Below are positions 1 through 64,000 of a DNA stretch of 64,000 nt, in pieces (within the stretch, counting starts at the first letter, position 1; the number at the start of each line of letters is the position of its first letter). The translations under genes and the position numbers were made by a program. Origin of the DNA: Candidatus Enterenecus stercoripullorum (lineage in GTDB: Bacteria; Bacillota; Clostridia; Oscillospirales; Oscillospiraceae). A model generated the notes under the pieces. That model was given only the letters and a program-made list of their open reading frames with translations, had not been told where the DNA came from and searched no databases. The stretch spans positions 62,001 through 126,000 of the forward strand of contig DVKM01000057.1 in assembly GCA_018716015.1 (NCBI GenBank), read 5' to 3'.

Positions 1-1
1 T

Positions 2-505
2 GCGAAAGGCTGCCGGGACAAGGCGATGCTGGAGGTGCTTTACGCTACTGGGATCCGCGTGTCTGAACTAATTGCGCTAAACATCCAGGACGTCAATCTG
101 CCGGTAAGCTTTCTTCGCTGTGCGGGCAAGCGCAAAGAGCGTATTGTTCCACTTTACCGGGGCGCTGTCAAGGCGTTGGAGGCCTATATCAAGGAAGTGC
201 GGCCACAGCTTCTGGAGGATCCTCAGGAGACCGCGCTGTTCGTCAATATGAACGGTGAACGGATGAGCCGCCAGGGTTTCTGGAAAATCGTCAAGCATTA
301 TCAGGAGAAAGCTGGGATCAGCAAAGATATCACGCCCCACACCCTCCGGCACTCCTTTGCCGCGCATTTGCTGGAGAACGGCGCGGATCTGAAATCCATT
401 CAGGAAATGTTAGGTCATGCGGATATCTCTTCCACGCAGATCTATACCCAAATCGTCAGTCAAAAGCTGAAGGATGTGTACATCAAGGCCCACCCCAGGG
501 CCTGA
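2..505 (+). CDS. Tyrosine recombinase XerC/XerD family, C-terminal part (5' end outside window)
   Basis: Frame is open to the window edge ([24 protein letters not shown]); catalytic [38 protein letters not shown] motif. Confidence 0.9.
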
Positions 506-516
506 GCAGGATGCCA

Positions 517-554
517 CGGCAAGTCTGCCTTCCATGGTCAGGCTTGCCGTTTTT
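517..554 (+). terminator. Rho-independent terminator after xer gene
   Basis: CGGCAAG...CTTGCCG stem followed by TTTTT. Confidence 0.7.
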
Positions 555-610
555 CCTTGCCATGGCAAGGGCGGTATGGTAAAATGTTTAAATAGGCAGG
601 AGGGAATAGC

Positions 611-1117
611 ATGCTGATTTTAGGAATCGATCCGGGCTACGCCATCGTCGGTTTCGGGGTAGTGGAAAGTTCCGGAGGAAAGCAGCGTCTGGTCAGCTGC
701 GGCGCGATCAACACGCCTGCCGGCATGGCCCTTCCTGCCCGGCTGCTTCAGATTGCGTGGGATATGGAAGCGCTGATCGGACGGTTTCACCCCCAGGCCA
801 TGGCTATCGAGGAGCTGTTTTTCAATCATAACGTGACCACGGGAATCGGGGTCGCCCAGGCCAGGGGAGTCATCCTGATGACGGCTGAGAAGCTGGCAGT
901 TCCGATCTATGAGTACAACCCGTCTCAGGTCAAGCAGGCTGTGGTAGGCTATGGGAAGGCAGAGAAGCGGCAGGTCATGGAAATGACCAAACGGCTGTTG
1001 GGCCTATCTTCCGTCCCAAAGCCAGATGACGCTGCGGACGCGGTGGCCATCGCCCTGTGTCATGCCCGTTCCGCTACCTCTTTATTAAAAGTATATCACC
1101 GATCATCCGAACATTAA
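611..1117 (+). CDS. ruvC: Holliday junction endodeoxyribonuclease RuvC
   Basis: MLILGIDPGYAIVGFGVVE, AIEELFFNHNVTTGIGVAQARGV, PDDAADAVAIALCHA motifs; followed by ruvA and ruvB. Confidence 0.97.
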   Translation: MLILGIDPGYAIVGFGVVESSGGKQRLVSCGAINTPAGMALPARLLQIAWDMEALIGRFHPQAMAIEELFFNHNVTTGIGVAQARGVILMTAEKLAVPIYEYNPSQVKQAVVGYGKAEKRQVMEMTKRLLGLSSVPKPDDAADAVAIALCHARSATSLLKVYHRSSEH

Positions 1118-1136
1118 CGCCAAAGGAAGCTGATCC

Positions 1137-1742
1137 ATGTTTTACTATGTCCAAGGCACTGTTGCCTACATCGGGCCCTACCTGGCTGTGATGGACTGCG
1201 GCGGGGTGGGCTATGCCTGCCGTACCACCAATCACACCATCGCCGCTCTGACCCGTGGGAAGACGGCCAGGCTGTATACATACCTCCATGTCAGGGAGGA
1301 AGTATTTGAACTTTACGGCTTTGTCTCAGAAAACGAGCGGAGCTGTTTTGAAATGCTGATCGGGATTTCCGGTGTTGGGCCCAAAGCGGCCTTGGCCATT
1401 CTTTCCTCCAACACGCCGGAGGGATTGGCTTTGGCCATTGTGTCCGGCAACGAAAAGGCATTGACCTCCGCCCCGGGGGTCGGGAAAAAGATCGCCCAGC
1501 GGATCATTCTGGAGCTGAAGGACAAACTGGCCAAGGGCCAGCTGCCTGCCGGCAGCGGAGAGAGCTTTGCAGGGGGCGTTACGGTCATCCCGGAAAATAA
1601 GGCCAGCGAGGCCGCCGCCGCTCTGGCGGTGCTGGGATATACCCAGGGGGAGATCAGCGCAGCCCTCAAAGGCATCGACGTGGACGCCCTGTCGCTGGAG
1701 GATGTGATCAAGCAGGCCCTTAAAAAGATGGTGAAGGGGTGA
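1137..1742 (+). CDS. ruvA: Holliday junction DNA helicase RuvA
   Basis: HVREEVFELYGF, GISGVGPKAALAILS, GVGKKIAQRIILELKDKL motifs. Confidence 0.97.
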   Translation: MFYYVQGTVAYIGPYLAVMDCGGVGYACRTTNHTIAALTRGKTARLYTYLHVREEVFELYGFVSENERSCFEMLIGISGVGPKAALAILSSNTPEGLALAIVSGNEKALTSAPGVGKKIAQRIILELKDKLAKGQLPAGSGESFAGGVTVIPENKASEAAAALAVLGYTQGEISAALKGIDVDALSLEDVIKQALKKMVKG

Positions 1743-1841
1743 GCGGGATGTGCCTTCAGGGGCGACTCACCTTTTGGAATATCTTCTGATTCTGGATTGC
1801 GGTCACAATGTCGGTATCGTTTCTCAACGCCACGGTGATCC

Positions 1842-2021
1842 ATGATCCCCTGGCTGCTCAGCAGCCTGGTGCGCAGCGGGGTAGGGATCACCCTCCTGCT
1901 CTCTCCCAGATACCCGCCCAGCTTTACTATGCGCTGGGGTGAGAAAAAGAGCAGGGCGATCATCCGGCTTGTGGCGGCCCTTGAAACTGTCTTCTCCTTT
2001 TGCGTTCGCATCTACACCTAA
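1842..2021 (+). CDS. Possible 59-aa small protein between ruvA and ruvB
   Basis: ATG...TAA read by hand: MIPWLLSSLVRSGVGITLLLSPRYPPSFTMRWGEKKSRAIIRLVAALETVFSFCVRIYT. Just under the supplied ORF-track cutoff; in-frame TGA lies directly upstream. Confidence 0.3.
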   Translation: MIPWLLSSLVRSGVGITLLLSPRYPPSFTMRWGEKKSRAIIRLVAALETVFSFCVRIYT

Positions 2022-2037
2022 ATGAGGAAGTGAGCAC

Positions 2038-3093
2038 TTGAGCATTGATTTTTCCGACACCGGCTTTGAAATGGAGGAACCCCTGGTCACCACATCGTTG
2101 ACCCATGCGGACGAGGGGGAGTACTCTCTTCGGCCGAAAATACTATCTGAATATATCGGTCAGGAAAAGGCCAAAGGAAACCTGGAGATTTTCATCCAGG
2201 CGGCTAAGATGCGCAAGGAGCCCCTGGACCATGTGCTGCTTCACGGCCCACCTGGCTTGGGCAAGACAACCCTGTCCGGCATCATCGCCAATGAGATGGG
2301 GGTCAATATTCGTATCACCTCCGGTCCGGCCATCGAGAAGCCGGGAGATCTGGCCGCGCTGCTGACCAATCTTCAGGAGAATGACATCCTATTTGTGGAC
2401 GAGATCCACCGGCTCAACCGCTCTGTTGAGGAGATCCTCTATCCCGCTATGGAGGACTATGCCATTGATATCATCATTGGCAAAGGCCCTTCGGCCAACT
2501 CGATCCGGCTGGATCTGCCCAAATTTACCCTGATCGGCGCCACCACCCGGGCAGGGCAGCTGTCCGCGCCCTTGCGGGACCGGTTTGGCGTCACGTTACG
2601 GCTGGAGCTGTACACCCCCCAGGAGCTGGCCAAGATCGTCACCCGGTCCGCCGGCATTCTGGATGTTCCCATTGAGGAAGCCGGTGCTCTTGAGATTGCC
2701 CGGCGCAGCCGGGGCACCCCCCGCATCGCCAACCGGCTTTTACGGCGGGTGCGTGATTTTGCCCAGGTGACCGCCGGTGGCGTGATCACCCGGGACGTGG
2801 CAGACCGGGCATTGCAGGCCCTGGAAATTGATCCGCTGGGGCTGGACAATATTGACCGGCGTATGTTGCTCAGCATCATCGAAAATTACGGCGGAGGCCC
2901 CGTGGGGCTGGAGACCCTGGCCGCCACCATCAACGAGGAAACCGTCACTCTGGAGGACGTCTACGAACCCTACCTGATGCAGCTGGGTTTTCTGACCCGC
3001 ACACCCCGGGGGCGGTGCGTGACTCCAAAGGCCTATCAGCATCTGGGGATCCGGATGCCAGACGGGCAGGGAATGGAGCAGCTCACCTTTTAA
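2038..3093 (+). CDS. ruvB: Holliday junction branch migration DNA helicase RuvB
   Basis: [73 protein letters not shown] start. Confidence 0.98.
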
Positions 3094-3185
3094 CGTGCCG
3101 CCGGAAGACCATTATTGATGGGGAATTTTTCATCCTTCCTTCCGGGCAGGGGAAGGGGTAAATTGATCGCGAGGTGCATATAACT

Positions 3186-4550
3186 ATGGGAAAATTGTTT
3201 GGGACAGACGGCATCCGCGGCGTGGTCAACGCCGGTCTGGATGCGGATTTGGCCTATAAGGTGGGACTTGCCACTGCGGTTGTATTGGCGAAAGGGAAAC
3301 AGGCGGGGGAGAAGCCTCTAGTCACCATTGGCAAAGACACCCGGATCTCCGGCGATCTGTTGAAGGGATCGCTGATCTCAGGGCTTTGCACGGCCGGAGC
3401 CGATGTGTTGGACCTGGGTACCATTCCTACCCCCGGTGTCGCCTGGGTCACAGTGGACCGGAAGGCGGACGCCGGCATTGTGATTTCCGCGTCCCACAAC
3501 CCCTTTGAACACAACGGCATCAAGATTTTTAACGGCCAGGGCTTCAAGCTGTCTGATGAGTTGGAGGAAAAGATCGAGGATATCGTCCTGTTCAGCTATA
3601 ATAATATTCCCCGCAAAACCCATGGTGAAATCGGACGGGTCAGCTATGTGGCTCCGTCCGCGTCAGAGGACTACATTGACCATTTGGCCGGCACCATCTC
3701 CTCCAACCTGGCCGGCATGCGCATTCTGGTGGACTGCGCCAACGGGGCCGCCTCCGCCACAGCCGCGCGGTTATTTGACCGATTTGCGGATCTGAGTACC
3801 GATGTGATCAATGCCGATCCCAACGGGGTCAACATCAACGACAGGTGCGGTTCCACCCATATCGACGCGCTGTCCGCCATGGTAAAGGCCGGCGGTTATG
3901 ATATCGGTATCGCCTTTGACGGGGACGCGGACCGCTGTCTCGCCGTGGATGAGCTGGGCAATCTGATCGACGGAGACCAGATCATGGCTGCCTGCGGAGT
4001 AGATCTCCGCGAGCGGGGCAAACTTTCTGGGAATACCGTGGTCGCAACAGTCATGAGCAACATCGGCCTGCATACCTTCATGCGAGAGCATCACCTGAAT
4101 CTGGAATGTACCAATGTGGGAGATCGCAACGTCCTGGAATGTATGTTGGAGAAGGGGTATGTGATTGGGGGGGAGCAGTCTGGACACATGATCTTTCTGG
4201 ATCACGCCACCACTGGAGACGGCGAGCTGACCGCGCTTCAGATCTTGGACCTGCTGTTTCGCAGCGGAAAAACGGCCTCCGACCTATTTGGCCGCTGCAA
4301 ACGCTATCCTCAGGTGCTGATCAATGTCCCCGTGGCCGACGCGGACGCCAAACAGCGGATCATGTCCGCAGACTGGCTCACACAGGCCATCCAGGAACAG
4401 GAGGGGTATCTGAATGGGGATGGCCGTATCCTGGTTCGTCCATCCGGAACGGAGGCTTTGATCCGTGTCATGGTGGAAGCCAAGAAAGACCAGGCTGCGT
4501 TGAAGATTGCACAGGAATTGGCAAATCTAATAAAATCAGAAAATCACTGA
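3186..4550 (+). CDS. glmM: Phosphoglucosamine mutase
   Basis: MGKLFGTDGIRGVVN, VISASHNPFEHNGIKIF, FDGDADRCLAVDE, GGEQSGHMIF, RPSGTEALIRVMVEA. Confidence 0.98.
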   Translation: MGKLFGTDGIRGVVNAGLDADLAYKVGLATAVVLAKGKQAGEKPLVTIGKDTRISGDLLKGSLISGLCTAGADVLDLGTIPTPGVAWVTVDRKADAGIVISASHNPFEHNGIKIFNGQGFKLSDELEEKIEDIVLFSYNNIPRKTHGEIGRVSYVAPSASEDYIDHLAGTISSNLAGMRILVDCANGAASATAARLFDRFADLSTDVINADPNGVNINDRCGSTHIDALSAMVKAGGYDIGIAFDGDADRCLAVDELGNLIDGDQIMAACGVDLRERGKLSGNTVVATVMSNIGLHTFMREHHLNLECTNVGDRNVLECMLEKGYVIGGEQSGHMIFLDHATTGDGELTALQILDLLFRSGKTASDLFGRCKRYPQVLINVPVADADAKQRIMSADWLTQAIQEQEGYLNGDGRILVRPSGTEALIRVMVEAKKDQAALKIAQELANLIKSENH

Positions 4551-4581
4551 GAACACCTCCAGAAAAATTGCATAAAAATTA

Positions 4582-4610
4582 TTGACAAATAGCTGGATCT
4601 GTGATAAAAA
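4582..4610 (+). promoter_or_regulatory. Putative sigma-70/A promoter for the sigma factor gene
   Basis: TTGACA, 17-nt spacer, TAAAAA. Confidence 0.4.
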
Positions 4611-4626
4611 TATACAAGGTTGTTGT

Positions 4627-5217
4627 ATGGATTTTACAAAAGAGCGAACAAGTGAATTGAGCGACGAGATACTCTGTGCAAAGGCCTGTTCAGGGGATCG
4701 GCTCTCAGAGGAGCGCTTGGTGCTTCGGTACCAGCAGTTGACCCGCGCCTGTGCCCGCCCTTACTTTTTGGCGGGAGGCGATAGTGAGGATCTGATTCAG
4801 GAGGCCATGTTTGGGCTTTTGAAAGCCATCCGTGAGTTTGATCCCAAACGAAGCGTATCATTCCGAACCTTTGCTGAGGTCTGCATCCGGAACCGAATCC
4901 GTTCTGCCGTGACCTCTGCGGCACGGGGCAAGCACACCCCACTGAATCACAGCGTCCCGTTTGAGCTGTCTATGTTGGAAAGTGAAAACAGCCCGGAAGA
5001 GCTGGTGATCACGCGGGAAGAGGGGGAGGAGAGGCTGGATCAGATCAACCGCCGGCTTTCTCCTTTGGAACAGCGTATACTGGCCCTTTATCTCCAGGGA
5101 CTTTCCTATCGGGATATCGGCCGTCAGGTAGAGCGGCCCACAAAAGCGGTGGATAACGCGGTGCAGCGCATTCGCCGCAAGGTGGCCAAAGTTTACGGCG
5201 TATTCAGCGAAAGCTGA
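4627..5217 (+). CDS. RNA polymerase sigma factor, SigH-like
   Basis: GGDSEDLIQEAMFGLLKAIREFDPKRSVSFRTFAEVCIRNRIRSAVTSAARGKHTPLN and LSYRDIGRQVERPTKAVDNAVQRIRRKV. Confidence 0.9.
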   Translation: MDFTKERTSELSDEILCAKACSGDRLSEERLVLRYQQLTRACARPYFLAGGDSEDLIQEAMFGLLKAIREFDPKRSVSFRTFAEVCIRNRIRSAVTSAARGKHTPLNHSVPFELSMLESENSPEELVITREEGEERLDQINRRLSPLEQRILALYLQGLSYRDIGRQVERPTKAVDNAVQRIRRKVAKVYGVFSES

Positions 5218-5285
5218 CGCAAATATTATTACGGTCCCAGCAAAGTGATTTTTCCGGTTCTGGGCATCAAAGAGAGGGTATTTCC

Positions 5286-5564
5286 ATGTACGAAGACAAG
5301 ACTTTAGTATGCAAAGAGTGTGGACAGGAGTTTGTGTTCACTGCTGGTGAGCAGGAGTTCTATGCGGAACGCGGCTTCCAGAATGAGCCCCAGCGCTGCA
5401 AGGCTTGCCGCGACGCCCGCAAGGCTGCTGCCCGCGGACCCCGGGAGTACTTTACTGCCGTATGCGCCTCTTGCGGAGGTGAGGCCCGGGTCCCCTTTGA
5501 GCCCAAGTCCGATCGCCCTGTCTACTGCAGCGAGTGCTTCGCCAAAATGCGCGGCGAGGCTTGA
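5286..5564 (+). CDS. Zinc-ribbon domain-containing small protein
   Basis: Four CxxC motifs (CKECG, CKAC, CASCG, CSEC); 92 aa; followed by a strong terminator. Confidence 0.85.
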   Translation: MYEDKTLVCKECGQEFVFTAGEQEFYAERGFQNEPQRCKACRDARKAAARGPREYFTAVCASCGGEARVPFEPKSDRPVYCSECFAKMRGEA

Positions 5565-5592
5565 GCGGTCAAAGCAGAAGCGCATACCCAGA

Positions 5593-5627
5593 AACCGGTA
5601 CGGCCTAATCGGCTGTACCGGTTTTTT
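5593..5627 (+). terminator. Rho-independent terminator
   Basis: AACCGGTACGGCCTAATCGGCTGTACCGGTTTTTT hairpin plus T-run. Confidence 0.92.
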
Positions 5628-5659
5628 ATGAATACAAAGATAGATTTTAGCGCTTTCCC

Positions 5660-5688
5660 TTGTTCTAAGGGAAAAAGCATGATATAAT
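5660..5688 (+). promoter_or_regulatory. Putative sigma-A promoter for purB
   Basis: TTGTTC, 17-nt spacer, perfect TATAAT. Confidence 0.6.
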
Positions 5689-5750
5689 AATTGACAAATT
5701 GCCCTATGAAAAAGCCGCTGAATTTCAGCGCAGGGAGGTTGCGTTTCAAG

Positions 5751-7187
5751 GTGAACAAATCGATTTATGAAAGTCCGCTTTCTTCTCGCTATGCCAGCGA
5801 TGAGATGCAGTATATCTTCTCGCCGGATAAAAAGTTTTCCACCTGGCGCCGGCTTTGGATCGCCTTGGCCCGGGCGGAAATGGAGCTTGGCTTGCCCGTC
5901 ACCCAGGAGCAGATCGACGAAATGGAGGCCCATATCACCGATATCGACTATGACCTAGCAGCGCAAAAGGAGAAGGAATTGCGCCATGACGTCATGGCCC
6001 ATATTCACGCTTTTGGCGCGCAGTGCCCCAAGGCGATGCCCATCATCCATCTCGGGGCCACTAGCTGCTACGTGGGTGACAATACCGATGTCATCATTAT
6101 GCGGGAAGGTCTGTGCCTGATCCGGGATAAACTTGTGAAGGCATTACACAATCTGTCTCAATTTGCCCAGCGCTATCAGGCTCTTCCCACGTTGGGTTTT
6201 ACCCATTTTCAGGCGGCCCAGCTCGTTACCGTAGGGAAGCGGGCTACACTCTGGATGTATGATCTGCTGATGGATCTGGAAGAGGTGGAGCACCGCATTG
6301 CAAAACTGAAACTCCTAGGATGCAAGGGCACCACCGGCACCCAGGCGTCTTTCTTGGAGCTGTTTGAAGGGGATCATGAAAAATGTAAGGAGCTGGACCG
6401 CAAGATCGCTAAGGAAATGGGCTTTGACGCATCTGTTCCGGTCTCAGGCCAAACCTACTCCAGAAAAGTGGATGCCGATGTGCTATACGCACTTTCCGGG
6501 ATCGCCCAGTCCGCCAGTAAGTTTGCTACCGACGTGCGCCTACTGTGCCACCTGAAGGAGGTGGAGGAACCCTTTGAAAGCAAGCAGATCGGTTCCTCCG
6601 CCATGCCCTATAAGCGCAACCCCATGCGCTGCGAGCGGATCTGCGCACTGGCCCGCTATGTGATGGCTGATGTAGCTAACCCCACTTTCACTGCGGCTAC
6701 CCAGTGGTTTGAGCGCACCCTAGACGATTCCGCCAACAAGCGTATTTCCGTGCCGGAGGCGTTCCTCGCGGTGGACGCGATTCTCAACATCTATATCAAT
6801 GTCTCCGGCGGTCTTGTGGTCCATGAAAAAGTCATTGAAAAACACATTATGGAGGAATTGCCCTTCATGGCCAGCGAAAACATCATGATGGACGTGGTCA
6901 AACGGGGCGGCAACCGTCAGGAGCTACATGAACGCATCCGTGTCCACGCTCTGGAAGCCGGACACAATGTGAAGGATCTAGGGCTGTCCAACAATTTGCT
7001 GGATCTCATTGCAGACGACCCCATGTTTGGGATGACCCGGGAGGAACTGACCGACCATATGGAGCCATCTCGTTATATTGGCCGCTGTCCGGAGCAGGTT
7101 ACCGATTTCCTGAATGAATTTATCCGCCCGGTTCTGGCCGCCCACAAGGATGCACTCACGGAAAAAGATACAGAGCTCAAGGTCTAA
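5751..7187 (+). CDS. purB: Adenylosuccinate lyase
   Basis: YESPLSSRYAS, IIHLGATSCYVGDNTDVI, signature GSSAMPYKRNPMRCERICALAR; GTG start after GGGAGG. Confidence 0.97.
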   Translation: MNKSIYESPLSSRYASDEMQYIFSPDKKFSTWRRLWIALARAEMELGLPVTQEQIDEMEAHITDIDYDLAAQKEKELRHDVMAHIHAFGAQCPKAMPIIHLGATSCYVGDNTDVIIMREGLCLIRDKLVKALHNLSQFAQRYQALPTLGFTHFQAAQLVTVGKRATLWMYDLLMDLEEVEHRIAKLKLLGCKGTTGTQASFLELFEGDHEKCKELDRKIAKEMGFDASVPVSGQTYSRKVDADVLYALSGIAQSASKFATDVRLLCHLKEVEEPFESKQIGSSAMPYKRNPMRCERICALARYVMADVANPTFTAATQWFERTLDDSANKRISVPEAFLAVDAILNIYINVSGGLVVHEKVIEKHIMEELPFMASENIMMDVVKRGGNRQELHERIRVHALEAGHNVKDLGLSNNLLDLIADDPMFGMTREELTDHMEPSRYIGRCPEQVTDFLNEFIRPVLAAHKDALTEKDTELKV

Positions 7188-7230
7188 GGGATCAAAACTG
7201 GAACATGAAATCAGAGGGAGGATAAAAGTT

Positions 7231-8217
7231 ATGGCATCTTCCGTTTCTCGAATTGGGGTCTTTACCAGTGGTGGAGACGCTCCAGGAATGAACGCCGCCA
7301 TTCGGGCTGTAGTGCGTACCTCTTTGCATCTTGGGATTGAATGCATTGGAATTCGCAGAGGATATCACGGGTTGATCAATAGCGACTTTGTAAAACTCGG
7401 ATTTGAAAGTGTCAGCGACATATCCCGGCGTGGCGGAACGATGCTGTATTCTGCCCGCAGCAAGGAATTTATGGAGGAGGCTGGATTGAACAAAGCTCTT
7501 GCCACCTGTAAGCTTTTGGGACTGGATGCTCTTGTGGGAATCGGCGGTGATGGCACGTTTAAGGGGCTGTTGTCACTGGCAAAGGTGGGAATTTCTGTTG
7601 TCGGCATCCCTGGTACCATTGATAACGACATTGCCTGCTCTACTTATACCATCGGCTATGACACCGCCTGTAATACGGCGTTGGAGAGCATTGATCGTCT
7701 GCGGGACACTATGAAGTCCCACGAGCGTTGTTCCGTGGTCGAAGTCATGGGTCACCGCGCCGGACACCTGGCAGTTGCCGTGGGTATTGCCTGCGGCGCC
7801 ACAGTGGTACTTGTCCCGGAGCATGAGACGGATTTTGAATCCGAGGTGGCAGAGCCCATCCGCCGGGCCAGGATTGCGGGCCGCACGCATTTCATGATTA
7901 TCGTCGCGGAGGGTGTGCCAGACGGTGCCTATGGCGTGGCGCAGAAAATCCGGGACGAACTGGCCCTGGATACCCGTGTGACGGTTCTGGGTCATGTACA
8001 GCGGGGTGGTTCTCCCACTTCACGGGACCGCATGATGGCCACGTATATGGGCTACGAAGCTGTGCGGTTGCTGGCGGAAGGAAAGACCTGCCGTGTTGTC
8101 GCTGCTAAAGGGGATGACATTGTGGACTATGACATCACCCAGGCGCTTTCCATGACCAAGGGCCTTGATCAGCGCGGACTAGAAGTGATGCGCGCTTTGA
8201 CCGGGGTCCGGAAATAG
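7231..8217 (+). CDS. pfkA: ATP-dependent 6-phosphofructokinase
   Basis: GVFTSGGDAPGMNAAIRAVVR, GIGGDGTFKG, GIPGTIDNDI, GHVQRGGSPTSRDR: classical ATP-type signature residues. Confidence 0.96.
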   Translation: MASSVSRIGVFTSGGDAPGMNAAIRAVVRTSLHLGIECIGIRRGYHGLINSDFVKLGFESVSDISRRGGTMLYSARSKEFMEEAGLNKALATCKLLGLDALVGIGGDGTFKGLLSLAKVGISVVGIPGTIDNDIACSTYTIGYDTACNTALESIDRLRDTMKSHERCSVVEVMGHRAGHLAVAVGIACGATVVLVPEHETDFESEVAEPIRRARIAGRTHFMIIVAEGVPDGAYGVAQKIRDELALDTRVTVLGHVQRGGSPTSRDRMMATYMGYEAVRLLAEGKTCRVVAAKGDDIVDYDITQALSMTKGLDQRGLEVMRALTGVRK

Positions 8218-8230
8218 CTTTTGAAAGAAA

Positions 8231-8269
8231 AATGATGGCCTGGGGCTTGCCGCCTCCAGGCCATCATTC
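8231..8269. terminator. Hairpin terminator between convergent pfkA and pfp-like genes
   Basis: AATGATGGCCTGG / CCAGGCCATCATT, perfect 13-bp arms. Confidence 0.8.
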
Positions 8270-8284
8270 ATGTTCATGTATACT

Positions 8285-9532
8285 TTATTTTTTGGAAGAA
8301 GCAACCACTTTCTTCAAACGGGCAAAGCGGGGCAGTCCGCTTTCCACGGCCCGGTGGTTCTCACCCTGGATCAGAGGCAGGGCATAGTCAATAAATTCCT
8401 GGGTCACCCCATTGCCGTCCTTATTGATCCACTCCAGGGGCACTTTCTTTTCGTAGTTTGCCACCGCAGACAGATCAAACAGCTTGGTTTTGCAGGTGTA
8501 CTGCCCATCCTTACGGGTGCACGCAAAGCCCACCATCTTGTCGGTCTCGCCGGCAACCGCCGCTTCCACCGCCGCCTTGCCAGCCATGAAGGACTCGTCA
8601 ATATCCGTCTGAGACGCCAAGTGGGCGCCGCAGCGCTGCAAAAGGGACAGCTCGATGCCGCGCACCTTGGCGCCGGTCTTCTCCTTGACGATGTTGGCCA
8701 GCAGCGCGGCCAGGCCGCCCAGCTGAGCATGGCCAAACCCATCGGTGGCAGAGGTCTTGGCCTCGGACACAAAGGAGCCGTCGGCATAGTGAATGCCCTC
8801 AGAAACCGCCACAATGCAGTTGCCCTCGCGCTTGTAGATCTCCGTCACATCGGCCAGGAAGCGATCCATATTAAAGTCTACCTCGGGCAGGTAAATCAGG
8901 TCGGGGGCGCAGCCGACAACCCCGGCCAGAGCGGCGGAACCGGCCAGCCAACCGGCGTGGCGGCCCATGATCTCAATGATGGTCACCATGCCGGTATCAT
9001 ACACCCGGGCGTCCTTATAGACCTCAGCGCAGGAAGAGGCGATGTACTTTGCGGCGGAGGCGAAGCCGGGGCAGTGATCGGTTCCGAACAGATCGTTGTC
9101 AATGGTCTTGGGCACGCCCATAACGCGGCACTCATAGCCGGATTTGGACATATAGCGGCTGATCTTGGAGCAGGTATCCATGGAGTCGTTGCCGCCGTTA
9201 TAGAAGAAGTAACGCACATCGTACTTCTTGAAAATCTCCAGGATCCGCTTGTAGTCGGTGTCGTCCACATCGGGATCGGCGATCTTATAGCGGCAGGAAC
9301 CCAGCTCGGAGGATGGGGTGTTCAGCAGGAACTCCAGTTCCTTTTCGTCCTCTTCGCCCATGTCGTAGAGCTGATCGTTCAAAACCCCCTTGATGCCGTG
9401 GGCAGCACCATATACAGCAGTGATTTCAGGGGTGTCCAATGCGGTACGGATCACGCCATAGGCACTGGCGTTGATCACGGAAGTGGGGCCGCCGGACTGG
9501 CCGATGATGCAGGCGCCTTTCAGTTGAGCCAT
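8285..9532 (-). CDS. Diphosphate-type 6-phosphofructokinase (PPi-PFK, predicted)
   Basis: GQSGGPTSVINASAYGV; NGGNDSMDTCSK in place of GGDGT and GVPKTIDNDL in place of PGTIDND, the PPi-type residue pattern. Confidence 0.92.
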   Translation of the reverse strand: MAQLKGACIIGQSGGPTSVINASAYGVIRTALDTPEITAVYGAAHGIKGVLNDQLYDMGEEDEKELEFLLNTPSSELGSCRYKIADPDVDDTDYKRILEIFKKYDVRYFFYNGGNDSMDTCSKISRYMSKSGYECRVMGVPKTIDNDLFGTDHCPGFASAAKYIASSCAEVYKDARVYDTGMVTIIEIMGRHAGWLAGSAALAGVVGCAPDLIYLPEVDFNMDRFLADVTEIYKREGNCIVAVSEGIHYADGSFVSEAKTSATDGFGHAQLGGLAALLANIVKEKTGAKVRGIELSLLQRCGAHLASQTDIDESFMAGKAAVEAAVAGETDKMVGFACTRKDGQYTCKTKLFDLSAVANYEKKVPLEWINKDGNGVTQEFIDYALPLIQGENHRAVESGLPRFARLKKVVASSKK

Positions 9533-9590
9533 TTCAAAATCTCCTTACTATTATAGTCTTTATCAAAGTGGTCCACACCAAAAACACACA

Positions 9591-9622
9591 TTTCCGCTGG
9601 CGCACCATGGCACCAGCGGAAA
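9591..9622 (-). terminator. Hairpin between fba and the pfp-like gene
   Basis: TTTCCGCTGG / CCAGCGGAAA stem; minus strand then reads TGTGTGTTTTTGG. Confidence 0.6.
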
Positions 9623-9669
9623 CATGTTATGACTATTTTTACATGCCGATGGCGGCAGGTTTGTTCCCA

Positions 9670-10635
9670 TCAGGCCTTGCCGTCACAGCCCAGGACATCC
9701 ACCAGCTTATGTTTGACCAATTCCTTGATATTGGCACGGGCAGGCTTCAGATACTCACGGGGGTCAAACTTTTCCGGATGGTCATGGAAGAACTTCCGGA
9801 TGGTACCCGTCATAGCCAGACGCAGGTCAGAGTCAATGTTGATCTTGCACACCGCCATGGAGGCGGCCTTCCGCAGCTGTTCCTCAGGGATACCCACTGC
9901 ATCGGGCATCTTGCCGCCATTCTCATTGACCATCTTCACATACTCCTGGGGGACGCTGGAAGAGCCGTGGAGCACAATGGGGAAGCCAGGCAGACGCCTA
10001 GAGACATCTTCCAGAATATCAAAGCGGAGGGGAGGGGGGACCAGCTCGCCCTTCTCATTACGGGTGCACTGGTCGGCGGTAAACTTGTAAGCGCCGTGGC
10101 TGGTTCCGATGGCGATGGCCAGGGAGTCGCAGCCGGTCTTGGAGACAAACTCCTCAACCTCTTCCGGGCGAGTGTAGTGGGATTCCTCAGCAGAGACCTG
10201 CACGTCGTCCTCGATACCGGCCAGAGCGCCCAGCTCAGCCTCGACCACAACGCCGTGATCGTGGGCATATTCCACAACTTTTTTTGTAATCTCAATATTT
10301 TCAGCAAAGGGCTTGGAAGAGGCGTCGATCATCACGGAGGTAAAACCGCCGTCAATGCAGCTCTTGCACAGCTCAAAGGTATCGCCGTGGTCCAGATGGA
10401 GGCAGATGGGCAGACCCGTCTCAATGATGGCGGCCTCCACCAACTTGATCAGATAGGTGTGATTGGCATAGGCGCGCGCACCCTTGGAAACCTGAAGAAT
10501 CAGGGGAGAGTTGACCTCTTTGGCAGCCTCGGTGATGCCCTGTACGATCTCCATGTTGTTGACGTTGAAGGCACCAATGGCATAGCCGCCGTTATAAGCC
10601 TTCTGAAACATCTCGGTAGTAGTGACCAGTGGCAT
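9670..10635 (-). CDS. fba: Class II fructose-1,6-bisphosphate aldolase
   Basis: AIGAFNVNNMEIVQGI, PICLHLDHGDTFELCKSCIDGGFTSVMIDAS, VEAELGALAGIEDD, IVLHGSSSVP. Confidence 0.97.
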   Translation of the reverse strand: MPLVTTTEMFQKAYNGGYAIGAFNVNNMEIVQGITEAAKEVNSPLILQVSKGARAYANHTYLIKLVEAAIIETGLPICLHLDHGDTFELCKSCIDGGFTSVMIDASSKPFAENIEITKKVVEYAHDHGVVVEAELGALAGIEDDVQVSAEESHYTRPEEVEEFVSKTGCDSLAIAIGTSHGAYKFTADQCTRNEKGELVPPPLRFDILEDVSRRLPGFPIVLHGSSSVPQEYVKMVNENGGKMPDAVGIPEEQLRKAASMAVCKINIDSDLRLAMTGTIRKFFHDHPEKFDPREYLKPARANIKELVKHKLVDVLGCDGKA

Positions 10636-10806
10636 GTTATTCAACTCCTTACAAAAATAAAGTGCAAAGGAAGATTTTCATACGTTATGATTTTAACATT
10701 CACAAAGAAAAAAAGCAATAGCTCTAGCAGTTTTTTCCGTACATCCGTGAAAAAAGTAGTGTAAATTCTACCAGCTGCATACACTGGCAGGGAGGAGTTG
10801 ATATCA

Positions 10807-11436
10807 ATGGTCCAATTGATCCCCTATAACCGCCGTGCCGCAGTGGACTACGCCCACAAGTGGGCATTCAGCCGAAACCCGGCCTACTACGATTTCAGCC
10901 CATTGGGAGGGGACTGTACCAATTTTGCCTCACAATGCCTATATGCCGGGGTGGGCGTGATGAATTTTACACCGGAATTCGGGTGGTACTATATCGACGC
11001 AGAGCAGCGCTCACCGGCCTGGACCGGAGTTCCGTTCTTCTGGGATTTTATGACCCGCCAGGAGCGGACAGTTGGCCCTTTTGGCATCAGCGTACCGCTC
11101 AGCTTATTGCGCCCGGGTGATTTTATCCAACTCCGATTTGAAACCAGCGGCGAGGTTTTCGCCCACACCCCTGTGGTGGTATCAGTAGGATTTCCGCCCA
11201 GGCCGGACAATATCCTGGTGGCGGCTCATTCCAACGATGCTGACAACCGCCCTCTGGACAGCTATGAAAAGGTAGTGGAGATGCGTTATCTCCACATTCT
11301 GGGTGCGTTTGCGCCAGCGCCGGAGAGTGAAGAGGAACCCCAGGAGGGGCAGCTCCCAGCCCAGCCAGAAGCCCAGACTGCCCCAGTTTCGCCATCTGGC
11401 GCGCCTGGAGAGGGGGAATTGACTTCTATTCCTTAG
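10807..11436 (+). CDS. Amidase_6-type (putative amidase) domain protein
   Basis: YNRRAAVDYAHKWAFSRNPAYYDFSPLGGDCTNFASQCLYAG and HTPVVVS...AAHSNDADNRPL; Pro/Glu-rich C-terminal tail. Confidence 0.85.
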   Translation: MVQLIPYNRRAAVDYAHKWAFSRNPAYYDFSPLGGDCTNFASQCLYAGVGVMNFTPEFGWYYIDAEQRSPAWTGVPFFWDFMTRQERTVGPFGISVPLSLLRPGDFIQLRFETSGEVFAHTPVVVSVGFPPRPDNILVAAHSNDADNRPLDSYEKVVEMRYLHILGAFAPAPESEEEPQEGQLPAQPEAQTAPVSPSGAPGEGELTSIP

Positions 11437-12478
11437 AAGATTCTGAAGAAGATTTTGAGTTTGACTGCTTGGGACGGCCACGGGACTTCCGACTGACGCG
11501 TCCCAAAGGGTTTGCCTGCGCCGCGGTGCGCAGGGAATCGCTGTCCACATGGGTATAGATTTGGGTCGTATTTAAATGCTCATGGCCCAATACTTCCTGC
11601 AAAGTGCGGACATCCACACCGTTTTGCAACATTAAAGTAGCTGCCGTATGGCGAAGTTTATGGGCGGAGTATTTTCTGCTGTCCAGGCCGGCAGCAGTCA
11701 GGCGATGCTTGATCATATAGTGGACTGCAGATTTGGTGATCCGGCTACGCTTTCGGGTGATGAACAGCGCGTTGGAATCTGTGGCTCCGGAATGGGCGCG
11801 GACGGCCAGCCAATCTTCAATGGCGCTTTGACAGGCCGCATTGAGAAAAACGATCCGCTCCTTATTGCCCTTTCCAAGCACCCGCAGGCGGTCGCCCTGG
11901 AGGTCGGACAGATTTAGGCCCACCAGCTCGGAAATTCGGATTCCGCAGTTCAAAAATAGGGTAATGATACAGAAATCCCGCTCCGCGTTATCCCCATCAA
12001 TGCTGTCCAGCAGCTGAATGCTCTCATCCAGCGTCAAGAAGCGTGGCAAGGTCTGGCGCTGCCTGGGAGAATCCAATTCTTGGACAGGATTTTCTTCCAG
12101 CAGTTTTGCCTTGCTGACCAGATATTTGTAGAAGGAGCGGATGGTGGCCACCTTGCGTGCGCGGGTAGATGCCAGCAGACCGTAACCGGTATGAGGGCTT
12201 TGAGGGCTTTTGGCCCGGTCACGACTCAAAAAACTGAGATAAGAATAGATGTCGGCCAACCCCACAGACCGGATCAACTCCAGGTCTACGTCGTCAATGG
12301 AAATCTCATCAAAGGCAGCACCGCGCGGGACCAAACCTTTTTCTAATTTGATGTACCGGAAAAAGGTCCGGAGATCCAAAAAATATTCATCTACTGTTTT
12401 TTTGGAATGGCCCTGGATGGTCTCGTGATAGGCCAGGAAGTCACGTAAAATCGCCGGGGCCTGTGTACGGTAGTCCAT
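11426..12478 (-). CDS. Tyrosine recombinase, XerC/XerD-like, stand-alone
   Basis: N-terminal SAM-like domain (ILRDFLAYHETIQGHSKKTVDEYFLDLRTFFRYI), catalytic HKLRHTAATLMLQNGVDVRTLQEVLGHEHLNTTQIYTHVDSD. Confidence 0.93.
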   Translation of the reverse strand: MDYRTQAPAILRDFLAYHETIQGHSKKTVDEYFLDLRTFFRYIKLEKGLVPRGAAFDEISIDDVDLELIRSVGLADIYSYLSFLSRDRAKSPQSPHTGYGLLASTRARKVATIRSFYKYLVSKAKLLEENPVQELDSPRQRQTLPRFLTLDESIQLLDSIDGDNAERDFCIITLFLNCGIRISELVGLNLSDLQGDRLRVLGKGNKERIVFLNAACQSAIEDWLAVRAHSGATDSNALFITRKRSRITKSAVHYMIKHRLTAAGLDSRKYSAHKLRHTAATLMLQNGVDVRTLQEVLGHEHLNTTQIYTHVDSDSLRTAAQANPLGRVSRKSRGRPKQSNSKSSSESSKE

Positions 12479-12550
12479 ATGATTTGAAATCGTTGAAACA
12501 CTGATTCGGGGTAGCGGCCCAGTCCCCAATGGGGCTATTCCCCAATCAGC

Positions 12551-12594
12551 CCCCTCCAACTAAACAAAATTTTTATTTTGTTTAGTTGGAGGGG
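12551..12594. repeat. Perfect 20-bp inverted repeat with TTTT loop upstream of the recombinase gene
   Basis: CCCCTCCAACTAAACAAAAT-TTTT-ATTTTGTTTAGTTGGAGGGG. Confidence 0.95.
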
Positions 12595-12695
12595 TTCGTC
12601 GATTCATCCTCCCTTCTGGTAACACCAGATTTTAAATCGAATATTATAGTTCCCTTCCGCTCAAACTAGCGTCAATGAGAAGGGAGAAAACATGT

Positions 12696-12875
12696 ATGAG
12701 TTTGATTCCGTGTACCCAGGACTGCAAGTTCCAGCAGGATGGATTATGCATGCTGGAACAGACATCGAACACCGGCGGACAAGCTAGCCCCAACGATCTG
12801 TGCCTGAATTTTACCCCACGTTCAAACCAATATGGCAACCGCCTCACGGATGTTGCCGATGCGAATCAAGCTTAG
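12696..12875 (+). CDS. Small Cys-containing protein (59 aa)
   Basis: MSLIPCTQDCKFQQDGLCMLEQTSNTGGQ...CLNF; recalled as a small protein family of Clostridia, sometimes labelled hydroxymyristoyl-ACP dehydratase; ribosome-binding site AAGGGAG upstream. Confidence 0.7.
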   Translation: MSLIPCTQDCKFQQDGLCMLEQTSNTGGQASPNDLCLNFTPRSNQYGNRLTDVADANQA

Positions 12876-14186
12876 GCCTTCCGGCGCGAATAACCTGCCG
12901 CTGCCGCGGGCTGGAACCAGGCATTTGGTAAATCCAAGCCGCCGAACCTCAGACAAGCGCTGACTGAGCGCATGAACCGCACGCAGCTCCCCGGTGAGCC
13001 CTACCTCCCCTATCGCAGCCAAATCGTAGGGCACCGGTTTGTCCCGAAAACTGGATGCCAGAGCTACGATCAGCGCCAGATCGGCGGCGGGTTCATTCAC
13101 AGTAAGCCCACCGATCACATTGACATAAAAATCACAATTTGACAGGGTTAACCCGCCCCGCTTCTCCAGTACAGCGTTCAACATCATCGCGCGATTATAA
13201 TCAAAGCCGTTGCTGGAACGGCGGGAATTTCCATAGGCCGACGGGGTGACCAAGGCCTGCAGCTCAGCCAGGACCGGGCGCACCCCTTCCATAACGCAGG
13301 TCACACAGGAGCCAGGCGAGTCCTTGGGCCGGCCGGACAGCAGCGCCTCAGAAGGGTTGGGGACCTCGGAAAGGCCCTTGTCCCCCATCTCAAATACCCC
13401 GATCTCGTTGGTTGCGCCGAAGCGGTTCTTTGCCGCCCGAAGGATCCGGTAGGAGCTATGCTCATCCCCTTCAAAATGCAGCACACAGTCCACGATGTGC
13501 TCCAACACTTTTGGGCCTGCAAGAGAACCTTCCTTATTGATATGACCCACGACGAACACCGTGACCCCCATTCCCTTCGCCAACTGCATCAGGGACATGG
13601 TGCATTCTTTTACCTGGGCTACACTGCCGGGCGACGACGTGGATGCAGTATTATAAATGGTCTGAATGGAATCGACGATCAAAATATCGGGGTGCTGCTC
13701 TTCCACCGCTGTGATAATGTCCTCTAAACTTGTCTCGGAATAGAGGTAGAGATCAGGCCCTGTAATCCCCAATCTCTGGGCCCGCAGTTTGATCTGCCGC
13801 TCCGACTCTTCTCCGGACACATAAAGGACCTTGGCAAACCGGCAGAGGTTGTCACAGATCTGCAGCATCAGTGTGGATTTCCCAATACCGGGAGCGCCCC
13901 CCACCAGCACCAGAGAACCCTTCACCGCGCCGCCGCCCAATACCCGATCCAGCTCATCCATCCCTGTATGGAACCGCAGTTCATCCGCCGCCTCGACTTC
14001 CGGCAGTGGCCTTGGGCGGCGCAAGGGCTCAGATGAATAAGCTGAAGCCCCCCTTTTTCGGTTCTCCGCCGCCGCAGGCCGTTCTATGACGGTATTCCAC
14101 GCCCCGCATGCAGGGCATCTTCCAAGCCATTTCGGAGTTTCGTTGCCGCATTCCGTGCAGTAAAACATGGTCTTAAATTTTGCCAC
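12822..14186 (-). CDS. radA: DNA repair protein RadA/Sms
   Basis: FYCTECGNETPKWLGRCPACGAWNT zinc finger; GGAPGIGKSTLMLQ Walker A; KNRFGATNEIGVF motif. Confidence 0.97.
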   Translation of the reverse strand: MAKFKTMFYCTECGNETPKWLGRCPACGAWNTVIERPAAAENRKRGASAYSSEPLRRPRPLPEVEAADELRFHTGMDELDRVLGGGAVKGSLVLVGGAPGIGKSTLMLQICDNLCRFAKVLYVSGEESERQIKLRAQRLGITGPDLYLYSETSLEDIITAVEEQHPDILIVDSIQTIYNTASTSSPGSVAQVKECTMSLMQLAKGMGVTVFVVGHINKEGSLAGPKVLEHIVDCVLHFEGDEHSSYRILRAAKNRFGATNEIGVFEMGDKGLSEVPNPSEALLSGRPKDSPGSCVTCVMEGVRPVLAELQALVTPSAYGNSRRSSNGFDYNRAMMLNAVLEKRGGLTLSNCDFYVNVIGGLTVNEPAADLALIVALASSFRDKPVPYDLAAIGEVGLTGELRAVHALSQRLSEVRRLGFTKCLVPARGSGRLFAPEGLSLIRIGNIREAVAILV

Positions 14187-14187
14187 A

Positions 14188-14931
14188 TCAGGTCCCTCCT
14201 GAGTAGTTTAGCAGCCGCAGTTCAAGCAGATAAGCCCCGGCCAATGCCACGGAAATTTTTCTCTGATAGGCGTCTGTCATGAGCAAGGACGCCTCTTCTC
14301 CGTTGCTCAAAAAGCCGCACTCCACCAAAATGGCCGGGCAGACAACATGTTCAAAGAGATAGACAGAGCTTGTAAGGAGCATGGCCTCCCGCTGATTGCT
14401 GTCATCCAGCACCTGGCGCAGGGATTGCTGCGTGGCATCCCCCCATTGCCGGCTCACATCTCCCTGGGCAAAGAACACTTGAGCGCCAGAGTATCTAGAG
14501 TCTGTAAAGTAATTTTGATGTATACTGATCAGCATGGCGTCCGGGATCTCGTTGACGATGGAGACACGCTGTTTCAGGTCTGAAACCTTTTTTTCTCGGA
14601 GCGTCTGGTAGCCATCCTCGTGCAGTGAAATATCCCCTGTGCGGGTCAGAACAGTTGGCACGCCGAGAAAGGCCATAAGCGCTTCCAGCTTTAGCACGAT
14701 GGCCAGATTGATGTCGCTTTCCTTGTTTCCACTGGCAGAAACGGCACCGCCGTCCTCCCCTCCATGCCCGGCGTCTAAGATCAGAGTAGGTGTGCTGCGC
14801 CCTTCCCGCCGGAAGCTGGAGACAGGCACAATCCGGCCAGCTTCTGCCAAAGTGATCCCCAGCACAAGGCAAATGCAGAGAATCATCCGAATAATCTCCC
14901 GTTTCAATGCACGTCCCCTCCTCTGCTTCAC
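14188..14931 (-). CDS. N-acetylmuramoyl-L-alanine amidase (Amidase_3, CwlD-like)
   Basis: LILDAGHGGEDGGAVSASGNKESDINLAIVLKL, SIHQNYFTDSRYSGAQVFF, AILVECGFLSNGEE. Confidence 0.93.
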   Translation of the reverse strand: MKQRRGRALKREIIRMILCICLVLGITLAEAGRIVPVSSFRREGRSTPTLILDAGHGGEDGGAVSASGNKESDINLAIVLKLEALMAFLGVPTVLTRTGDISLHEDGYQTLREKKVSDLKQRVSIVNEIPDAMLISIHQNYFTDSRYSGAQVFFAQGDVSRQWGDATQQSLRQVLDDSNQREAMLLTSSVYLFEHVVCPAILVECGFLSNGEEASLLMTDAYQRKISVALAGAYLLELRLLNYSGGT

Positions 14932-14971
14932 TCTATGAGAGAAAGGAAATATTCATGCCCTTTCTTTCCCT

Positions 14972-15766
14972 TTAGAGATAGGAGAAAACCTCATGATGGC
15001 ACTGGGAAACACTCACTGTAAGCTGCGGAAAGCGCTGGGCAAGCCAGTCTTGCAAAACGGGGCATACCACATTCTCTGTCGGGAAGTGGCCTGCGTCGAT
15101 GAGGTTAATCCCCAATGCCTTTGCGTCCAGAAATCCATCATATTTGATGTCCGAGGTCACAAAGGTATCGCATCCCATGGCAATGGCGTCTGCCAACATA
15201 CTACCGCAGGCGCCCCCGCCCACCGCAACTTTGTGCACAGGTTTTCCTCCGTCTACAAGACGGACTCCGTGAGCGCCAAGCAGCTGCTTTACCGCCTGGG
15301 CAAAATCATAGAGATTCTGCCTTGGCACCAGCCCTGTCCGCCCGATTCCATAGGGCCTTCCCCGCTCATCCGTTCCATCCTGATGAAGCTGCCCAATCTC
15401 GCTCAGCCCAAGTTTCAGCGCCAGCGCGTCGTTGACTCCGCCCGCTACCGCGTCCAGATTGGTGTGAGCACAGATGGCGGAAATATAGTTTTCAATCAAA
15501 TCAAGCAGGTTTCGCCCGGTAACCGTCTGGTCGGTAACAGATTTGGCGCCCCCCCAAATTACTGGATGATGGGCGACAATCAGCTGGGCGGCTCGCTCTT
15601 TTGCCTCCTGGATGACCGGCTGGGTGATATCGAGAGAGACCAAAATGCGGTTTACCTGCCGGTCACTGCGGCCTACCAGAAAGCCGGCGTTGTCAAAATC
15701 CATCTGCAAGGCAAACGGGGCTTTCTCCTGCAAAAAATCATATACATCCTGTACGGTAACCGCCAT
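14972..15766 (-). CDS. Nif3-like dinuclear metal center protein
   Basis: ALQMDFDNAGFLVGR, LIVAHHPVIWGGAKSV, ICAHTNLDAVAGGVNDALA. Confidence 0.93.
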   Translation of the reverse strand: MAVTVQDVYDFLQEKAPFALQMDFDNAGFLVGRSDRQVNRILVSLDITQPVIQEAKERAAQLIVAHHPVIWGGAKSVTDQTVTGRNLLDLIENYISAICAHTNLDAVAGGVNDALALKLGLSEIGQLHQDGTDERGRPYGIGRTGLVPRQNLYDFAQAVKQLLGAHGVRLVDGGKPVHKVAVGGGACGSMLADAIAMGCDTFVTSDIKYDGFLDAKALGINLIDAGHFPTENVVCPVLQDWLAQRFPQLTVSVSQCHHEVFSYL

Positions 15767-15769
15767 AGC

Positions 15770-16465
15770 TCATAACTCCTTTTGCATCTCTTGAATTCCC
15801 CGTAGAACCTCTGTGAGCATCTGAATTTGCCCCTCATCCCGCTGCCTGGAGGCAAGATGTCCGGATAGGGCGCGCATAACCTTTCCCGCTATCTTTTCCA
15901 GATAAGGCCCACGCAACGGATCCTCTCTTTGCTGTTTTCCCACCCACAGTTCCACTGGGGTGAACGGCGCCATATTCCCACCTGTCACAGCCCAGATGCT
16001 ATACAGTCGGTCCCCCTCTCGAGCAATCCGCTCCTCTTCGATCTGATAGCCATGGGATTGCAGCCACTCCCGGAGGCTGGGCCATGCCGTCATGGGCTGG
16101 AGAACCAGCTGTTTTCCTTTGGTCCAGGGCGCGGCGTCCAGGATGGCGGCGATGGTGTCTCCGCCCATTCCAGCGATGACAATGGCATCCACCTCATCAT
16201 CACAAACAGCCGTCAGCCCGTCGCACAGCCGGAAGGAGATCCGCTCCTCCACCTGGTACTGCCGCGCGGTCTCTCTGGCCCGGGCGAGGGGGCCTTCCCG
16301 CAGGTCCGCTGCAATGGCCTGCTGGATTTTTCCATGGAGGATCAGCCAAACCGGAAGATAGGCGTGATCCGTCCCCACATCGGCAAGACGCGCTCCGTAA
16401 GGCACCAGATCCGCCAATGCCCGTAGCCTTGCTGTCAGCTCCATGATTCCCTCCAACCATTTCAT
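15770..16465 (-). CDS. trmK: tRNA (adenine(22)-N(1))-methyltransferase TrmK
   Basis: RLRALADLVPYGARLADVGTDHAYLPVWLI, IAGMGGDTIAAIL. Confidence 0.93.
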   Translation of the reverse strand: MKWLEGIMELTARLRALADLVPYGARLADVGTDHAYLPVWLILHGKIQQAIAADLREGPLARARETARQYQVEERISFRLCDGLTAVCDDEVDAIVIAGMGGDTIAAILDAAPWTKGKQLVLQPMTAWPSLREWLQSHGYQIEEERIAREGDRLYSIWAVTGGNMAPFTPVELWVGKQQREDPLRGPYLEKIAGKVMRALSGHLASRQRDEGQIQMLTEVLRGIQEMQKEL

Positions 16466-16477
16466 CTCTGATAAAGG

Positions 16478-16502
16478 AAAAGAGCGGATATACCGCTCTT
16501 TC
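16478..16502 (-). terminator. Rho-independent terminator after DUF1858 gene
   Basis: AAAGAGCGG / CCGCTCTTT hairpin. Confidence 0.75.
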
Positions 16503-16516
16503 CCTTCTTTTCCAAA

Positions 16517-16723
16517 TTAACCGATGCTGGCGTTCAGCTTCTCAATCAACGCATCCACATCTACACCGTGTACCATACAGGCCTGCTCGACCGTCTCCCC
16601 CCGGGAGGAGGGACAGCCCAGGCAGTGCATGCCGATGGACAGAAAGATGGGAGCTGTATCAGGCGCGATGTCAAGAATATCGCCGATTACGGTATCTTTT
16701 GTAATCTGAGCCATTGGAATCAA
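16517..16723 (-). CDS. DUF1858 domain-containing protein
   Basis: ITKDTVIGDILDIAPDTAPIFLSIGMHCLGCPSSRGETVEQACMVHGVDVDALIEKLN. Confidence 0.92.
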   Translation of the reverse strand: MIPMAQITKDTVIGDILDIAPDTAPIFLSIGMHCLGCPSSRGETVEQACMVHGVDVDALIEKLNASIG

Positions 16724-16800
16724 CCTCCTTGCTATATGAGATTACGCCTCCAGTATACCCAAAACTGTCGCTTTTTGCAAGGGGGCCTTAAAAATTCCCC

Positions 16801-18000
16801 TTACTTTTCCACTCCGGAAAGAAATTGCTCCAAACGGTCCAGGCCTTTGTGAATATTCTCCATGGAAGTGGCATAGGACCAACGCACAAAATTAGGCGCG
16901 CCAAAGCCGCTGCATGGGACAGTGGCTACCAAGCCATGCTTCAGGAACGCGGAGCAAAAATCATCGCTGGTGCAGATGATTTCCCCACAGATCGTTTTGC
17001 CCAGCAGCTTTTCAATGTTCATCATCACATAGAAAGCGCCCTCCGGCTTGATGCAGCTGACCCCTTCGATCTGATTCATACGGGTTACAATATAATTTCT
17101 GCGCTCCTCAAACGCTTGGCGCATCGTCTCCACCTCGTCTTGAGGTCCATTCAAAGCAGCCACGGAAGCGGCCTGAGAAATGGCACAGGGAGACCCGGTG
17201 GAGTGGCTGAGATAGTTGCTCATCACTTTTGCCACAGCCTCATCCGCCAAGGCGTAACCGATTCGCCAGCCGGTCATGGCATATGCCTTGGAAACGCCGT
17301 TGATCAGAATGGTGTGCTTCCTGATCTCCTCGCCCAAACTGGCCACAGAGGTGAACTTCATTCCATCGTACAACAGACTGTAATAGATCTCATCGGAAAT
17401 GATGTACACGTCATGTTCTATGCAAACCTGGGCAAGGGCCAGCAATTCTTCCCTGCTATATACCATACCCGTTGGATTGGAAGGATTGTTGAGGATCAAA
17501 GCCTTGGTCTTCGGAGTAATGGACTCTTGCAGCTGCTGGGCGGTCATCTTAAAACCGGCGGATTCCTGCGCAGTGACGATCACGGGAGTACCCCCCACCA
17601 TTTTGATCAGTTCCAGATAGCTGACCCAGAACGGGGCCGGCAGGATGACCTCATCTCCGGGATTGACAAGCGCCCGCAGAGCGATATAGACGCAGTGCTT
17701 CGCTCCGCTGCTAACAACCACCTGGGATGGCTTATACTCAAGCCCACAGTCCTCCTTCATTCTGGAGCAAACCGCCTGCTTCAGCTGAACGGTGCCGGAG
17801 GCGGGGGTATACCGGGTAACATTGTCTGCGATTGCCTGTACGGCGGCCGCCTTGATATGATCGGGGGTATTAAAGTCCGGTTCTCCGGCTCCAAATCCAA
17901 TCACATCCACCCCATCCGCCTTCATCTGCTTGGCCAGCGCATCGATCGCCATGGTGGTGGATGCCTGAACCTGGGACGCCAAACGAGAGAGCTCTTTCAA
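16801..18000 (-). CDS. PLP-dependent aminotransferase (class I/II, AspC-like)
   Basis: IGFGAGEPDFNTPDHIK, NNPSNPTGMVYS, ISDEIYYSLLYDG, NGVSKAYAMTGWRIGY; TTG start after GGAGGG. Confidence 0.95.
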   Translation of the reverse strand: MKELSRLASQVQASTTMAIDALAKQMKADGVDVIGFGAGEPDFNTPDHIKAAAVQAIADNVTRYTPASGTVQLKQAVCSRMKEDCGLEYKPSQVVVSSGAKHCVYIALRALVNPGDEVILPAPFWVSYLELIKMVGGTPVIVTAQESAGFKMTAQQLQESITPKTKALILNNPSNPTGMVYSREELLALAQVCIEHDVYIISDEIYYSLLYDGMKFTSVASLGEEIRKHTILINGVSKAYAMTGWRIGYALADEAVAKVMSNYLSHSTGSPCAISQAASVAALNGPQDEVETMRQAFEERRNYIVTRMNQIEGVSCIKPEGAFYVMMNIEKLLGKTICGEIICTSDDFCSAFLKHGLVATVPCSGFGAPNFVRWSYATSMENIHKGLDRLEQFLSGVEK

Positions 18001-18178
18001 AATAATCCCTCCAAAACAGTTTACTTTGCATATTATATGCTTTAACTTGCATAATTGCAAGCCCTTTCCTATAAAAAGCAGAATGTTTTGCAGTTTTGTT
18101 TTTTGAGGATTGCAAAAGGTGTTATATCAATCGGCAAAGAGATGTTTGGCACGCCCGCAGGTCTTTGTGGCAGCGCAT

Positions 18179-18964
18179 CTACCGGCGGTTACCCTTTTGA
18201 GTATTCTTCCGATACAGCAGATATAGGCCATGCACCAGCAAATCGTGATCATAGGAGATCTCCCGTTTGCAGCGGCGGAAAATTTCGGGGACGTTCTCCC
18301 CAGTGGCAACTACCGTGACGGCAGGTGTGCCGGCTGCCGATTCCAGGGTCTCAATCAAGCGGTCGAAGGCACCGGAGTACCCGTAGACGATACCGGCGCG
18401 CATAGAGTCCACGGTGTTGCGTCCCAAAGGGCTGTCCACCCGCCCCATGGAGATATGGGGGAGCTGCGCCCCGTTTTGGGACAGGGCCTCCAGGGCAATC
18501 CCCATACCGGGCATAATCGCGCAGCCCTCAAAGGCTGATTGACTAAGGTAAGAAAAGGAAACCGCAGTGTGGGAAATAATCACAATCGCCGGCGTGGGAT
18601 ACAGGGCAACCGCCGCAACCGACGAGGCTACAATATCACTCCCAAGCTGGTTGTGTACATCCGCTCTGATATTAAGCCCTGTCTTGAGGCCTGGTCCGAC
18701 GACCAGCGGGGCGTTTCCGGTCAGGCGATGGATAGCTCTGGAATAGGTTCCTGTCACCGGCGGGACTACGCTGGAGAGAATGGAGCCTTTCACGTCCTCA
18801 ATATCAGCCCGGTAAAGCTGAAATACCTCCAGAATCCGTATGGCGCACTGGTCATCCGTCATTTTTCGGTCTGTTTCCAGTTCGGAAAGAAAGGAAAGCT
18901 GCCCGTTCTGGGTAAACAGCGCAAAGGTAGTTCGGGTATTCCCGATGTCGACGGCGAGGATCAT
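18179..18964 (-). CDS. coaX: Type III pantothenate kinase
   Basis: MILAVDIGNTRTTFALF, SSVVPPVTG, VGPGLKTGLNI, MPGMGIALEALSQNGAQLP, GRNTVDSMRAGIVYG. Confidence 0.93.
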   Translation of the reverse strand: MILAVDIGNTRTTFALFTQNGQLSFLSELETDRKMTDDQCAIRILEVFQLYRADIEDVKGSILSSVVPPVTGTYSRAIHRLTGNAPLVVGPGLKTGLNIRADVHNQLGSDIVASSVAAVALYPTPAIVIISHTAVSFSYLSQSAFEGCAIMPGMGIALEALSQNGAQLPHISMGRVDSPLGRNTVDSMRAGIVYGYSGAFDRLIETLESAAGTPAVTVVATGENVPEIFRRCKREISYDHDLLVHGLYLLYRKNTQKGNRR

Positions 18965-19080
18965 GTCATTCACTCCTCTTTCACAGAATAGGTATACGGG
19001 TATTATACACAAATTTTGACTTTCTGTCATCCTGTCCGGGAAAAACCTGGGGAAAATATTTGTCCCAGAGTAAAGCAGAA

Positions 19081-19125
19081 AAATTCCCAGGCCCAGGGGG
19101 ACAAGCCCCCAAAGCCTGGGAATTT
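19081..19125 (-). terminator. Rho-independent terminator of the leu operon
   Basis: AAATTCCCAGGC...GCCTGGGAATTT with inner GGGGGACAAGCCCCC; minus strand continues into TTTTTC. Confidence 0.9.
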
Positions 19126-19133
19126 AAAACTGC

Positions 19134-20210
19134 TTAAATATGATCCCGGATGACCTGACCCATCTGCCGGGTACCGATGACCTTCTCCCCTGCCTTGGCA
19201 ATATCCGCCGTCCGCCAGCCTTCCGCCAAGGCCTGATCCACCGCCGCCTCAATGGCATCGGCCTCAGCAGCCAGATGGAAGGAGTAGCGGAACATCATGG
19301 CCGCAGACAGGATGGTGGCGATGGGGTTGGCCTTATCCTGGCTGGCAATGTCCGGGGCGGAGCCGTGGATGGGTTCATACAGGGCCGGGGCCGTATCCCC
19401 CATGGAGGCAGAGGGAAGCAGCCCGATAGAGCCGGTGATCATGGACGCCTCGTCTGAGAGGATGTCGCCGAACATGTTCTCCGTCACTACCACATCGAAC
19501 TGCCCTGGATCCCGGACCAGCTGCATGGCACAGTTGTCCACTAGCACATCCTCGTACTGCACATCAGAATATTCCTGAGCCAGGCGGTGCATGACAGAGC
19601 GCCACAGTCGGCTGGTCTCCAGCACATTGGCCTTATCCACGCTGGACACCTTTCTCCGGCGCAGGCGGGCCATATCGAAGGCCCGGCGGCCAATGCGCTC
19701 GATCTCCATCTCGGAATAGGCCATCAGATCGGTGCACTCCACACCCCGGTCTGCTGTCTCATACCGATCCCGCTTTCCAAAATAGATGCCGCCGGTGAGT
19801 TCCCGGACCATGAGCAGATCGATCCCCTTCTCCGCCGTCTCCTTTTTCAGCGGGCAGGCGTCCGCCAGGGCGGGGCGCAGGGCGGCGGGGCGCAGATTGG
19901 CGTAAAGGCCAAGATCTTTACGGATGGCCAGCAAGGCGGTCTCTGGCCGCTGCTCAGCGGGTTTGTCACTGCCCCACTTGGGGCCGCCTACCGCCCCCAG
20001 GAGGACGGCGTCACAGCTTTTGCACAGCTGGGCCGTCCCGTCAGGATAGCTCTTCCCCACCGCGTCGGTGGCGCAGCCACCCAACAACACGTCCACATAT
20101 TCAAAACTGTGGCCAAACTTCTCCCCCACCCGGTCTATGACGGAAACAGCCTGTTCCACGATTTCCGGACCGATGCCGTCGCCTCGGATCAGCGCAATCT
20201 TAAAGTTCAC
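19134..20210 (-). CDS. leuB: 3-isopropylmalate dehydrogenase
   Basis: [57 protein letters not shown]. Confidence 0.97.
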
Positions 20211-20692
20211 TTGGCTACCCCCCGCGCTTTCAGAGAGGCCAGCAGACCGCCGCTGGCAATGATGCCGTTGACAAATTCGGGGAATGGAGCGGCCTGGAAC
20301 CGCTTGCCGGTGGTTTCATTGACAATTACCCCGGTCTTGAAGTCCACCGAAACCTGGTCACCGGCTGAAATGCCGTCCACTGCCTCCGGGCACTCCAAAA
20401 TGGGGAAACCGATGTTAATCGCGTTGCGGTAGAAGATCCGGGCAAAGCTCTTGGCAATGACGCATTTGACACCACAGGCCTTTAGGGCCAGAGGCGCGTG
20501 TTCCCGGGAGGAACCGCAGCCGAAGTTGCTGCCGCCCACTACGATGTCTCCTGGTTCCACCGTGGAGGCAAAGGCGGCGTCAATGTCCTCCATGCAGTGG
20601 GAAGCCAGGGATTTTTCGTCAGGTGCATTCAGATAGCGGGCTGGAATAATGACGTCGGTATCCACATTATCGCCATATTTATAAACTTTCAT
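20207..20692 (-). CDS. leuD: 3-isopropylmalate dehydratase small subunit
   Basis: [40 protein letters not shown]; 4-nt overlap with leuB. Confidence 0.96.
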
Positions 20693-20707
20693 TGCGTTAT
20701 ACCTCCC

Positions 20708-21967
20708 TCAAACAGTAGCCGGATCGGTCACCACACCGGTGACTGCGGAAGCCGCGGCCACGGCGGGACTGGCCAGGATGATCATGGAACTGGTAGGCCC
20801 CATACGCCCAACAAAATTCCGGTTGGTGGTGGAGATGGCCCACTCATTGTCGCTGAGTACGCCCATATGGCCGCCCAGGCAGGGGCCGCAGGTGGGGGTG
20901 GAGACCGCTGCCCCGGCCTGGATAAAGTCAGCGATCAGCCCCTCTGCCATGGCGTCCAGATAGATCTGCTGGGTGGCGGGGATGACAATGCAGCGGACCC
21001 CGTCCGCCACCTTTTTGCCCCGGAGAATGGCGGCCGCCTCCCGCAGATCCTTCAACCGGCCATTGGTACACGAGCCGATGACCACCTGCTGGATGGGCTT
21101 GCCTGCCACCTCATCCACCGGCTTGGTGTTGGAAGGCAGGTGGGGCAGCGCCACAGTGGGACGCAGCTGAGACAGGTTGATCTCGATCTGACGGGCATAG
21201 ACTGCATCAGGATCGGCCTTGAACACCGTGTACTCCCGATTGACCCGCCCCTTCAGATAGGCAATGGTTTTCTCATCCACCGGGAAAATTCCGTTCTTCG
21301 CCCCGGCTTCAATAGCCATATTGCAGATGGTGAACCGGTCGTCCATCTCCAGGCTGGCCACCCCTTCCCCGCAGAACTCCAGGGACTGGTACAAGGCGCC
21401 GTCCACCCCGATCCTGCCAATCAGATGGAGAATTACATCCTTGCCGCTGACATAGGGGCCAAGCTGGCCGGTCAGTTTGACCTGGATGGCGCTGGGCACC
21501 CTGAACCAGGCCAGGCCTGTGGCCATTCCCGCCGCCATGTCAGTGGAGCCTACGCCGGTGGAAAAGGCCCCCAGAGCGCCATAGGTACAGGTGTGGGAGT
21601 CCGCGCCGATGATCACCTCGCCGGGTGCAACCAGTCCCTTTTCCGGAAGCAAGGCATGCTCTACGCCCATTTGGCCCACGTCATAGAAATGGGTGATCTG
21701 ATGCTCCTTGGCAAACTCCCGGCAAATGGCGCACAGCTGGGCGGACTTGATGTCCTTACAGGGGGTGGAATGATCCAGCACAATGGCAATCTTATCCCGG
21801 TCAAAGACCTGATTCAGTCCGGCCTTTTGAAACTCCTTAATGGCCACCGGCGTGGTGATATCATTGCCCAGTACCAGGTCCAGCTTCCCCTCGATCAGCT
21901 GTCCCGCCTCTACCCGGTCCAGCCCTGCAGACTTGGCCAGGATCTTCTGCGTCATGGTCATGCCCAT
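20708..21967 (-). CDS. leuC: 3-isopropylmalate dehydratase large subunit
   Basis: [65 protein letters not shown]. Confidence 0.97.
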
Positions 21968-22017
21968 GGAATCTCCCTCTTTCCTGCTGTTTTGATGAAT
22001 TCAGTATGGCAGAAGTG

Positions 22018-22047
22018 TTGCAAAAAGAATGTAAACTATGATACAAT
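22018..22047 (+). promoter_or_regulatory. Putative promoter of the Crp/Fnr-family gene
   Basis: TTGCAA, 18-nt spacer, TACAAT. Confidence 0.5.
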
Positions 22048-22074
22048 TTAAAAAATGGATTGGAGGTGTTTGCC

Positions 22075-22692
22075 GTGCCCATTTGGGACCTGTTGGGTGA
22101 GGGCCGCCGCCCCAGGCGCTATGGGCTGGGGCAAATGATCTACTTGCAAGGGGAGATGCCCGACTGTTTCTACTATCTGCGGCAGGGGGAGGCACGTAGT
22201 TTTATCAGTCTGGATTCCGGGGAGGAACGGGTGCTGACCATCCACCGCTCCGGGGATCTCATGGGAGAGGCCTCTTTTTTTGACAACTGCCCCAGGGTTT
22301 CCTCCGCTATGGCCACAGAGGAATGCTTGGTCTTTTCCATAGACCAGCGGCAGTTGGATGAAATTTTTCTCCGGCATCCAGAGCTGGCCCTGCCTATGCT
22401 CCAGTACTTGGCCCGGACAGTGCGCATCCTCTCCCACCATGTGGGCAGTGCCTCCCTGCCCGCCCAACAGCGGATTGCCCGATATCTGCTGGATCAGCCC
22501 ACGGACGAACAGGGCTGGCTGCATTGCACCCACGAGGAGATCGGCCAGGCAGTGGGCGCCAGCCGGGTAACGGTGAGCCGGGTGTTGGGGCAGTTGGATC
22601 GGGAGGGCGCGCTCCAGACTGGCTATGGCTCTTTGATTCTATGTAACCCGGACCGGCTGCGCAGAATGGCGGAACCTATGCTGCCAGACTGA
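22075..22692 (+). CDS. Crp/Fnr family transcriptional regulator
   Basis: cNMP-binding-like domain (FYYLRQGEARSFISLDSGEERVLTIHRSGDLMGEASFFDN) and HTH (HEEIGQAVGASRVTVSRVLGQLDREGAL); GTG start after GGAGG. Confidence 0.92.
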   Translation: MPIWDLLGEGRRPRRYGLGQMIYLQGEMPDCFYYLRQGEARSFISLDSGEERVLTIHRSGDLMGEASFFDNCPRVSSAMATEECLVFSIDQRQLDEIFLRHPELALPMLQYLARTVRILSHHVGSASLPAQQRIARYLLDQPTDEQGWLHCTHEEIGQAVGASRVTVSRVLGQLDREGALQTGYGSLILCNPDRLRRMAEPMLPD

Positions 22693-22700
22693 TCTGAATC

Positions 22701-22748
22701 TTGTAAGAGAAGCAGGGAGCGGTTTTCCGCCCCCTGCTTCTCTTACAA
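22701..22748. terminator. Long hairpin between convergent crp-like and spoIVA genes
   Basis: TTGTAAGAGAAGCAGGGAGCGG-TTTT-CCGCCCCCTGCTTCTCTTACAA; one mismatch; no T-run on the + strand. Confidence 0.75.
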
Positions 22749-22816
22749 AAAATGAAGATTTGTTTGGCAGGCGTAGGCCATGAACCCATCAGAGTTTATC
22801 GGCCAGCCTTAGAAGC

Positions 22817-24295
22817 TCAGAGAATGATGCAGATCAGTCCACCGGATCCCTCGTTGATGATCCGCTCCAGGGTCTCACGCAGCTTCTCCCGGGCGTCCTC
22901 CGGCATCCGCTTGAGCTTGCTCTGAAGGTCCTCCCCCACCAGTTCATGGAAAGACCGGCCAAAGATATTGGAGTCCCAGATCTTTCCGGTGTCCCCCTCA
23001 AACTGCCGAAGCAGATAGTCCACCATCTCCTCCGACTGCTTCTCGGTGCCCATGATGGGGGAGAGCTCGGTTTTGATGTCCGCTCTCATCATATGGATGG
23101 ATGGCGCAGAGGCCCGCAGGCGCACGCCGTACCGCCCCCCCTGCTTGACGATTTCAGGCTCCTCTAAAACCATCTCCTGGGCGTCCGGCATAACAATGCC
23201 ATAGCCGGTGCGCTCCACCTGATCCAGCGCGCCCTCCACCTTTTCGTAGTTCTTCTTCATGGCGGCCAGCTGGGTCAACTGGTCGATCAGGTCGCCGTCA
23301 TCCGCAATGCTCAAGCCGCATCGCTCGGAAACTGTGGTGTAGAACAAGCTGCGCGGCAGTTCTAAGGTGGCCGTGACCACGCCGCTGCCCATATCCATTC
23401 GGTTGAGTACGGCGGAGTTCACCTCATCCCGGGCGCCCATGGCGGATACCGCCTGCTCCGCGTCCCGCAGCCGCTGCAGGCCCGCCGTCTCCTCCCGGAT
23501 CATGGTGTATAGGCTGCTCTTGATGGGATGGTCAATGGGCAGCACGTCTACCCAGGCAGGTAGGAACAGGTCCATCTGCTTCATGGGAAACTCGTGGAGC
23601 ACGCCCCGGATGATCTCGCTGACCCCGCTCTCGTCCAAAGTCAGGCAGTTGACCGCCAAGCAGGTGACATTGTACCGTTCCGCAATATCCGCCTGAATGG
23701 TCTGAGCCCGGTCGCTATAAGGCTGGGCGGAATTGAGCAGTACCACAAAAGGCTTTCCTAGTTCCTTCAGCTCGGTGATGACCCTCTCCTCCGCCTCCAG
23801 GTAGTCCTCCCGGGGGATATCGGTGATTGTCCCGTCGGTTGTGACCACAATACCGATGGTGGAGTGGTCGGTGATCACCTTTTTGGTGCCGTATTCCGCT
23901 GCCTGAGTCATGGGGATCTCATGGTCGAACCAGGGCGTGGTCACCATGCGGGGCAGGTCGCCGTCAAACTGTCCCATGGCGCTGGGCACCATATAGCCCA
24001 CACAGTCGATGAGCCGGACGGAGAAGGTGCTGCCGTCTTCCATGGCCATGACTACGGCGTCTTCCGGAACGAATTTCGGCTCCGCCGTCATCACTACCCG
24101 GCCTGACCCGCTCTGGGGCAGCTCATCCCTGGCCCGGTCCCTCACATAGGTATTTTCGATCTTGGGTAGCACCAGCGTCTCCATAAACCGCTTGATAAAG
24201 GTGGACTTTCCAGTGCGGACCGGTCCCACCACGCCAATATAGATATCGCCCTGGGTGCGCTGCGCAATATCTTCATACAGCTTATGATTTTCCAA
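22817..24295 (-). CDS. spoIVA: Stage IV sporulation protein A
   Basis: ENHKLYEDIAQRTQGDIYIGVVGPVRTGKSTFIKRFMETLVLPKI...RARDELPQSGSGRVVMTAEPKF; TTG start after GAGGAGG. Confidence 0.97.
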   Translation of the reverse strand: MENHKLYEDIAQRTQGDIYIGVVGPVRTGKSTFIKRFMETLVLPKIENTYVRDRARDELPQSGSGRVVMTAEPKFVPEDAVVMAMEDGSTFSVRLIDCVGYMVPSAMGQFDGDLPRMVTTPWFDHEIPMTQAAEYGTKKVITDHSTIGIVVTTDGTITDIPREDYLEAEERVITELKELGKPFVVLLNSAQPYSDRAQTIQADIAERYNVTCLAVNCLTLDESGVSEIIRGVLHEFPMKQMDLFLPAWVDVLPIDHPIKSSLYTMIREETAGLQRLRDAEQAVSAMGARDEVNSAVLNRMDMGSGVVTATLELPRSLFYTTVSERCGLSIADDGDLIDQLTQLAAMKKNYEKVEGALDQVERTGYGIVMPDAQEMVLEEPEIVKQGGRYGVRLRASAPSIHMMRADIKTELSPIMGTEKQSEEMVDYLLRQFEGDTGKIWDSNIFGRSFHELVGEDLQSKLKRMPEDAREKLRETLERIINEGSGGLICIIL

Positions 24296-24437
24296 AGCAG
24301 ATTCCTCCTCACCCCGTGTTATTCCATGTGTATGGGGATAAGCTCTGGAATATGACAAGCTGAATCAAACAAGATCAATGAGAAATGTGGGGATGGCGGC
24401 GCAGTTTCGCCACCACCCCCGCTGTTTTGCTCTGGCC

Positions 24438-25952
24438 TCAGTTCCGCCTGGTGGGGATCAGAAGCAGGGTCCCACTGTCCGGATTCTCATCTGCCAGCTC
24501 GTTCACCGTACGGATGTCCCGAATGGTGGCCCCACAGGACTTGGCCACATCCCACAGAGTCTCCCCCTCCCCGATCATACGGATGACGAGAGAGGGCTTC
24601 GGCATCTCGCTGGCCGGGGCCGCGCCCTGTTTCAGCCCAAGCACGCAAGGCACCCGCTCCTCCCGGGTGGTTACCCAGGAAAACAACACCTCGCAGCGCA
24701 CTTCCAGGCCGCCGGTTACCGGTACCGCAGTGATCTCTCCCGTGGGAACGCACCGGCAGCGGCAGTTTGCCCCCTTTGGGACCGAAAGCTCACAGTTGGC
24801 CGGAATGGTATAGCCCACCCCGCACAGGGCTCCGTCCTCACTGAGATAGAGGATCTCTACACGGATCTGCGCGGCACAGCGCAGCGTTTCCTCTTCCTGA
24901 TTGCACTCTAGGGATTCCACTGCGGCAAAGCAGTCCAGCACCTGGTTGGCTGGGATCCCGGATTCGCAGAACTGCCGGGCAGTCTCGCGCCGTTCCTCCC
25001 GGCCCGCTGCCACGCAAAGCGTGCAGGGGGCGCGCTCGACCTCTAAGGAAGCGTTGGTACAGTAGGCGTCGCTCATCAGGGTGAGCGACCGACGGACCCA
25101 CAGCACCGTCTGAGCCAGCGCCTCAATGCTCACCGCCAGTTCACCGTCCTGAAGCGTACACTGCATGCCGGATACCGAGACATGCAAGTCGATCTCGCAG
25201 TCCTCCATGGGCTGCTCCAGGTCGAAAATCTGGGAGAACGGAAGCTCAAACCCGGCGCTGAGCAGGTCCTTCCCATTCCGGTAGAGGGCGGAAAGGTGGA
25301 ATTCTCCCTTGCAAATCAATTTTTTCCCAATCGCCTTAGCCTCCGCCGCTCCAAGCTGTATCCGGCAGTACAGCAGCTCCTCCATGAACGGTCTGGAGGC
25401 AGGGGGCCGCAGGACGTCGGAAAACAGGAATGATTTTTCTATCACTTCGGCTGCACTCCAGTCCACACACTGCACGAAGCGTTTCTCCAGATGATCCTCC
25501 TGCCCGCCTGAGGCGTCGCAGGTCACCTCCCGCAGCTCTCGTTCATAGGCCTGTACTTGGAAAGACAGTGCCGCCCGAATCAGCAATTTTCTTGGATTCA
25601 TTGCCCTGGCGTCCGCAAAGATCACATAGGCGGAAGCCTGCACTTGACAGCCATCATTCAAATGGGGATCATCCTTCGTGCATTGGAAGGGAAGGTCTGC
25701 CTCCATGGTCCTGGGCAGCTCCTCCCCTTCCGGGATGTACAAAACGTTGACCGTTACCGCTCCGCTTAAACGCAGAGTGCCCGCCCCCGCTTCTCTCCCC
25801 TTTAGGACCACCCGGCCTGCCGCAGAGACAATCCGGGCAACGTCGGGCAACGCGTCGGGCACAATACATTCCAGGGTCTCTTCCTGCGTCAGCGCGGAAT
25901 CAAAGACCAGCCGATACCCTTCCAGAGTCTGGCGCTGCAGTTCCATTTCCAT
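24438..25952 (-). CDS. DUF3794 (SPOCS) and LysM domain protein, SipL/SpoVID-like spore coat protein
   Basis: Repeated SPOCS-like modules and a C-terminal LysM (VIRMIGEGETLWDVAKSCGATIRDIRTVNELADENPDSGTLLLIPT); lies next to spoIVA. Confidence 0.9.
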   Translation of the reverse strand: MEMELQRQTLEGYRLVFDSALTQEETLECIVPDALPDVARIVSAAGRVVLKGREAGAGTLRLSGAVTVNVLYIPEGEELPRTMEADLPFQCTKDDPHLNDGCQVQASAYVIFADARAMNPRKLLIRAALSFQVQAYERELREVTCDASGGQEDHLEKRFVQCVDWSAAEVIEKSFLFSDVLRPPASRPFMEELLYCRIQLGAAEAKAIGKKLICKGEFHLSALYRNGKDLLSAGFELPFSQIFDLEQPMEDCEIDLHVSVSGMQCTLQDGELAVSIEALAQTVLWVRRSLTLMSDAYCTNASLEVERAPCTLCVAAGREERRETARQFCESGIPANQVLDCFAAVESLECNQEEETLRCAAQIRVEILYLSEDGALCGVGYTIPANCELSVPKGANCRCRCVPTGEITAVPVTGGLEVRCEVLFSWVTTREERVPCVLGLKQGAAPASEMPKPSLVIRMIGEGETLWDVAKSCGATIRDIRTVNELADENPDSGTLLLIPTRRN

Positions 25953-26076
25953 AGGTGTCCTCTCCTTGCTCGTATTCTGCTGCACATGGGAGCGCGGATG
26001 CGCAGCCACCCCGCTCCCGTGGACATGATGCTAAGACACCTATATGAAATATTGGCCGGAAGTATGCCGGAGGCCT

Positions 26077-26148
26077 TCAATCCATGTGCAGAATCTTACG
26101 CAGCAGACCGCACAAGGCCTTGGGAAACTTGACAACCATAACGCGCAT
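26077..26148 (-). CDS. spoVM: Stage V sporulation protein M (SpoVM), 23 aa
   Basis: MRVMVVKFPKALCGLLRKILHMD read by hand; resembles B. subtilis MKFYTIKLPKFLGGIVRAMLGSFRKD; SD AGGAAGGAGG; downstream of rsgA and next to sipL-like/spoIVA. Confidence 0.88.
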   Translation of the reverse strand: MRVMVVKFPKALCGLLRKILHMD

Positions 26149-26159
26149 GAAAACAGCCT

Positions 26160-26201
26160 CCTTCCTCATCAACCGGATTCTGTTCCAGTCTATGAGGAAG
26201 G
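26160..26201 (-). repeat. Inverted repeat over/next to the spoVM Shine-Dalgarno
   Basis: CCTTCCTCAT (26160-26169) / ATGAGGAAGG (26192-26201). Confidence 0.7.
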
Positions 26202-26224
26202 ATGCCTGTCAGGTTCCACTCTTT

Positions 26225-27109
26225 TTACCGTTTTCCATGCTTTTCCCAACTTTTGTGGGCCGCGGCCTGTTCGTACAAGCGGACATAGCTCTGATAGCGG
26301 CTGGGAGCAATTTGTCCATCCTGAACCGCCCTTCGCACCGCGCAGCCCTTCTCCTTATAATGGGCGCAGCCGGCAAACCGGCATTCATCCCCATACGGGG
26401 CAAATTCCCGGAAGACCTTGCCCAGCTCCTCTTTGGGCACCTGATCCATCTCTTCCGCGTCCAGAGCGGAAAAGCCGGGAGTATCCGCCACCAGGCCACC
26501 CCGTACCGGGAAGAGTTCCACATGGCGGGTGGTATGCCGGCCGCGACCCAGCTTTTCACTGACCTCCCCCACACGCAGGGAGAAACCAGGATGCAGGGCG
26601 TTCAGAATGCTGGACTTTCCTACACCGGAATTTCCAGTAAAGGCAGAAACCTTGCCATCCAGCAGGGCAGCGAGAGACTCCATACCCTCCCCGGTCTCAG
26701 CGCTGACCTGAAGGGGTTGGAATCCCGCTTTTTTATAGACCCCAGCCATCTCATCCATCCGGCACAGATCGCATTTGTTGAAGCACACGATGGGCGTGCA
26801 GTTCTTCCACTCGGCCATAGCGGTCATCCGGTCAATGAGGTAGGGATCGGTCACCGGAATGGTACCCGAGGCCACGATGATCATCTGCTGGATGTTGGCC
26901 ACCATAGGTCTTTGGAAGTGGTTGATGCGGGGAAGGACAGCGTCAACCCGCCCGGTTCCATCTCCCTGGCAGGTGATCTCTACCCGGTCTCCCACCAGAG
27001 GGGTGATGTGCTCGTGGCGCAGCTTGCCGCGCCCCCGGCAGGGAATCACATCCTCCGCCGTCTGCACATAGTAAAACCCGCTCAGGGCCTTCACAATGAT
27101 CCCCGTCAT
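26225..27109 (-). CDS. rsgA: Ribosome small subunit-dependent GTPase A
   Basis: Circularly permuted GTPase: NKCDL, FTGNSGVGKSSILNAL, DTPGFSAL, C-terminal zinc-binding CRFAGCAHYKEKGCAV. Confidence 0.97.
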   Translation of the reverse strand: MTGIIVKALSGFYYVQTAEDVIPCRGRGKLRHEHITPLVGDRVEITCQGDGTGRVDAVLPRINHFQRPMVANIQQMIIVASGTIPVTDPYLIDRMTAMAEWKNCTPIVCFNKCDLCRMDEMAGVYKKAGFQPLQVSAETGEGMESLAALLDGKVSAFTGNSGVGKSSILNALHPGFSLRVGEVSEKLGRGRHTTRHVELFPVRGGLVADTPGFSALDAEEMDQVPKEELGKVFREFAPYGDECRFAGCAHYKEKGCAVRRAVQDGQIAPSRYQSYVRLYEQAAAHKSWEKHGKR

Positions 27110-29193
27110 GCAGTAAAGGTAAGTGGGTAGCTGCGCATGAGTTGATCGTCCACATAGATACTGACCATCTCCGTGCCAGTACCGGTTACGGACCGGGTAA
27201 CACTGCCCACCTCAGCGCTCACCGCATTGTTAAACACGATTCTGCCCCCCACTTCGATACGAACCGTAACCGTTCCCTCATACGGGCTGAGGTCCACCGT
27301 CACCGTTGCCGTCCCCGCAGGGGCGTTTACATCATCTGTGGGCACTACAACGGGGTCGCTCGCCTCCGGCGTGGGTTCCACCGAGGGTTCCGGCTCTGGG
27401 CCCAGACTCACCTGAAAGTTGATGACAGTCCCGGCATCCACCTGCTCCCCAGGGGAGATGCTCTGCCAAATGACCACGCCCTCGGGATACTCGTCATTAT
27501 GGAACTTATTAACCGATCCGATGGTCAGGCCTAGGCTGGTCATCTGATCCAGAACCTGGTCAATATTCAGGCCCACAAATCTAGTCACGGTCACCGGGGG
27601 TTCCTCCTCAGGTCCGCGGCTGACTACGATAATGACACTGTCCCCTTCCTCCAGCCGGGTGCCTGGCTCCGGGGTGCACTCCATGACGTACCCCTCGGAA
27701 ATAGTGGAGGAATACTCCCATTCCTGGTTGACCTTCAGGTTCATATCCCGAAGTTCCGCAATGACGGCCGTGGCCTCTCGCCCCACAATGTTATCCGGCA
27801 TATAGATGCCTTCCTCGCCCCCGCTGATGGTGACGGTGATGGTCCGATTGTCCCCGCGCACGACCTCATCGGCTGAGGGAGTTTGCTCACAGATCTGCCC
27901 CTCTTCGTACTCCTCACTGTATACGGTCGCTCCCACCTCAACCGTGAAGTCGCCCTGGATGGATGGGTTCGCTTCCAGCTCTTCTAAGGTATAGCCCAGC
28001 AAGGAGGGGACCGTATACTCTTCTAGATTTTCCGCCGGGCTCTGGGAGAATAGGGTCACTACGAAGAAAATGATGCCACCTACAAAGAGCAAGATGGCCA
28101 GTACAGCAATCACAATTGGCGGAACCCCACGCCGGCGCGGAGACAGTTGTTCCTCTTCTTCCTCCTCAAAATCCCTGGGGCGGGATCTCCGACGGCCGTC
28201 CTGATCCCTGTCCCGCTGCCGGGACTCCTGCCGTGGCTTTCTGAATTCCGGATCCCGGGCCGCGGCTTTTTCTGCGGCAGATAGATCGGAGAGGGAAACT
28301 ACCACGGTGGGCTCCTCCACTTCGTCCGCATCGGAAACGTTATGGGCGGGAGCGGAGGCATCGGGATTTTTCCGAAACTCTTTCAGATCGGCCAGCATGA
28401 CCTCTGCGGAAGGATACCGCTGATCCGGATTCGGGGCCATAGCCTTTAAAATGATCGCTTCCAGCTTAGGCGGAATGTCCGGATTCAGCTCCCGGGGCGG
28501 GATGGGAATGGAGTTGATGTGCTGGATGGCCACAAACACCGGGTTCTCTCCCTCAAAGGGAAAGCGTCCGGTAAGCATCTCGTACAGCACTACCCCCGCG
28601 GAGTAGATGTCAGAACGGCCGTCTACCTGGCTTCCCTTGGCCTGCTCCGGGGAGATATAGTGTACAGAGCCCAGTGCTTCTTGGGTTAAGGTTGCCTGCG
28701 CCGCGCTGGCCAGACGGGCAATGCCGAAGTCCGCCACCTTGACGCTGCCGTCCCGGAGCACCAGGATATTCTGAGGCTTAATGTCCCGGTGAACGATTCC
28801 CCGGCTGTGGGCATGAGCCAGCGCCCTTAAAATCTGCGTTATAAAGTGGATGGCCTCCCGCCAGTTCAGCGGCGTTCCTCGCTTCTGCATATACTGCTTC
28901 AGGGTCATACCGTCAATCAGTTCCATGACGATATAATCCAAGCCATCAGAGTGGCTGACATCATAGACCGAGACAATATTGATATGGGAGAGCATTGCGA
29001 CGGCCTGGGACTCATCGTGGAAACGACGGCGAAAATCCGCGTCGTTAGCCAGTTCCGGCTTCAGAATCTTGACCGCCACAAGGCGGTTGAGCCGGTGATC
29101 CCGGCTCTTATAGACCACAGCCATACCCCCGATGCCGATACACTCCAAAATTTCGTACCGATTGTCGAGCATTTTACCTATGTATTGATCCAT
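27106..29193 (-). CDS. prkC: Stk1/PrkC-family PASTA-domain Ser/Thr protein kinase
   Basis: IGIGGMAVVYKSRDHRLNRLVAVKILK, GIVHRDIKPQNIL, TM segment, three PASTA repeats. Confidence 0.97.
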   Translation of the reverse strand: MDQYIGKMLDNRYEILECIGIGGMAVVYKSRDHRLNRLVAVKILKPELANDADFRRRFHDESQAVAMLSHINIVSVYDVSHSDGLDYIVMELIDGMTLKQYMQKRGTPLNWREAIHFITQILRALAHAHSRGIVHRDIKPQNILVLRDGSVKVADFGIARLASAAQATLTQEALGSVHYISPEQAKGSQVDGRSDIYSAGVVLYEMLTGRFPFEGENPVFVAIQHINSIPIPPRELNPDIPPKLEAIILKAMAPNPDQRYPSAEVMLADLKEFRKNPDASAPAHNVSDADEVEEPTVVVSLSDLSAAEKAAARDPEFRKPRQESRQRDRDQDGRRRSRPRDFEEEEEEQLSPRRRGVPPIVIAVLAILLFVGGIIFFVVTLFSQSPAENLEEYTVPSLLGYTLEELEANPSIQGDFTVEVGATVYSEEYEEGQICEQTPSADEVVRGDNRTITVTISGGEEGIYMPDNIVGREATAVIAELRDMNLKVNQEWEYSSTISEGYVMECTPEPGTRLEEGDSVIIVVSRGPEEEPPVTVTRFVGLNIDQVLDQMTSLGLTIGSVNKFHNDEYPEGVVIWQSISPGEQVDAGTVINFQVSLGPEPEPSVEPTPEASDPVVVPTDDVNAPAGTATVTVDLSPYEGTVTVRIEVGGRIVFNNAVSAEVGSVTRSVTGTGTEMVSIYVDDQLMRSYPLTFTA

Positions 29194-29211
29194 GGTAAAT
29201 GTCCTCCTCGT

Positions 29212-29946
29212 TCACAGCTGTGCCATCACAATGGTCACGTTATCCGGAGCTCCCGCTTCCAGTGTACGGGCCATAAGCTGCCGGCAGCATTCTTCCAAAC
29301 CGCCGTGGCGGCAGATCTCCAAAAGCTGTTGGTCTGAAAGCACGTTGCTCAATCCGTCTGAGCACAGCAGCAAGCGGTCCCCCGGCTGGGCAGCCACTTG
29401 AAAGGCGTCTTCGCGTACTTCCCTGTCTACCCCCAACGCCCTGGTAATCAGGTTTTTCTTGGGGTGTACCCTCGCCTGCTCCTGGGTCAGCTCTCCCCGC
29501 TCCACCAGGGCCTGAACTAGGGAATGATCCTGTGTGATCTGACGGATGACGTCCCCCCGGATGATGTACGCGCGGCTGTCCCCAATATTGACCAGGCAGA
29601 ACTCCTCCGGCAGGATCAGCGCCCCCACCAAGGTAGTCCCCATTCCTTGGTATTCCGGGGTGCTTTCGGACAGCTCAAAGACCACGCGGTTTGCCTTCTG
29701 ACAGGCGGCTCGCATCATCTGCGCCCGCTCCTCACTGCTGTGTGGAGGCTGCTGCCGGCAGGAGTCCTCCACCGCGGCGGCAAAGGCCTCCACCGCCACT
29801 GCGCTGGCCACATTTCCGGCCTGGGCCCCGCCCATACCGTCACAGACCACCGCCACTGCCAGCTGCTCATCCAGCTCCCGGATAGCATAGCTATCCTGGT
29901 TGTCTCTCCTCACCGCTCCGATATCTGTCAGTCCAAAAAGATTCAT
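29212..29946 (-). CDS. Stp1/PrpC-family PP2C Ser/Thr phosphatase
   Basis: LTDIGAVRRDNQDSYAI, VVCDGMGGAQAGNVAS, LLCSDGLSNVLSD, GAPDNVTIVMAQL. Confidence 0.96.
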   Translation of the reverse strand: MNLFGLTDIGAVRRDNQDSYAIRELDEQLAVAVVCDGMGGAQAGNVASAVAVEAFAAAVEDSCRQQPPHSSEERAQMMRAACQKANRVVFELSESTPEYQGMGTTLVGALILPEEFCLVNIGDSRAYIIRGDVIRQITQDHSLVQALVERGELTQEQARVHPKKNLITRALGVDREVREDAFQVAAQPGDRLLLCSDGLSNVLSDQQLLEICRHGGLEECCRQLMARTLEAGAPDNVTIVMAQL

Positions 29947-30995
29947 GGCACTTCATCCTTTCCGGGGTGGGACGTGCTTTCCTTCATCTGCTTGCGGCGC
30001 AGCTGGCCGCAGGAGGCGTCAATATCGCTGCCCAGTTTGCGCCGAACGGTGGCGGTGACTCCCTGGGATTCCAACCTTTGCTGGAACTGCCGCACCCTGT
30101 GGCTGGGCTTCAGAGGAGACTCTTCCACATGATTCAGCGGGATCAGATTAACATGTGCTGGCTGCCCCTTCAGCAATCCCGCCAGCAAATCCGCCTGCCA
30201 GTCACTGTCGTTCACGCCGTCGATCATGGCGTACTCATAAGAGATCCGCCTACCGGTGCGCGCAAAGTAGCTCCGGCAGCTCTCCATCAGACGCTCCACC
30301 CCCACAGCCCGGTTGACCGGCATCAGCCTGGATCTGGTCTCATCGTCCGGGGCATGGAGGGATACGCTTAGGGTCAATTGTAACGCACTGTCGGCCAATT
30401 TGTCAATTTTATTCACCAAACCACAGGTAGAAAGGGAAATATGCCGCATTCCGATGTTCAAACCGTCTGGATCATTTACTAATTCCAGAAAGCGCAGCAC
30501 ATTTTCAAAGTTGTCCAACGGCTCGCCGATCCCCATCATCACGATATTGGAGATCTGTGCGCCGCTGTCCTTTTGGGCAAAGATCACCTGGTCCAGGATC
30601 TCAGAGGGAGCCAGATCCCGCACCTTGCCGCCCAGCGTGGACGCGCAGAACACGCATCCCATATTGCACCCTACCTGGCAGGACACGCAAAGGGTATTCC
30701 CATGCCGGTACCGCATGAGTACGCTCTCAATACAGTTGCCGTCCCACAGCCGCCACAGGTATTTGATAGTGCCGTCCATTTTGGACTCCTGCTTGCGCTC
30801 AATTTCTGGCGCAGTAAGCCGGCAGGTCTGAGCCAGCTGTTGCTGCAAGTTTTTAGGGATATTGCTCATCTCTGAAAAACTGGCAGCTCCCCGATGCAGC
30901 CACAGAAAAACCTGTTTGGCCCGGAACTTGGGCTGTCCCAGTTCCTGAAAGAAGGAAGTCATCTCCTCCTGGGTCATGGATTTCAGATCGATCAT
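29943..30995 (-). CDS. rlmN: 23S rRNA (adenine(2503)-C(2))-methyltransferase
   Basis: SCQVGCNMGCVFCASTLGGKVRDL radical SAM motif, MMGIGEPLDNFENV, LMPVNRA. Confidence 0.97.
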   Translation of the reverse strand: MIDLKSMTQEEMTSFFQELGQPKFRAKQVFLWLHRGAASFSEMSNIPKNLQQQLAQTCRLTAPEIERKQESKMDGTIKYLWRLWDGNCIESVLMRYRHGNTLCVSCQVGCNMGCVFCASTLGGKVRDLAPSEILDQVIFAQKDSGAQISNIVMMGIGEPLDNFENVLRFLELVNDPDGLNIGMRHISLSTCGLVNKIDKLADSALQLTLSVSLHAPDDETRSRLMPVNRAVGVERLMESCRSYFARTGRRISYEYAMIDGVNDSDWQADLLAGLLKGQPAHVNLIPLNHVEESPLKPSHRVRQFQQRLESQGVTATVRRKLGSDIDASCGQLRRKQMKESTSHPGKDEVP

Positions 30996-31002
30996 CTCTA
31001 TC

Positions 31003-32346
31003 TCACCTCTCTCGGCGCAGCTTTGCGATGAAAAAGCCGTCGGTGTCATGGATATGGGGCCAGAAGGTCACCATGCCCTCCTGCCGTCCCCAGTGTGGCA
31101 GATCAAAGGCCTCCAGGGAAAAGTCCGGGCGCTCTGCCAAAAAGCCGCGCACCACGTTCTCGTTCTCACGCTGAAGCAGCGTGCAGGTGGAGTAGACCAG
31201 CACGCCGCCCCGCTTCACATATCCGGCATTGCAGGCCAGGATCCGGCTCTGGACGGCAGGCAGTTGTTCCAAGGGCTTCGGCGCCTTATAGCGGATGTCC
31301 GGTTTTTTCCGGATGATTCCAAGCCCCGAACAGGGCACGTCCGCAATCACCGTGTCAAATCCCTCCAGCCACACCTGGCGCGTTTGAGACGCGTTCTGGA
31401 GGGTGGGCCGCAGGCTTCTCAATCCCAGGCGGTCTATCCCTGCCTCCAGCAGTTTTATCTTATGGGGGTGGATGTCACAGCAGACCACCTCCCCCTGGTC
31501 CGCCAGGTCTATGGCGGCGGCAAAGGACTTTCCTCCGGGGGCGGCGCAGCAGTCCAGCACCCGGCTGCCCGGCTCCAGCCCCGCGGCAGTCACCGCCAGC
31601 CGGGCCGCGCAGTCCTGGACGTAGAATAACCCCTGCTGGAAAGAGGGCAAGGCCTCCAGGCTGCCGGTACCCTCCAACACCAGGCATTGTGGCATCCAGG
31701 GGTGGAGCCGGGCGGTTACCCCCTCCCATTCCAAGCGCTCCCGCAGCTCCCGCGCCGAGGTCCGGCAGAGATTGACCTGAACGGTTATAGGCGCGCCCAG
31801 ATTGTCCGCTTCCAGCAGGGCCTGCGCCCCCTGAAGGCCCTGCAGCCGGATAAAGGACTCCACCAGCCAACGGGGATGGCTGGTGCGGATGGACAAAGAG
31901 TCCACCCCGTCAGCTCCCTCCGGCTGGGGCAGCGGCATCTGCCGGAGCATAGCCCGCAGTATCCCATTGACCATTCCCGCCGTCCTGGGATTCCGGCTGT
32001 GAGCCCGGGCCAGCTTTACCGCCTCGTTCACCGCTGCGCTGGGAGGAATTTTATCCAAAAACAGCAACTGGTAAACTGCCACTCGGAGGATGCACAGCAC
32101 CCTGCTCTCCAGCTTCTCCAAAGGCAGCCTGGAAAACTGGCTCAGATACCAGTCCAGAAGCATCTGGTTTTGAAGCACGCCAAAACACAGGCGGGTGGCC
32201 AGAGCGGCCTCCCTCCTGTCCAGCTTTTGCTCCCGGAGCGCGCGTTTCAAATAGCCGTCCGACCAGGCCCCCTGCCGCCGGCACGCGTCCAGGGTGAGGA
32301 CGGCAACTTCTCTGGCTGACGCCATGGGATATCTGCCCACTGTCAC
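31003..32346 (-). CDS. rsmB: 16S rRNA (cytosine(967)-C(5))-methyltransferase
   Basis: NusB-like N-terminus; VLDCCAAPGGKSFAAA, DVPCSGLGIIRKKPDIRYK, LVYSTCTLLQRENE. Confidence 0.96.
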   Translation of the reverse strand: MTVGRYPMASAREVAVLTLDACRRQGAWSDGYLKRALREQKLDRREAALATRLCFGVLQNQMLLDWYLSQFSRLPLEKLESRVLCILRVAVYQLLFLDKIPPSAAVNEAVKLARAHSRNPRTAGMVNGILRAMLRQMPLPQPEGADGVDSLSIRTSHPRWLVESFIRLQGLQGAQALLEADNLGAPITVQVNLCRTSARELRERLEWEGVTARLHPWMPQCLVLEGTGSLEALPSFQQGLFYVQDCAARLAVTAAGLEPGSRVLDCCAAPGGKSFAAAIDLADQGEVVCCDIHPHKIKLLEAGIDRLGLRSLRPTLQNASQTRQVWLEGFDTVIADVPCSGLGIIRKKPDIRYKAPKPLEQLPAVQSRILACNAGYVKRGGVLVYSTCTLLQRENENVVRGFLAERPDFSLEAFDLPHWGRQEGMVTFWPHIHDTDGFFIAKLRRER

Positions 32347-33263
32347 AGAACCTGAATGGGATGGCCGGCCAGAAAAGCGGACGCCGCCATCCGTTTTTTC
32401 CCGTCCGGCTGCACTTCCAGCAGTTCCAGTACCTGTCCATCTCCGCAGGCCAGCTTCAAGCCCCGCTTGTCCGCCTGAACCACGCTGCCCGGAGCCTTGT
32501 CCGTTGTCTCATGAGTAAGGGCGGTCTTCCACAATTTGCAGCGCACCCCATCCAGCTGGGTCACGGCGGAGGGCCAGGGCACCAGCCCCCGCACCTGGTC
32601 GTGGATCTGCCGGGCGGTCCGGCTCCAGTCCACCGGGGAGAGCTCCTTGGAGAGCATAGGGGCATAGCAGGACAAAGCGTCATCCTGGGGCACCGCAACC
32701 GCTGTGCCCGCCTCCAAAGAGGGCAGTGTCTCCACCAGCAGTTTCGCCCCCATCCGGGCCAACTGGTCATGGAGCTGGCCGGCATCCTCATCCAGAGCGA
32801 TCTCCGTCTCGGCCTGGGCCAGCATGTCCCCTGTATCCAGGCCTTCCGCCATATACATCAGGGTGACCCCGGTGCGGTCCTCCCCATTCAGGATGGCCCA
32901 GTTGATGGGGGCCGCACCCCGGTATTTGGGCAGCAGGGAGGAGTGAATGTTCACACATCCCAGTGCCGGAAGCTCCAAAACCTCCTTGGGCAGGATTTTT
33001 CCATAGGCCGCCACCACGATCAGGTCTGGCTCCAACTGGCGCAGAAGCTCCACCGCAGAGCCATCCCGGAGAGTAGAAGGTTGGTAAACTGGAATATTAT
33101 ATGTGTAGGCACATTCCTTTACAGGCGTTGGCATCAACTTCATACCGCGATTTTTCGGTTTGTCAGGCTGCGTAAACACCCCGACTATCTCCTGTCCGGA
33201 CTCCACCAGGGCATTCAGGGCAGGCACCGCGAAGTCCGGAGTTCCGAAAAAGACGATTCTCAT
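32343..33263 (-). CDS. fmt: Methionyl-tRNA formyltransferase
   Basis: MRIVFFGTPDFAVPALNAL, AYGKILPKEVLELPALGCVNIHSSLLPKYRGAAPINWAI. Confidence 0.97.
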   Translation of the reverse strand: MRIVFFGTPDFAVPALNALVESGQEIVGVFTQPDKPKNRGMKLMPTPVKECAYTYNIPVYQPSTLRDGSAVELLRQLEPDLIVVAAYGKILPKEVLELPALGCVNIHSSLLPKYRGAAPINWAILNGEDRTGVTLMYMAEGLDTGDMLAQAETEIALDEDAGQLHDQLARMGAKLLVETLPSLEAGTAVAVPQDDALSCYAPMLSKELSPVDWSRTARQIHDQVRGLVPWPSAVTQLDGVRCKLWKTALTHETTDKAPGSVVQADKRGLKLACGDGQVLELLEVQPDGKKRMAASAFLAGHPIQVL

Positions 33264-33754
33264 GCTTTCTCTTCCTCCGCCTCCATAGCTTCCAGCTCTT
33301 CCACTGTGTACAGCCGGTCTGTATGCTCCACAAAGAGATGGCCGTCCAGGTGCTCCAGCTCATGGAAAAAACAGCGGGCCACCACGGCCTCCCCTTCCAT
33401 CTCAAACTCCTTCCCGTTCCGGTCCTGGGCCCGGACGGTGGCCTTATAGGGGCGGGTGACCACGCCGTACTGGCCGGGGACGGACAAGCAGCCCTCCAGT
33501 CCGGTCTGTTCCCCCTCCGCGTGGATGATGACGGGGTTGATCAGCTCCACCATCTGATTCTGGTCGTCCACAACCACTACCACCCGGCGTAGAATGCCCA
33601 CCTGGGGGGCGGCAAGGCCCACGCCATTGGCCTGGGCCAAGGTCTCCTTCATATCGTCCAGCAGGACGTGCAGCCGCTGGTCAAAGTTCTCCACCGGCCG
33701 GCATACTTTATTTAGGGCGGGATCCCCTTGCGTCAGGATTTTCCGCAATGCCAT
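33260..33754 (-). CDS. def: Peptide deformylase
   Basis: GVGLAAPQVG, EGCLSVPG, ELEHLDGHLFVE (HExxH position reads HELEH). Confidence 0.97.
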   Translation of the reverse strand: MALRKILTQGDPALNKVCRPVENFDQRLHVLLDDMKETLAQANGVGLAAPQVGILRRVVVVVDDQNQMVELINPVIIHAEGEQTGLEGCLSVPGQYGVVTRPYKATVRAQDRNGKEFEMEGEAVVARCFFHELEHLDGHLFVEHTDRLYTVEELEAMEAEEEKA

Positions 33755-33829
33755 GTTTCATTCCTCCTTGTATGAATTGACTGACCGCAGGGCCAGTAAA
33801 ACGAACATCCTGGTTTCTGCGAGTATTAG

Positions 33830-36301
33830 CTACCCAATGGGGTTCAGATCGGCAAAAATAGTCAGTCCCCGGTTGGCCTTGTCCGCCTGAGCCTGGCGGA
33901 TCAGATGAGCCACCAGCTGCCGGATTGCCCGGACATTCCGAGCGCTGAGAGTAAGGCGGTACCGATAGCGGTCGTTGACCTTAGCCACTGCGGCGGGAGC
34001 CGGCCCCAGCAGGCGGTAAGGCGCCTGGCTATAAGGCGGTTGCTTCAGTGCCCGCTCCAGTCCCTCCCGCAGCTTGAGGCAGGCCCGAAGTACTGCGATC
34101 TCCTCCAGGCCGGACACCCCCAGGACAAAAAGGTCGCTGAAAGGTGGGAAAAAGCGCAGCTGGCGCATCCGGATCTCGCCGTCGTAAAAGGAGTCGTAAT
34201 CCTGGCGCGACGCGCACTGAATCACTTCGTTTTCCGGCGTATAGGTCTGGATTAACGCCTGGCCCGCCTTACCGCCCCGGCCAGATCGGCCGGCTACCTG
34301 GGTCAGCAGGGAAAAGGTGCGCTCTCCCGCCCGGAAATCCTCCACATAGAGGGCTTGGTCCGCTTCCAGGGCACCCACCAGGGTGACATTTTCAAAGTCC
34401 AGTCCCTTGGCCACCATCTGCGTGCCCAGGAGAATGGGGATATTTTCCCTTTGAAACTGCTCCAAGATCGCCTCATGGCTCCGGGTGGCGGAGACTGTGT
34501 CCGTATCCATGCGGAGGATCCCAACGCCGGGCAGCTTCCGGCGGAGCTCCTCCTCCGCCTTCTGAGTGCCCACGCCGATGAAGTTCAGGATACCCCCGCA
34601 GTGGGGGCACCGCTCCGGCAGCGGTTCCGAGTGTCCGCAGTAGTGGCACATCAGGCGGTGATTGGCCGAGTGATAGGTCAGGCGTACCGAGCACCGGGGA
34701 CAGGTGGGCACCTGCCCGCACTCCCCGCAGCTCACCATGCGGTTGGCCCCCCGGCGGTTGAGAAAGAGGATAGCCTGTTCCCCCCGCTCCGCCGTCTCTC
34801 TCAAGGCCTGCTCCAGTTCTCCACTGACACAGCCGCCGTTGCCCCGGCGCAGCTCCTGCTTCATATCCACAATGGTTACCGCCGGCAGCCGCCGGTCGTT
34901 GTACCGGTGGGACATCTTCAGCAGATGGTAATTTCCGTTGCGGGCATGATACATGCTCTCCACAGACGGGGTGGCTGAGCCCAGCACCAGCAGGGCGTTT
35001 GCCTTATAGCAGCGGTACTTGGCCACATCTCTGGCATGATACCGGGGGGTCTGCTCTGACTTATAAGCCGGCTCCTGCTCCTCATCCAGGATAATCACCC
35101 CCAGATTGAGTAGGGGGGCAAAGACCGCCGATCGGGTGCCCACCGCCACCACCGCCTGACCGCAGCGCACCCGTTTCCACTCGTCATAGCGCTCCCCAGT
35201 AGTGAGTCCGCTGTGCAAGATGGCCACTTGACGGCCGAAGTGGGACAGGAAGATCCGCATCAGCTGAGGGGTCAGGGCAATCTCCGGCACCAGTACCAGC
35301 GCGGATTTCCCCCGGGCCAGCACAGACTGGATCAGCTGGATATAGACCTGGGTCTTTCCGCTGCCTGTGACGCCATACAGCAGAGCCGCCTCCGGCTTTC
35401 CCGTTTCACACAGAGCGGCCAGCGCTTCAAAGGCCCGCTGCTGTTCCTCATTGAGTACCGGAGGCTGCGCCCGCTCCACTTCAGGCAGCTGGGGCCGGCG
35501 GTGTACCGCCCGGCTCTCCAGGATGAGGACCCCCGCCTTTTCCAACGCCTTCAGGGTGGACATAGACGCCCCGGTAAAATAGCACAGTTCCTTGGCCGAG
35601 ACCCGTCCCACCCCGCAAAGGGCCATCACTGCTTCATGCTGCAGCGGGGCACGCCTCCGTCTGATCTGGGCATAGGCCATGGCCTCTTCCGGCGGGATGG
35701 CCAGGACAGCCACCTTCTCTGTCTTATCCCCGATGCCGCGAGATGCGCTGGTCTCCCGCACAAGAACGCCGGCCTGTTCCAGAAGCTGAAGCGCCGAATT
35801 GGGATCCGAAGTCCCAAAGGCCAGCCGGATCTGCCCCAGCTCCGCCCAGCCATGGTTTGCGAGAATCAGCTCTACCAGGCGCCTGGCCCGGTTGGAACTG
35901 CCCGCCGCCTGGTAGGCGGTCTCCCGGTCCACGCCGGGGGTGATCTTCCAGCAGTCCTTCAGAGAAAACCAAAGCCCCGCTGGGAGAATCGCCCTGGCCG
36001 CGTCATACACCGTGCAGAAATACTGCTCCCGCATCCAAAGGGCCAGCTGAATATCCTCGCCGCGCAGCATGGGCTCGTCGTCCAACTGGGCCAGAACCCG
36101 CTTCAACTTTTGGGGATCGTCCTTGGCCTTGGTCACAGACAGTACAATGCCGTCACTCACCCGGTTTCCCTTCCCAAAGGGGACCGCCACCCGCATGCCA
36201 GGGCACAGAGAGTTTTCCAGTTCCACCGGGAGCAAGTAGTCATAGGGGCGGTCAATGGAATAAGGAGCGGCTGCCACGGAAATTTTCGCAATATACGGCA
36301 T
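33830..36301 (-). CDS. priA: Primosomal protein N' (replication restart helicase PriA)
   Basis: GVTGSGKTQVYIQLI, DEEQEPAYKSEQTPRYHARDVA, CGECGQVPTCPRCSVRLTYH zinc-binding, GTQMVAKGLDFENVTLVG. Confidence 0.97.
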   Translation of the reverse strand: MPYIAKISVAAAPYSIDRPYDYLLPVELENSLCPGMRVAVPFGKGNRVSDGIVLSVTKAKDDPQKLKRVLAQLDDEPMLRGEDIQLALWMREQYFCTVYDAARAILPAGLWFSLKDCWKITPGVDRETAYQAAGSSNRARRLVELILANHGWAELGQIRLAFGTSDPNSALQLLEQAGVLVRETSASRGIGDKTEKVAVLAIPPEEAMAYAQIRRRRAPLQHEAVMALCGVGRVSAKELCYFTGASMSTLKALEKAGVLILESRAVHRRPQLPEVERAQPPVLNEEQQRAFEALAALCETGKPEAALLYGVTGSGKTQVYIQLIQSVLARGKSALVLVPEIALTPQLMRIFLSHFGRQVAILHSGLTTGERYDEWKRVRCGQAVVAVGTRSAVFAPLLNLGVIILDEEQEPAYKSEQTPRYHARDVAKYRCYKANALLVLGSATPSVESMYHARNGNYHLLKMSHRYNDRRLPAVTIVDMKQELRRGNGGCVSGELEQALRETAERGEQAILFLNRRGANRMVSCGECGQVPTCPRCSVRLTYHSANHRLMCHYCGHSEPLPERCPHCGGILNFIGVGTQKAEEELRRKLPGVGILRMDTDTVSATRSHEAILEQFQRENIPILLGTQMVAKGLDFENVTLVGALEADQALYVEDFRAGERTFSLLTQVAGRSGRGGKAGQALIQTYTPENEVIQCASRQDYDSFYDGEIRMRQLRFFPPFSDLFVLGVSGLEEIAVLRACLKLREGLERALKQPPYSQAPYRLLGPAPAAVAKVNDRYRYRLTLSARNVRAIRQLVAHLIRQAQADKANRGLTIFADLNPIG

Positions 36302-36327
36302 GACAGCTCCCCTCCTTTTCCCAGCTC

Positions 36328-36364
36328 AAAAAGCAAGCGGCTTCCCCGCCGCTTGCCGCTTTTT
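36328..36364 (-). terminator. Hairpin terminator between rpoZ and priA
   Basis: AAAAAGCAAGCGGC-TTCCCC-GCCGCTTGCCGCTTTTT. Confidence 0.75.
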
Positions 36365-36662
36365 ATACCTGATTTGTCTCGGCGGATTGCGATTGCTCTC
36401 CGCCCTGGGCGCTCACAGGAGTCCGGGAGTCCTCTTCTTTCTCTTCATCGGGGGCGCCGCATGTCACTTCAGCGGTCTCAAGCCGCAGCGTGCCATTGGC
36501 CACCTCCTGAATGGCCAGAGTGACCGGTTTCTCTTCCAGGTGGATACCCTCTTGCTCCGCCTGACTAGAAATCTTTCTAGCCCGGGCGGCCACCAAATTT
36601 ACCAACAGATACCGGCTGGGCACATTCTTCAGCAAATCCTTCATTGCAGGGTACAGCAACAT
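36363..36662 (-). CDS. rpoZ: DNA-directed RNA polymerase subunit omega
   Basis: YPAMKDLLKNVPSRYLLVNLVAARARKI...KPVTLAIQEVANG. Confidence 0.92.
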   Translation of the reverse strand: MLLYPAMKDLLKNVPSRYLLVNLVAARARKISSQAEQEGIHLEEKPVTLAIQEVANGTLRLETAEVTCGAPDEEKEEDSRTPVSAQGGEQSQSAETNQV

Positions 36663-36669
36663 AATTTCC

Positions 36670-37332
36670 TCAATCCTTTCCGTTTCCTCGCTCACATTTC
36701 AGGGTATCCGCGTTCCCAACGATGCTCTGGGCGAGATGAATCCTCTTTTTCACCCTGCACCGCTCCGCTTCCAAAATAGAGAGAATTTCATGGGCCGCAT
36801 CCATCACATTATCATTGACAACCAGATAATCGTAGCATACGCTTTCCCGGCACTCCTGGCGGGCCTTCTCCAAACGCAGGCTGATGGCCTCAGACGCATC
36901 GGTATTACGCTGATGCAGCCGCCGGGACAGCTCCTCCAGAGAGGGCGGGATGATGAAAATAAAAACTGCGTCTGGACATTTCTCCCGCACCTTGGCTGCG
37001 CCCTGGACCTCGATATCCAGCAGCACATCGGTCCCCTGTTCCAGTTTCTCTTGAATCATCTTCAGGGATGTACCATAGTAATTCCCCACATATTCGGCAA
37101 ACTCCAACAGTTCTCCGCTGCGGATCATCCGCTGGAATTCTTCCCGAGAGACAAAATGGTAATTGACTCCGTCCGCCTCCCCCACTCGGGGCGACCGGGT
37201 GGTGTATGATACCGAAAAATAAATGTCCCGGCGGTTGCTGAGCAATTCCGCGATCACGGTGCTCTTTCCCACGCCGGAGGGCCCGGAGAGCACGATCAGC
37301 TCTCCTTTTCTCTGTTTCTTCAGCCCGCTCAT
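36670..37332 (-). CDS. gmk: Guanylate kinase
   Basis: [69 protein letters not shown]. Confidence 0.97.
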
Positions 37333-37601
37333 AGCTCCTCGTCCCCTACTCCAGTTTCCTGTACTCTGCCTTGGTCAAACCGGCTGTTGATCTGTTCCGG
37401 TGTCAGAGAAGACCAGATCACATGACCGGTATCCATCACCAGCACCACCTTCGTTTTTCTCCCGAAGCTGGCGTCGATCAGCATACCCCGTTCCTTGGCC
37501 TCCTGGCCTAAGCGTTTGATGGGAGCGGACTCTGGGCTGACCACCGCGATGACCCGCTGGGCGGACACGGCGTTGCCAAACCCAATGTTGATCAGCCACA
37601 T
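37329..37601 (-). CDS. remA: RemA-like extracellular matrix regulator (DUF370)
   Basis: [68 protein letters not shown]. Confidence 0.95.
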
Positions 37602-37613
37602 ATCTCCGCCTCC

Positions 37614-38501
37614 CTACTCCAGGTTCTGGACCTGCTCCCGGATCTTTTCGATCTCCGCCTTCAGATCCACCACATGCCTGGTATTTTCAATGTCGTTGCA
37701 CTTCGATCCGATGGTATTGGCCTCCCGGTTAAACTCCTGGATCAGGAAATCCAGCTTGCGGCCGACAGCTCCGCCCTGGGCCAGCAGCTCCCGCAGCTGG
37801 GCCAGGTGGCTGCGCAGGCGCACCGTCTCCTCATCCACCGCCACCTTATCGGCAAAAATAGCGGCCTCTGTCAGCAGTCTGCCCTCATCCACCTGGGTGT
37901 TTTGAAGCACTTCCCGCATTTTTGACTCCAGCCTAGCGCGGTAGTCCGCCACCGTCTGGGGAGACCTCTCCTCAATCTGTCCGGTCAGCTTTTCGATGGC
38001 GTCCGCCCGGCTAAGGATATCCTGGGCCATGCGCCCGCCCTCCCGGCAGCGCATGGCGTCAAAGTCGTCCAGGGCTGTGTCCAGCACCTCCATCAGCAGC
38101 GCTTTCAGGGCATCTTGATCCTCCGGCTGCTTCTCTACCGTCAGCACGTCCGGGAAACGGGCCAGGTCAGTGGAGAAATAATCCATGCGCACCCGCTGGC
38201 CGCCCTCCAGCTCGTACAATTGCCGCAGCGCCTCCATATACGCCTTTGCCAGCTCCTCGTTCACCGTGACAGAGAAAGCTTCTCCCCCAGTCTGTACAAC
38301 GCTGATGAACACGTCAACCTTGCCTCTAGCCACCCGGGATTGCACCCGCTCCTTAATGGCGTCCTCCGCAAAAATGTAGGTGCGGGGCATCTTCACCGTG
38401 CAGTCTAGGTATCGGTTATTCACCGAGCGCAGCTCCACCGTGATTGTCGTCTGCTCCCGGGTTTGCTCTCCACGGCCGTAACCGGTCATACTCTTGACCA
38501 T
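37614..38501 (-). CDS. YicC/YloC family endoribonuclease-like protein
   Basis: MVKSMTGYGRGE, ELRSVNNRYLDCTVKMPR, REVNTIGSK-like FNREANTIGSKCND. Confidence 0.95.
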   Translation of the reverse strand: MVKSMTGYGRGEQTREQTTITVELRSVNNRYLDCTVKMPRTYIFAEDAIKERVQSRVARGKVDVFISVVQTGGEAFSVTVNEELAKAYMEALRQLYELEGGQRVRMDYFSTDLARFPDVLTVEKQPEDQDALKALLMEVLDTALDDFDAMRCREGGRMAQDILSRADAIEKLTGQIEERSPQTVADYRARLESKMREVLQNTQVDEGRLLTEAAIFADKVAVDEETVRLRSHLAQLRELLAQGGAVGRKLDFLIQEFNREANTIGSKCNDIENTRHVVDLKAEIEKIREQVQNLE

Positions 38502-38521
38502 TTGCACGATCCTCCCCTCTT

Positions 38522-39040
38522 TCAGCGAACCGCCCAGTGGATCCGGGCAAGATACGCCGAGATTAGTTTGCTGAACCCGTAGTCATACAAAAGAAATACC
38601 ACATTGGCCGCCACGTAGAGCAGCCATGCTGTGGAAAGAGACTGGGGCAGCGAAGCCAATACCGCAGCCTTCATGACCAGATAGATCACCGTAAAGGCGG
38701 CATTGAAAAAGGCTAGTTTGAGCGCGTACTCCAACGGCCTGCGCCGCAGCCGCTCGATCAGGGACTTGACCATCGGGTACAGCCCGAACAGCACCGCGTA
38801 CATCAAAACGCAGAACTTGTCCGGAATGAAGAGAAAGGCCAAAATAGACACACAGGCCCAGCACAAAAAGCCGGCCTGAAGGCCCACTGAGATCACCGCC
38901 GCACAGGGCAGCAGCCCTGCAACCGCTACGATGCCCCAGTTCCCGGAGGGTACAATCGAGCCGATATAGACCAAAACCAGCGACAACGCGCCCAAAATGG
39001 CGGGATACGCAACCTTTCGCGCCGATCCGTTTGACCTCAT
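38522..39040 (-). CDS. Conserved multi-TM membrane protein
   Basis: Several hydrophobic segments (AILGALSLVLVYIGSIVP, IVAVAGLLPCAAVISVGL, ACVSILAFLFIP, VLMYAVLFGLYPMVKSLIERL). Confidence 0.75.
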   Translation of the reverse strand: MRSNGSARKVAYPAILGALSLVLVYIGSIVPSGNWGIVAVAGLLPCAAVISVGLQAGFLCWACVSILAFLFIPDKFCVLMYAVLFGLYPMVKSLIERLRRRPLEYALKLAFFNAAFTVIYLVMKAAVLASLPQSLSTAWLLYVAANVVFLLYDYGFSKLISAYLARIHWAVR

Positions 39041-39041
39041 C

Positions 39042-39647
39042 TCAGTTGCACCCTCCACACAGGCAGTTCAGACACAACATGGACGTACAGCAGTCCAGAC
39101 TGTCACACTGTCCCCCGGCTATATCGGAGTGATAGCCGTAACCACCCCTCTGCATCATATTCAAGGCCTGCCGATACTCCAGATTATTGGGCTCCATCTG
39201 GCAGGCGATCTGATAGTTCTGCCGGGCCTCATCCAGCCAGCCCCGGCGGTAGGCAATGCTGCCCATCAGGAAATACCACTCGCCGTTTTTCATGCCGGAT
39301 CCCTGGAGGATCCGCTCTGCGCCGTCCAGATTGCCCATATTGATATACTGTCTGGCCTGGGCAAACACCTGACTGCCGGAGGAGCTGGTATATCCGCTTT
39401 GATAAGCGCTTGAGCTTCCCCCTCCGTACTGATAACCGCTGCCGACAGAACCTCCGCCGGACCGGCTACGGATGATGGCATCATAGGCCTCGTTGACCTC
39501 TTTCATCTTCTCTTCGGCCAAATCCGCCAGCGGATTGTTCTGGTAGTTGTCCGGATGATATTTTCTTGCCAGCTCCCGGTAGGCCCGCTTGATCTCCTCC
39601 TCGCTGGCATTGGGGCTCACGCCTAGTACTTCGTACGGATCTCTCAT
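39042..39647 (-). CDS. J-domain protein with cysteine-rich C-terminus
   Basis: [35 protein letters not shown] (HPD present); Cys tail [21 protein letters not shown]. Confidence 0.93.
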
Positions 39648-40518
39648 TCGATTGCTTCTCCCTTACTTTACGCATTTCTTTCCACCGACCGTCCAGCACA
39701 GCATTCTGCACTGTTGGCAGTCCGGCATACAGCACATTTTCCACCACCGGGGTCCAATTCCCAAAATCGATGAGGTTGGCCGCGGAAGCGGCCAGCCTAG
39801 AAGAGTGGGTCATTGTGGTCTCCACATAGTCCCGCTCCTCCTTTGCCCGCCCGGCGAAGCGGGCGTCCAGAGGATTGTATCTCCCCTTCTTACGGTCTTC
39901 ATCCAGGTCATCCCATGCGTCGGCCAGGTAGATCCACCGGCCAAGCTGATACAGTAGCTGCTCCATGGGCCGACGGACCCTTTCATCCGGAATCTGCCCG
40001 GCTGCTGCCGAGAGAATCCCGGCAAAGGCATCTGCAACCCTGTCCAGTTTCGGGGAACGTTCCCCTTCCATTTGCCGCAGGCGCTCCATTCCAGAGCGGA
40101 CCTTCCAGTCAAAGTCCGGCCTGGTCCGGGCGGCCTGCCGGTAAGCGCGCCGGAACAGCCACTGGAGCAAACGGTAAGGAAGGCCGGAAACAGGCCCATG
40201 GTCCTGGATATCATCTGTGAGCTTATACCAGGTGAGGATGACGCTCTCATCTGCCGCTGCCTCCACACCGGCGCCGCACAGACATGCCCGGGGGGCGCGG
40301 ATGGGGTGGGCGGGGCAGCGCGCTGTACACACACCGCCCTCACCCTGTCCTCCGGAGATCAAAATTGCCAGAAAGGCAAAGTCATAGTTTAGCGTAAATC
40401 TGGTCAGCAGTCCGTGGCGCCTGCCCATGGCGTGACAGAGCCCGCAATAGGCGCTTTGGTAGCTGGCCCGGTTCTCCTCACTGAGCCGGTTGAGCACCGG
40501 CCTGACGTAACCGAACAT
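39481..40518 (-). CDS. DUF5685 family protein; isoprenoid-synthase-like motifs
   Basis: [58 protein letters not shown] and [25 protein letters not shown]. Frame runs 167 nt into the J-domain gene. Confidence 0.82.
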
Positions 40519-40524
40519 GGCCAG

Positions 40525-41790
40525 TCAACCCCGGCTGAGTTCCACGACTACCTCATAGCCGTTATTCATCACGCCGATCTGATCCACAGTGCCCACACTG
40601 TTCAAATATACCGTGGCTGCCACGGAATACTGGCCGGCCGCCTCATGGATGGTGGACAGATCCACAGAGACGATCACGTTTTCCTCAATCACGGATTCCA
40701 CCAGTTCCGGTGTACCCCGGATCTCCACGTTGAGCACTTGGGTGAGAACCCTGGCCCTCCAGCCGCTGGGGCAGTTGATATAGTCGATATTACTGGTCTC
40801 AATGGTACGGGTCTCCAGTCCGTTGTCGATGTGGATGGTCACCGTCACCTCGGTAAACCCGCTGATATTGGTCAGCTCATCCGCAAGTGGAATGCTCAGC
40901 TTCAGCTGGTCACCGTCCCGGACTGTGGCCAGGTCAATGGCCGCGATGGTGAGCCCCCCCTCCTCCTGAATGGCAGCCACCGCCTGACTGCTGCCCGCCA
41001 CCAGAATGGTGTCCTCGCTCAACTCATAGCTGGCATTGCTGGAACTGGCGCCGCCCCCTGCCACCAGGGTTACCTGCAGGGGAATTTCCGCCATGGCATA
41101 GATGGGGAAGGAGACATGGATCGTCTCGCTGTCCACCTCCACATCCAAATCCTCCAGAGGCTCGCCGTCAATGCCGATGAATTCGTAGGGATAATCCCCA
41201 TTGATAGACTCCGTCAGATCCTCCCCATCCACAGTGACCCGTACATAGGCGATCTGGTTGACCAGGTCCGCCTGACCGCTCACCGTCAAGGTAGTGGGGG
41301 AGAACACAAAGTCGTCCGACGACCCAGGCAGATAGCCCTCCGCCGCAGTGCCCACAAACTGGCCCTGGATCTCAATCTGCCGGGAGGTGTACCGGGCCAC
41401 GGTAAAGGTCACGTTTCCGGTCTGCCCGGAGAGAAATTGCACTTGGCTGGAGTTTACGCCCGCCGGCAGTGCCACCGTATAAGCCAGCGTATATTGGGAC
41501 GCCTCCGTGATCTGGGAGACGTCCACAGTGACCTGGAGGGATTGATTGTCCAGACGGGCCAGTACCATAGGGGCCGCGCTCACCCGGACCGAAACCCTGG
41601 GCGGGTCCCCCACAATCATCAGCCCCCGCTGCTCCAGCGTCTCCTCTCCCACAAAGGTAACTGGTATGTTGGTGATAAGCTTGCTGTCCTCATTTCCGTC
41701 CAGCGAGGTGACGTAAAACCACAGGGCAATGGCAATGAGCACGGACAGGAAGATATAGAGTATTTTACTGTCGAGGATTTTCTTTCCCAT
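40525..41790 (-). CDS. cdaR: YbbR-domain protein, CdaA regulator (CdaR)
   Basis: N-terminal TM anchor, repeated YbbR-like modules, start overlaps end of cdaA. Confidence 0.92.
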   Translation of the reverse strand: MGKKILDSKILYIFLSVLIAIALWFYVTSLDGNEDSKLITNIPVTFVGEETLEQRGLMIVGDPPRVSVRVSAAPMVLARLDNQSLQVTVDVSQITEASQYTLAYTVALPAGVNSSQVQFLSGQTGNVTFTVARYTSRQIEIQGQFVGTAAEGYLPGSSDDFVFSPTTLTVSGQADLVNQIAYVRVTVDGEDLTESINGDYPYEFIGIDGEPLEDLDVEVDSETIHVSFPIYAMAEIPLQVTLVAGGGASSSNASYELSEDTILVAGSSQAVAAIQEEGGLTIAAIDLATVRDGDQLKLSIPLADELTNISGFTEVTVTIHIDNGLETRTIETSNIDYINCPSGWRARVLTQVLNVEIRGTPELVESVIEENVIVSVDLSTIHEAAGQYSVAATVYLNSVGTVDQIGVMNNGYEVVVELSRG

Positions 41791-42664
41791 TGGTCTTATC
41801 CCCCTTCCTGCCCTTGAGCAGATCGGACAGCTTGGCCGCGGCAGTAGTGTTTTTCCTCTCGTCGGTCTCCGGCATCAGCTCGCTGTGCAGCAGCTTTTCC
41901 AGTGTCTCCGGGGCCAGATTCCGCTTGAGCATGCCGTTGATGGCCACAGAAATGGAGCCTGTCTCCTCCGAGACGATGGCCACCACCGCATCGGAACTTT
42001 CGCTGATGCCGATACCCGCCCGGTGCCGCATGCCCAAGTCCCGGCTGAGGTTCACATTGCCGGACATGGGCAGCATGCACCCCGCGCCCACGATGCGGCC
42101 GTTGCGCACGATCACCGCTCCGTCGTGGAGGGGGGCTTTGTTCCAGAACAGGTTCTTGAGCAGCTCCGCGGAAATGCGGGCGTCCATGGCCACGCCGGTT
42201 TTCAGCACATCATCCAGAACCGTCTTTCGCTCAAAGACCATCAGCGCCCCCACCTTGTCCCTGGACAGGGACACATAGGCCTTCACCGTCTCCCGGATGG
42301 CAATTTCCAGCTCATCACTGTAACCTTCCACAATGAAGAGTTCCTTGATCTTGCCGCTTCCCATCCGCTCCAGGAACCGCCGGATCTCAGGCTGAAAGAT
42401 GATGACCAGCGTGATCAGTCCAAGCTCCACCGCATTGTTCAGCAGAAAGCTGACCACCCGCAGATGAAGCAGGTTTGCAACCGCCATGGCCACAATGATG
42501 ATCAGGATGGCTTTTGCCACCTGTCCGGTCCGGCTCCGGCGAATGAATCGTAATATCTGATAGATCACAAAGGCGATCAGGGCAATGTCGATGATATCAG
42601 AGATTCCGATCAGCTTGGCCAGCTCCAGTCCGGTATCCAGCATCTCTCTGATCCTGTCCAACAT
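41765..42664 (-). CDS. cdaA: Diadenylate cyclase CdaA (DisA_N domain)
   Basis: DIIDIALIAFVIYQILRFIRRSRTGQVAKAI, PLHDGAVIVRNGRIVGAGCMLP, RHRAGIGISESSDAVVAIVSEETGSISVA. Confidence 0.97.
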   Translation of the reverse strand: MLDRIREMLDTGLELAKLIGISDIIDIALIAFVIYQILRFIRRSRTGQVAKAILIIIVAMAVANLLHLRVVSFLLNNAVELGLITLVIIFQPEIRRFLERMGSGKIKELFIVEGYSDELEIAIRETVKAYVSLSRDKVGALMVFERKTVLDDVLKTGVAMDARISAELLKNLFWNKAPLHDGAVIVRNGRIVGAGCMLPMSGNVNLSRDLGMRHRAGIGISESSDAVVAIVSEETGSISVAINGMLKRNLAPETLEKLLHSELMPETDERKNTTAAAKLSDLLKGRKGDKTNGKENPRQ

Positions 42665-42824
42665 AATCACACACCGGCCCTTCCATCCTCGCGTCAAAGC
42701 AGATAAACCCATGATGCTTATCTAAGACATTATAGCCCATTTGCCGGGGGATGGCAAGCCGATGGGGCAAAATTCAAAAAAATTAAACGTTTCTTTACAA
42801 GCGGCCGCCGCCCTGCCTCCAAAA

Positions 42825-42858
42825 GGGAGGGAGCGCGGCTCTCACCGCGCTCCCTCCC
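42825..42858 (-). terminator. Rho-independent terminator overlapping the 3' end of the class V aminotransferase gene
   Basis: GGGAGGGAGCGCGG-CTCTCA-CCGCGCTCCCTCCC; minus strand then TTTT. Confidence 0.88.
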
Positions 42859-43969
42859 TAATCACCGCCCGGATGGCGGCTGCCGCGCACTCAACCTGAC
42901 GAATTTGGTTGAAGGCGGAAAAACTGACCCGAACGGTGCCGCTTTCCAGCGTCCCCGCCGTACGGTGGGCGATGGGCGCGCAGTGCAGTCCCGCCCGCAC
43001 CGCAATTCCCCTGCGGCTCAGGCCCGCTCCAATGGCCTCGCAGTCCATGCCATCCACCGTAAAGGAAAACAGCCCGCTCTGGCAGCTATGCCCGCGATAG
43101 ATCCGTATTCCCGAGATCCCCTCCAGTGCATCCATCATTCTGCGGCACAACATCTGCTCATGGCGTTGGATCCGTTCGATCCCCCTGCCGCGGACAAACC
43201 GCATGCCCGCCAGCAGTCCAGCGGCTCCGCAGACGTTCTGGGTTCCTGCCTCCAGCCGGTCCGGTAGGAAATCCGGCATCTGCTGGCTGTTGGATACACT
43301 GCCGGTGCCGCCGTAGAGCAGCGGCTGTGTCTGGGTGTTACACAGCAGCAGCCCGGTCCCCTGGGGACCATACAGCCCCTTGTGACCCGGCATGGCCACG
43401 AAGGCCGCCCCCCATCCGGTCAAATCTACCGGCAGGACGCCGGCAGACTGGGATGCGTCCACGATCAAGGGCTTTCCCCGCCGGCGGCACAGCGCCGCAA
43501 TCCGCTCCACGGGCTGAATGAAGCCAAACACATTGGAGACATGGTTACAGATAACTACATCCACCTCCTCTGTCAGCTCCCGCTCGAAGGCCTCGTACAC
43601 ACCGTCCGGGTCAAACAGGGGGCCCGCCGCTACCTTGACTCGGATGCGCTGGTCGCTGCATAGAGGGCGGGTGACCGCATTATGTTCATAACCTGAGATG
43701 AGTACAACGCTGCCCGGCCGCACCAGGGAGTGGATAGCCAAATTCAAAGCGTGGGTGGCGTTGCAGGTCAGCACCACCTGCTCGGGCTGCTCCACATGGA
43801 ACATCTGAGCCGCCGTCTCCCGGCAGCTATACATAATCTCCGCTGCCCGCATGCTGGCCCGATGCCCACCCCGCCCCGGACTGGCCAGGTGGGAGATCGC
43901 CCAGGCTGTGGATGAGGCCACACCGGCTGGCTTTTCCAAGGTCGTAGCCGCGCTGTCAAGGTAGATCAT
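42842..43969 (-). CDS. Aminotransferase class V-fold PLP enzyme, cysteine desulfurase family
   Basis: MIYLDSAATTLEKP, TCNATHALNLAIHSL, VDASQSAGVLPVDLTGW, AMPGHKGLYGPQGTGLLL. Confidence 0.94.
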   Translation of the reverse strand: MIYLDSAATTLEKPAGVASSTAWAISHLASPGRGGHRASMRAAEIMYSCRETAAQMFHVEQPEQVVLTCNATHALNLAIHSLVRPGSVVLISGYEHNAVTRPLCSDQRIRVKVAAGPLFDPDGVYEAFERELTEEVDVVICNHVSNVFGFIQPVERIAALCRRRGKPLIVDASQSAGVLPVDLTGWGAAFVAMPGHKGLYGPQGTGLLLCNTQTQPLLYGGTGSVSNSQQMPDFLPDRLEAGTQNVCGAAGLLAGMRFVRGRGIERIQRHEQMLCRRMMDALEGISGIRIYRGHSCQSGLFSFTVDGMDCEAIGAGLSRRGIAVRAGLHCAPIAHRTAGTLESGTVRVSFSAFNQIRQVECAAAAIRAVIREGAR

Positions 43970-44220
43970 GTCTGCACCTCGCTATACATACCGTCCGCAT
44001 CCTGAAGAAACACCTGTTTTGGGGCCATTCCCTCCCGCTGCAACACACGAAGGGCATCGGTGAGACGGCGCTCGGATATCTTGACGCAGTAACCGCACCC
44101 CTCTTTCGAAATCAGTTTGGGCGAGCGCATGATATGGCCGTTGATCCCAGCCCGCTCCAAAATACGGGCCGTACGCTGGGCATAGGTCAGCGAGCGGCAG
44201 ATAATCAGGTAATAGATCAC
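43966..44220 (-). CDS. DUF3343 domain-containing protein (putative Se/S carrier-like)
   Basis: YYLIICRSLTYAQRTARILERAGINGHIMRSPKLISKEGCGYCVKISERRLTDALRVLQREGM; GTG start. Confidence 0.88.
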   Translation of the reverse strand: MIYYLIICRSLTYAQRTARILERAGINGHIMRSPKLISKEGCGYCVKISERRLTDALRVLQREGMAPKQVFLQDADGMYSEVQT

Positions 44221-44342
44221 GGCACTCTTCCCCTTCCTTTCTTTCCCGTTTCGGCACAGCCCCACGGCAGCCATCTGAACCGGTGCTCCAGCACAACCCC
44301 AAGGATCTCTCCGCCGTGGAGCAGATCGTGCGCAGTAGCCAT
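44217..44342 (-). CDS. Possible 41-aa leader/small ORF coupled to the DUF3343 gene
   Basis: MATAHDLLHGGEILGVVLEHRFRWLPWGCAETGKKGRGRVP; stop overlaps the DUF3343 GTG (GTGA); GAGGAG upstream. Confidence 0.3.
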   Translation of the reverse strand: MATAHDLLHGGEILGVVLEHRFRWLPWGCAETGKKGRGRVP

Positions 44343-44349
44343 ATTAAAA

Positions 44350-44386
44350 CGCTCCTCTCAGGACAGTATATGTCCCGAGAGGAGCG
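44350..44386 (-). terminator. Hairpin terminator after ispF
   Basis: CGCTCCTCTCAGGAC...GTCCCGAGAGGAGCG, minus strand then TTTTAAT. Confidence 0.8.
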
Positions 44387-44420
44387 CGTGTGCGTAAGTG
44401 CGTAAGGATATTGTCTTTTC

Positions 44421-44894
44421 TCACCGTTCCAAAAGAAGCGCCACCGCGTGGGCGGCCATCCCCTCTCCCTGCCCGGTGAAGCCAAGCCCTTCCTCCGTGG
44501 TGGCCTTTACATTGACCCGGTCAGGTTGGATACCTATGACCCTGGCCAGTTTTTCCCGCATCTGGGGGATAAAGGGCGCCAGTTTGGGGCGCTGGGCCAG
44601 TATAGTGGCGTCCACATTTTCCACCCTAAATCCCTGTTCCGCCAGCTTTTTCATTACCCGCTCCAGAAGAACCAGGCTGGAGATGCCTTCATAGGCCGGA
44701 TCGTTGTCGGGAAAGGCGTGCCCAATGTCCCACAGCCCCGCCCCACCCAGCAGCGCATCCATCACCGCGTGGGTAAGCACATCCGCGTCCGAGTGGCCCA
44801 GCAGACCCAGCACATAGGGAATTTCCACCCCGCCCAGAATCAGCTTTCGCTCCGGTGCCAGCCGGTGCACATCATAGCCGTGCCCAATGCGCAT
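44421..44894 (-). CDS. ispF: 2-C-methyl-D-erythritol 2,4-cyclodiphosphate synthase
   Basis: [70 protein letters not shown]. Confidence 0.97.
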
Positions 44895-45613
44895 CACAAC
44901 ACCTCCCCGTCCAGCAACGCCTCGCCCCAGAGCAGATCTGCCGGGGTGGTCAACTTGATGTTCCGCTCATCCCCAGGCGTCAGGCTCACCCGCATGCCCA
45001 GCCGCTCCACTGCGGCGCAATCGTCCGTCAGCTCTACCCCATCATCCAGGGCCTTTTGCAGGGCAGCTCGGATCAGGGACGCCTCAAAAACCTGAGGTGT
45101 CTGGACTGCGTAGAGCTTCGCCCGGTCCAGCGTGCGCTCCACCAACCCATCTGAGGCCTCCTTAATGGTGTCCTTCACCGGGATGGCCGGCGCCGCCGCA
45201 CCGGTCTGGGACGCCTTGCAGATAGCGGCGGAAATCACCTTCCCTGTGACAAAGGGCCGGGCCCCGTCGTGAATGGCGATCAGCTGCGTGTCCCGGTGGA
45301 CCTCCAGGGTACCCATGCGGGCAGACTGGAGCCGGGTGTCTCCTCCCCGGATCACCTTGGAAGCCTTGGAGATCTGAAAATCCCGGCACAGGGCGGCCAC
45401 GTCCGCCACCAATTCCTCCCGGGTGACCACCACGATCTCGTCCACCTCCGGAGAACGCTCGAAGGCCAGCAGAGTGTGGACGATAACCGGGACGCCACCC
45501 AGCTCCCGCACAATCTTATCCTCCCCCATTCGGCTGGAAGTTCCTGCGGCGACCACAACGGCGGAGCAAAAGCCGATCTCCCGCTGTTTTTCCTTTCGTC
45601 TGAACCATCCCAT
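44894..45613 (-). CDS. ispD: 2-C-methyl-D-erythritol 4-phosphate cytidylyltransferase
   Basis: [65 protein letters not shown]. Confidence 0.96.
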
Positions 45614-45648
45614 AATAAGGTTCCACCTCCGTCTTACCGCCTTACCGC

Positions 45649-45675
45649 AAAAAGGAGCCGGGCGGCTCCTTTTTT
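45649..45675 (-). terminator. Rho-independent terminator after carD
   Basis: AAAAAGGAGCCGGGCGGCTCCTTTTT. Confidence 0.85.
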
Positions 45676-45682
45676 ATGTCTG

Positions 45683-46162
45683 TCAATGGGCGAGAATGCG
45701 GTCCACCCGCTCCTCCACCGTTTCATAAGGCAGGCTCTGGGCCAGCACCAGCTCTGAAATCAAGATTTGCTTGGCCGTATGGAGCATTTTCCGCTCCCCA
45801 GTGGACAGCCCCCGCTGGTGATCCCGGAAGGTCAGCCCCTTCACCACCCGAGCCACCTCCAGCAGGTCTCCGCTCTTGATGCGGGACATATTTTCCCGGT
45901 ACCTCCGGTTCCAGTTGGGCGTCATATCCACCTGGATATGTTCCATGGCCTGAATCAGTCTGGTTGCTTCCTGCCCGGACACCACAGGCCGCACCCCGAT
46001 CTCATCGGTGTTGTCGGTGGGAATCATGACCATCATATTACCATTGAACAGGTTCAAAAGATAGTAGTCCTTCACCACGCCGTTCACCTTCCGCTGCACA
46101 ATAGAGTCAATAACCCCGGCCCCGTGCATGGGATGAACGACCTTATCGCCAATCTGATACAC
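45683..46162 (-). CDS. CarD family transcriptional regulator
   Basis: VYQIGDKVVHPMHGAGVIDSIVQRKVNGVVKDYYLLNLFNGNMMVMIPTDNTDEIGVRPV; GTG start after AGGAGGTGGGAAC. Confidence 0.93.
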   Translation of the reverse strand: MYQIGDKVVHPMHGAGVIDSIVQRKVNGVVKDYYLLNLFNGNMMVMIPTDNTDEIGVRPVVSGQEATRLIQAMEHIQVDMTPNWNRRYRENMSRIKSGDLLEVARVVKGLTFRDHQRGLSTGERKMLHTAKQILISELVLAQSLPYETVEERVDRILAH

Positions 46163-46309
46163 GTTCCCACCTCCTAATATGTATAAAATCACAAAAATAT
46201 TATACGCTCTTTTTCTTTTCAACGCAAGTATTTTTCTATATTTATCTTTTATTTTTTACAAATGGCCAAAGAAAATCAGACAAAAGCGACAAAAAAGAAC
46301 ACAAAAAGA

Positions 46310-46341
46310 CATGGCACACGCTTTTTACAGCGCGTGCCATG
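46310..46341 (-). terminator. Rho-independent terminator after FAH-family gene
   Basis: CATGGCACACGC / GCGCGTGCCATG; minus strand then TCTTTTTGTGTTCTTTTTTG. Confidence 0.8.
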
Positions 46342-46345
46342 GGGC

Positions 46346-47098
46346 TTAGAGGATTTGGTTTTTCAATATCCCGATTCCTTCCAGCTCCACCTCTACCACA
46401 TCCCCCGGTTTCATGAGGCCAATACCCGCTGGGGTACCAGTGGCCACCACATCTCCCGGTTCCAGAGTCATGGAGGCGGTGATGAATTCCAGCAGCTGGG
46501 GAATTTTGGTGAGGAACTGAGCGGTATTCCCCTGCTGTACAGCCTTTCCGTTCAGTCTGGTCTCCAGCTCCAGTGACCCCGGATCCACCTCATCCGTCAC
46601 CCAGGGACCTATGGGGCAGAAGCCGTCCATGGACTTTCCCCGGGTCCACTGCCCATCATGCTGCTGCACATCCCGTGCGGTGACATCATTCAGGCAGGTA
46701 TACCCCAGGATATAAGACGCAAAGTTTTCTGCCTTTACATCCTTTGCCCTGCGGCGAATCACTACGGCCAACTCCCCCTCATAGTCTAGACGGCCGACGA
46801 AGGCAGGGGCATGGATGCCTCCGCCTGGCCGGTTAACAGTGTTGGGTCCCTTGAGAAACAGCACCGGAAATCCAGGGGGCTCGCCCCCCATTTCCCGGGC
46901 GTGATCCGCATAATTTTTCCCCACGCAGACAACCTTGCTGGGGGTACACGGTGCAAGCAGGGCACACTGTTCCAGGGGGAATACCCCACCGTCGTACACC
47001 AGCTCCTCATAGGGAGTTCCATGAAGGGTCAGAACCTCCCCGTCCCGAATTACGCCCCAACGCACAGCGCCGTCCACCTCTACTCTGACATACCTCAC
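46346..47098 (-). CDS. Fumarylacetoacetate hydrolase family protein
   Basis: KVVCVGKNYADHAREMGGEPPGFPVLFLKGPNTVN, DYEGELAVVIRRRAKDV, MTLEPGDVVATGTPAGIGLMKPGDVVEVE. Confidence 0.95.
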   Translation of the reverse strand: MRYVRVEVDGAVRWGVIRDGEVLTLHGTPYEELVYDGGVFPLEQCALLAPCTPSKVVCVGKNYADHAREMGGEPPGFPVLFLKGPNTVNRPGGGIHAPAFVGRLDYEGELAVVIRRRAKDVKAENFASYILGYTCLNDVTARDVQQHDGQWTRGKSMDGFCPIGPWVTDEVDPGSLELETRLNGKAVQQGNTAQFLTKIPQLLEFITASMTLEPGDVVATGTPAGIGLMKPGDVVEVELEGIGILKNQIL

Positions 47099-47709
47099 AG
47101 CACACACTCCCCTCTCCAGTTGGCTACATGGTTCAAAATCTGGTCCAGCAGCTTCTGCCTGCCCTCCCCCTTCTGGGCGGAAAATGGAATGACCGGCACG
47201 GACTGAGGCAGCTCCAGCACCTGGGCGATCTGCCCCAGATTGGGCTGAACTTCACTCTTTTTCAGCTTATCCAATTTATTTACCACCACGGTGTAGGACT
47301 TCCCTGTGGCCTGGAAGAAATCGGACATGGTCCGGTCGTCCGCAGTGGGCTTATGCCTGGCGTCCACCACCAGGATTCCCAGGGTCATCAGGCTGGTGTC
47401 GGCAAACCACGCCTCAATGAGCCGCCCCCAGCGATCCCGTTCCTGCTTGGATACCTTGGCGTATCCATATCCGGGCAAATCGATCAGATAGAATTGCCCA
47501 TCGATGAGATAATAGTTGATGTGGGTGGTCTTTCCCGGTGCGGCCCCCACCCGGGCCAGATTCTTCCGGTTCAGCAGGCGGTTGATCACCGAGGATTTTC
47601 CCACATTGGAGCGCCCGGCAAATACCACCTGGGGCAGTCTGTCCCTGGGGAAATCCCCGGGGCGGGCGGCAGAGCGGACGAACTGCGCCTGGTTGAGATT
47701 TACTTTCAT
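47095..47709 (-). CDS. Ribosome biogenesis GTP-binding protein YihA/YsxC/EngB
   Basis: PQVVFAGRSNVGKSSVINRLLNRKNLARVGAAPGKTTHINYYLID, DLPGYGYAKVS, VNKLDKL. Confidence 0.97.
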   Translation of the reverse strand: MKVNLNQAQFVRSAARPGDFPRDRLPQVVFAGRSNVGKSSVINRLLNRKNLARVGAAPGKTTHINYYLIDGQFYLIDLPGYGYAKVSKQERDRWGRLIEAWFADTSLMTLGILVVDARHKPTADDRTMSDFFQATGKSYTVVVNKLDKLKKSEVQPNLGQIAQVLELPQSVPVIPFSAQKGEGRQKLLDQILNHVANWRGECVL

Positions 47710-47726
47710 AGAATTTCTCCCATCAG

Positions 47727-50144
47727 TCACTGTCTCAAGGTAGGCTGGCCTCTCTGGGCCTGACAGGGCTCAGGATGGATCCCGCCCCCGGCCATGACCG
47801 CCTCAGGAGTTCCGGCCAGCGCACCTGCAAGCACTTCATCCACCTGCTTCACCGGCACGAAATGGAGGGCCGAGCGAACCGTCTGGTCAATCTCAGCCAG
47901 ATCCCGCTGGTTGTCCGCGGGGATGAACACCGTGCTGATGCCGCTGCGCAAAGCCGCCATGGTCTTCTCCCGCAGCCCGCCAATGGCCAGCACCCGGCCC
48001 CGCAAAGTCACCTCACCCGTCATGGCCACATCCCGGCGCACGGGGATGCCCGTCAACGCGGACACCATGGCGGTGGTGATGGCCACGCCGGCAGAGGGTC
48101 CATCCTTGGGTATAGCCCCCTCCGGGAAGTGGACGTGGATGTCCTTGGTCTTGTAGAAGTCGCCGTCCACCCCCAGCTGGGCCGCCTGGCTGCGGATGTA
48201 GGACAAAGCCGCCCGGGCAGATTCCTTCATCACATCGCCCAGATTGCCCGTCAGCTCCACCTTTCCGCTGCCGTCCACCACATTGACCTCCACCTCCAGG
48301 ATCTCGCCGCCCACCGAGGTCCAGGCCAGGCCGTTCACCACGCCCACCAGGGGCTCGCCGCCCACCGGATCTTCATGATAGCGGCGCACACCTAAATATT
48401 CCTCCAGGTCTTTCTCTGTCAGCCTAATTTGCTTTACGCCATCAGATACCACCCGCATTGCGGCCTTGCGGCACAGTGCTGCAAGCTGACGCTCCAGAAT
48501 GCGCACGCCGGACTCCCTGGCATAGCCCGAGATGATCTTCCGCATCGCGCCGTCAGACACCTTCAGCTGGGTCCTGCCCAGCCCGTGCCGCTTTAGCTGC
48601 CGGGGTAGCAGGTACCGCTTGGCGATCTGCACCTTTTCCTCGTCGGTGTAGCTGGACAGCTCAATCACCTCCATCCGGTCCAGCAGCGGCCTGGGGATGG
48701 TGTCGGTGGTATTGGCAGTGGTGATGAACAGCACGTCGGACAGGTCGAAGGGCAGCTCCAGATAATGGTCCCGGAAGGTACTGTTCTGCTCGGTATCCAG
48801 TACCTCCAACAGCGCGGAGGCCGGATCGCCCCGGTAGTCGCTGCCCAGCTTGTCGATCTCATCCAGCAACAGCACCGGGTTGGCGCTTCCCGCCTGGCGG
48901 ATGCCGGCGATGATACGCCCCGGCATGGCCCCCACATAGGTCTTGCGATGGCCACGGATTTCCGCCTCGTCATGGACGCCCCCCAGGGAGATCCGGGCCA
49001 GCTTCCGGTTCATGGCCCGAGCCACGCTCATAGCGATGGAGGTCTTTCCCACCCCGGGCGGGCCCACCAGGCACAGCACCTGGCTTTTCAGCTCAGGAGC
49101 CAGCTGCTTGACCGCCACGAACTCCAAAATCCGCTCCTTGACCTTCTCCAGTCCGAAGTGGTCGGCATTGAGGGCCTTGGACACCGCACTAACACTAACC
49201 CGCTGCTTGGTTTTCACATTCCAGGGCAGCTCCAGGCAGGTATCCAGATACCCCCGGATAACGGCGGCCTCCGAGGAGCCGAAGGGTTGCTTCTCCAAAT
49301 AGGCAATCTCCTTGTTTAGCTTCTCCCGGACCTCGTCGGAAAGATCGGCCTGGGCTACCTTTTTCCGGTACTCCTCCACTTCGTCGTTCTCGTCCCGGCC
49401 GCCCAGTTCCCGCTGGATGACCCGCAGCTGCTCCCGTAGAACATAGTCCCGCTGGTTATCCGCCATCTGCTCGTGGATCTTGGTCTCTAGCTCAGTCTCC
49501 ACCTCCAGGATCTCTACCTCCCGGGTGAGGATCCTGCTGAGCTTCTCCAGCCGCCTGGCCGGGCGCAGCTCCTCCAATATCGCCTGCTTATCCTCGAAGC
49601 GCAGGGGCAGATTCTGTGCCGTATAGTCGGAAATGTAGGCCGGATCGCTGCTGGCCAGCAGTTTCATATAGACCTCCGGCGTCACCCGGTCGGACAGCTC
49701 AGTGTATCGTTCCACCAGGGTATAGATCTGCCGGATCATGGCCTCTGTGCGGGGGGAGTTGGTCTTCGGCGCAGGCCGCCGGGGCAACAGCTCCACCTGG
49801 GCAATCAGTGTGGGATCCGCCGCCGTCAGGTTCAGCAGCCGGCCCCGACTGAGACCCTCCACCATCACCCGCACACCGTTTTCCGGAAGGCGCAGGATCT
49901 GCTTAACCACGGCTACCGTGCCAATCTCATAGAGGTCCGGCTGCCGGGGTTTTTCCGCCGCTGGGTCCCGCTGAGTCACTAGGAAAACCTCCCGGGCTCC
50001 GGCCATCGCCTCCTCCAGTGCCCGGATCGACGCCTCCCGGCCAACGTCAAAATGCAGCAACAGATTGGGGAATACCGTGATCCCCCGCAAGGCGAGGGCA
50101 GGCATGGTGGCCTGCGTCTTTGCGGTCTTGTTTTGCTCGATCAT
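47727..50144 (-). CDS. lon: Endopeptidase La (Lon)
   Basis: MPALALRGITVFPNLLLHFDVGR, CLVGPPGVGKTSIAMSVARAMNRK, IHVHFPEGAIPKDGPSAGVAI catalytic Ser. Confidence 0.98.
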   Translation of the reverse strand: MIEQNKTAKTQATMPALALRGITVFPNLLLHFDVGREASIRALEEAMAGAREVFLVTQRDPAAEKPRQPDLYEIGTVAVVKQILRLPENGVRVMVEGLSRGRLLNLTAADPTLIAQVELLPRRPAPKTNSPRTEAMIRQIYTLVERYTELSDRVTPEVYMKLLASSDPAYISDYTAQNLPLRFEDKQAILEELRPARRLEKLSRILTREVEILEVETELETKIHEQMADNQRDYVLREQLRVIQRELGGRDENDEVEEYRKKVAQADLSDEVREKLNKEIAYLEKQPFGSSEAAVIRGYLDTCLELPWNVKTKQRVSVSAVSKALNADHFGLEKVKERILEFVAVKQLAPELKSQVLCLVGPPGVGKTSIAMSVARAMNRKLARISLGGVHDEAEIRGHRKTYVGAMPGRIIAGIRQAGSANPVLLLDEIDKLGSDYRGDPASALLEVLDTEQNSTFRDHYLELPFDLSDVLFITTANTTDTIPRPLLDRMEVIELSSYTDEEKVQIAKRYLLPRQLKRHGLGRTQLKVSDGAMRKIISGYARESGVRILERQLAALCRKAAMRVVSDGVKQIRLTEKDLEEYLGVRRYHEDPVGGEPLVGVVNGLAWTSVGGEILEVEVNVVDGSGKVELTGNLGDVMKESARAALSYIRSQAAQLGVDGDFYKTKDIHVHFPEGAIPKDGPSAGVAITTAMVSALTGIPVRRDVAMTGEVTLRGRVLAIGGLREKTMAALRSGISTVFIPADNQRDLAEIDQTVRSALHFVPVKQVDEVLAGALAGTPEAVMAGGGIHPEPCQAQRGQPTLRQ

Positions 50145-50179
50145 GGTGATTACCTCCTTGGTCAGCTCCAACAGAACGC

Positions 50180-50206
50180 AAAGGGGCGAGCTAAGCCCGC
50201 CCCTTT
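50180..50206 (-). terminator. Hairpin between clpX and lon
   Basis: AAAGGGGCG / CGCCCCTTT; no obvious U-run. Confidence 0.55.
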
Positions 50207-50219
50207 GGTTATCATAGTT

Positions 50220-51545
50220 TTAGGATACATTTTTGCCTCTGGACGACTTCTTGCCGCCCTGCTCCGCGCGCAGGTCCGCCGCACCCAGGCGGGGGCGTGC
50301 GGGACGATCCTCCTGCCGTTCCAGAATGGGCTCGCCCTGTCCGCGAATGGCCTGGTCTGTCACCGTCACCTTGGAAATAGTGGGATCCGAGGGCACCTGG
50401 TACATCACAGGGGTCATGACTTCTTCCAGCACAGCCCGCAGGCCCCGGGCGCCGATCTTGCGCTCCACCGCCTTGTCCGCGGCGGCAGCCAGCGCCTCCG
50501 GGGTAAATTCCAGCTCTACATTGTCATATTCCAGCAGCTTTTTATACTGCTTGACCAGGGCGTTCTTGGGTTTCGTCAGAATCTGCACCAGCTGATCCCG
50601 GTCCAGCGCTTTCAGCGCGGTGATAACGGGCAGACGGCCCACCAGCTCAGGGATTATGCCGAACTTCAGCAGATCGTGGGGCTGCACCTCCTTGAAAAGA
50701 TCAGCCTGCTCTTTTTCCGCCTTGGTCTGGATATCCGCGCCAAAGCCAATGCTCTTTTGATTCATGCGCCGCTCGATGATCTTCTCCAGCCCGTCAAAGG
50801 CGCCGCCGCAGATGAACAGAATATTTTTGGTATCTACCTGCAAGAATTCCTGATGAGGGTGCTTGCGGCCGCCCTGGGGCGGGACGTTGGCCACGGTGCC
50901 CTCCAGAATCTTCAGCAGCGCCTGCTGGACGCCTTCGCCGGAGACGTCTCGGGTGATGGAGGTGTTCTCGCTCTTGCGGGCAATTTTGTCGATCTCGTCC
51001 ACATAGATGATGCCCCGCTGAGCCAACTCGATGTCGTAGTCGGCGGCCTGGACCAGACGCAGCAGAATGTTCTCCACATCGTCGCCCACATAACCGGCCT
51101 CGGTCAGCGTGGTGGCGTCGGCGATGGCAAAGGGGACCTTCAGGATACGGGCCAGGGTCTGGGCAAACAGCGTTTTGCCGCAGCCTGTGGGGCCAATGAG
51201 CAGGATGTTGCTCTTTTGAAGCTCCACATCGTCCCCGCCGCCAAAATAGATCCGCTTATAGTGGTTGTACACAGCTACGGACAGGGCGATCTTCGCATCC
51301 TCCTGCCCGATGATATACTCATCCAACACTCCACAGATCTCCTGTGGGGTAGGGATTACATCCGGCACATCCAGGTCCAGCGATGCGCTATTCTCATCAA
51401 GTTCTTCCTCATTGAGGATATTCATGCACAGCCGCACACACTCGTTGCAGATATACGCACCGGGACCCGCAATGATGCGCTCCACCTGGTCCTGATGCTT
51501 TCCGCAAAACGAGCAGCGCACCGACCTGTATTCATCTCGAGCCAT
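50220..51545 (-). CDS. clpX: ATP-dependent Clp protease ATP-binding subunit ClpX
   Basis: [27 protein letters not shown] zinc-binding, [48 protein letters not shown]. Confidence 0.98.
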
Positions 51546-51571
51546 GACTTCACTTCCCTTCAAAAAGTGCC

Positions 51572-51601
51572 GAAGAGCGGAAGATTTCCCTTCCGCTCTT
51601 C
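51572..51601 (-). terminator. Hairpin between clpP and clpX
   Basis: GAAGAGCGGAAG / CTTCCGCTCTTC. Confidence 0.6.
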
Positions 51602-51609
51602 CCACACGC

Positions 51610-52191
51610 TCAGCGGTTTTTGATTACCTTGTCGATCAGACCGTAGTCTAGAGCCTCCTGGGCGCTCATGAAGTTATCCCGCTCGCAGTCGGCTGTGACC
51701 TGTTCCACGCTCTTACCGGTGTTGTCAGCCAGGATCTGGTTCATCCGCCGCTTAATGGTCTCCAACCGGCGCAGATGCAGGGCCATATCGGTGATCTGTC
51801 CCTGGGTGCCCGCAGAGGGCTGGTGAATCATGATCTCGGCATTGGGCAGGGCCAGGCGCTTGCCTTTGGTCCCGGAGGACAGCAGGAACGCCCCCATGGA
51901 AGCGGCCATACCAATGCAGATGGTGGACACATCACATTTGATGTACTGCATGGTGTCATAGATGGCCATGCCGTCTGTGACGGACCCGCCGGGGCTGTTG
52001 ATGTAGAATTGAATATCCTTATCGGGATCCTGGGCCTCCAGATAGAGCAGCTGGGCCACCACCAGGGATGCGGTGGTGGCGTTCACCTCTTCTCCCAAAA
52101 AAATGATACGGTCATTGAGCAGACGGGAAAAAATATCATAGGACCGCTCGCCGCGGCTGGTCTGCTCTACAACATAAGGCACTAAACTCAT
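51610..52191 (-). CDS. clpP: ATP-dependent Clp protease proteolytic subunit ClpP
   Basis: [82 protein letters not shown]. Confidence 0.98.
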
Positions 52192-52293
52192 AATGAACGC
52201 TCCTTTTCGTGGAAATTTTAGAAATACCAGTCCATTATGCCCATAGAACCGGGGTTCTTATTCCTCCACTCTCCCAAACCGGACGCCACACTT

Positions 52294-53775
52294 TTACTCA
52301 GCGGCCGGCTCCTCACTCTTCTTTGCTTTGCTCTGCTTGGCCGCAGCCGGCTTTTTGGCAGGAGCCTTCTTCGCGGGCTTCTTCTTCTCACCGGACGCAG
52401 CCTCGTCTGCTTCCGTCTTTTTCGTGGATTTCTTGGCGAGCTGCTTCTCCGCTTCGCCATCTTCGGCCGTATCCTCTTCCGCCTTCTTGGCGGACGCCTT
52501 CTTCACAGGCTTTTTCACCGAGTTCTTGACCAGCTCCAGAGCCTTCTGGTTAGCCAGTTCCCGCATCATGTCCTCCACGTCCACGGTCTCGCGAACCTTC
52601 TCCGCGGGCATGCTGTACTCCTTGGCCAGACGGGCCACCTCGGCGTCCACATCGGCGTCGGTGACTTCAATCTTCTCCGCGGCAGCCACCGCCTCCAGCG
52701 CCAGCTCGCTGCGCACAGCGCGCTGTGCGGCGGTCTTTGCCTGAGCCTGCAGGTCCTCCTTGGTGATGCCCATGATACGCAGATAGTCATCCATGGGGAT
52801 TCCGGAACTCTGTAGGCGGGCACCATAGTCGTCCATCATCCGGTCAGCACGGTAGTCCACCATGGCCTCGGGCACGTCGCACTCAAGTTTCTCAATGAGA
52901 GCGTCCACTACGGCGTTCTCGAAGTCCTGGTCGGCCTGGTCCTGACGGCGCTGCCTGAGCTTCTCACCCAGATCCTTCTTGAACTCGTCCAGGGTGTCAA
53001 ACTCAGACACGTCCTTGGCAAACTCGTCATCCAGGGTAGGCTCCTGTTTCTCCTTGACTTCGTTGACCTTCACCTTGAACACCACGGCGGCGCCGGCCAG
53101 CTCGGGGGTATAGTCCTCGGGGAAGGTGATGTCCAGGTCCTTCTCCTCCCCGGCCTTCATGCCGATGAGCTGGTCCTCAAAGCCGGGCACAAAACTGCCG
53201 GAGCCCAGCTCTAGGCTGTAATTCTCCGCCTTGCCTCCCTCAAAGGGCACGCCGTCCTTAAAGCCCTCGAAGTTGATCTCCACGGTATCGCCCTTCTTGG
53301 CCTTGCGCTCCACGCTCACCAGTCGGGAGGCCCGGTCGATATAGGGCTTCAGCTCTGCTTTCACGTCGGCGGCGGTCACCTTCACTTCAGGTTTGGCAAC
53401 ACTCAGCCCCTTATAACCTTTGATCTTGGCCTCCGGCTTTACGGTCACATCGGCCTTCAAAGTATACCCATCCTTCCCTACCTCCAGAATCTCCAACTTG
53501 GGGTAGGCCACGGACTTGATGCCGGCCTCCTTCAAGGCCTGTTCATAGGCGGCAGGATAGGACTCCTCCATGGCGTCCTCATAGAAAATCTCAGCGCCAT
53601 ACATCCGCTCCACCATCTTCCGGGGGGCCTTGCCCTTGCGGAAGCCGGGGATCATGATGTTCTTTTTCTGCCGGTTGTACACCTTATTGATGGCGGCGTC
53701 AAACTCCTCGGCGCTCACCTGGATCACCAGCTCAATGACGCTGTTTTCTTTCTTCTCGTTGCTCTTGATGTTCAT
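52294..53775 (-). CDS. tig: Trigger factor with Lys/Ala/Glu-rich C-terminal extension
   Basis: VIELVIQVSAEEFDAAINKVYNRQKKNIMIPGFRKGKAPRKMVERMYG; PPIase domain KGDTVEINFEGFKDGVPFEGGKAENYSLELGSGSFVPGFEDQLIGMKAGEEKDL. Confidence 0.96.
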   Translation of the reverse strand: MNIKSNEKKENSVIELVIQVSAEEFDAAINKVYNRQKKNIMIPGFRKGKAPRKMVERMYGAEIFYEDAMEESYPAAYEQALKEAGIKSVAYPKLEILEVGKDGYTLKADVTVKPEAKIKGYKGLSVAKPEVKVTAADVKAELKPYIDRASRLVSVERKAKKGDTVEINFEGFKDGVPFEGGKAENYSLELGSGSFVPGFEDQLIGMKAGEEKDLDITFPEDYTPELAGAAVVFKVKVNEVKEKQEPTLDDEFAKDVSEFDTLDEFKKDLGEKLRQRRQDQADQDFENAVVDALIEKLECDVPEAMVDYRADRMMDDYGARLQSSGIPMDDYLRIMGITKEDLQAQAKTAAQRAVRSELALEAVAAAEKIEVTDADVDAEVARLAKEYSMPAEKVRETVDVEDMMRELANQKALELVKNSVKKPVKKASAKKAEEDTAEDGEAEKQLAKKSTKKTEADEAASGEKKKPAKKAPAKKPAAAKQSKAKKSEEPAAE

Positions 53776-53881
53776 GGTTTCCGTTCCTCCAACTTTGGCA
53801 GCCGCAAAGGCGGCAGCCTTCTTTCTGTTAAATCCAATCCATTCTACCAGATGGGATGCAAGATTTCCACTCTTTTTTTCA

Positions 53882-54571
53882 TCAATCCAAAATTTTTTTC
53901 GGTGCAAATCCGAGATAATCCGCAGAGACCAGCCGGTAGTCCACGCCGTCTACCTTGCCCTCGATGGCCAGCCGGTGGCTGGGACCATGCAGATGGCCGT
54001 AGTAGCAGGACTTCACCCTGTAACGGGAGAGCAGGTCCAGGATCTCCTGACAGCGATACCCCTTGTACAGGGGCGGATAGTGCAAAAAGCAGTAGCGCTC
54101 CCGGTCTCCCGCCGCCTTCAGGGAGGTTTCCAGCCGGATCAGCTCCCGCCGGAACACCTTCTCTGTTTGGGCCCCCCCATTCTCCTCATAGAACCAGCCC
54201 CGGGTGCCGCACAGGGCGGTCTCCCCGTAGAAGGCGCAGTTGTTATGAAGGATGTGCAGACGGTTCATGCCATTGTCCCGGAAAAAGCCGTTCATTTTAG
54301 ATGCGGTCGTCCACCAGTAATCATGATTACCCTTGATCAGCCATTTCTCCCCAGGCAGCTCCCGGTCCAGGAAGAGGAAGTCCTCCCGGGCCTCCTCCAG
54401 GCTCATGCCCCAGGACAGATCGCCGCACAATACCACCACATCGTCCTCATTCACCTGGGAGAATCCGTCCCGGAGCTTGTCCACATAGCCTGTCCAGTCT
54501 CCGCCGAACACCTCCATAGACTTGTCCGTCCCCAGGGAGAGGTGGGTGTCGCCGATGGCGTATACAGCCAT
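53882..54571 (-). CDS. Metallophosphoesterase
   Basis: VYAIGDTHLSLG, DDVVVLCGDLSWGM, IKGNHDYWW, YYGHLHG. Confidence 0.94.
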   Translation of the reverse strand: MAVYAIGDTHLSLGTDKSMEVFGGDWTGYVDKLRDGFSQVNEDDVVVLCGDLSWGMSLEEAREDFLFLDRELPGEKWLIKGNHDYWWTTASKMNGFFRDNGMNRLHILHNNCAFYGETALCGTRGWFYEENGGAQTEKVFRRELIRLETSLKAAGDRERYCFLHYPPLYKGYRCQEILDLLSRYRVKSCYYGHLHGPSHRLAIEGKVDGVDYRLVSADYLGFAPKKILD

Positions 54572-54590
54572 CCCATCCCTCCTTCTCATC

Positions 54591-56075
54591 CTAACGCAGG
54601 AATTCCAGAACCTGCTCCAGCATTCCCTCTTTTTCCGTCACGTCTTCAAAGCGGCGCGCCTTGCCCTTCAGGGCCGCCAGCGGGTCGGGCACAGGCACCC
54701 CCGTATACTCGGACAGCTGGTCCAGCACCTGCACGCCCTTTCTGTACTCCTCCACGCCCAGGGCTCTGAGTACGCTGGTGCAGAACTTGAAGGGGCTGGC
54801 CGTGGAAGCCACCACCGCCGGAGTATCGTCCCCGGTGGACTGGCGGTACTCCTCCAGAACATGGAAGGCCACCGCCGTATGGGGGTCGATCAGATAGCCG
54901 AAGTCCTTCCACACCTGGGCGATGGTCACCTTGGTCTGCTCGTCATCACAGCAGCCCGCGGCAAAGAGCTCCTGCACCTTCTTCTGGATGGCGGCGGTCA
55001 CCTGATAGCGGCCGCTGGAGGCCAGTTGGTCCATATACTCCCGCACCAGCTCATCGTTTCGCCCGGACAACTCAAAGATCAACCGCTCCAGATTGCTGGA
55101 TACCAAGATGTCCATGGAAGGCGAGAGCGTATTGTGGAAGGGTCGGTTCTTATCGTAGATGCCGGTCCGAATGAAATCCGTAAGTACGTTGTTCTCATTG
55201 GACGCACAGATCAGGGTCTTGATGGGTACCCCCATCTGCTTGGCGTAGTAACCCGCCAGAATATTCCCGAAGTTTCCGGTGGGCACGCACACATTGATCT
55301 CCTGGCCGTTAGTGATGGTCTCCGCCTTGAGCAGATCGCAGTATACGGAGACATAGTACACGATCTGGGGCAAGACCCGTCCCCAGTTGATGGAGTTGGC
55401 GGAGGATAGGAAATAGCCCCGGTCCGCCAGCGTCTGGGCCAGCTTTTGGTCGGAAAAGAGCTTTTTCACCCCGGCCTGGGCGTCGTCAAAGTTGCCCACC
55501 ACGGCGCACACACCCACGTTGCCGCCGGCCTGGGTCACCATTTGCAGCTCCTGAATATCGGATACCCCGTTCTTCGGATAAAAGACCAGGATCTTCGTCC
55601 TGCCCACATCCTTGAAGCCCTCCAGGGCGGCCTTGCCCGTATCGCCGGAAGTGGCCACCAGGATGCACGCCGTCTTCTCCTCATCGATCTTGGTCAGGGA
55701 GGCAGACAGCAGGTGGGGCAGCATCTGAAGGGCCATATCCTTAAAGGCGCAGGTGGGACCGTGCCACAGCTCCAGGCAGTGCAGGCCCTCCTTGAGCGGG
55801 CGCACCGGCGCCACCGCCGGGTCGTCAAAATTGCCCCCATAGGCCGCAGCGGCAAACTTGGTCAGCTCCCGGGCCGAAAACTCGTCCAAAAACCGGCTCA
55901 GGACGTACACCACCCTCTGCTGATAGGACATACTCTTCATGGTTTCCAGCGCACTGCCCGGAAGCCGGGGCAGCACTTCGGGGGTCATCAGCCCCCCGTC
56001 CGGCGCCAGGCCCCGTACAATGGCCTGAGCGGCGGACATTCTCATCTTTTTATCCCGCGTGCTCACATAATTCAC
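54591..56075 (-). CDS. thrC: Threonine synthase
   Basis: LELWHGPTCAFKDMALQMLPHLL, VATSGDTGKAALEGFKD, VCVPTGNFGNILAGYYAKQMGVPI. Confidence 0.96.
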   Translation of the reverse strand: MNYVSTRDKKMRMSAAQAIVRGLAPDGGLMTPEVLPRLPGSALETMKSMSYQQRVVYVLSRFLDEFSARELTKFAAAAYGGNFDDPAVAPVRPLKEGLHCLELWHGPTCAFKDMALQMLPHLLSASLTKIDEEKTACILVATSGDTGKAALEGFKDVGRTKILVFYPKNGVSDIQELQMVTQAGGNVGVCAVVGNFDDAQAGVKKLFSDQKLAQTLADRGYFLSSANSINWGRVLPQIVYYVSVYCDLLKAETITNGQEINVCVPTGNFGNILAGYYAKQMGVPIKTLICASNENNVLTDFIRTGIYDKNRPFHNTLSPSMDILVSSNLERLIFELSGRNDELVREYMDQLASSGRYQVTAAIQKKVQELFAAGCCDDEQTKVTIAQVWKDFGYLIDPHTAVAFHVLEEYRQSTGDDTPAVVASTASPFKFCTSVLRALGVEEYRKGVQVLDQLSEYTGVPVPDPLAALKGKARRFEDVTEKEGMLEQVLEFLR

Positions 56076-57007
56076 GGCAAACTCACCACTCTCATCAGGT
56101 TGTTGTAAAACAAGCCACGCACGACTGTTTCACTGTATTGACAACACAGCAGATATTCATAAAAGCGATCCAGCGCCTCAATATCCGGCAGATCCGCAAT
56201 GGTGTCGCAGCCATCCCAATCTCCGCCCAGGGCCACGTTTTCCCCGCCGCCCAGCTCCAGGATATGGTCCAGGTGGGCCCGGACGCCGTCCAGGTCCCGG
56301 CCCAGGCCCACGAATTCCCGGTAGAAATTCAAGCCTATGACGCCTTGATTTTTTATTATGGCAGTTATTTGTCCATCCGTCAAGTTTCTTGTGTGATTCC
56401 ACACGGATTTCGCGTTGGAATGGGTGGCCAGCACCGGCTGGCCCGCCAGCTCCATCACATCCCAGAATCCAGCCGGGGACAGGTGGGACACGTCAGCCAG
56501 GATCTTCAGTTCCTCCATGCGCCGGACAAACCGTCTACCCTGCTCACTCAGCCCCTGCTCCGGGTGGTCGCTGTGAGAGCCGGACAGGGCGTTGGCATAG
56601 TTCCAGGTGAGGGTGATCACCCGAACCCCGTCCCACGCGGCCTGATCCAGCCGTCCCGGATCGCACCCCAGCAGCTCAGCCCCCTCCACAGACAAAAGGG
56701 CAGCGGCCTTGCCGCAGTCCCAGGCCCGGCGGATGTCCTCGCCGGTCCGGCACAGGCAGATCCTGCCCCGGTTTCGCTCCATCTGATGTTGAAAACAACG
56801 GAGCAAGGCACAGTATGCCTCCTCCACCGTGTTTCCGCCGGTATATCCCGGGGCACTCCACAAAGCGAAAATCTGGGCATAACGCCCGAAAGCTCTTTCC
56901 GTCCGCTCCAGATCCACCGCACCAGTGTTTCGCTCCAGGTCCTCATACTCCCGCCAGCAGCGGGAGATGGTATCGCAGTGGGCGTCAAATACCCATGGCC
57001 GTTCCAT
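56072..57007 (-). CDS. Membrane dipeptidase (peptidase family M19)
   Basis: VFDAHCDTISR, LLSVEGAELLG, ILADVSHLSPAGFWDVMELAGQPVLATHSNAKSVWNHTRNLTD, LGGDWDGCD. Confidence 0.93.
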   Translation of the reverse strand: MERPWVFDAHCDTISRCWREYEDLERNTGAVDLERTERAFGRYAQIFALWSAPGYTGGNTVEEAYCALLRCFQHQMERNRGRICLCRTGEDIRRAWDCGKAAALLSVEGAELLGCDPGRLDQAAWDGVRVITLTWNYANALSGSHSDHPEQGLSEQGRRFVRRMEELKILADVSHLSPAGFWDVMELAGQPVLATHSNAKSVWNHTRNLTDGQITAIIKNQGVIGLNFYREFVGLGRDLDGVRAHLDHILELGGGENVALGGDWDGCDTIADLPDIEALDRFYEYLLCCQYSETVVRGLFYNNLMRVVSLP

Positions 57008-57018
57008 TCCCATCCCTC

Positions 57019-57390
57019 CTAAAAGGCGTTCTCAACATACTCTATGCGGGGGTACGGGGTCTGCATGCCCTGGGGCGCGAATACCTGGGCCACGTCAAAT
57101 CTGGGTTGAAGGCGGCTGGGGTGCTCCATGAGATACAGCTGGGCGGCGGCCCGCAGCTTTTGCTGCTTACTCCTCGTCACCGCCTCCATGGGGAGTCCAA
57201 ATTGGCCGTTCTTACGCAGCTTGACTTCCACAAAGGCGATAAACCGGCGGTTTTCCGCGATTAAATCTACCTCACCCAGCCGGCAGCGGTAATTGACCGC
57301 CACGATCCGCCAGCCCTTGGCCCGCAGATCCTCCGCCACCAGCCGCTCCCCCCACCGGCCCAGCAGCCGGGCCTGCTCTCCCCCGCTCAC
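57019..57390 (-). CDS. YraN family protein (UPF0102)
   Basis: LGRWGERLVAEDLRAKGWRIVAVNYRCRLGEVDLIAENRRFIAFVEVKLRK. Confidence 0.93.
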   Translation of the reverse strand: MSGGEQARLLGRWGERLVAEDLRAKGWRIVAVNYRCRLGEVDLIAENRRFIAFVEVKLRKNGQFGLPMEAVTRSKQQKLRAAAQLYLMEHPSRLQPRFDVAQVFAPQGMQTPYPRIEYVENAF

Positions 57391-57995
57391 AGCTTCCTAA
57401 GGAAGCTGCGGCGGTGGATGGGGCATGGCCCGTACTGGCGCAGCAGCTCGTAGTGGCGGCGGGTGGGATAACCCTTGTGACGCTCAAACTCATATTGGGG
57501 GTATCGCTTTGCCATCTCCTCCATATACCGGTCCCGGCTCACCTTGGCCAGGATGGAGGCCGCGGCGATACTGGCCGAGCGCTGGTCCCCCTTAACGATG
57601 GTCTCATGGGCCAAGGTGATGGCGCAGCGGCTTCCGTGGTCCCGGTTGCCGTCGATGAGGGCGAAATCCGCCGCTGGCTCCAGCGCCTCTATGGCCCGGT
57701 TTATGGCCAGCATCCGGCAGTTGAGGATGTCCAGCGCGTCAATCTCCTCCATCTCCGCCCAGGCCACCGCCCAGGCAACAGCTTGCGCTCGGATCTGATC
57801 GAAGAGCAGGTCCCTGCGGCGGGGAGTTACCTGTTTGGAGTCGTTGAGGTAGGGCAGCTCCAACCCCATGGGCAGGATGACCGCCGCGGCGTACACCCGG
57901 CCGGCCAGGGGGCCTGCCCCCGCCTCGTCACAGCCGCACACCCGGCCATAGCCCCGTGCGGCCGCCCGCTGTTCAAACTCCCACATGGCGCTCAT
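57387..57995 (-). CDS. rnhB: Ribonuclease HII
   Basis: VCGCDEAGAGPLAGRVYAAAVILP, LNDSKQVTPRRRDLLF, KGDQRSASIAAASILAKVSRDRYM. Confidence 0.96.
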   Translation of the reverse strand: MSAMWEFEQRAAARGYGRVCGCDEAGAGPLAGRVYAAAVILPMGLELPYLNDSKQVTPRRRDLLFDQIRAQAVAWAVAWAEMEEIDALDILNCRMLAINRAIEALEPAADFALIDGNRDHGSRCAITLAHETIVKGDQRSASIAAASILAKVSRDRYMEEMAKRYPQYEFERHKGYPTRRHYELLRQYGPCPIHRRSFLRKL

Positions 57996-58857
57996 CTCCG
58001 CCCGGAAGCTCTTTCAGCCGCTCTAATGTAAAGCGCCCTAGCTTGCCACCTCGAAACTCATCCAAAAGCACCTTGGACATCCGCTGGGTGTCCACCTCGC
58101 CGCCGGAGATCAGCATGCCCCGCTTCCGGGCGGCCCGCTCCAGCAGCTCCCAGCCGGGAATCTCCGGGCCCACATCCATCTTATATCTGGCTGTCAGCGC
58201 CTGTGGATAGCGGTCCCGCAGCAGCTCCATAAGCGCGCTGGCCAGCGCCTCACTGTCCATCACCTCGTCCTTCACCGCGCCGGTGAAAGCCAGGTGCAGC
58301 CCCGTGGTCTCGTCCTCAAATTTCGGCCACAGGATGCCAGGGGTATCCAGCAGCTCCAGCCCGCTGTCCACGCGCACCCACTGCTTGCCTCGGGTGATGC
58401 CGGGCCGGTCCCCCGCCTTGGCGGACCTTTTTCGGGCAATTTTATTGATCAGGGTGGATTTGCCCACGTTGGGCACCCCCACCACCATCACCCGCACCAG
58501 GCGTCCCACCTGACCCTTGGCCTTCCAGGCCTCCATTTTTTCCTTCAGGGCGGCCTTGACCACGGCGGAGAACTGGTTCACCCCCCTGCCGGTCTTGGCG
58601 TCCGTCTCCAGCACGGCGTACCCCCGATTCCGGAAGTGCGCCAGCCAGCGTGCGGTCTGCTCAGGATCCGCCTGATCCGCCCGGTTGAAGATCATCATCC
58701 GGGACCTGTCCCCCACCATGGAATCGATGTCGGGGTTCCGGCTGGAAACCGGGATGCGGGCGTCCACCACCTCCGCCACCATGTCCACGAACTTCACGTC
58801 CTCTTCCATCTGACGGCGGGTCTTGGTCATATGCCCCGGGTACCATTGAATATTCAA
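57973..58857 (-). CDS. rbgA: Ribosome biogenesis GTPase YlqF/RbgA
   Basis: NIQWYPGHMTKTRRQMEEDVKFVDMVAEVVDARIPVSSRNPDID, VGVPNVGKSTLINKIA, GDRPGITRGKQWVRV; likely TTG start. Confidence 0.95.
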   Translation of the reverse strand: MNIQWYPGHMTKTRRQMEEDVKFVDMVAEVVDARIPVSSRNPDIDSMVGDRSRMMIFNRADQADPEQTARWLAHFRNRGYAVLETDAKTGRGVNQFSAVVKAALKEKMEAWKAKGQVGRLVRVMVVGVPNVGKSTLINKIARKRSAKAGDRPGITRGKQWVRVDSGLELLDTPGILWPKFEDETTGLHLAFTGAVKDEVMDSEALASALMELLRDRYPQALTARYKMDVGPEIPGWELLERAARKRGMLISGGEVDTQRMSKVLLDEFRGGKLGRFTLERLKELPGGDERHVGV

Positions 58858-58935
58858 ACTCAGACACCTCCTCCGGTCCCACAGCGCCATAGATTGCCGC
58901 AGGACCGCTCGTCCACTTCTGGATGCACTGGATGC

Positions 58936-58964
58936 AAAAAAGGAGCGGGGTCTCCGCTCCTTTT
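58936..58964 (-). terminator. Rho-independent terminator after rplS
   Basis: AAAAAAGGAGCGGGGTCTCCGCTCCTTTT. Confidence 0.88.
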
Positions 58965-58985
58965 CCTGTGCTGAAAGCTCCTGAA

Positions 58986-59327
58986 TTACAGGTTCTCCTT
59001 GACCTTGGCGGCCTTGCCCACCCGGTCACGCAGATAATACAGCTTGGCGCGGCGCACCTTGCCCCGGCGCACAGTCTCCACCTTCTCGATGGTGGGGGCA
59101 TGCAGGGGGAAGACCTTCTCCGCGCCCACGCCGTAAGAGATCCGGCGCACGGTAAAGCTCTCCTCGATGCCGCCGTGCTTCTTGGCAATCACAGTGCCTT
59201 CAAACACCTGGATACGCTCGCGGCTGCCTTCCTTAACCCGGATGTGTACACGAACGGTGTCGCCCACATGGACCTCGGGGGCGTTGTCCTTCATGTACTT
59301 CTGGCTGAACTGCTTCATCAGCTCCAT
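58986..59327 (-). CDS. rplS: 50S ribosomal protein L19
   Basis: [90 protein letters not shown]. Confidence 0.97.
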
Positions 59328-59408
59328 AGTTCTTTTTCCTCCTAATCATAGGCGTTCATGCGTCAAAGAAACGCGCGCAGAGGACCACCCTTTTTTTCAG
59401 ACTAAGCT

Positions 59409-59437
59409 AGTCTATCACAACCGAAGATAAATTACAA
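59409..59437 (-). promoter_or_regulatory. Putative sigma-A promoter of rplS
   Basis: Minus strand TTGTAA, 17-nt spacer, TAGACT. Confidence 0.5.
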
Positions 59438-59493
59438 GTATTTTTTCCAGTTTCCTGCTCAATTTTCTTTTGCACCCTGTCCGCTGCCGCCGC

Positions 59494-59521
59494 TTGCATC
59501 CGTCCCGTTTTGTGCTATACT
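59494..59521 (+). promoter_or_regulatory. Putative promoter of rfbB
   Basis: TTGCAT, 16-nt spacer, TATACT. Confidence 0.45.
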
Positions 59522-59718
59522 CTTTTTTGTAAGACGCCGCCCATCAGGGGTCCCACACGCAGCGATCTCACATGCAGAGAGTAAAATATATCCCCGTCAC
59601 AAACGCGGAGTCGTTTTCTCTCCCCTTCCGGTGAAACGCTTCCGCCTTTTACCCATTGGAAAGGAGGGACAGGACGCTGGTTCAAACCGGGCCGGCCAGC
59701 GCTCCCTGTCACAGCGAT

Positions 59719-60696
59719 ATGAAACTCCTCATCACAGGCGCAGCCGGCTTTATCGGTTCTAATTTTGTGGATTTTATCCTGGAAAATCACCCGGAGGACC
59801 AGGTGGTCTGTCTGGATAAGCTCACCTATGCCGGGAAGCTGGAAAACCTGGCTCACCACTGGCAGGACAGCCGCTTTCAATTTGTCCGGGGGGACATCTG
59901 TGATCAGGATTGCGTGTTTGCTCTTCTGGAGCGGGAACAGGTAGACTGTATCGTAAACTTTGCTGCGGAAAGCCATGTGGACCGCTCTCTGGAGGATCCC
60001 AGCACCTTTCTGCGCACCAACGTCCAGGGCGTATGCGTCCTGCTGGACGGAGTGAATGCGTTTCAGGTCCCTCGCTTCCATCAGGTCTCCACAGATGAGG
60101 TGTATGGCGATCTGCCCTTAGACCGGCCGGAGCAAACGTTCAGCGAGGACAGCCCCTTGCGGCCATCCAGCCCCTATTCCGCCTCCAAGGCAGCGGCAGA
60201 TCTTTTGGTCCTCTCCTATTTCCGCTCTTTTGAAACCCCGGTCACAATCACCCGAAGCTCCAATAACTATGGCCCCAGGCAGTTCCCGGAAAAACTCATC
60301 CCCCGGATGATTTTCCGGGCCATGGCCGGGCAGCCCCTGCCGGTCTATGGTGACGGGCAGAATGTCCGGGACTGGCTCCATGTGCGCGACCACTGCTCCG
60401 CCGTCGATTTGGTCATCCGGAAGGGGCTGCCCGGCAGCGTGTACAATGTGGGCGGCGGAACCGAGCAGCCCAATCTGGAACTGGTCAAGCTGCTCCTCGC
60501 CCTGATGGGTAAGGAGGAATCCCTCATCTCTTTCGTCCCGGACCGCAAGGGACATGACCGGCGCTATGCCATCGACGCCCAGAAGATCCAAAAGGAGCTG
60601 GGTTGGCGGCCTGTCACTGACTTCAGCCGGGGCATCCGGGAGACCCTCCAATGGTATCAGGCACATTCAGAGCAAGGCGGTGCAAATAGGGAGTAA
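59719..60696 (+). CDS. rfbB: dTDP-glucose 4,6-dehydratase
   Basis: MKLLITGAAGFIGSNFVDFIL, VDCIVNFAAESHVDRSLEDPSTFLRTNVQG, VSTDEVYGDL, SPYSASKAAADLLV, RSSNNYGPRQFPEKLIP. Confidence 0.95.
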   Translation: MKLLITGAAGFIGSNFVDFILENHPEDQVVCLDKLTYAGKLENLAHHWQDSRFQFVRGDICDQDCVFALLEREQVDCIVNFAAESHVDRSLEDPSTFLRTNVQGVCVLLDGVNAFQVPRFHQVSTDEVYGDLPLDRPEQTFSEDSPLRPSSPYSASKAAADLLVLSYFRSFETPVTITRSSNNYGPRQFPEKLIPRMIFRAMAGQPLPVYGDGQNVRDWLHVRDHCSAVDLVIRKGLPGSVYNVGGGTEQPNLELVKLLLALMGKEESLISFVPDRKGHDRRYAIDAQKIQKELGWRPVTDFSRGIRETLQWYQAHSEQGGANRE

Positions 60697-60717
60697 TCGC
60701 GGAGGAATCCCTCCGGC

Positions 60718-61308
60718 TCAGCGGCAGATTCCCATACGCAGCGTTCCCCAGAGCAGCCAGGCAGCCGTCAACAGCAGGGTCACATTGCCATAGACCGCCG
60801 CGGCGATGGCGCCCACTCCCGCCAGCAGGCCGGCCAAAATCCCGGAGACCACCGCTAGGACTGTAGGCGCCCAGGACAGCCCCAGACAGCCGCCCAGCAG
60901 GTTTTCCGCCAAAACCCCTCCGTCCAAAGGTGGAATGGGCATCAGGTTGAAGGCTCCAATCCAAACGCTGGACACTGCCAGAACCTTCAAATCCAGCGCG
61001 AAGGCGGGCACAGCCAGCAACAGATTGACCGCCGGCCCAGCCAGTAGGACCAGGTTTTCCTGCCCATAGGACAGCGGTTGCCGGTAGTCAAAGCGCAGCT
61101 CCGCCCCCACGGCGCTCAGCTTCAGACAGCTCACATGGCCGTTCAGCGCCAGGGCCGCCGTCAGGTGTCCCATCTCATGCAGCGCACAGGCCAGTATCGC
61201 CCAGGGCAGCAGCCCGGTCCCCTCATCCAGGTACAGCAGCCCCGACATCAGCAGCAGGAACCCCGGGCTGACCTCCAATTTTGTCCGAATCTCAGGAGAG
61301 GTCCACAT
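60718..61308 (-). CDS. M50 family metalloprotease, SpoIVFB-like
   Basis: ALHEMGHLTAALALNG (HExxH), LAGPAVNLLLA, AFNLMPIPPLDGG; adjacent M23-domain membrane protein. Confidence 0.85.
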   Translation of the reverse strand: MWTSPEIRTKLEVSPGFLLLMSGLLYLDEGTGLLPWAILACALHEMGHLTAALALNGHVSCLKLSAVGAELRFDYRQPLSYGQENLVLLAGPAVNLLLAVPAFALDLKVLAVSSVWIGAFNLMPIPPLDGGVLAENLLGGCLGLSWAPTVLAVVSGILAGLLAGVGAIAAAVYGNVTLLLTAAWLLWGTLRMGICR

Positions 61309-62263
61309 AGTACGCCGGGTCCAGTCTGATATTGTCCTTTTCCACAGTGAAGTGCAAATGGGGGCCGGTGGCGTTTCCGGTGGAGCCCACCAGCGCCACC
61401 GTCTGCCCGCAGGCCACCGCATCCCCCTTACCCACCAGCAGTTTGCTGCAATGGGCGTAGAAAGTGGATACGTTGTTTTCATGGCGAATTTTTAGATAAA
61501 GGCCGAACTCATCGCTCTCCCCGATATACTCCACCACCCCTTCTGCAAAGGCTCCGATCTCCGTTCCCTCCGCCGCTCCGATATCCATTGCCAAATGGAA
61601 TTCATGGTCCCCGTCGATGGGGCTGTCCCGGTAACCGAAGTTTGAGGTGAGCGTTCCCTGCACCGGTACCGCCGTCTCCTCCAGCCCCAGCTCATAATGG
61701 GTAAAGCTCACGTTGGACGGCAGGGCGATCCCGTCATCCGTATAAGCCTGGGCCACTGCTGTGACGATTTCAGGCGTGGCCTCCGGCTGAGGCTCCTGCA
61801 CAGGCTCGGATGCTTCCGGCTGGTCAGAGCCCACCGCCACTCTCTTCATCACACCTGCCTGAGATACATAATCAAGCCCTAGCCGGCTTGTCTGACTCAG
61901 CATCGTCACATCCAACGGCTCCGGGCTTTCCGGCTCCGACGCCTGCGTCCGCCCGCCAAGTACCGAGGCCCCCAGCTGACTCAATGCCGACTGGATGTCG
62001 TGCCCCTCCGATAAAGATTGCTGAAACTGTTGAAAGACAGCCTGGAAGTCCACATCGGAGGCCAGCAGCCGCCTCCAAACCTGTATTTGGTCCGGGAATA
62101 CCCCCCGCCCTACGAACACCAGGAGGAAGAGTGCCAGGCTCACCAGCAGTTGAACCAGCCTGCGCCGGTCCTGCCCAGGGCCCTGGGCCTTCTCCCGGCC
62201 CCCCATCCTCTTTCTTCCGATCCGCCGTCTGACCACGGCGCGATGCCGACCCATGGCGTTCAT
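61292..62263 (-). CDS. M23 family peptidase-domain membrane protein, SpoIVFA/SpoIIQ-like
   Basis: N-terminal TM (LLVSLALFLLVFVGRGVF); LTSNFGYRDSPIDGDHEFHLAMDIGAAEGTEIGAFAEGVVEYIG...STGNATGPHLHFTVEKD. Confidence 0.88.
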   Translation of the reverse strand: MNAMGRHRAVVRRRIGRKRMGGREKAQGPGQDRRRLVQLLVSLALFLLVFVGRGVFPDQIQVWRRLLASDVDFQAVFQQFQQSLSEGHDIQSALSQLGASVLGGRTQASEPESPEPLDVTMLSQTSRLGLDYVSQAGVMKRVAVGSDQPEASEPVQEPQPEATPEIVTAVAQAYTDDGIALPSNVSFTHYELGLEETAVPVQGTLTSNFGYRDSPIDGDHEFHLAMDIGAAEGTEIGAFAEGVVEYIGESDEFGLYLKIRHENNVSTFYAHCSKLLVGKGDAVACGQTVALVGSTGNATGPHLHFTVEKDNIRLDPAYYVDLS

Positions 62264-62408
62264 CGTCGGTTCCCTCCTTGTCCACAGTAGTCCTGCCCAT
62301 ACTGTATGTCCGCAAAAGGGAAAATATGCACCCTGTTTCTCTGTCTGGCTGTTCCGGTTCAGCGCCTCATCCCATCTGGAAAATTCCCAAGTGGGACCCC
62401 GGTTTCCC

Positions 62409-62466
62409 GAGCAAGCGCAGGCGCGCCGTGGAGCCTATTGCTTCCGCGGCGCGCCTGCGCTTGCTC
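62409..62466. repeat. GC-rich inverted repeat, perfect 20-bp outer arms
   Basis: GAGCAAGCGCAGGCGCGCCG ... CGGCGCGCCTGCGCTTGCTC; inner GGA/TCC extends the stem; no T-run on either strand. Confidence 0.93.
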
Positions 62467-62493
62467 ATAATATTCCAGTCTCAGGGGGCAGTC

Positions 62494-63306
62494 TTATACC
62501 ACAATCGTATTTTCCGCCCGGCGAGTATAGGTTTGCTCCAGCATGGCCACATGGGAGAGAAAGTCGGCATCGTCAAAGTATTTGGCGTGGCTGGGACAGC
62601 ACCGGACACAGGCTTGGCACTTGATGCACAGTCCCGTGGCATCCATGCTCTCCCAGTCAATGCTGCCCACAGGACAGACCCGGGGACACAAACCGCATTG
62701 GTCGCATTTGGCCCAATCGGTCTTGGGTTTTGCCTTCAGGAATTTGGCCGGGGTACCGTCCACCTTCAAGGGTGTATAGTAAGGGCCGATCTCACCGCGG
62801 TTCAACTCCAGAATGGGCAACACCTCCCCGGACAGCTTTTGCGCCACCCGAAGGGCAAAATCCCTCATCTGCTCCAAATCCTCCTCATCCGGCCTACCCG
62901 TTCCCACCCGGTCTGAGAAGGCGTGCCGTCCGGCGAAGGCAGCGGCGCCGGCCAGCTGAAAGCCGTTACCCTCCAGCAGCAGCGCCAACTCCCGCAGCGC
63001 CTCGTCCACGCTTCGGTTGCCAAAAACGCAGATGGCCACGGCAGGCGTTCCTTCCCCGTGAATTTTGGCCTGGTAGTCCGGCAACAACTTGTTGGGCAGA
63101 CGGCCGGCGTACACCGGAGAGGCCATAACCAGCAAATCCTCTCTGTCAAACCGATACTCCCTTTGCCGGTTTTCCGGCCGGGCAAAATCGATTTCCTCCA
63201 CTTCCAACCCCAACCGTGCAGCCAGTTCGCGGGACACATAACGGCCGATGCGCCGCGTGCCGCCAGTTGGGCTGAAGCAGAGCAGGCAAATTCTTTTCAG
63301 TTCCAT
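62494..63306 (-). CDS. EFR1-type ferrodoxin: flavodoxin-like domain plus two 4Fe-4S clusters
   Basis: CLLCFSPTGGTRRIGRYV, ASPVYAGRLPNKLLP, CDQCGLCPRVCPVGSI and CIKCQACVRCCPSHA. Confidence 0.92.
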   Translation of the reverse strand: MELKRICLLCFSPTGGTRRIGRYVSRELAARLGLEVEEIDFARPENRQREYRFDREDLLVMASPVYAGRLPNKLLPDYQAKIHGEGTPAVAICVFGNRSVDEALRELALLLEGNGFQLAGAAAFAGRHAFSDRVGTGRPDEEDLEQMRDFALRVAQKLSGEVLPILELNRGEIGPYYTPLKVDGTPAKFLKAKPKTDWAKCDQCGLCPRVCPVGSIDWESMDATGLCIKCQACVRCCPSHAKYFDDADFLSHVAMLEQTYTRRAENTIVV

Positions 63307-63416
63307 GTAGACACTCCTTTCCAGTCAGGGAGACGGCCGACCCGCTTCCGGGTCAGGCACCTTCACAGAGGCCGTCTTTCCGTTATCTTTTTACCTGCTG
63401 AGGGGGAAAGCGCCAC

Positions 63417-64000
63417 TCACAGCTTCTGCCTCAGAAACCTCCCCGTGACGCTGTCCAGGTTTTCCATGATCTCTTCCGGGGTGCCCGCGGCGACGATCCT
63501 GCCGCCCTCTTCCCCGCCCCCCGGGCCCATATCGATGATGTAATCGGCATTGCGCATCACATCCAGGTCGTGCTCAATGACGATCACCGTGGCTCCCTTT
63601 TCAATCAAGGTCTGAAAGACCCCCAGCAGAGTGTGCACGTCCAGGGGATGCAGCCCAATGGTGGGCTCGTCAAAGACAAACACGCAGTCCGACTGCCCCC
63701 TGCCCATCTCACTGGCCAGCTTCAGCCGCTGGGCCTCGCCGCCGGACAGGCTGGGGGTGGCCTCCCCCAGGGTCAGATAGCCCAGGCCCAAATCCTCCAG
63801 CACCTGCAGGCGCTGGGCCACCAGCTTCCAGTCCGCGCAGGCGTCCAGGGCGTTGTGGATATCCATGGCCATCAGCTCCGGCAAGGTGAAAGCCGCCCCG
63901 GAGCGGGTGGTGACCCGCACCCGGCCCGCATCCTTCCCGTACCGGGAGCCACGGCAGTCCGGGCAGGGAATATCCACATCGGGCAGGAACTGCACGTCCA
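63417..64000 (-). CDS. Excinuclease ABC subunit UvrA-like, C-terminal part (truncated by window edge)
   Basis: FLPDVDIPCPDCRGSRY, TPSLSGGEAQRLKLASEMGRG, FDEPTIGLHPLDVHTLLGVF, EHDLDVMRNADYIIDMGPGGGEEGG. Confidence 0.9.
   Translation of the reverse strand, partial: DVQFLPDVDIPCPDCRGSRYGKDAGRVRVTTRSGAAFTLPELMAMDIHNALDACADWKLVAQRLQVLEDLGLGYLTLGEATPSLSGGEAQRLKLASEMGRGQSDCVFVFDEPTIGLHPLDVHTLLGVFQTLIEKGATVIVIEHDLDVMRNADYIIDMGPGGGEEGGRIVAAGTPEEIMENLDSVTGRFLRQKL

Follow-up and report, generated by a model that had tools for sequence, protein, structure and literature searches.

A near-symmetric palindrome upstream of a xerC-like gene as the probable chromosomal dif site of an Oscillospiraceae bacterium

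We analysed a stretch of 64,000 nucleotides (hereafter the window), in which a perfect inverted repeat is located between a gene for a tyrosine recombinase and a divergent small open reading frame (ORF). The features referred to below are as follows.

1 to 502, plus strand: C-terminal part of xerD, the gene starting before the window (G000:C41:61627); TIGR02225, 347.8 bits, above the cut-off of 329.6.
11426 to 12478, minus strand: XerC-like tyrosine recombinase of 350 aa with a C-terminal RGRPK (AT-hook-like) tail; Pfam Phage_integrase, best NCBIfam model XerC.
12551 to 12594, no strand assigned: the whole perfect inverted repeat, with 20-bp arms and a 4-nt loop, analysed by folding.
12551 to 12557, minus strand: GGAGGGG, a G-rich flank next to xerC and the form that a conserved AGGGGAGG box takes here (consensus of 105 sites).
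12559 to 12586, minus strand: proposed 28-bp dif core, ACTAAACAAAA-TAAAAA-TTTTGTTTAGT (11-6-11), conserved, with one exact match in each genome, and located where the GC skew switches.
12570 to 12575, minus strand: 6-bp central region TAAAAA (TTTTTA on the plus strand), of the form T-N4-A in nearly all sites; the likely place of strand exchange.
12588 to 12594, plus strand: a second, mirrored G-rich flank away from xerC, which lengthens the arms to 20 bp in this species only and is missing in L003, the nearest relative.
12675 to 12875, plus strand: divergent small Cys-rich ORF, the neighbour of the site, with a homologous ORF at the same place in locus L266.
12822 to 14186, minus strand: radA (sms), a conserved neighbour (TIGR00416, 592 bits), also found beside the site in L270 and L290-L292.

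The two arms of the repeat (12551-12570 and 12575-12594) are 20 nt each, 100% complementary and separated by TTTT, and the window contains no longer perfect short-spaced inverted repeat, the longer ones listed being imperfect. As a single strand, the palindrome folded at -32 kcal/mol, compared with -8 to -9 kcal/mol for shuffled sequences (z about -9 to -10), and both strands were far more stable than their shuffles. It is located upstream of the recombinase gene, with 72 bp between its end and the ATG, and between divergent genes, so that it follows the 3' end of no coding region. An earlier reading of the sequence alone (the sequence-only reading) had described the 20-bp repeat, the distance of about 70 bp and the divergent genes, all of which were confirmed. 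Its span of 12478-12594 does include the repeat but is too wide: the feature proper is 12551-12594, while 12479-12550 is the xerC leader. The recurrent CCCCAAT words that it had pointed out are indeed present at about 12524 and 12540, and together form a second hairpin in the xerC leader; this hairpin was dropped from consideration, being broken already in L003. A search of the palindrome against Rfam gave no family at threshold, only weak miRNA-type matches typical of any perfect hairpin, and a terminator and promoter scan detected nothing on the palindrome and no T-run terminator match. The Cys-rich ORF gave no Pfam or NCBIfam match; at its 3' end it overlaps with radA, which is encoded on the other strand.

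The recombinase scored 229 bits against the XerC equivalog TIGR02224, the best of all Xer models but under the cut-off of 335, and is therefore named XerC-like; its alignment to E. coli XerD spans the catalytic motifs. The RGRPK tail was found in about 24 of the closest relatives (L004-L025) and is missing in more distant ones. Orthologues of the xerC-like gene are present in nearly all genomes of the genus. The xerD gene, cut by the window edge, lies 11 kb to the left, and the genome also encodes an FtsK that has a gamma domain, as did all seven genomes checked for FtsK-gamma. An XerC-like protein, XerD and FtsK-gamma are thus encoded together, although the first scores below its family cut-off. 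Vertical conservation and the presence of XerD and FtsK-gamma indicate that the xerC-like recombinase is neither mobile nor stand-alone, the latter being the misleading label of the sequence-only reading.

Within the repeat, the 28-bp site at 12559-12586 has an 11-6-11 geometry in which all 22 arm bases are paired. It is non-coding and AT-rich, with G or C at 4 of 28 bases against a local G+C content of 54-60%. We take its arm to be similar to the dif arms of E. coli and B. subtilis. The right arm matches the dif arm of Frankia (TTATGTCAAGT; PMC3025954) at 8 of 11 positions, in agreement with a conserved XerD-type arm. Published features of dif sites are a non-coding position near the GC-skew terminus, a palindromic sequence, low G+C content and a conserved XerD arm (PMC2731167), and the site in the window shows all of them. 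When the same genome was searched for a better canonical dif (TANAATNNNNATTATGTNAA, up to three mismatches), nothing better was found: apart from the present site, all matches were background-like.

The consensus of 105 sites added the one-sided AGGGGAGG box, which faced xerC in 85 of 94 oriented cases. In the other nine it faced away, and hence it cannot simply be the ribosome-binding site of xerC. Since the box is the sole conserved asymmetry of the site apart from the centre, it is a candidate for assigning the arms. Elsewhere on five contigs, GGGGAGG words pointed toward dif rather than away from it at 248:40. A role of the box as a KOPS-like loader of FtsK was set aside, because the box next to dif is directed away from dif and because words of the GGAGG type are confounded by ribosome-binding sites.

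For comparison, 80 regions of relatives upstream of the orthologous gene were fetched from GTDB genomes. The same palindrome was found upstream of the orthologous recombinase gene in most of them and across the Oscillospiraceae. Its core, AACAAAAT-N4-ATTTTGTT, is nearly invariant and usually present as one exact copy per genome. Conservation is confined to the inner 11-13 bp of each arm; the outer 7 bp are species-specific and absent from L003, and full outer symmetry (CCCCTCC/GGAGGGG) exists in this species only, L006, L018 and L030 being partly symmetric there. The 3-5 bp beyond the core are variable yet symmetric (left arms with AACTA, AACTC, AAGTA or AATTG, each matched on the right). In the genome under study, a fragmented assembly of 1.83 Mb and 87% completeness, we found one exact copy, and the next-best places carried three mismatches, no more than a reversed control gives. 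A whole-genome pattern search detected exactly one core in 31 of the 37 genomes of the genus, this one included, and always near the recombinase gene wherever that gene is assembled. Among the six genomes without a core, five also had no detectable xerC orthologue, and in the sixth a contig ends within xerC, a pattern to be expected of gapped assemblies. The sequence-only reading had named dispersed copies and absence from orthologous loci as evidence against its proposal; the one exact copy has no dispersed counterparts, and nearly every orthologous locus has the site. At the level of the order, ACAAAAT-N4-ATTTTGT was found in 225 of 395 genomes, mostly once (about 11 for the reversed control pattern). 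The exact core is missing in the other 170, which must therefore use a different site. In family f23, arms of ATTATACAAAA...TTTTGTATAAT adjoin a Xer protein of 45-50% identity.

Within the window, the sign of the GC skew changes at about 10-12.5 kb, and on the whole contig the maximum of the cumulative GC skew is 56 bp from the palindrome centre. Among 11 contigs, the best skew change point was within 1.4 kb of the site in eight. In complete or near-complete relatives, the arc between the site and dnaA corresponded to 0.489 (G044), 0.479 (G303), 0.470 (G425), 0.488 (G175) and 0.492 (G664) of the genome. The site is a single copy at the replication terminus, with the following exceptions: the arc was off at 0.198 in G194, where the local skew yet switches at the site; the skew maximum was 2-8 kb from the site in G003, G028 and G044; and no skew sign change was detected in G021, nor across the site in G011 and G019.

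When viral contigs were scanned for the 20-bp core, four matches were obtained. In an Oscillospiraceae isolate, a gokushovirus-type microvirus prophage (L266/L270; G268:C26:141455-146697) is located exactly in the dif site, flanked by dif-xerC on one side and by the Cys-rich gene and radA on the other. It encodes a replication initiation protein, an endolysin, a pilot-type protein and the capsid protein VP1 (771 bits to PHROG 514), starts in ATTGAACAAAA-TTTTTA-TTTTGTTCAAT and ends 5.2 kb later in a variant with the centre GCCTTA. In E. coli, integration of gokushoviruses requires XerC, XerD and a phage dif motif (PMC7062461), and integration of microviruses at dif has been proposed for Bacteroidetes (PMC3091885). 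By analogy, the prophage in G268 may be taken as an independent, indirect sign that the site is used. Two full-length microvirus prophages were found in 401 genomes of the family, one at dif and the other (G664) not. In addition, the 5.3-kb microvirus contig L265 carries two sites of dif type, a perfect one at 5151 and a variant one at 109; provided that this contig is circular, about 230 bp separate the two. Apart from these viral sites, L275-L280 (G303, G285, G279, G131 and G333; family f13) and G664:C1:2516517-2516775 contain dif-like palindromes in inverted pairs; the two members are spaced by about 220-270 bp, and their centres are reverse complements of each other. The f13 pairs lie directly downstream of a distinct, roughly 25%-identical tyrosine recombinase; at the two loci inspected, genes for large proteins of predicted surface type follow downstream of the pairs. 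By their sequence arrangement, the f13 and G664 pairs look like invertible switches.

Taken together, geometry, copy number, conservation, terminus position, the genes for XerC-like, XerD and FtsK-gamma, and the prophage at the site in a relative suggest, with a probability of about 0.93, that the palindrome serves this Oscillospiraceae bacterium as its chromosomal dif site; the comparative data thus back the earlier suggestion of a dif-like site of the recombinase itself. An autoregulatory operator, at which a dimeric regulator, perhaps the recombinase, would bind the palindrome and control xerC and/or the divergent gene, recombination not being the function of the site, is improbable. It would suit a palindrome that lies between divergent genes and was upstream of xerC in all 99 loci where both were seen. 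However, the distance to xerC ranged from 39 to 605 bp, the polarity of the site was flipped in 9 of 94 cases, the genome searches gave no further operator copies, the position of the site follows the skew switch, and a prophage has integrated at it. In G044, moreover, the site lies near the terminus even though 6.5 kb separate it from xerC, which tells a dif site apart from an operator.

An RNA element, such as a leader attenuator of xerC or a bidirectional terminator with the hairpin formed in the transcript, appears still less probable. Such an element would account for a hairpin that is very stable on either strand and for flanks that vary symmetrically, but it leaves the terminus location unexplained; the central loop and the one-sided box are conserved as DNA in both orientations relative to xerC, primary sequence and not pairing alone is conserved, and neither an Rfam family at threshold nor a T-run terminator was matched. 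We assign the lowest probability of all to an invertible or phase-variation site, where the palindrome would belong to a pair of inverted repeats that the adjacent recombinase flips. Tyrosine recombinases do act on inverted repeats, and similar palindrome pairs exist in some f13 genomes and G664, yet the f13 pairs adjoin a different recombinase, the single exact copy in the present genome has no partner, and the site occupies the same place in relatives. The operator, attenuator, invertible and ssDNA-hairpin options of the sequence-only reading are accordingly disfavoured as the main function.

Doubled chromosomes are cut and rejoined by Xer recombinases at one place only, the dif site at the terminus. 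At the proposed site, XerC and XerD would bind the two 11-bp arms, with a presumptive assignment of each to one arm, and would bring together the dif sites of a chromosome dimer. FtsK at the septum would then activate Xer, and strands would be exchanged by presumed cleavage at the edges of the 6-bp centre to yield two monomers. Xer bound at dif may, as a side effect, influence xerC transcription in an autoregulatory manner.

Near-perfect symmetry of the arms is unusual for a dif site served by two recombinases. While dif sites as a kind are known, this symmetry, the linkage to xerC in a two-recombinase genome and the one-sided AGGGGAGG box appear undescribed; a literature search, mostly without subscription papers and supplementary dif lists, gave no paper joining 'dif site' with 'Oscillospir'. 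We tentatively propose, as a doubtful extension of the dif assignment, that the dif of this order is a distinct near-symmetric variant with a polar AGGGGAGG box, forming a dif-xerC module in two-recombinase genomes; in this variant, the box rather than arm asymmetry might determine the side from which each recombinase or FtsK acts, and bound Xer might also control xerC. For a large group of gut bacteria, the present analysis offers a consensus of dif, with which the replication terminus can be located when an assembly is fragmented. It also identifies a host site that a microvirus uses, and raises the question of how a two-recombinase system works on a symmetric site.

The prophage resembles the dif microviruses known as Escherichia gokushoviruses (PMC7062461) and Bacteroidetes proviruses (PMC3091885) in lacking an integrase and in having dif-type flanks, one dif-like and one variant, but differs in its host, which in the present case belongs to the Oscillospiraceae; Firmicutes did not turn up in a term search of either paper. 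With the canonical dif/XerCD/FtsK system of E. coli, B. subtilis and most bacteria, the site shares a length of 28 bp, the 11-6-11 arrangement, a palindromic, AT-rich and non-coding sequence, a single copy at the GC-skew terminus, and the presence of XerD and FtsK-gamma. It differs from canonical dif in its near-perfectly symmetric arms, in TTTTG instead of TTATG, in its position immediately upstream of xerC, in the one-sided box and in an XerC-like protein under the family cut-off. Linkage of dif to a recombinase gene has been described for the single-recombinase systems XerS (PMC5357621) and XerH (PMC2731167), to neither of which the present genome conforms, XerD being encoded 11 kb away. 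As here, difSL of streptococci and lactococci is linked to its recombinase gene at the terminus, but difSL is a 31-bp site with an 11-bp centre and one recombinase (PMC5357621), dimensions that the 28-bp site with its 6-bp centre, XerC-like protein and XerD does not share. Similarly, difH of epsilonproteobacteria often adjoins the xer gene and has A/T-rich arms, but is served by one recombinase (PMC2731167), whereas the site described here would be served by two.
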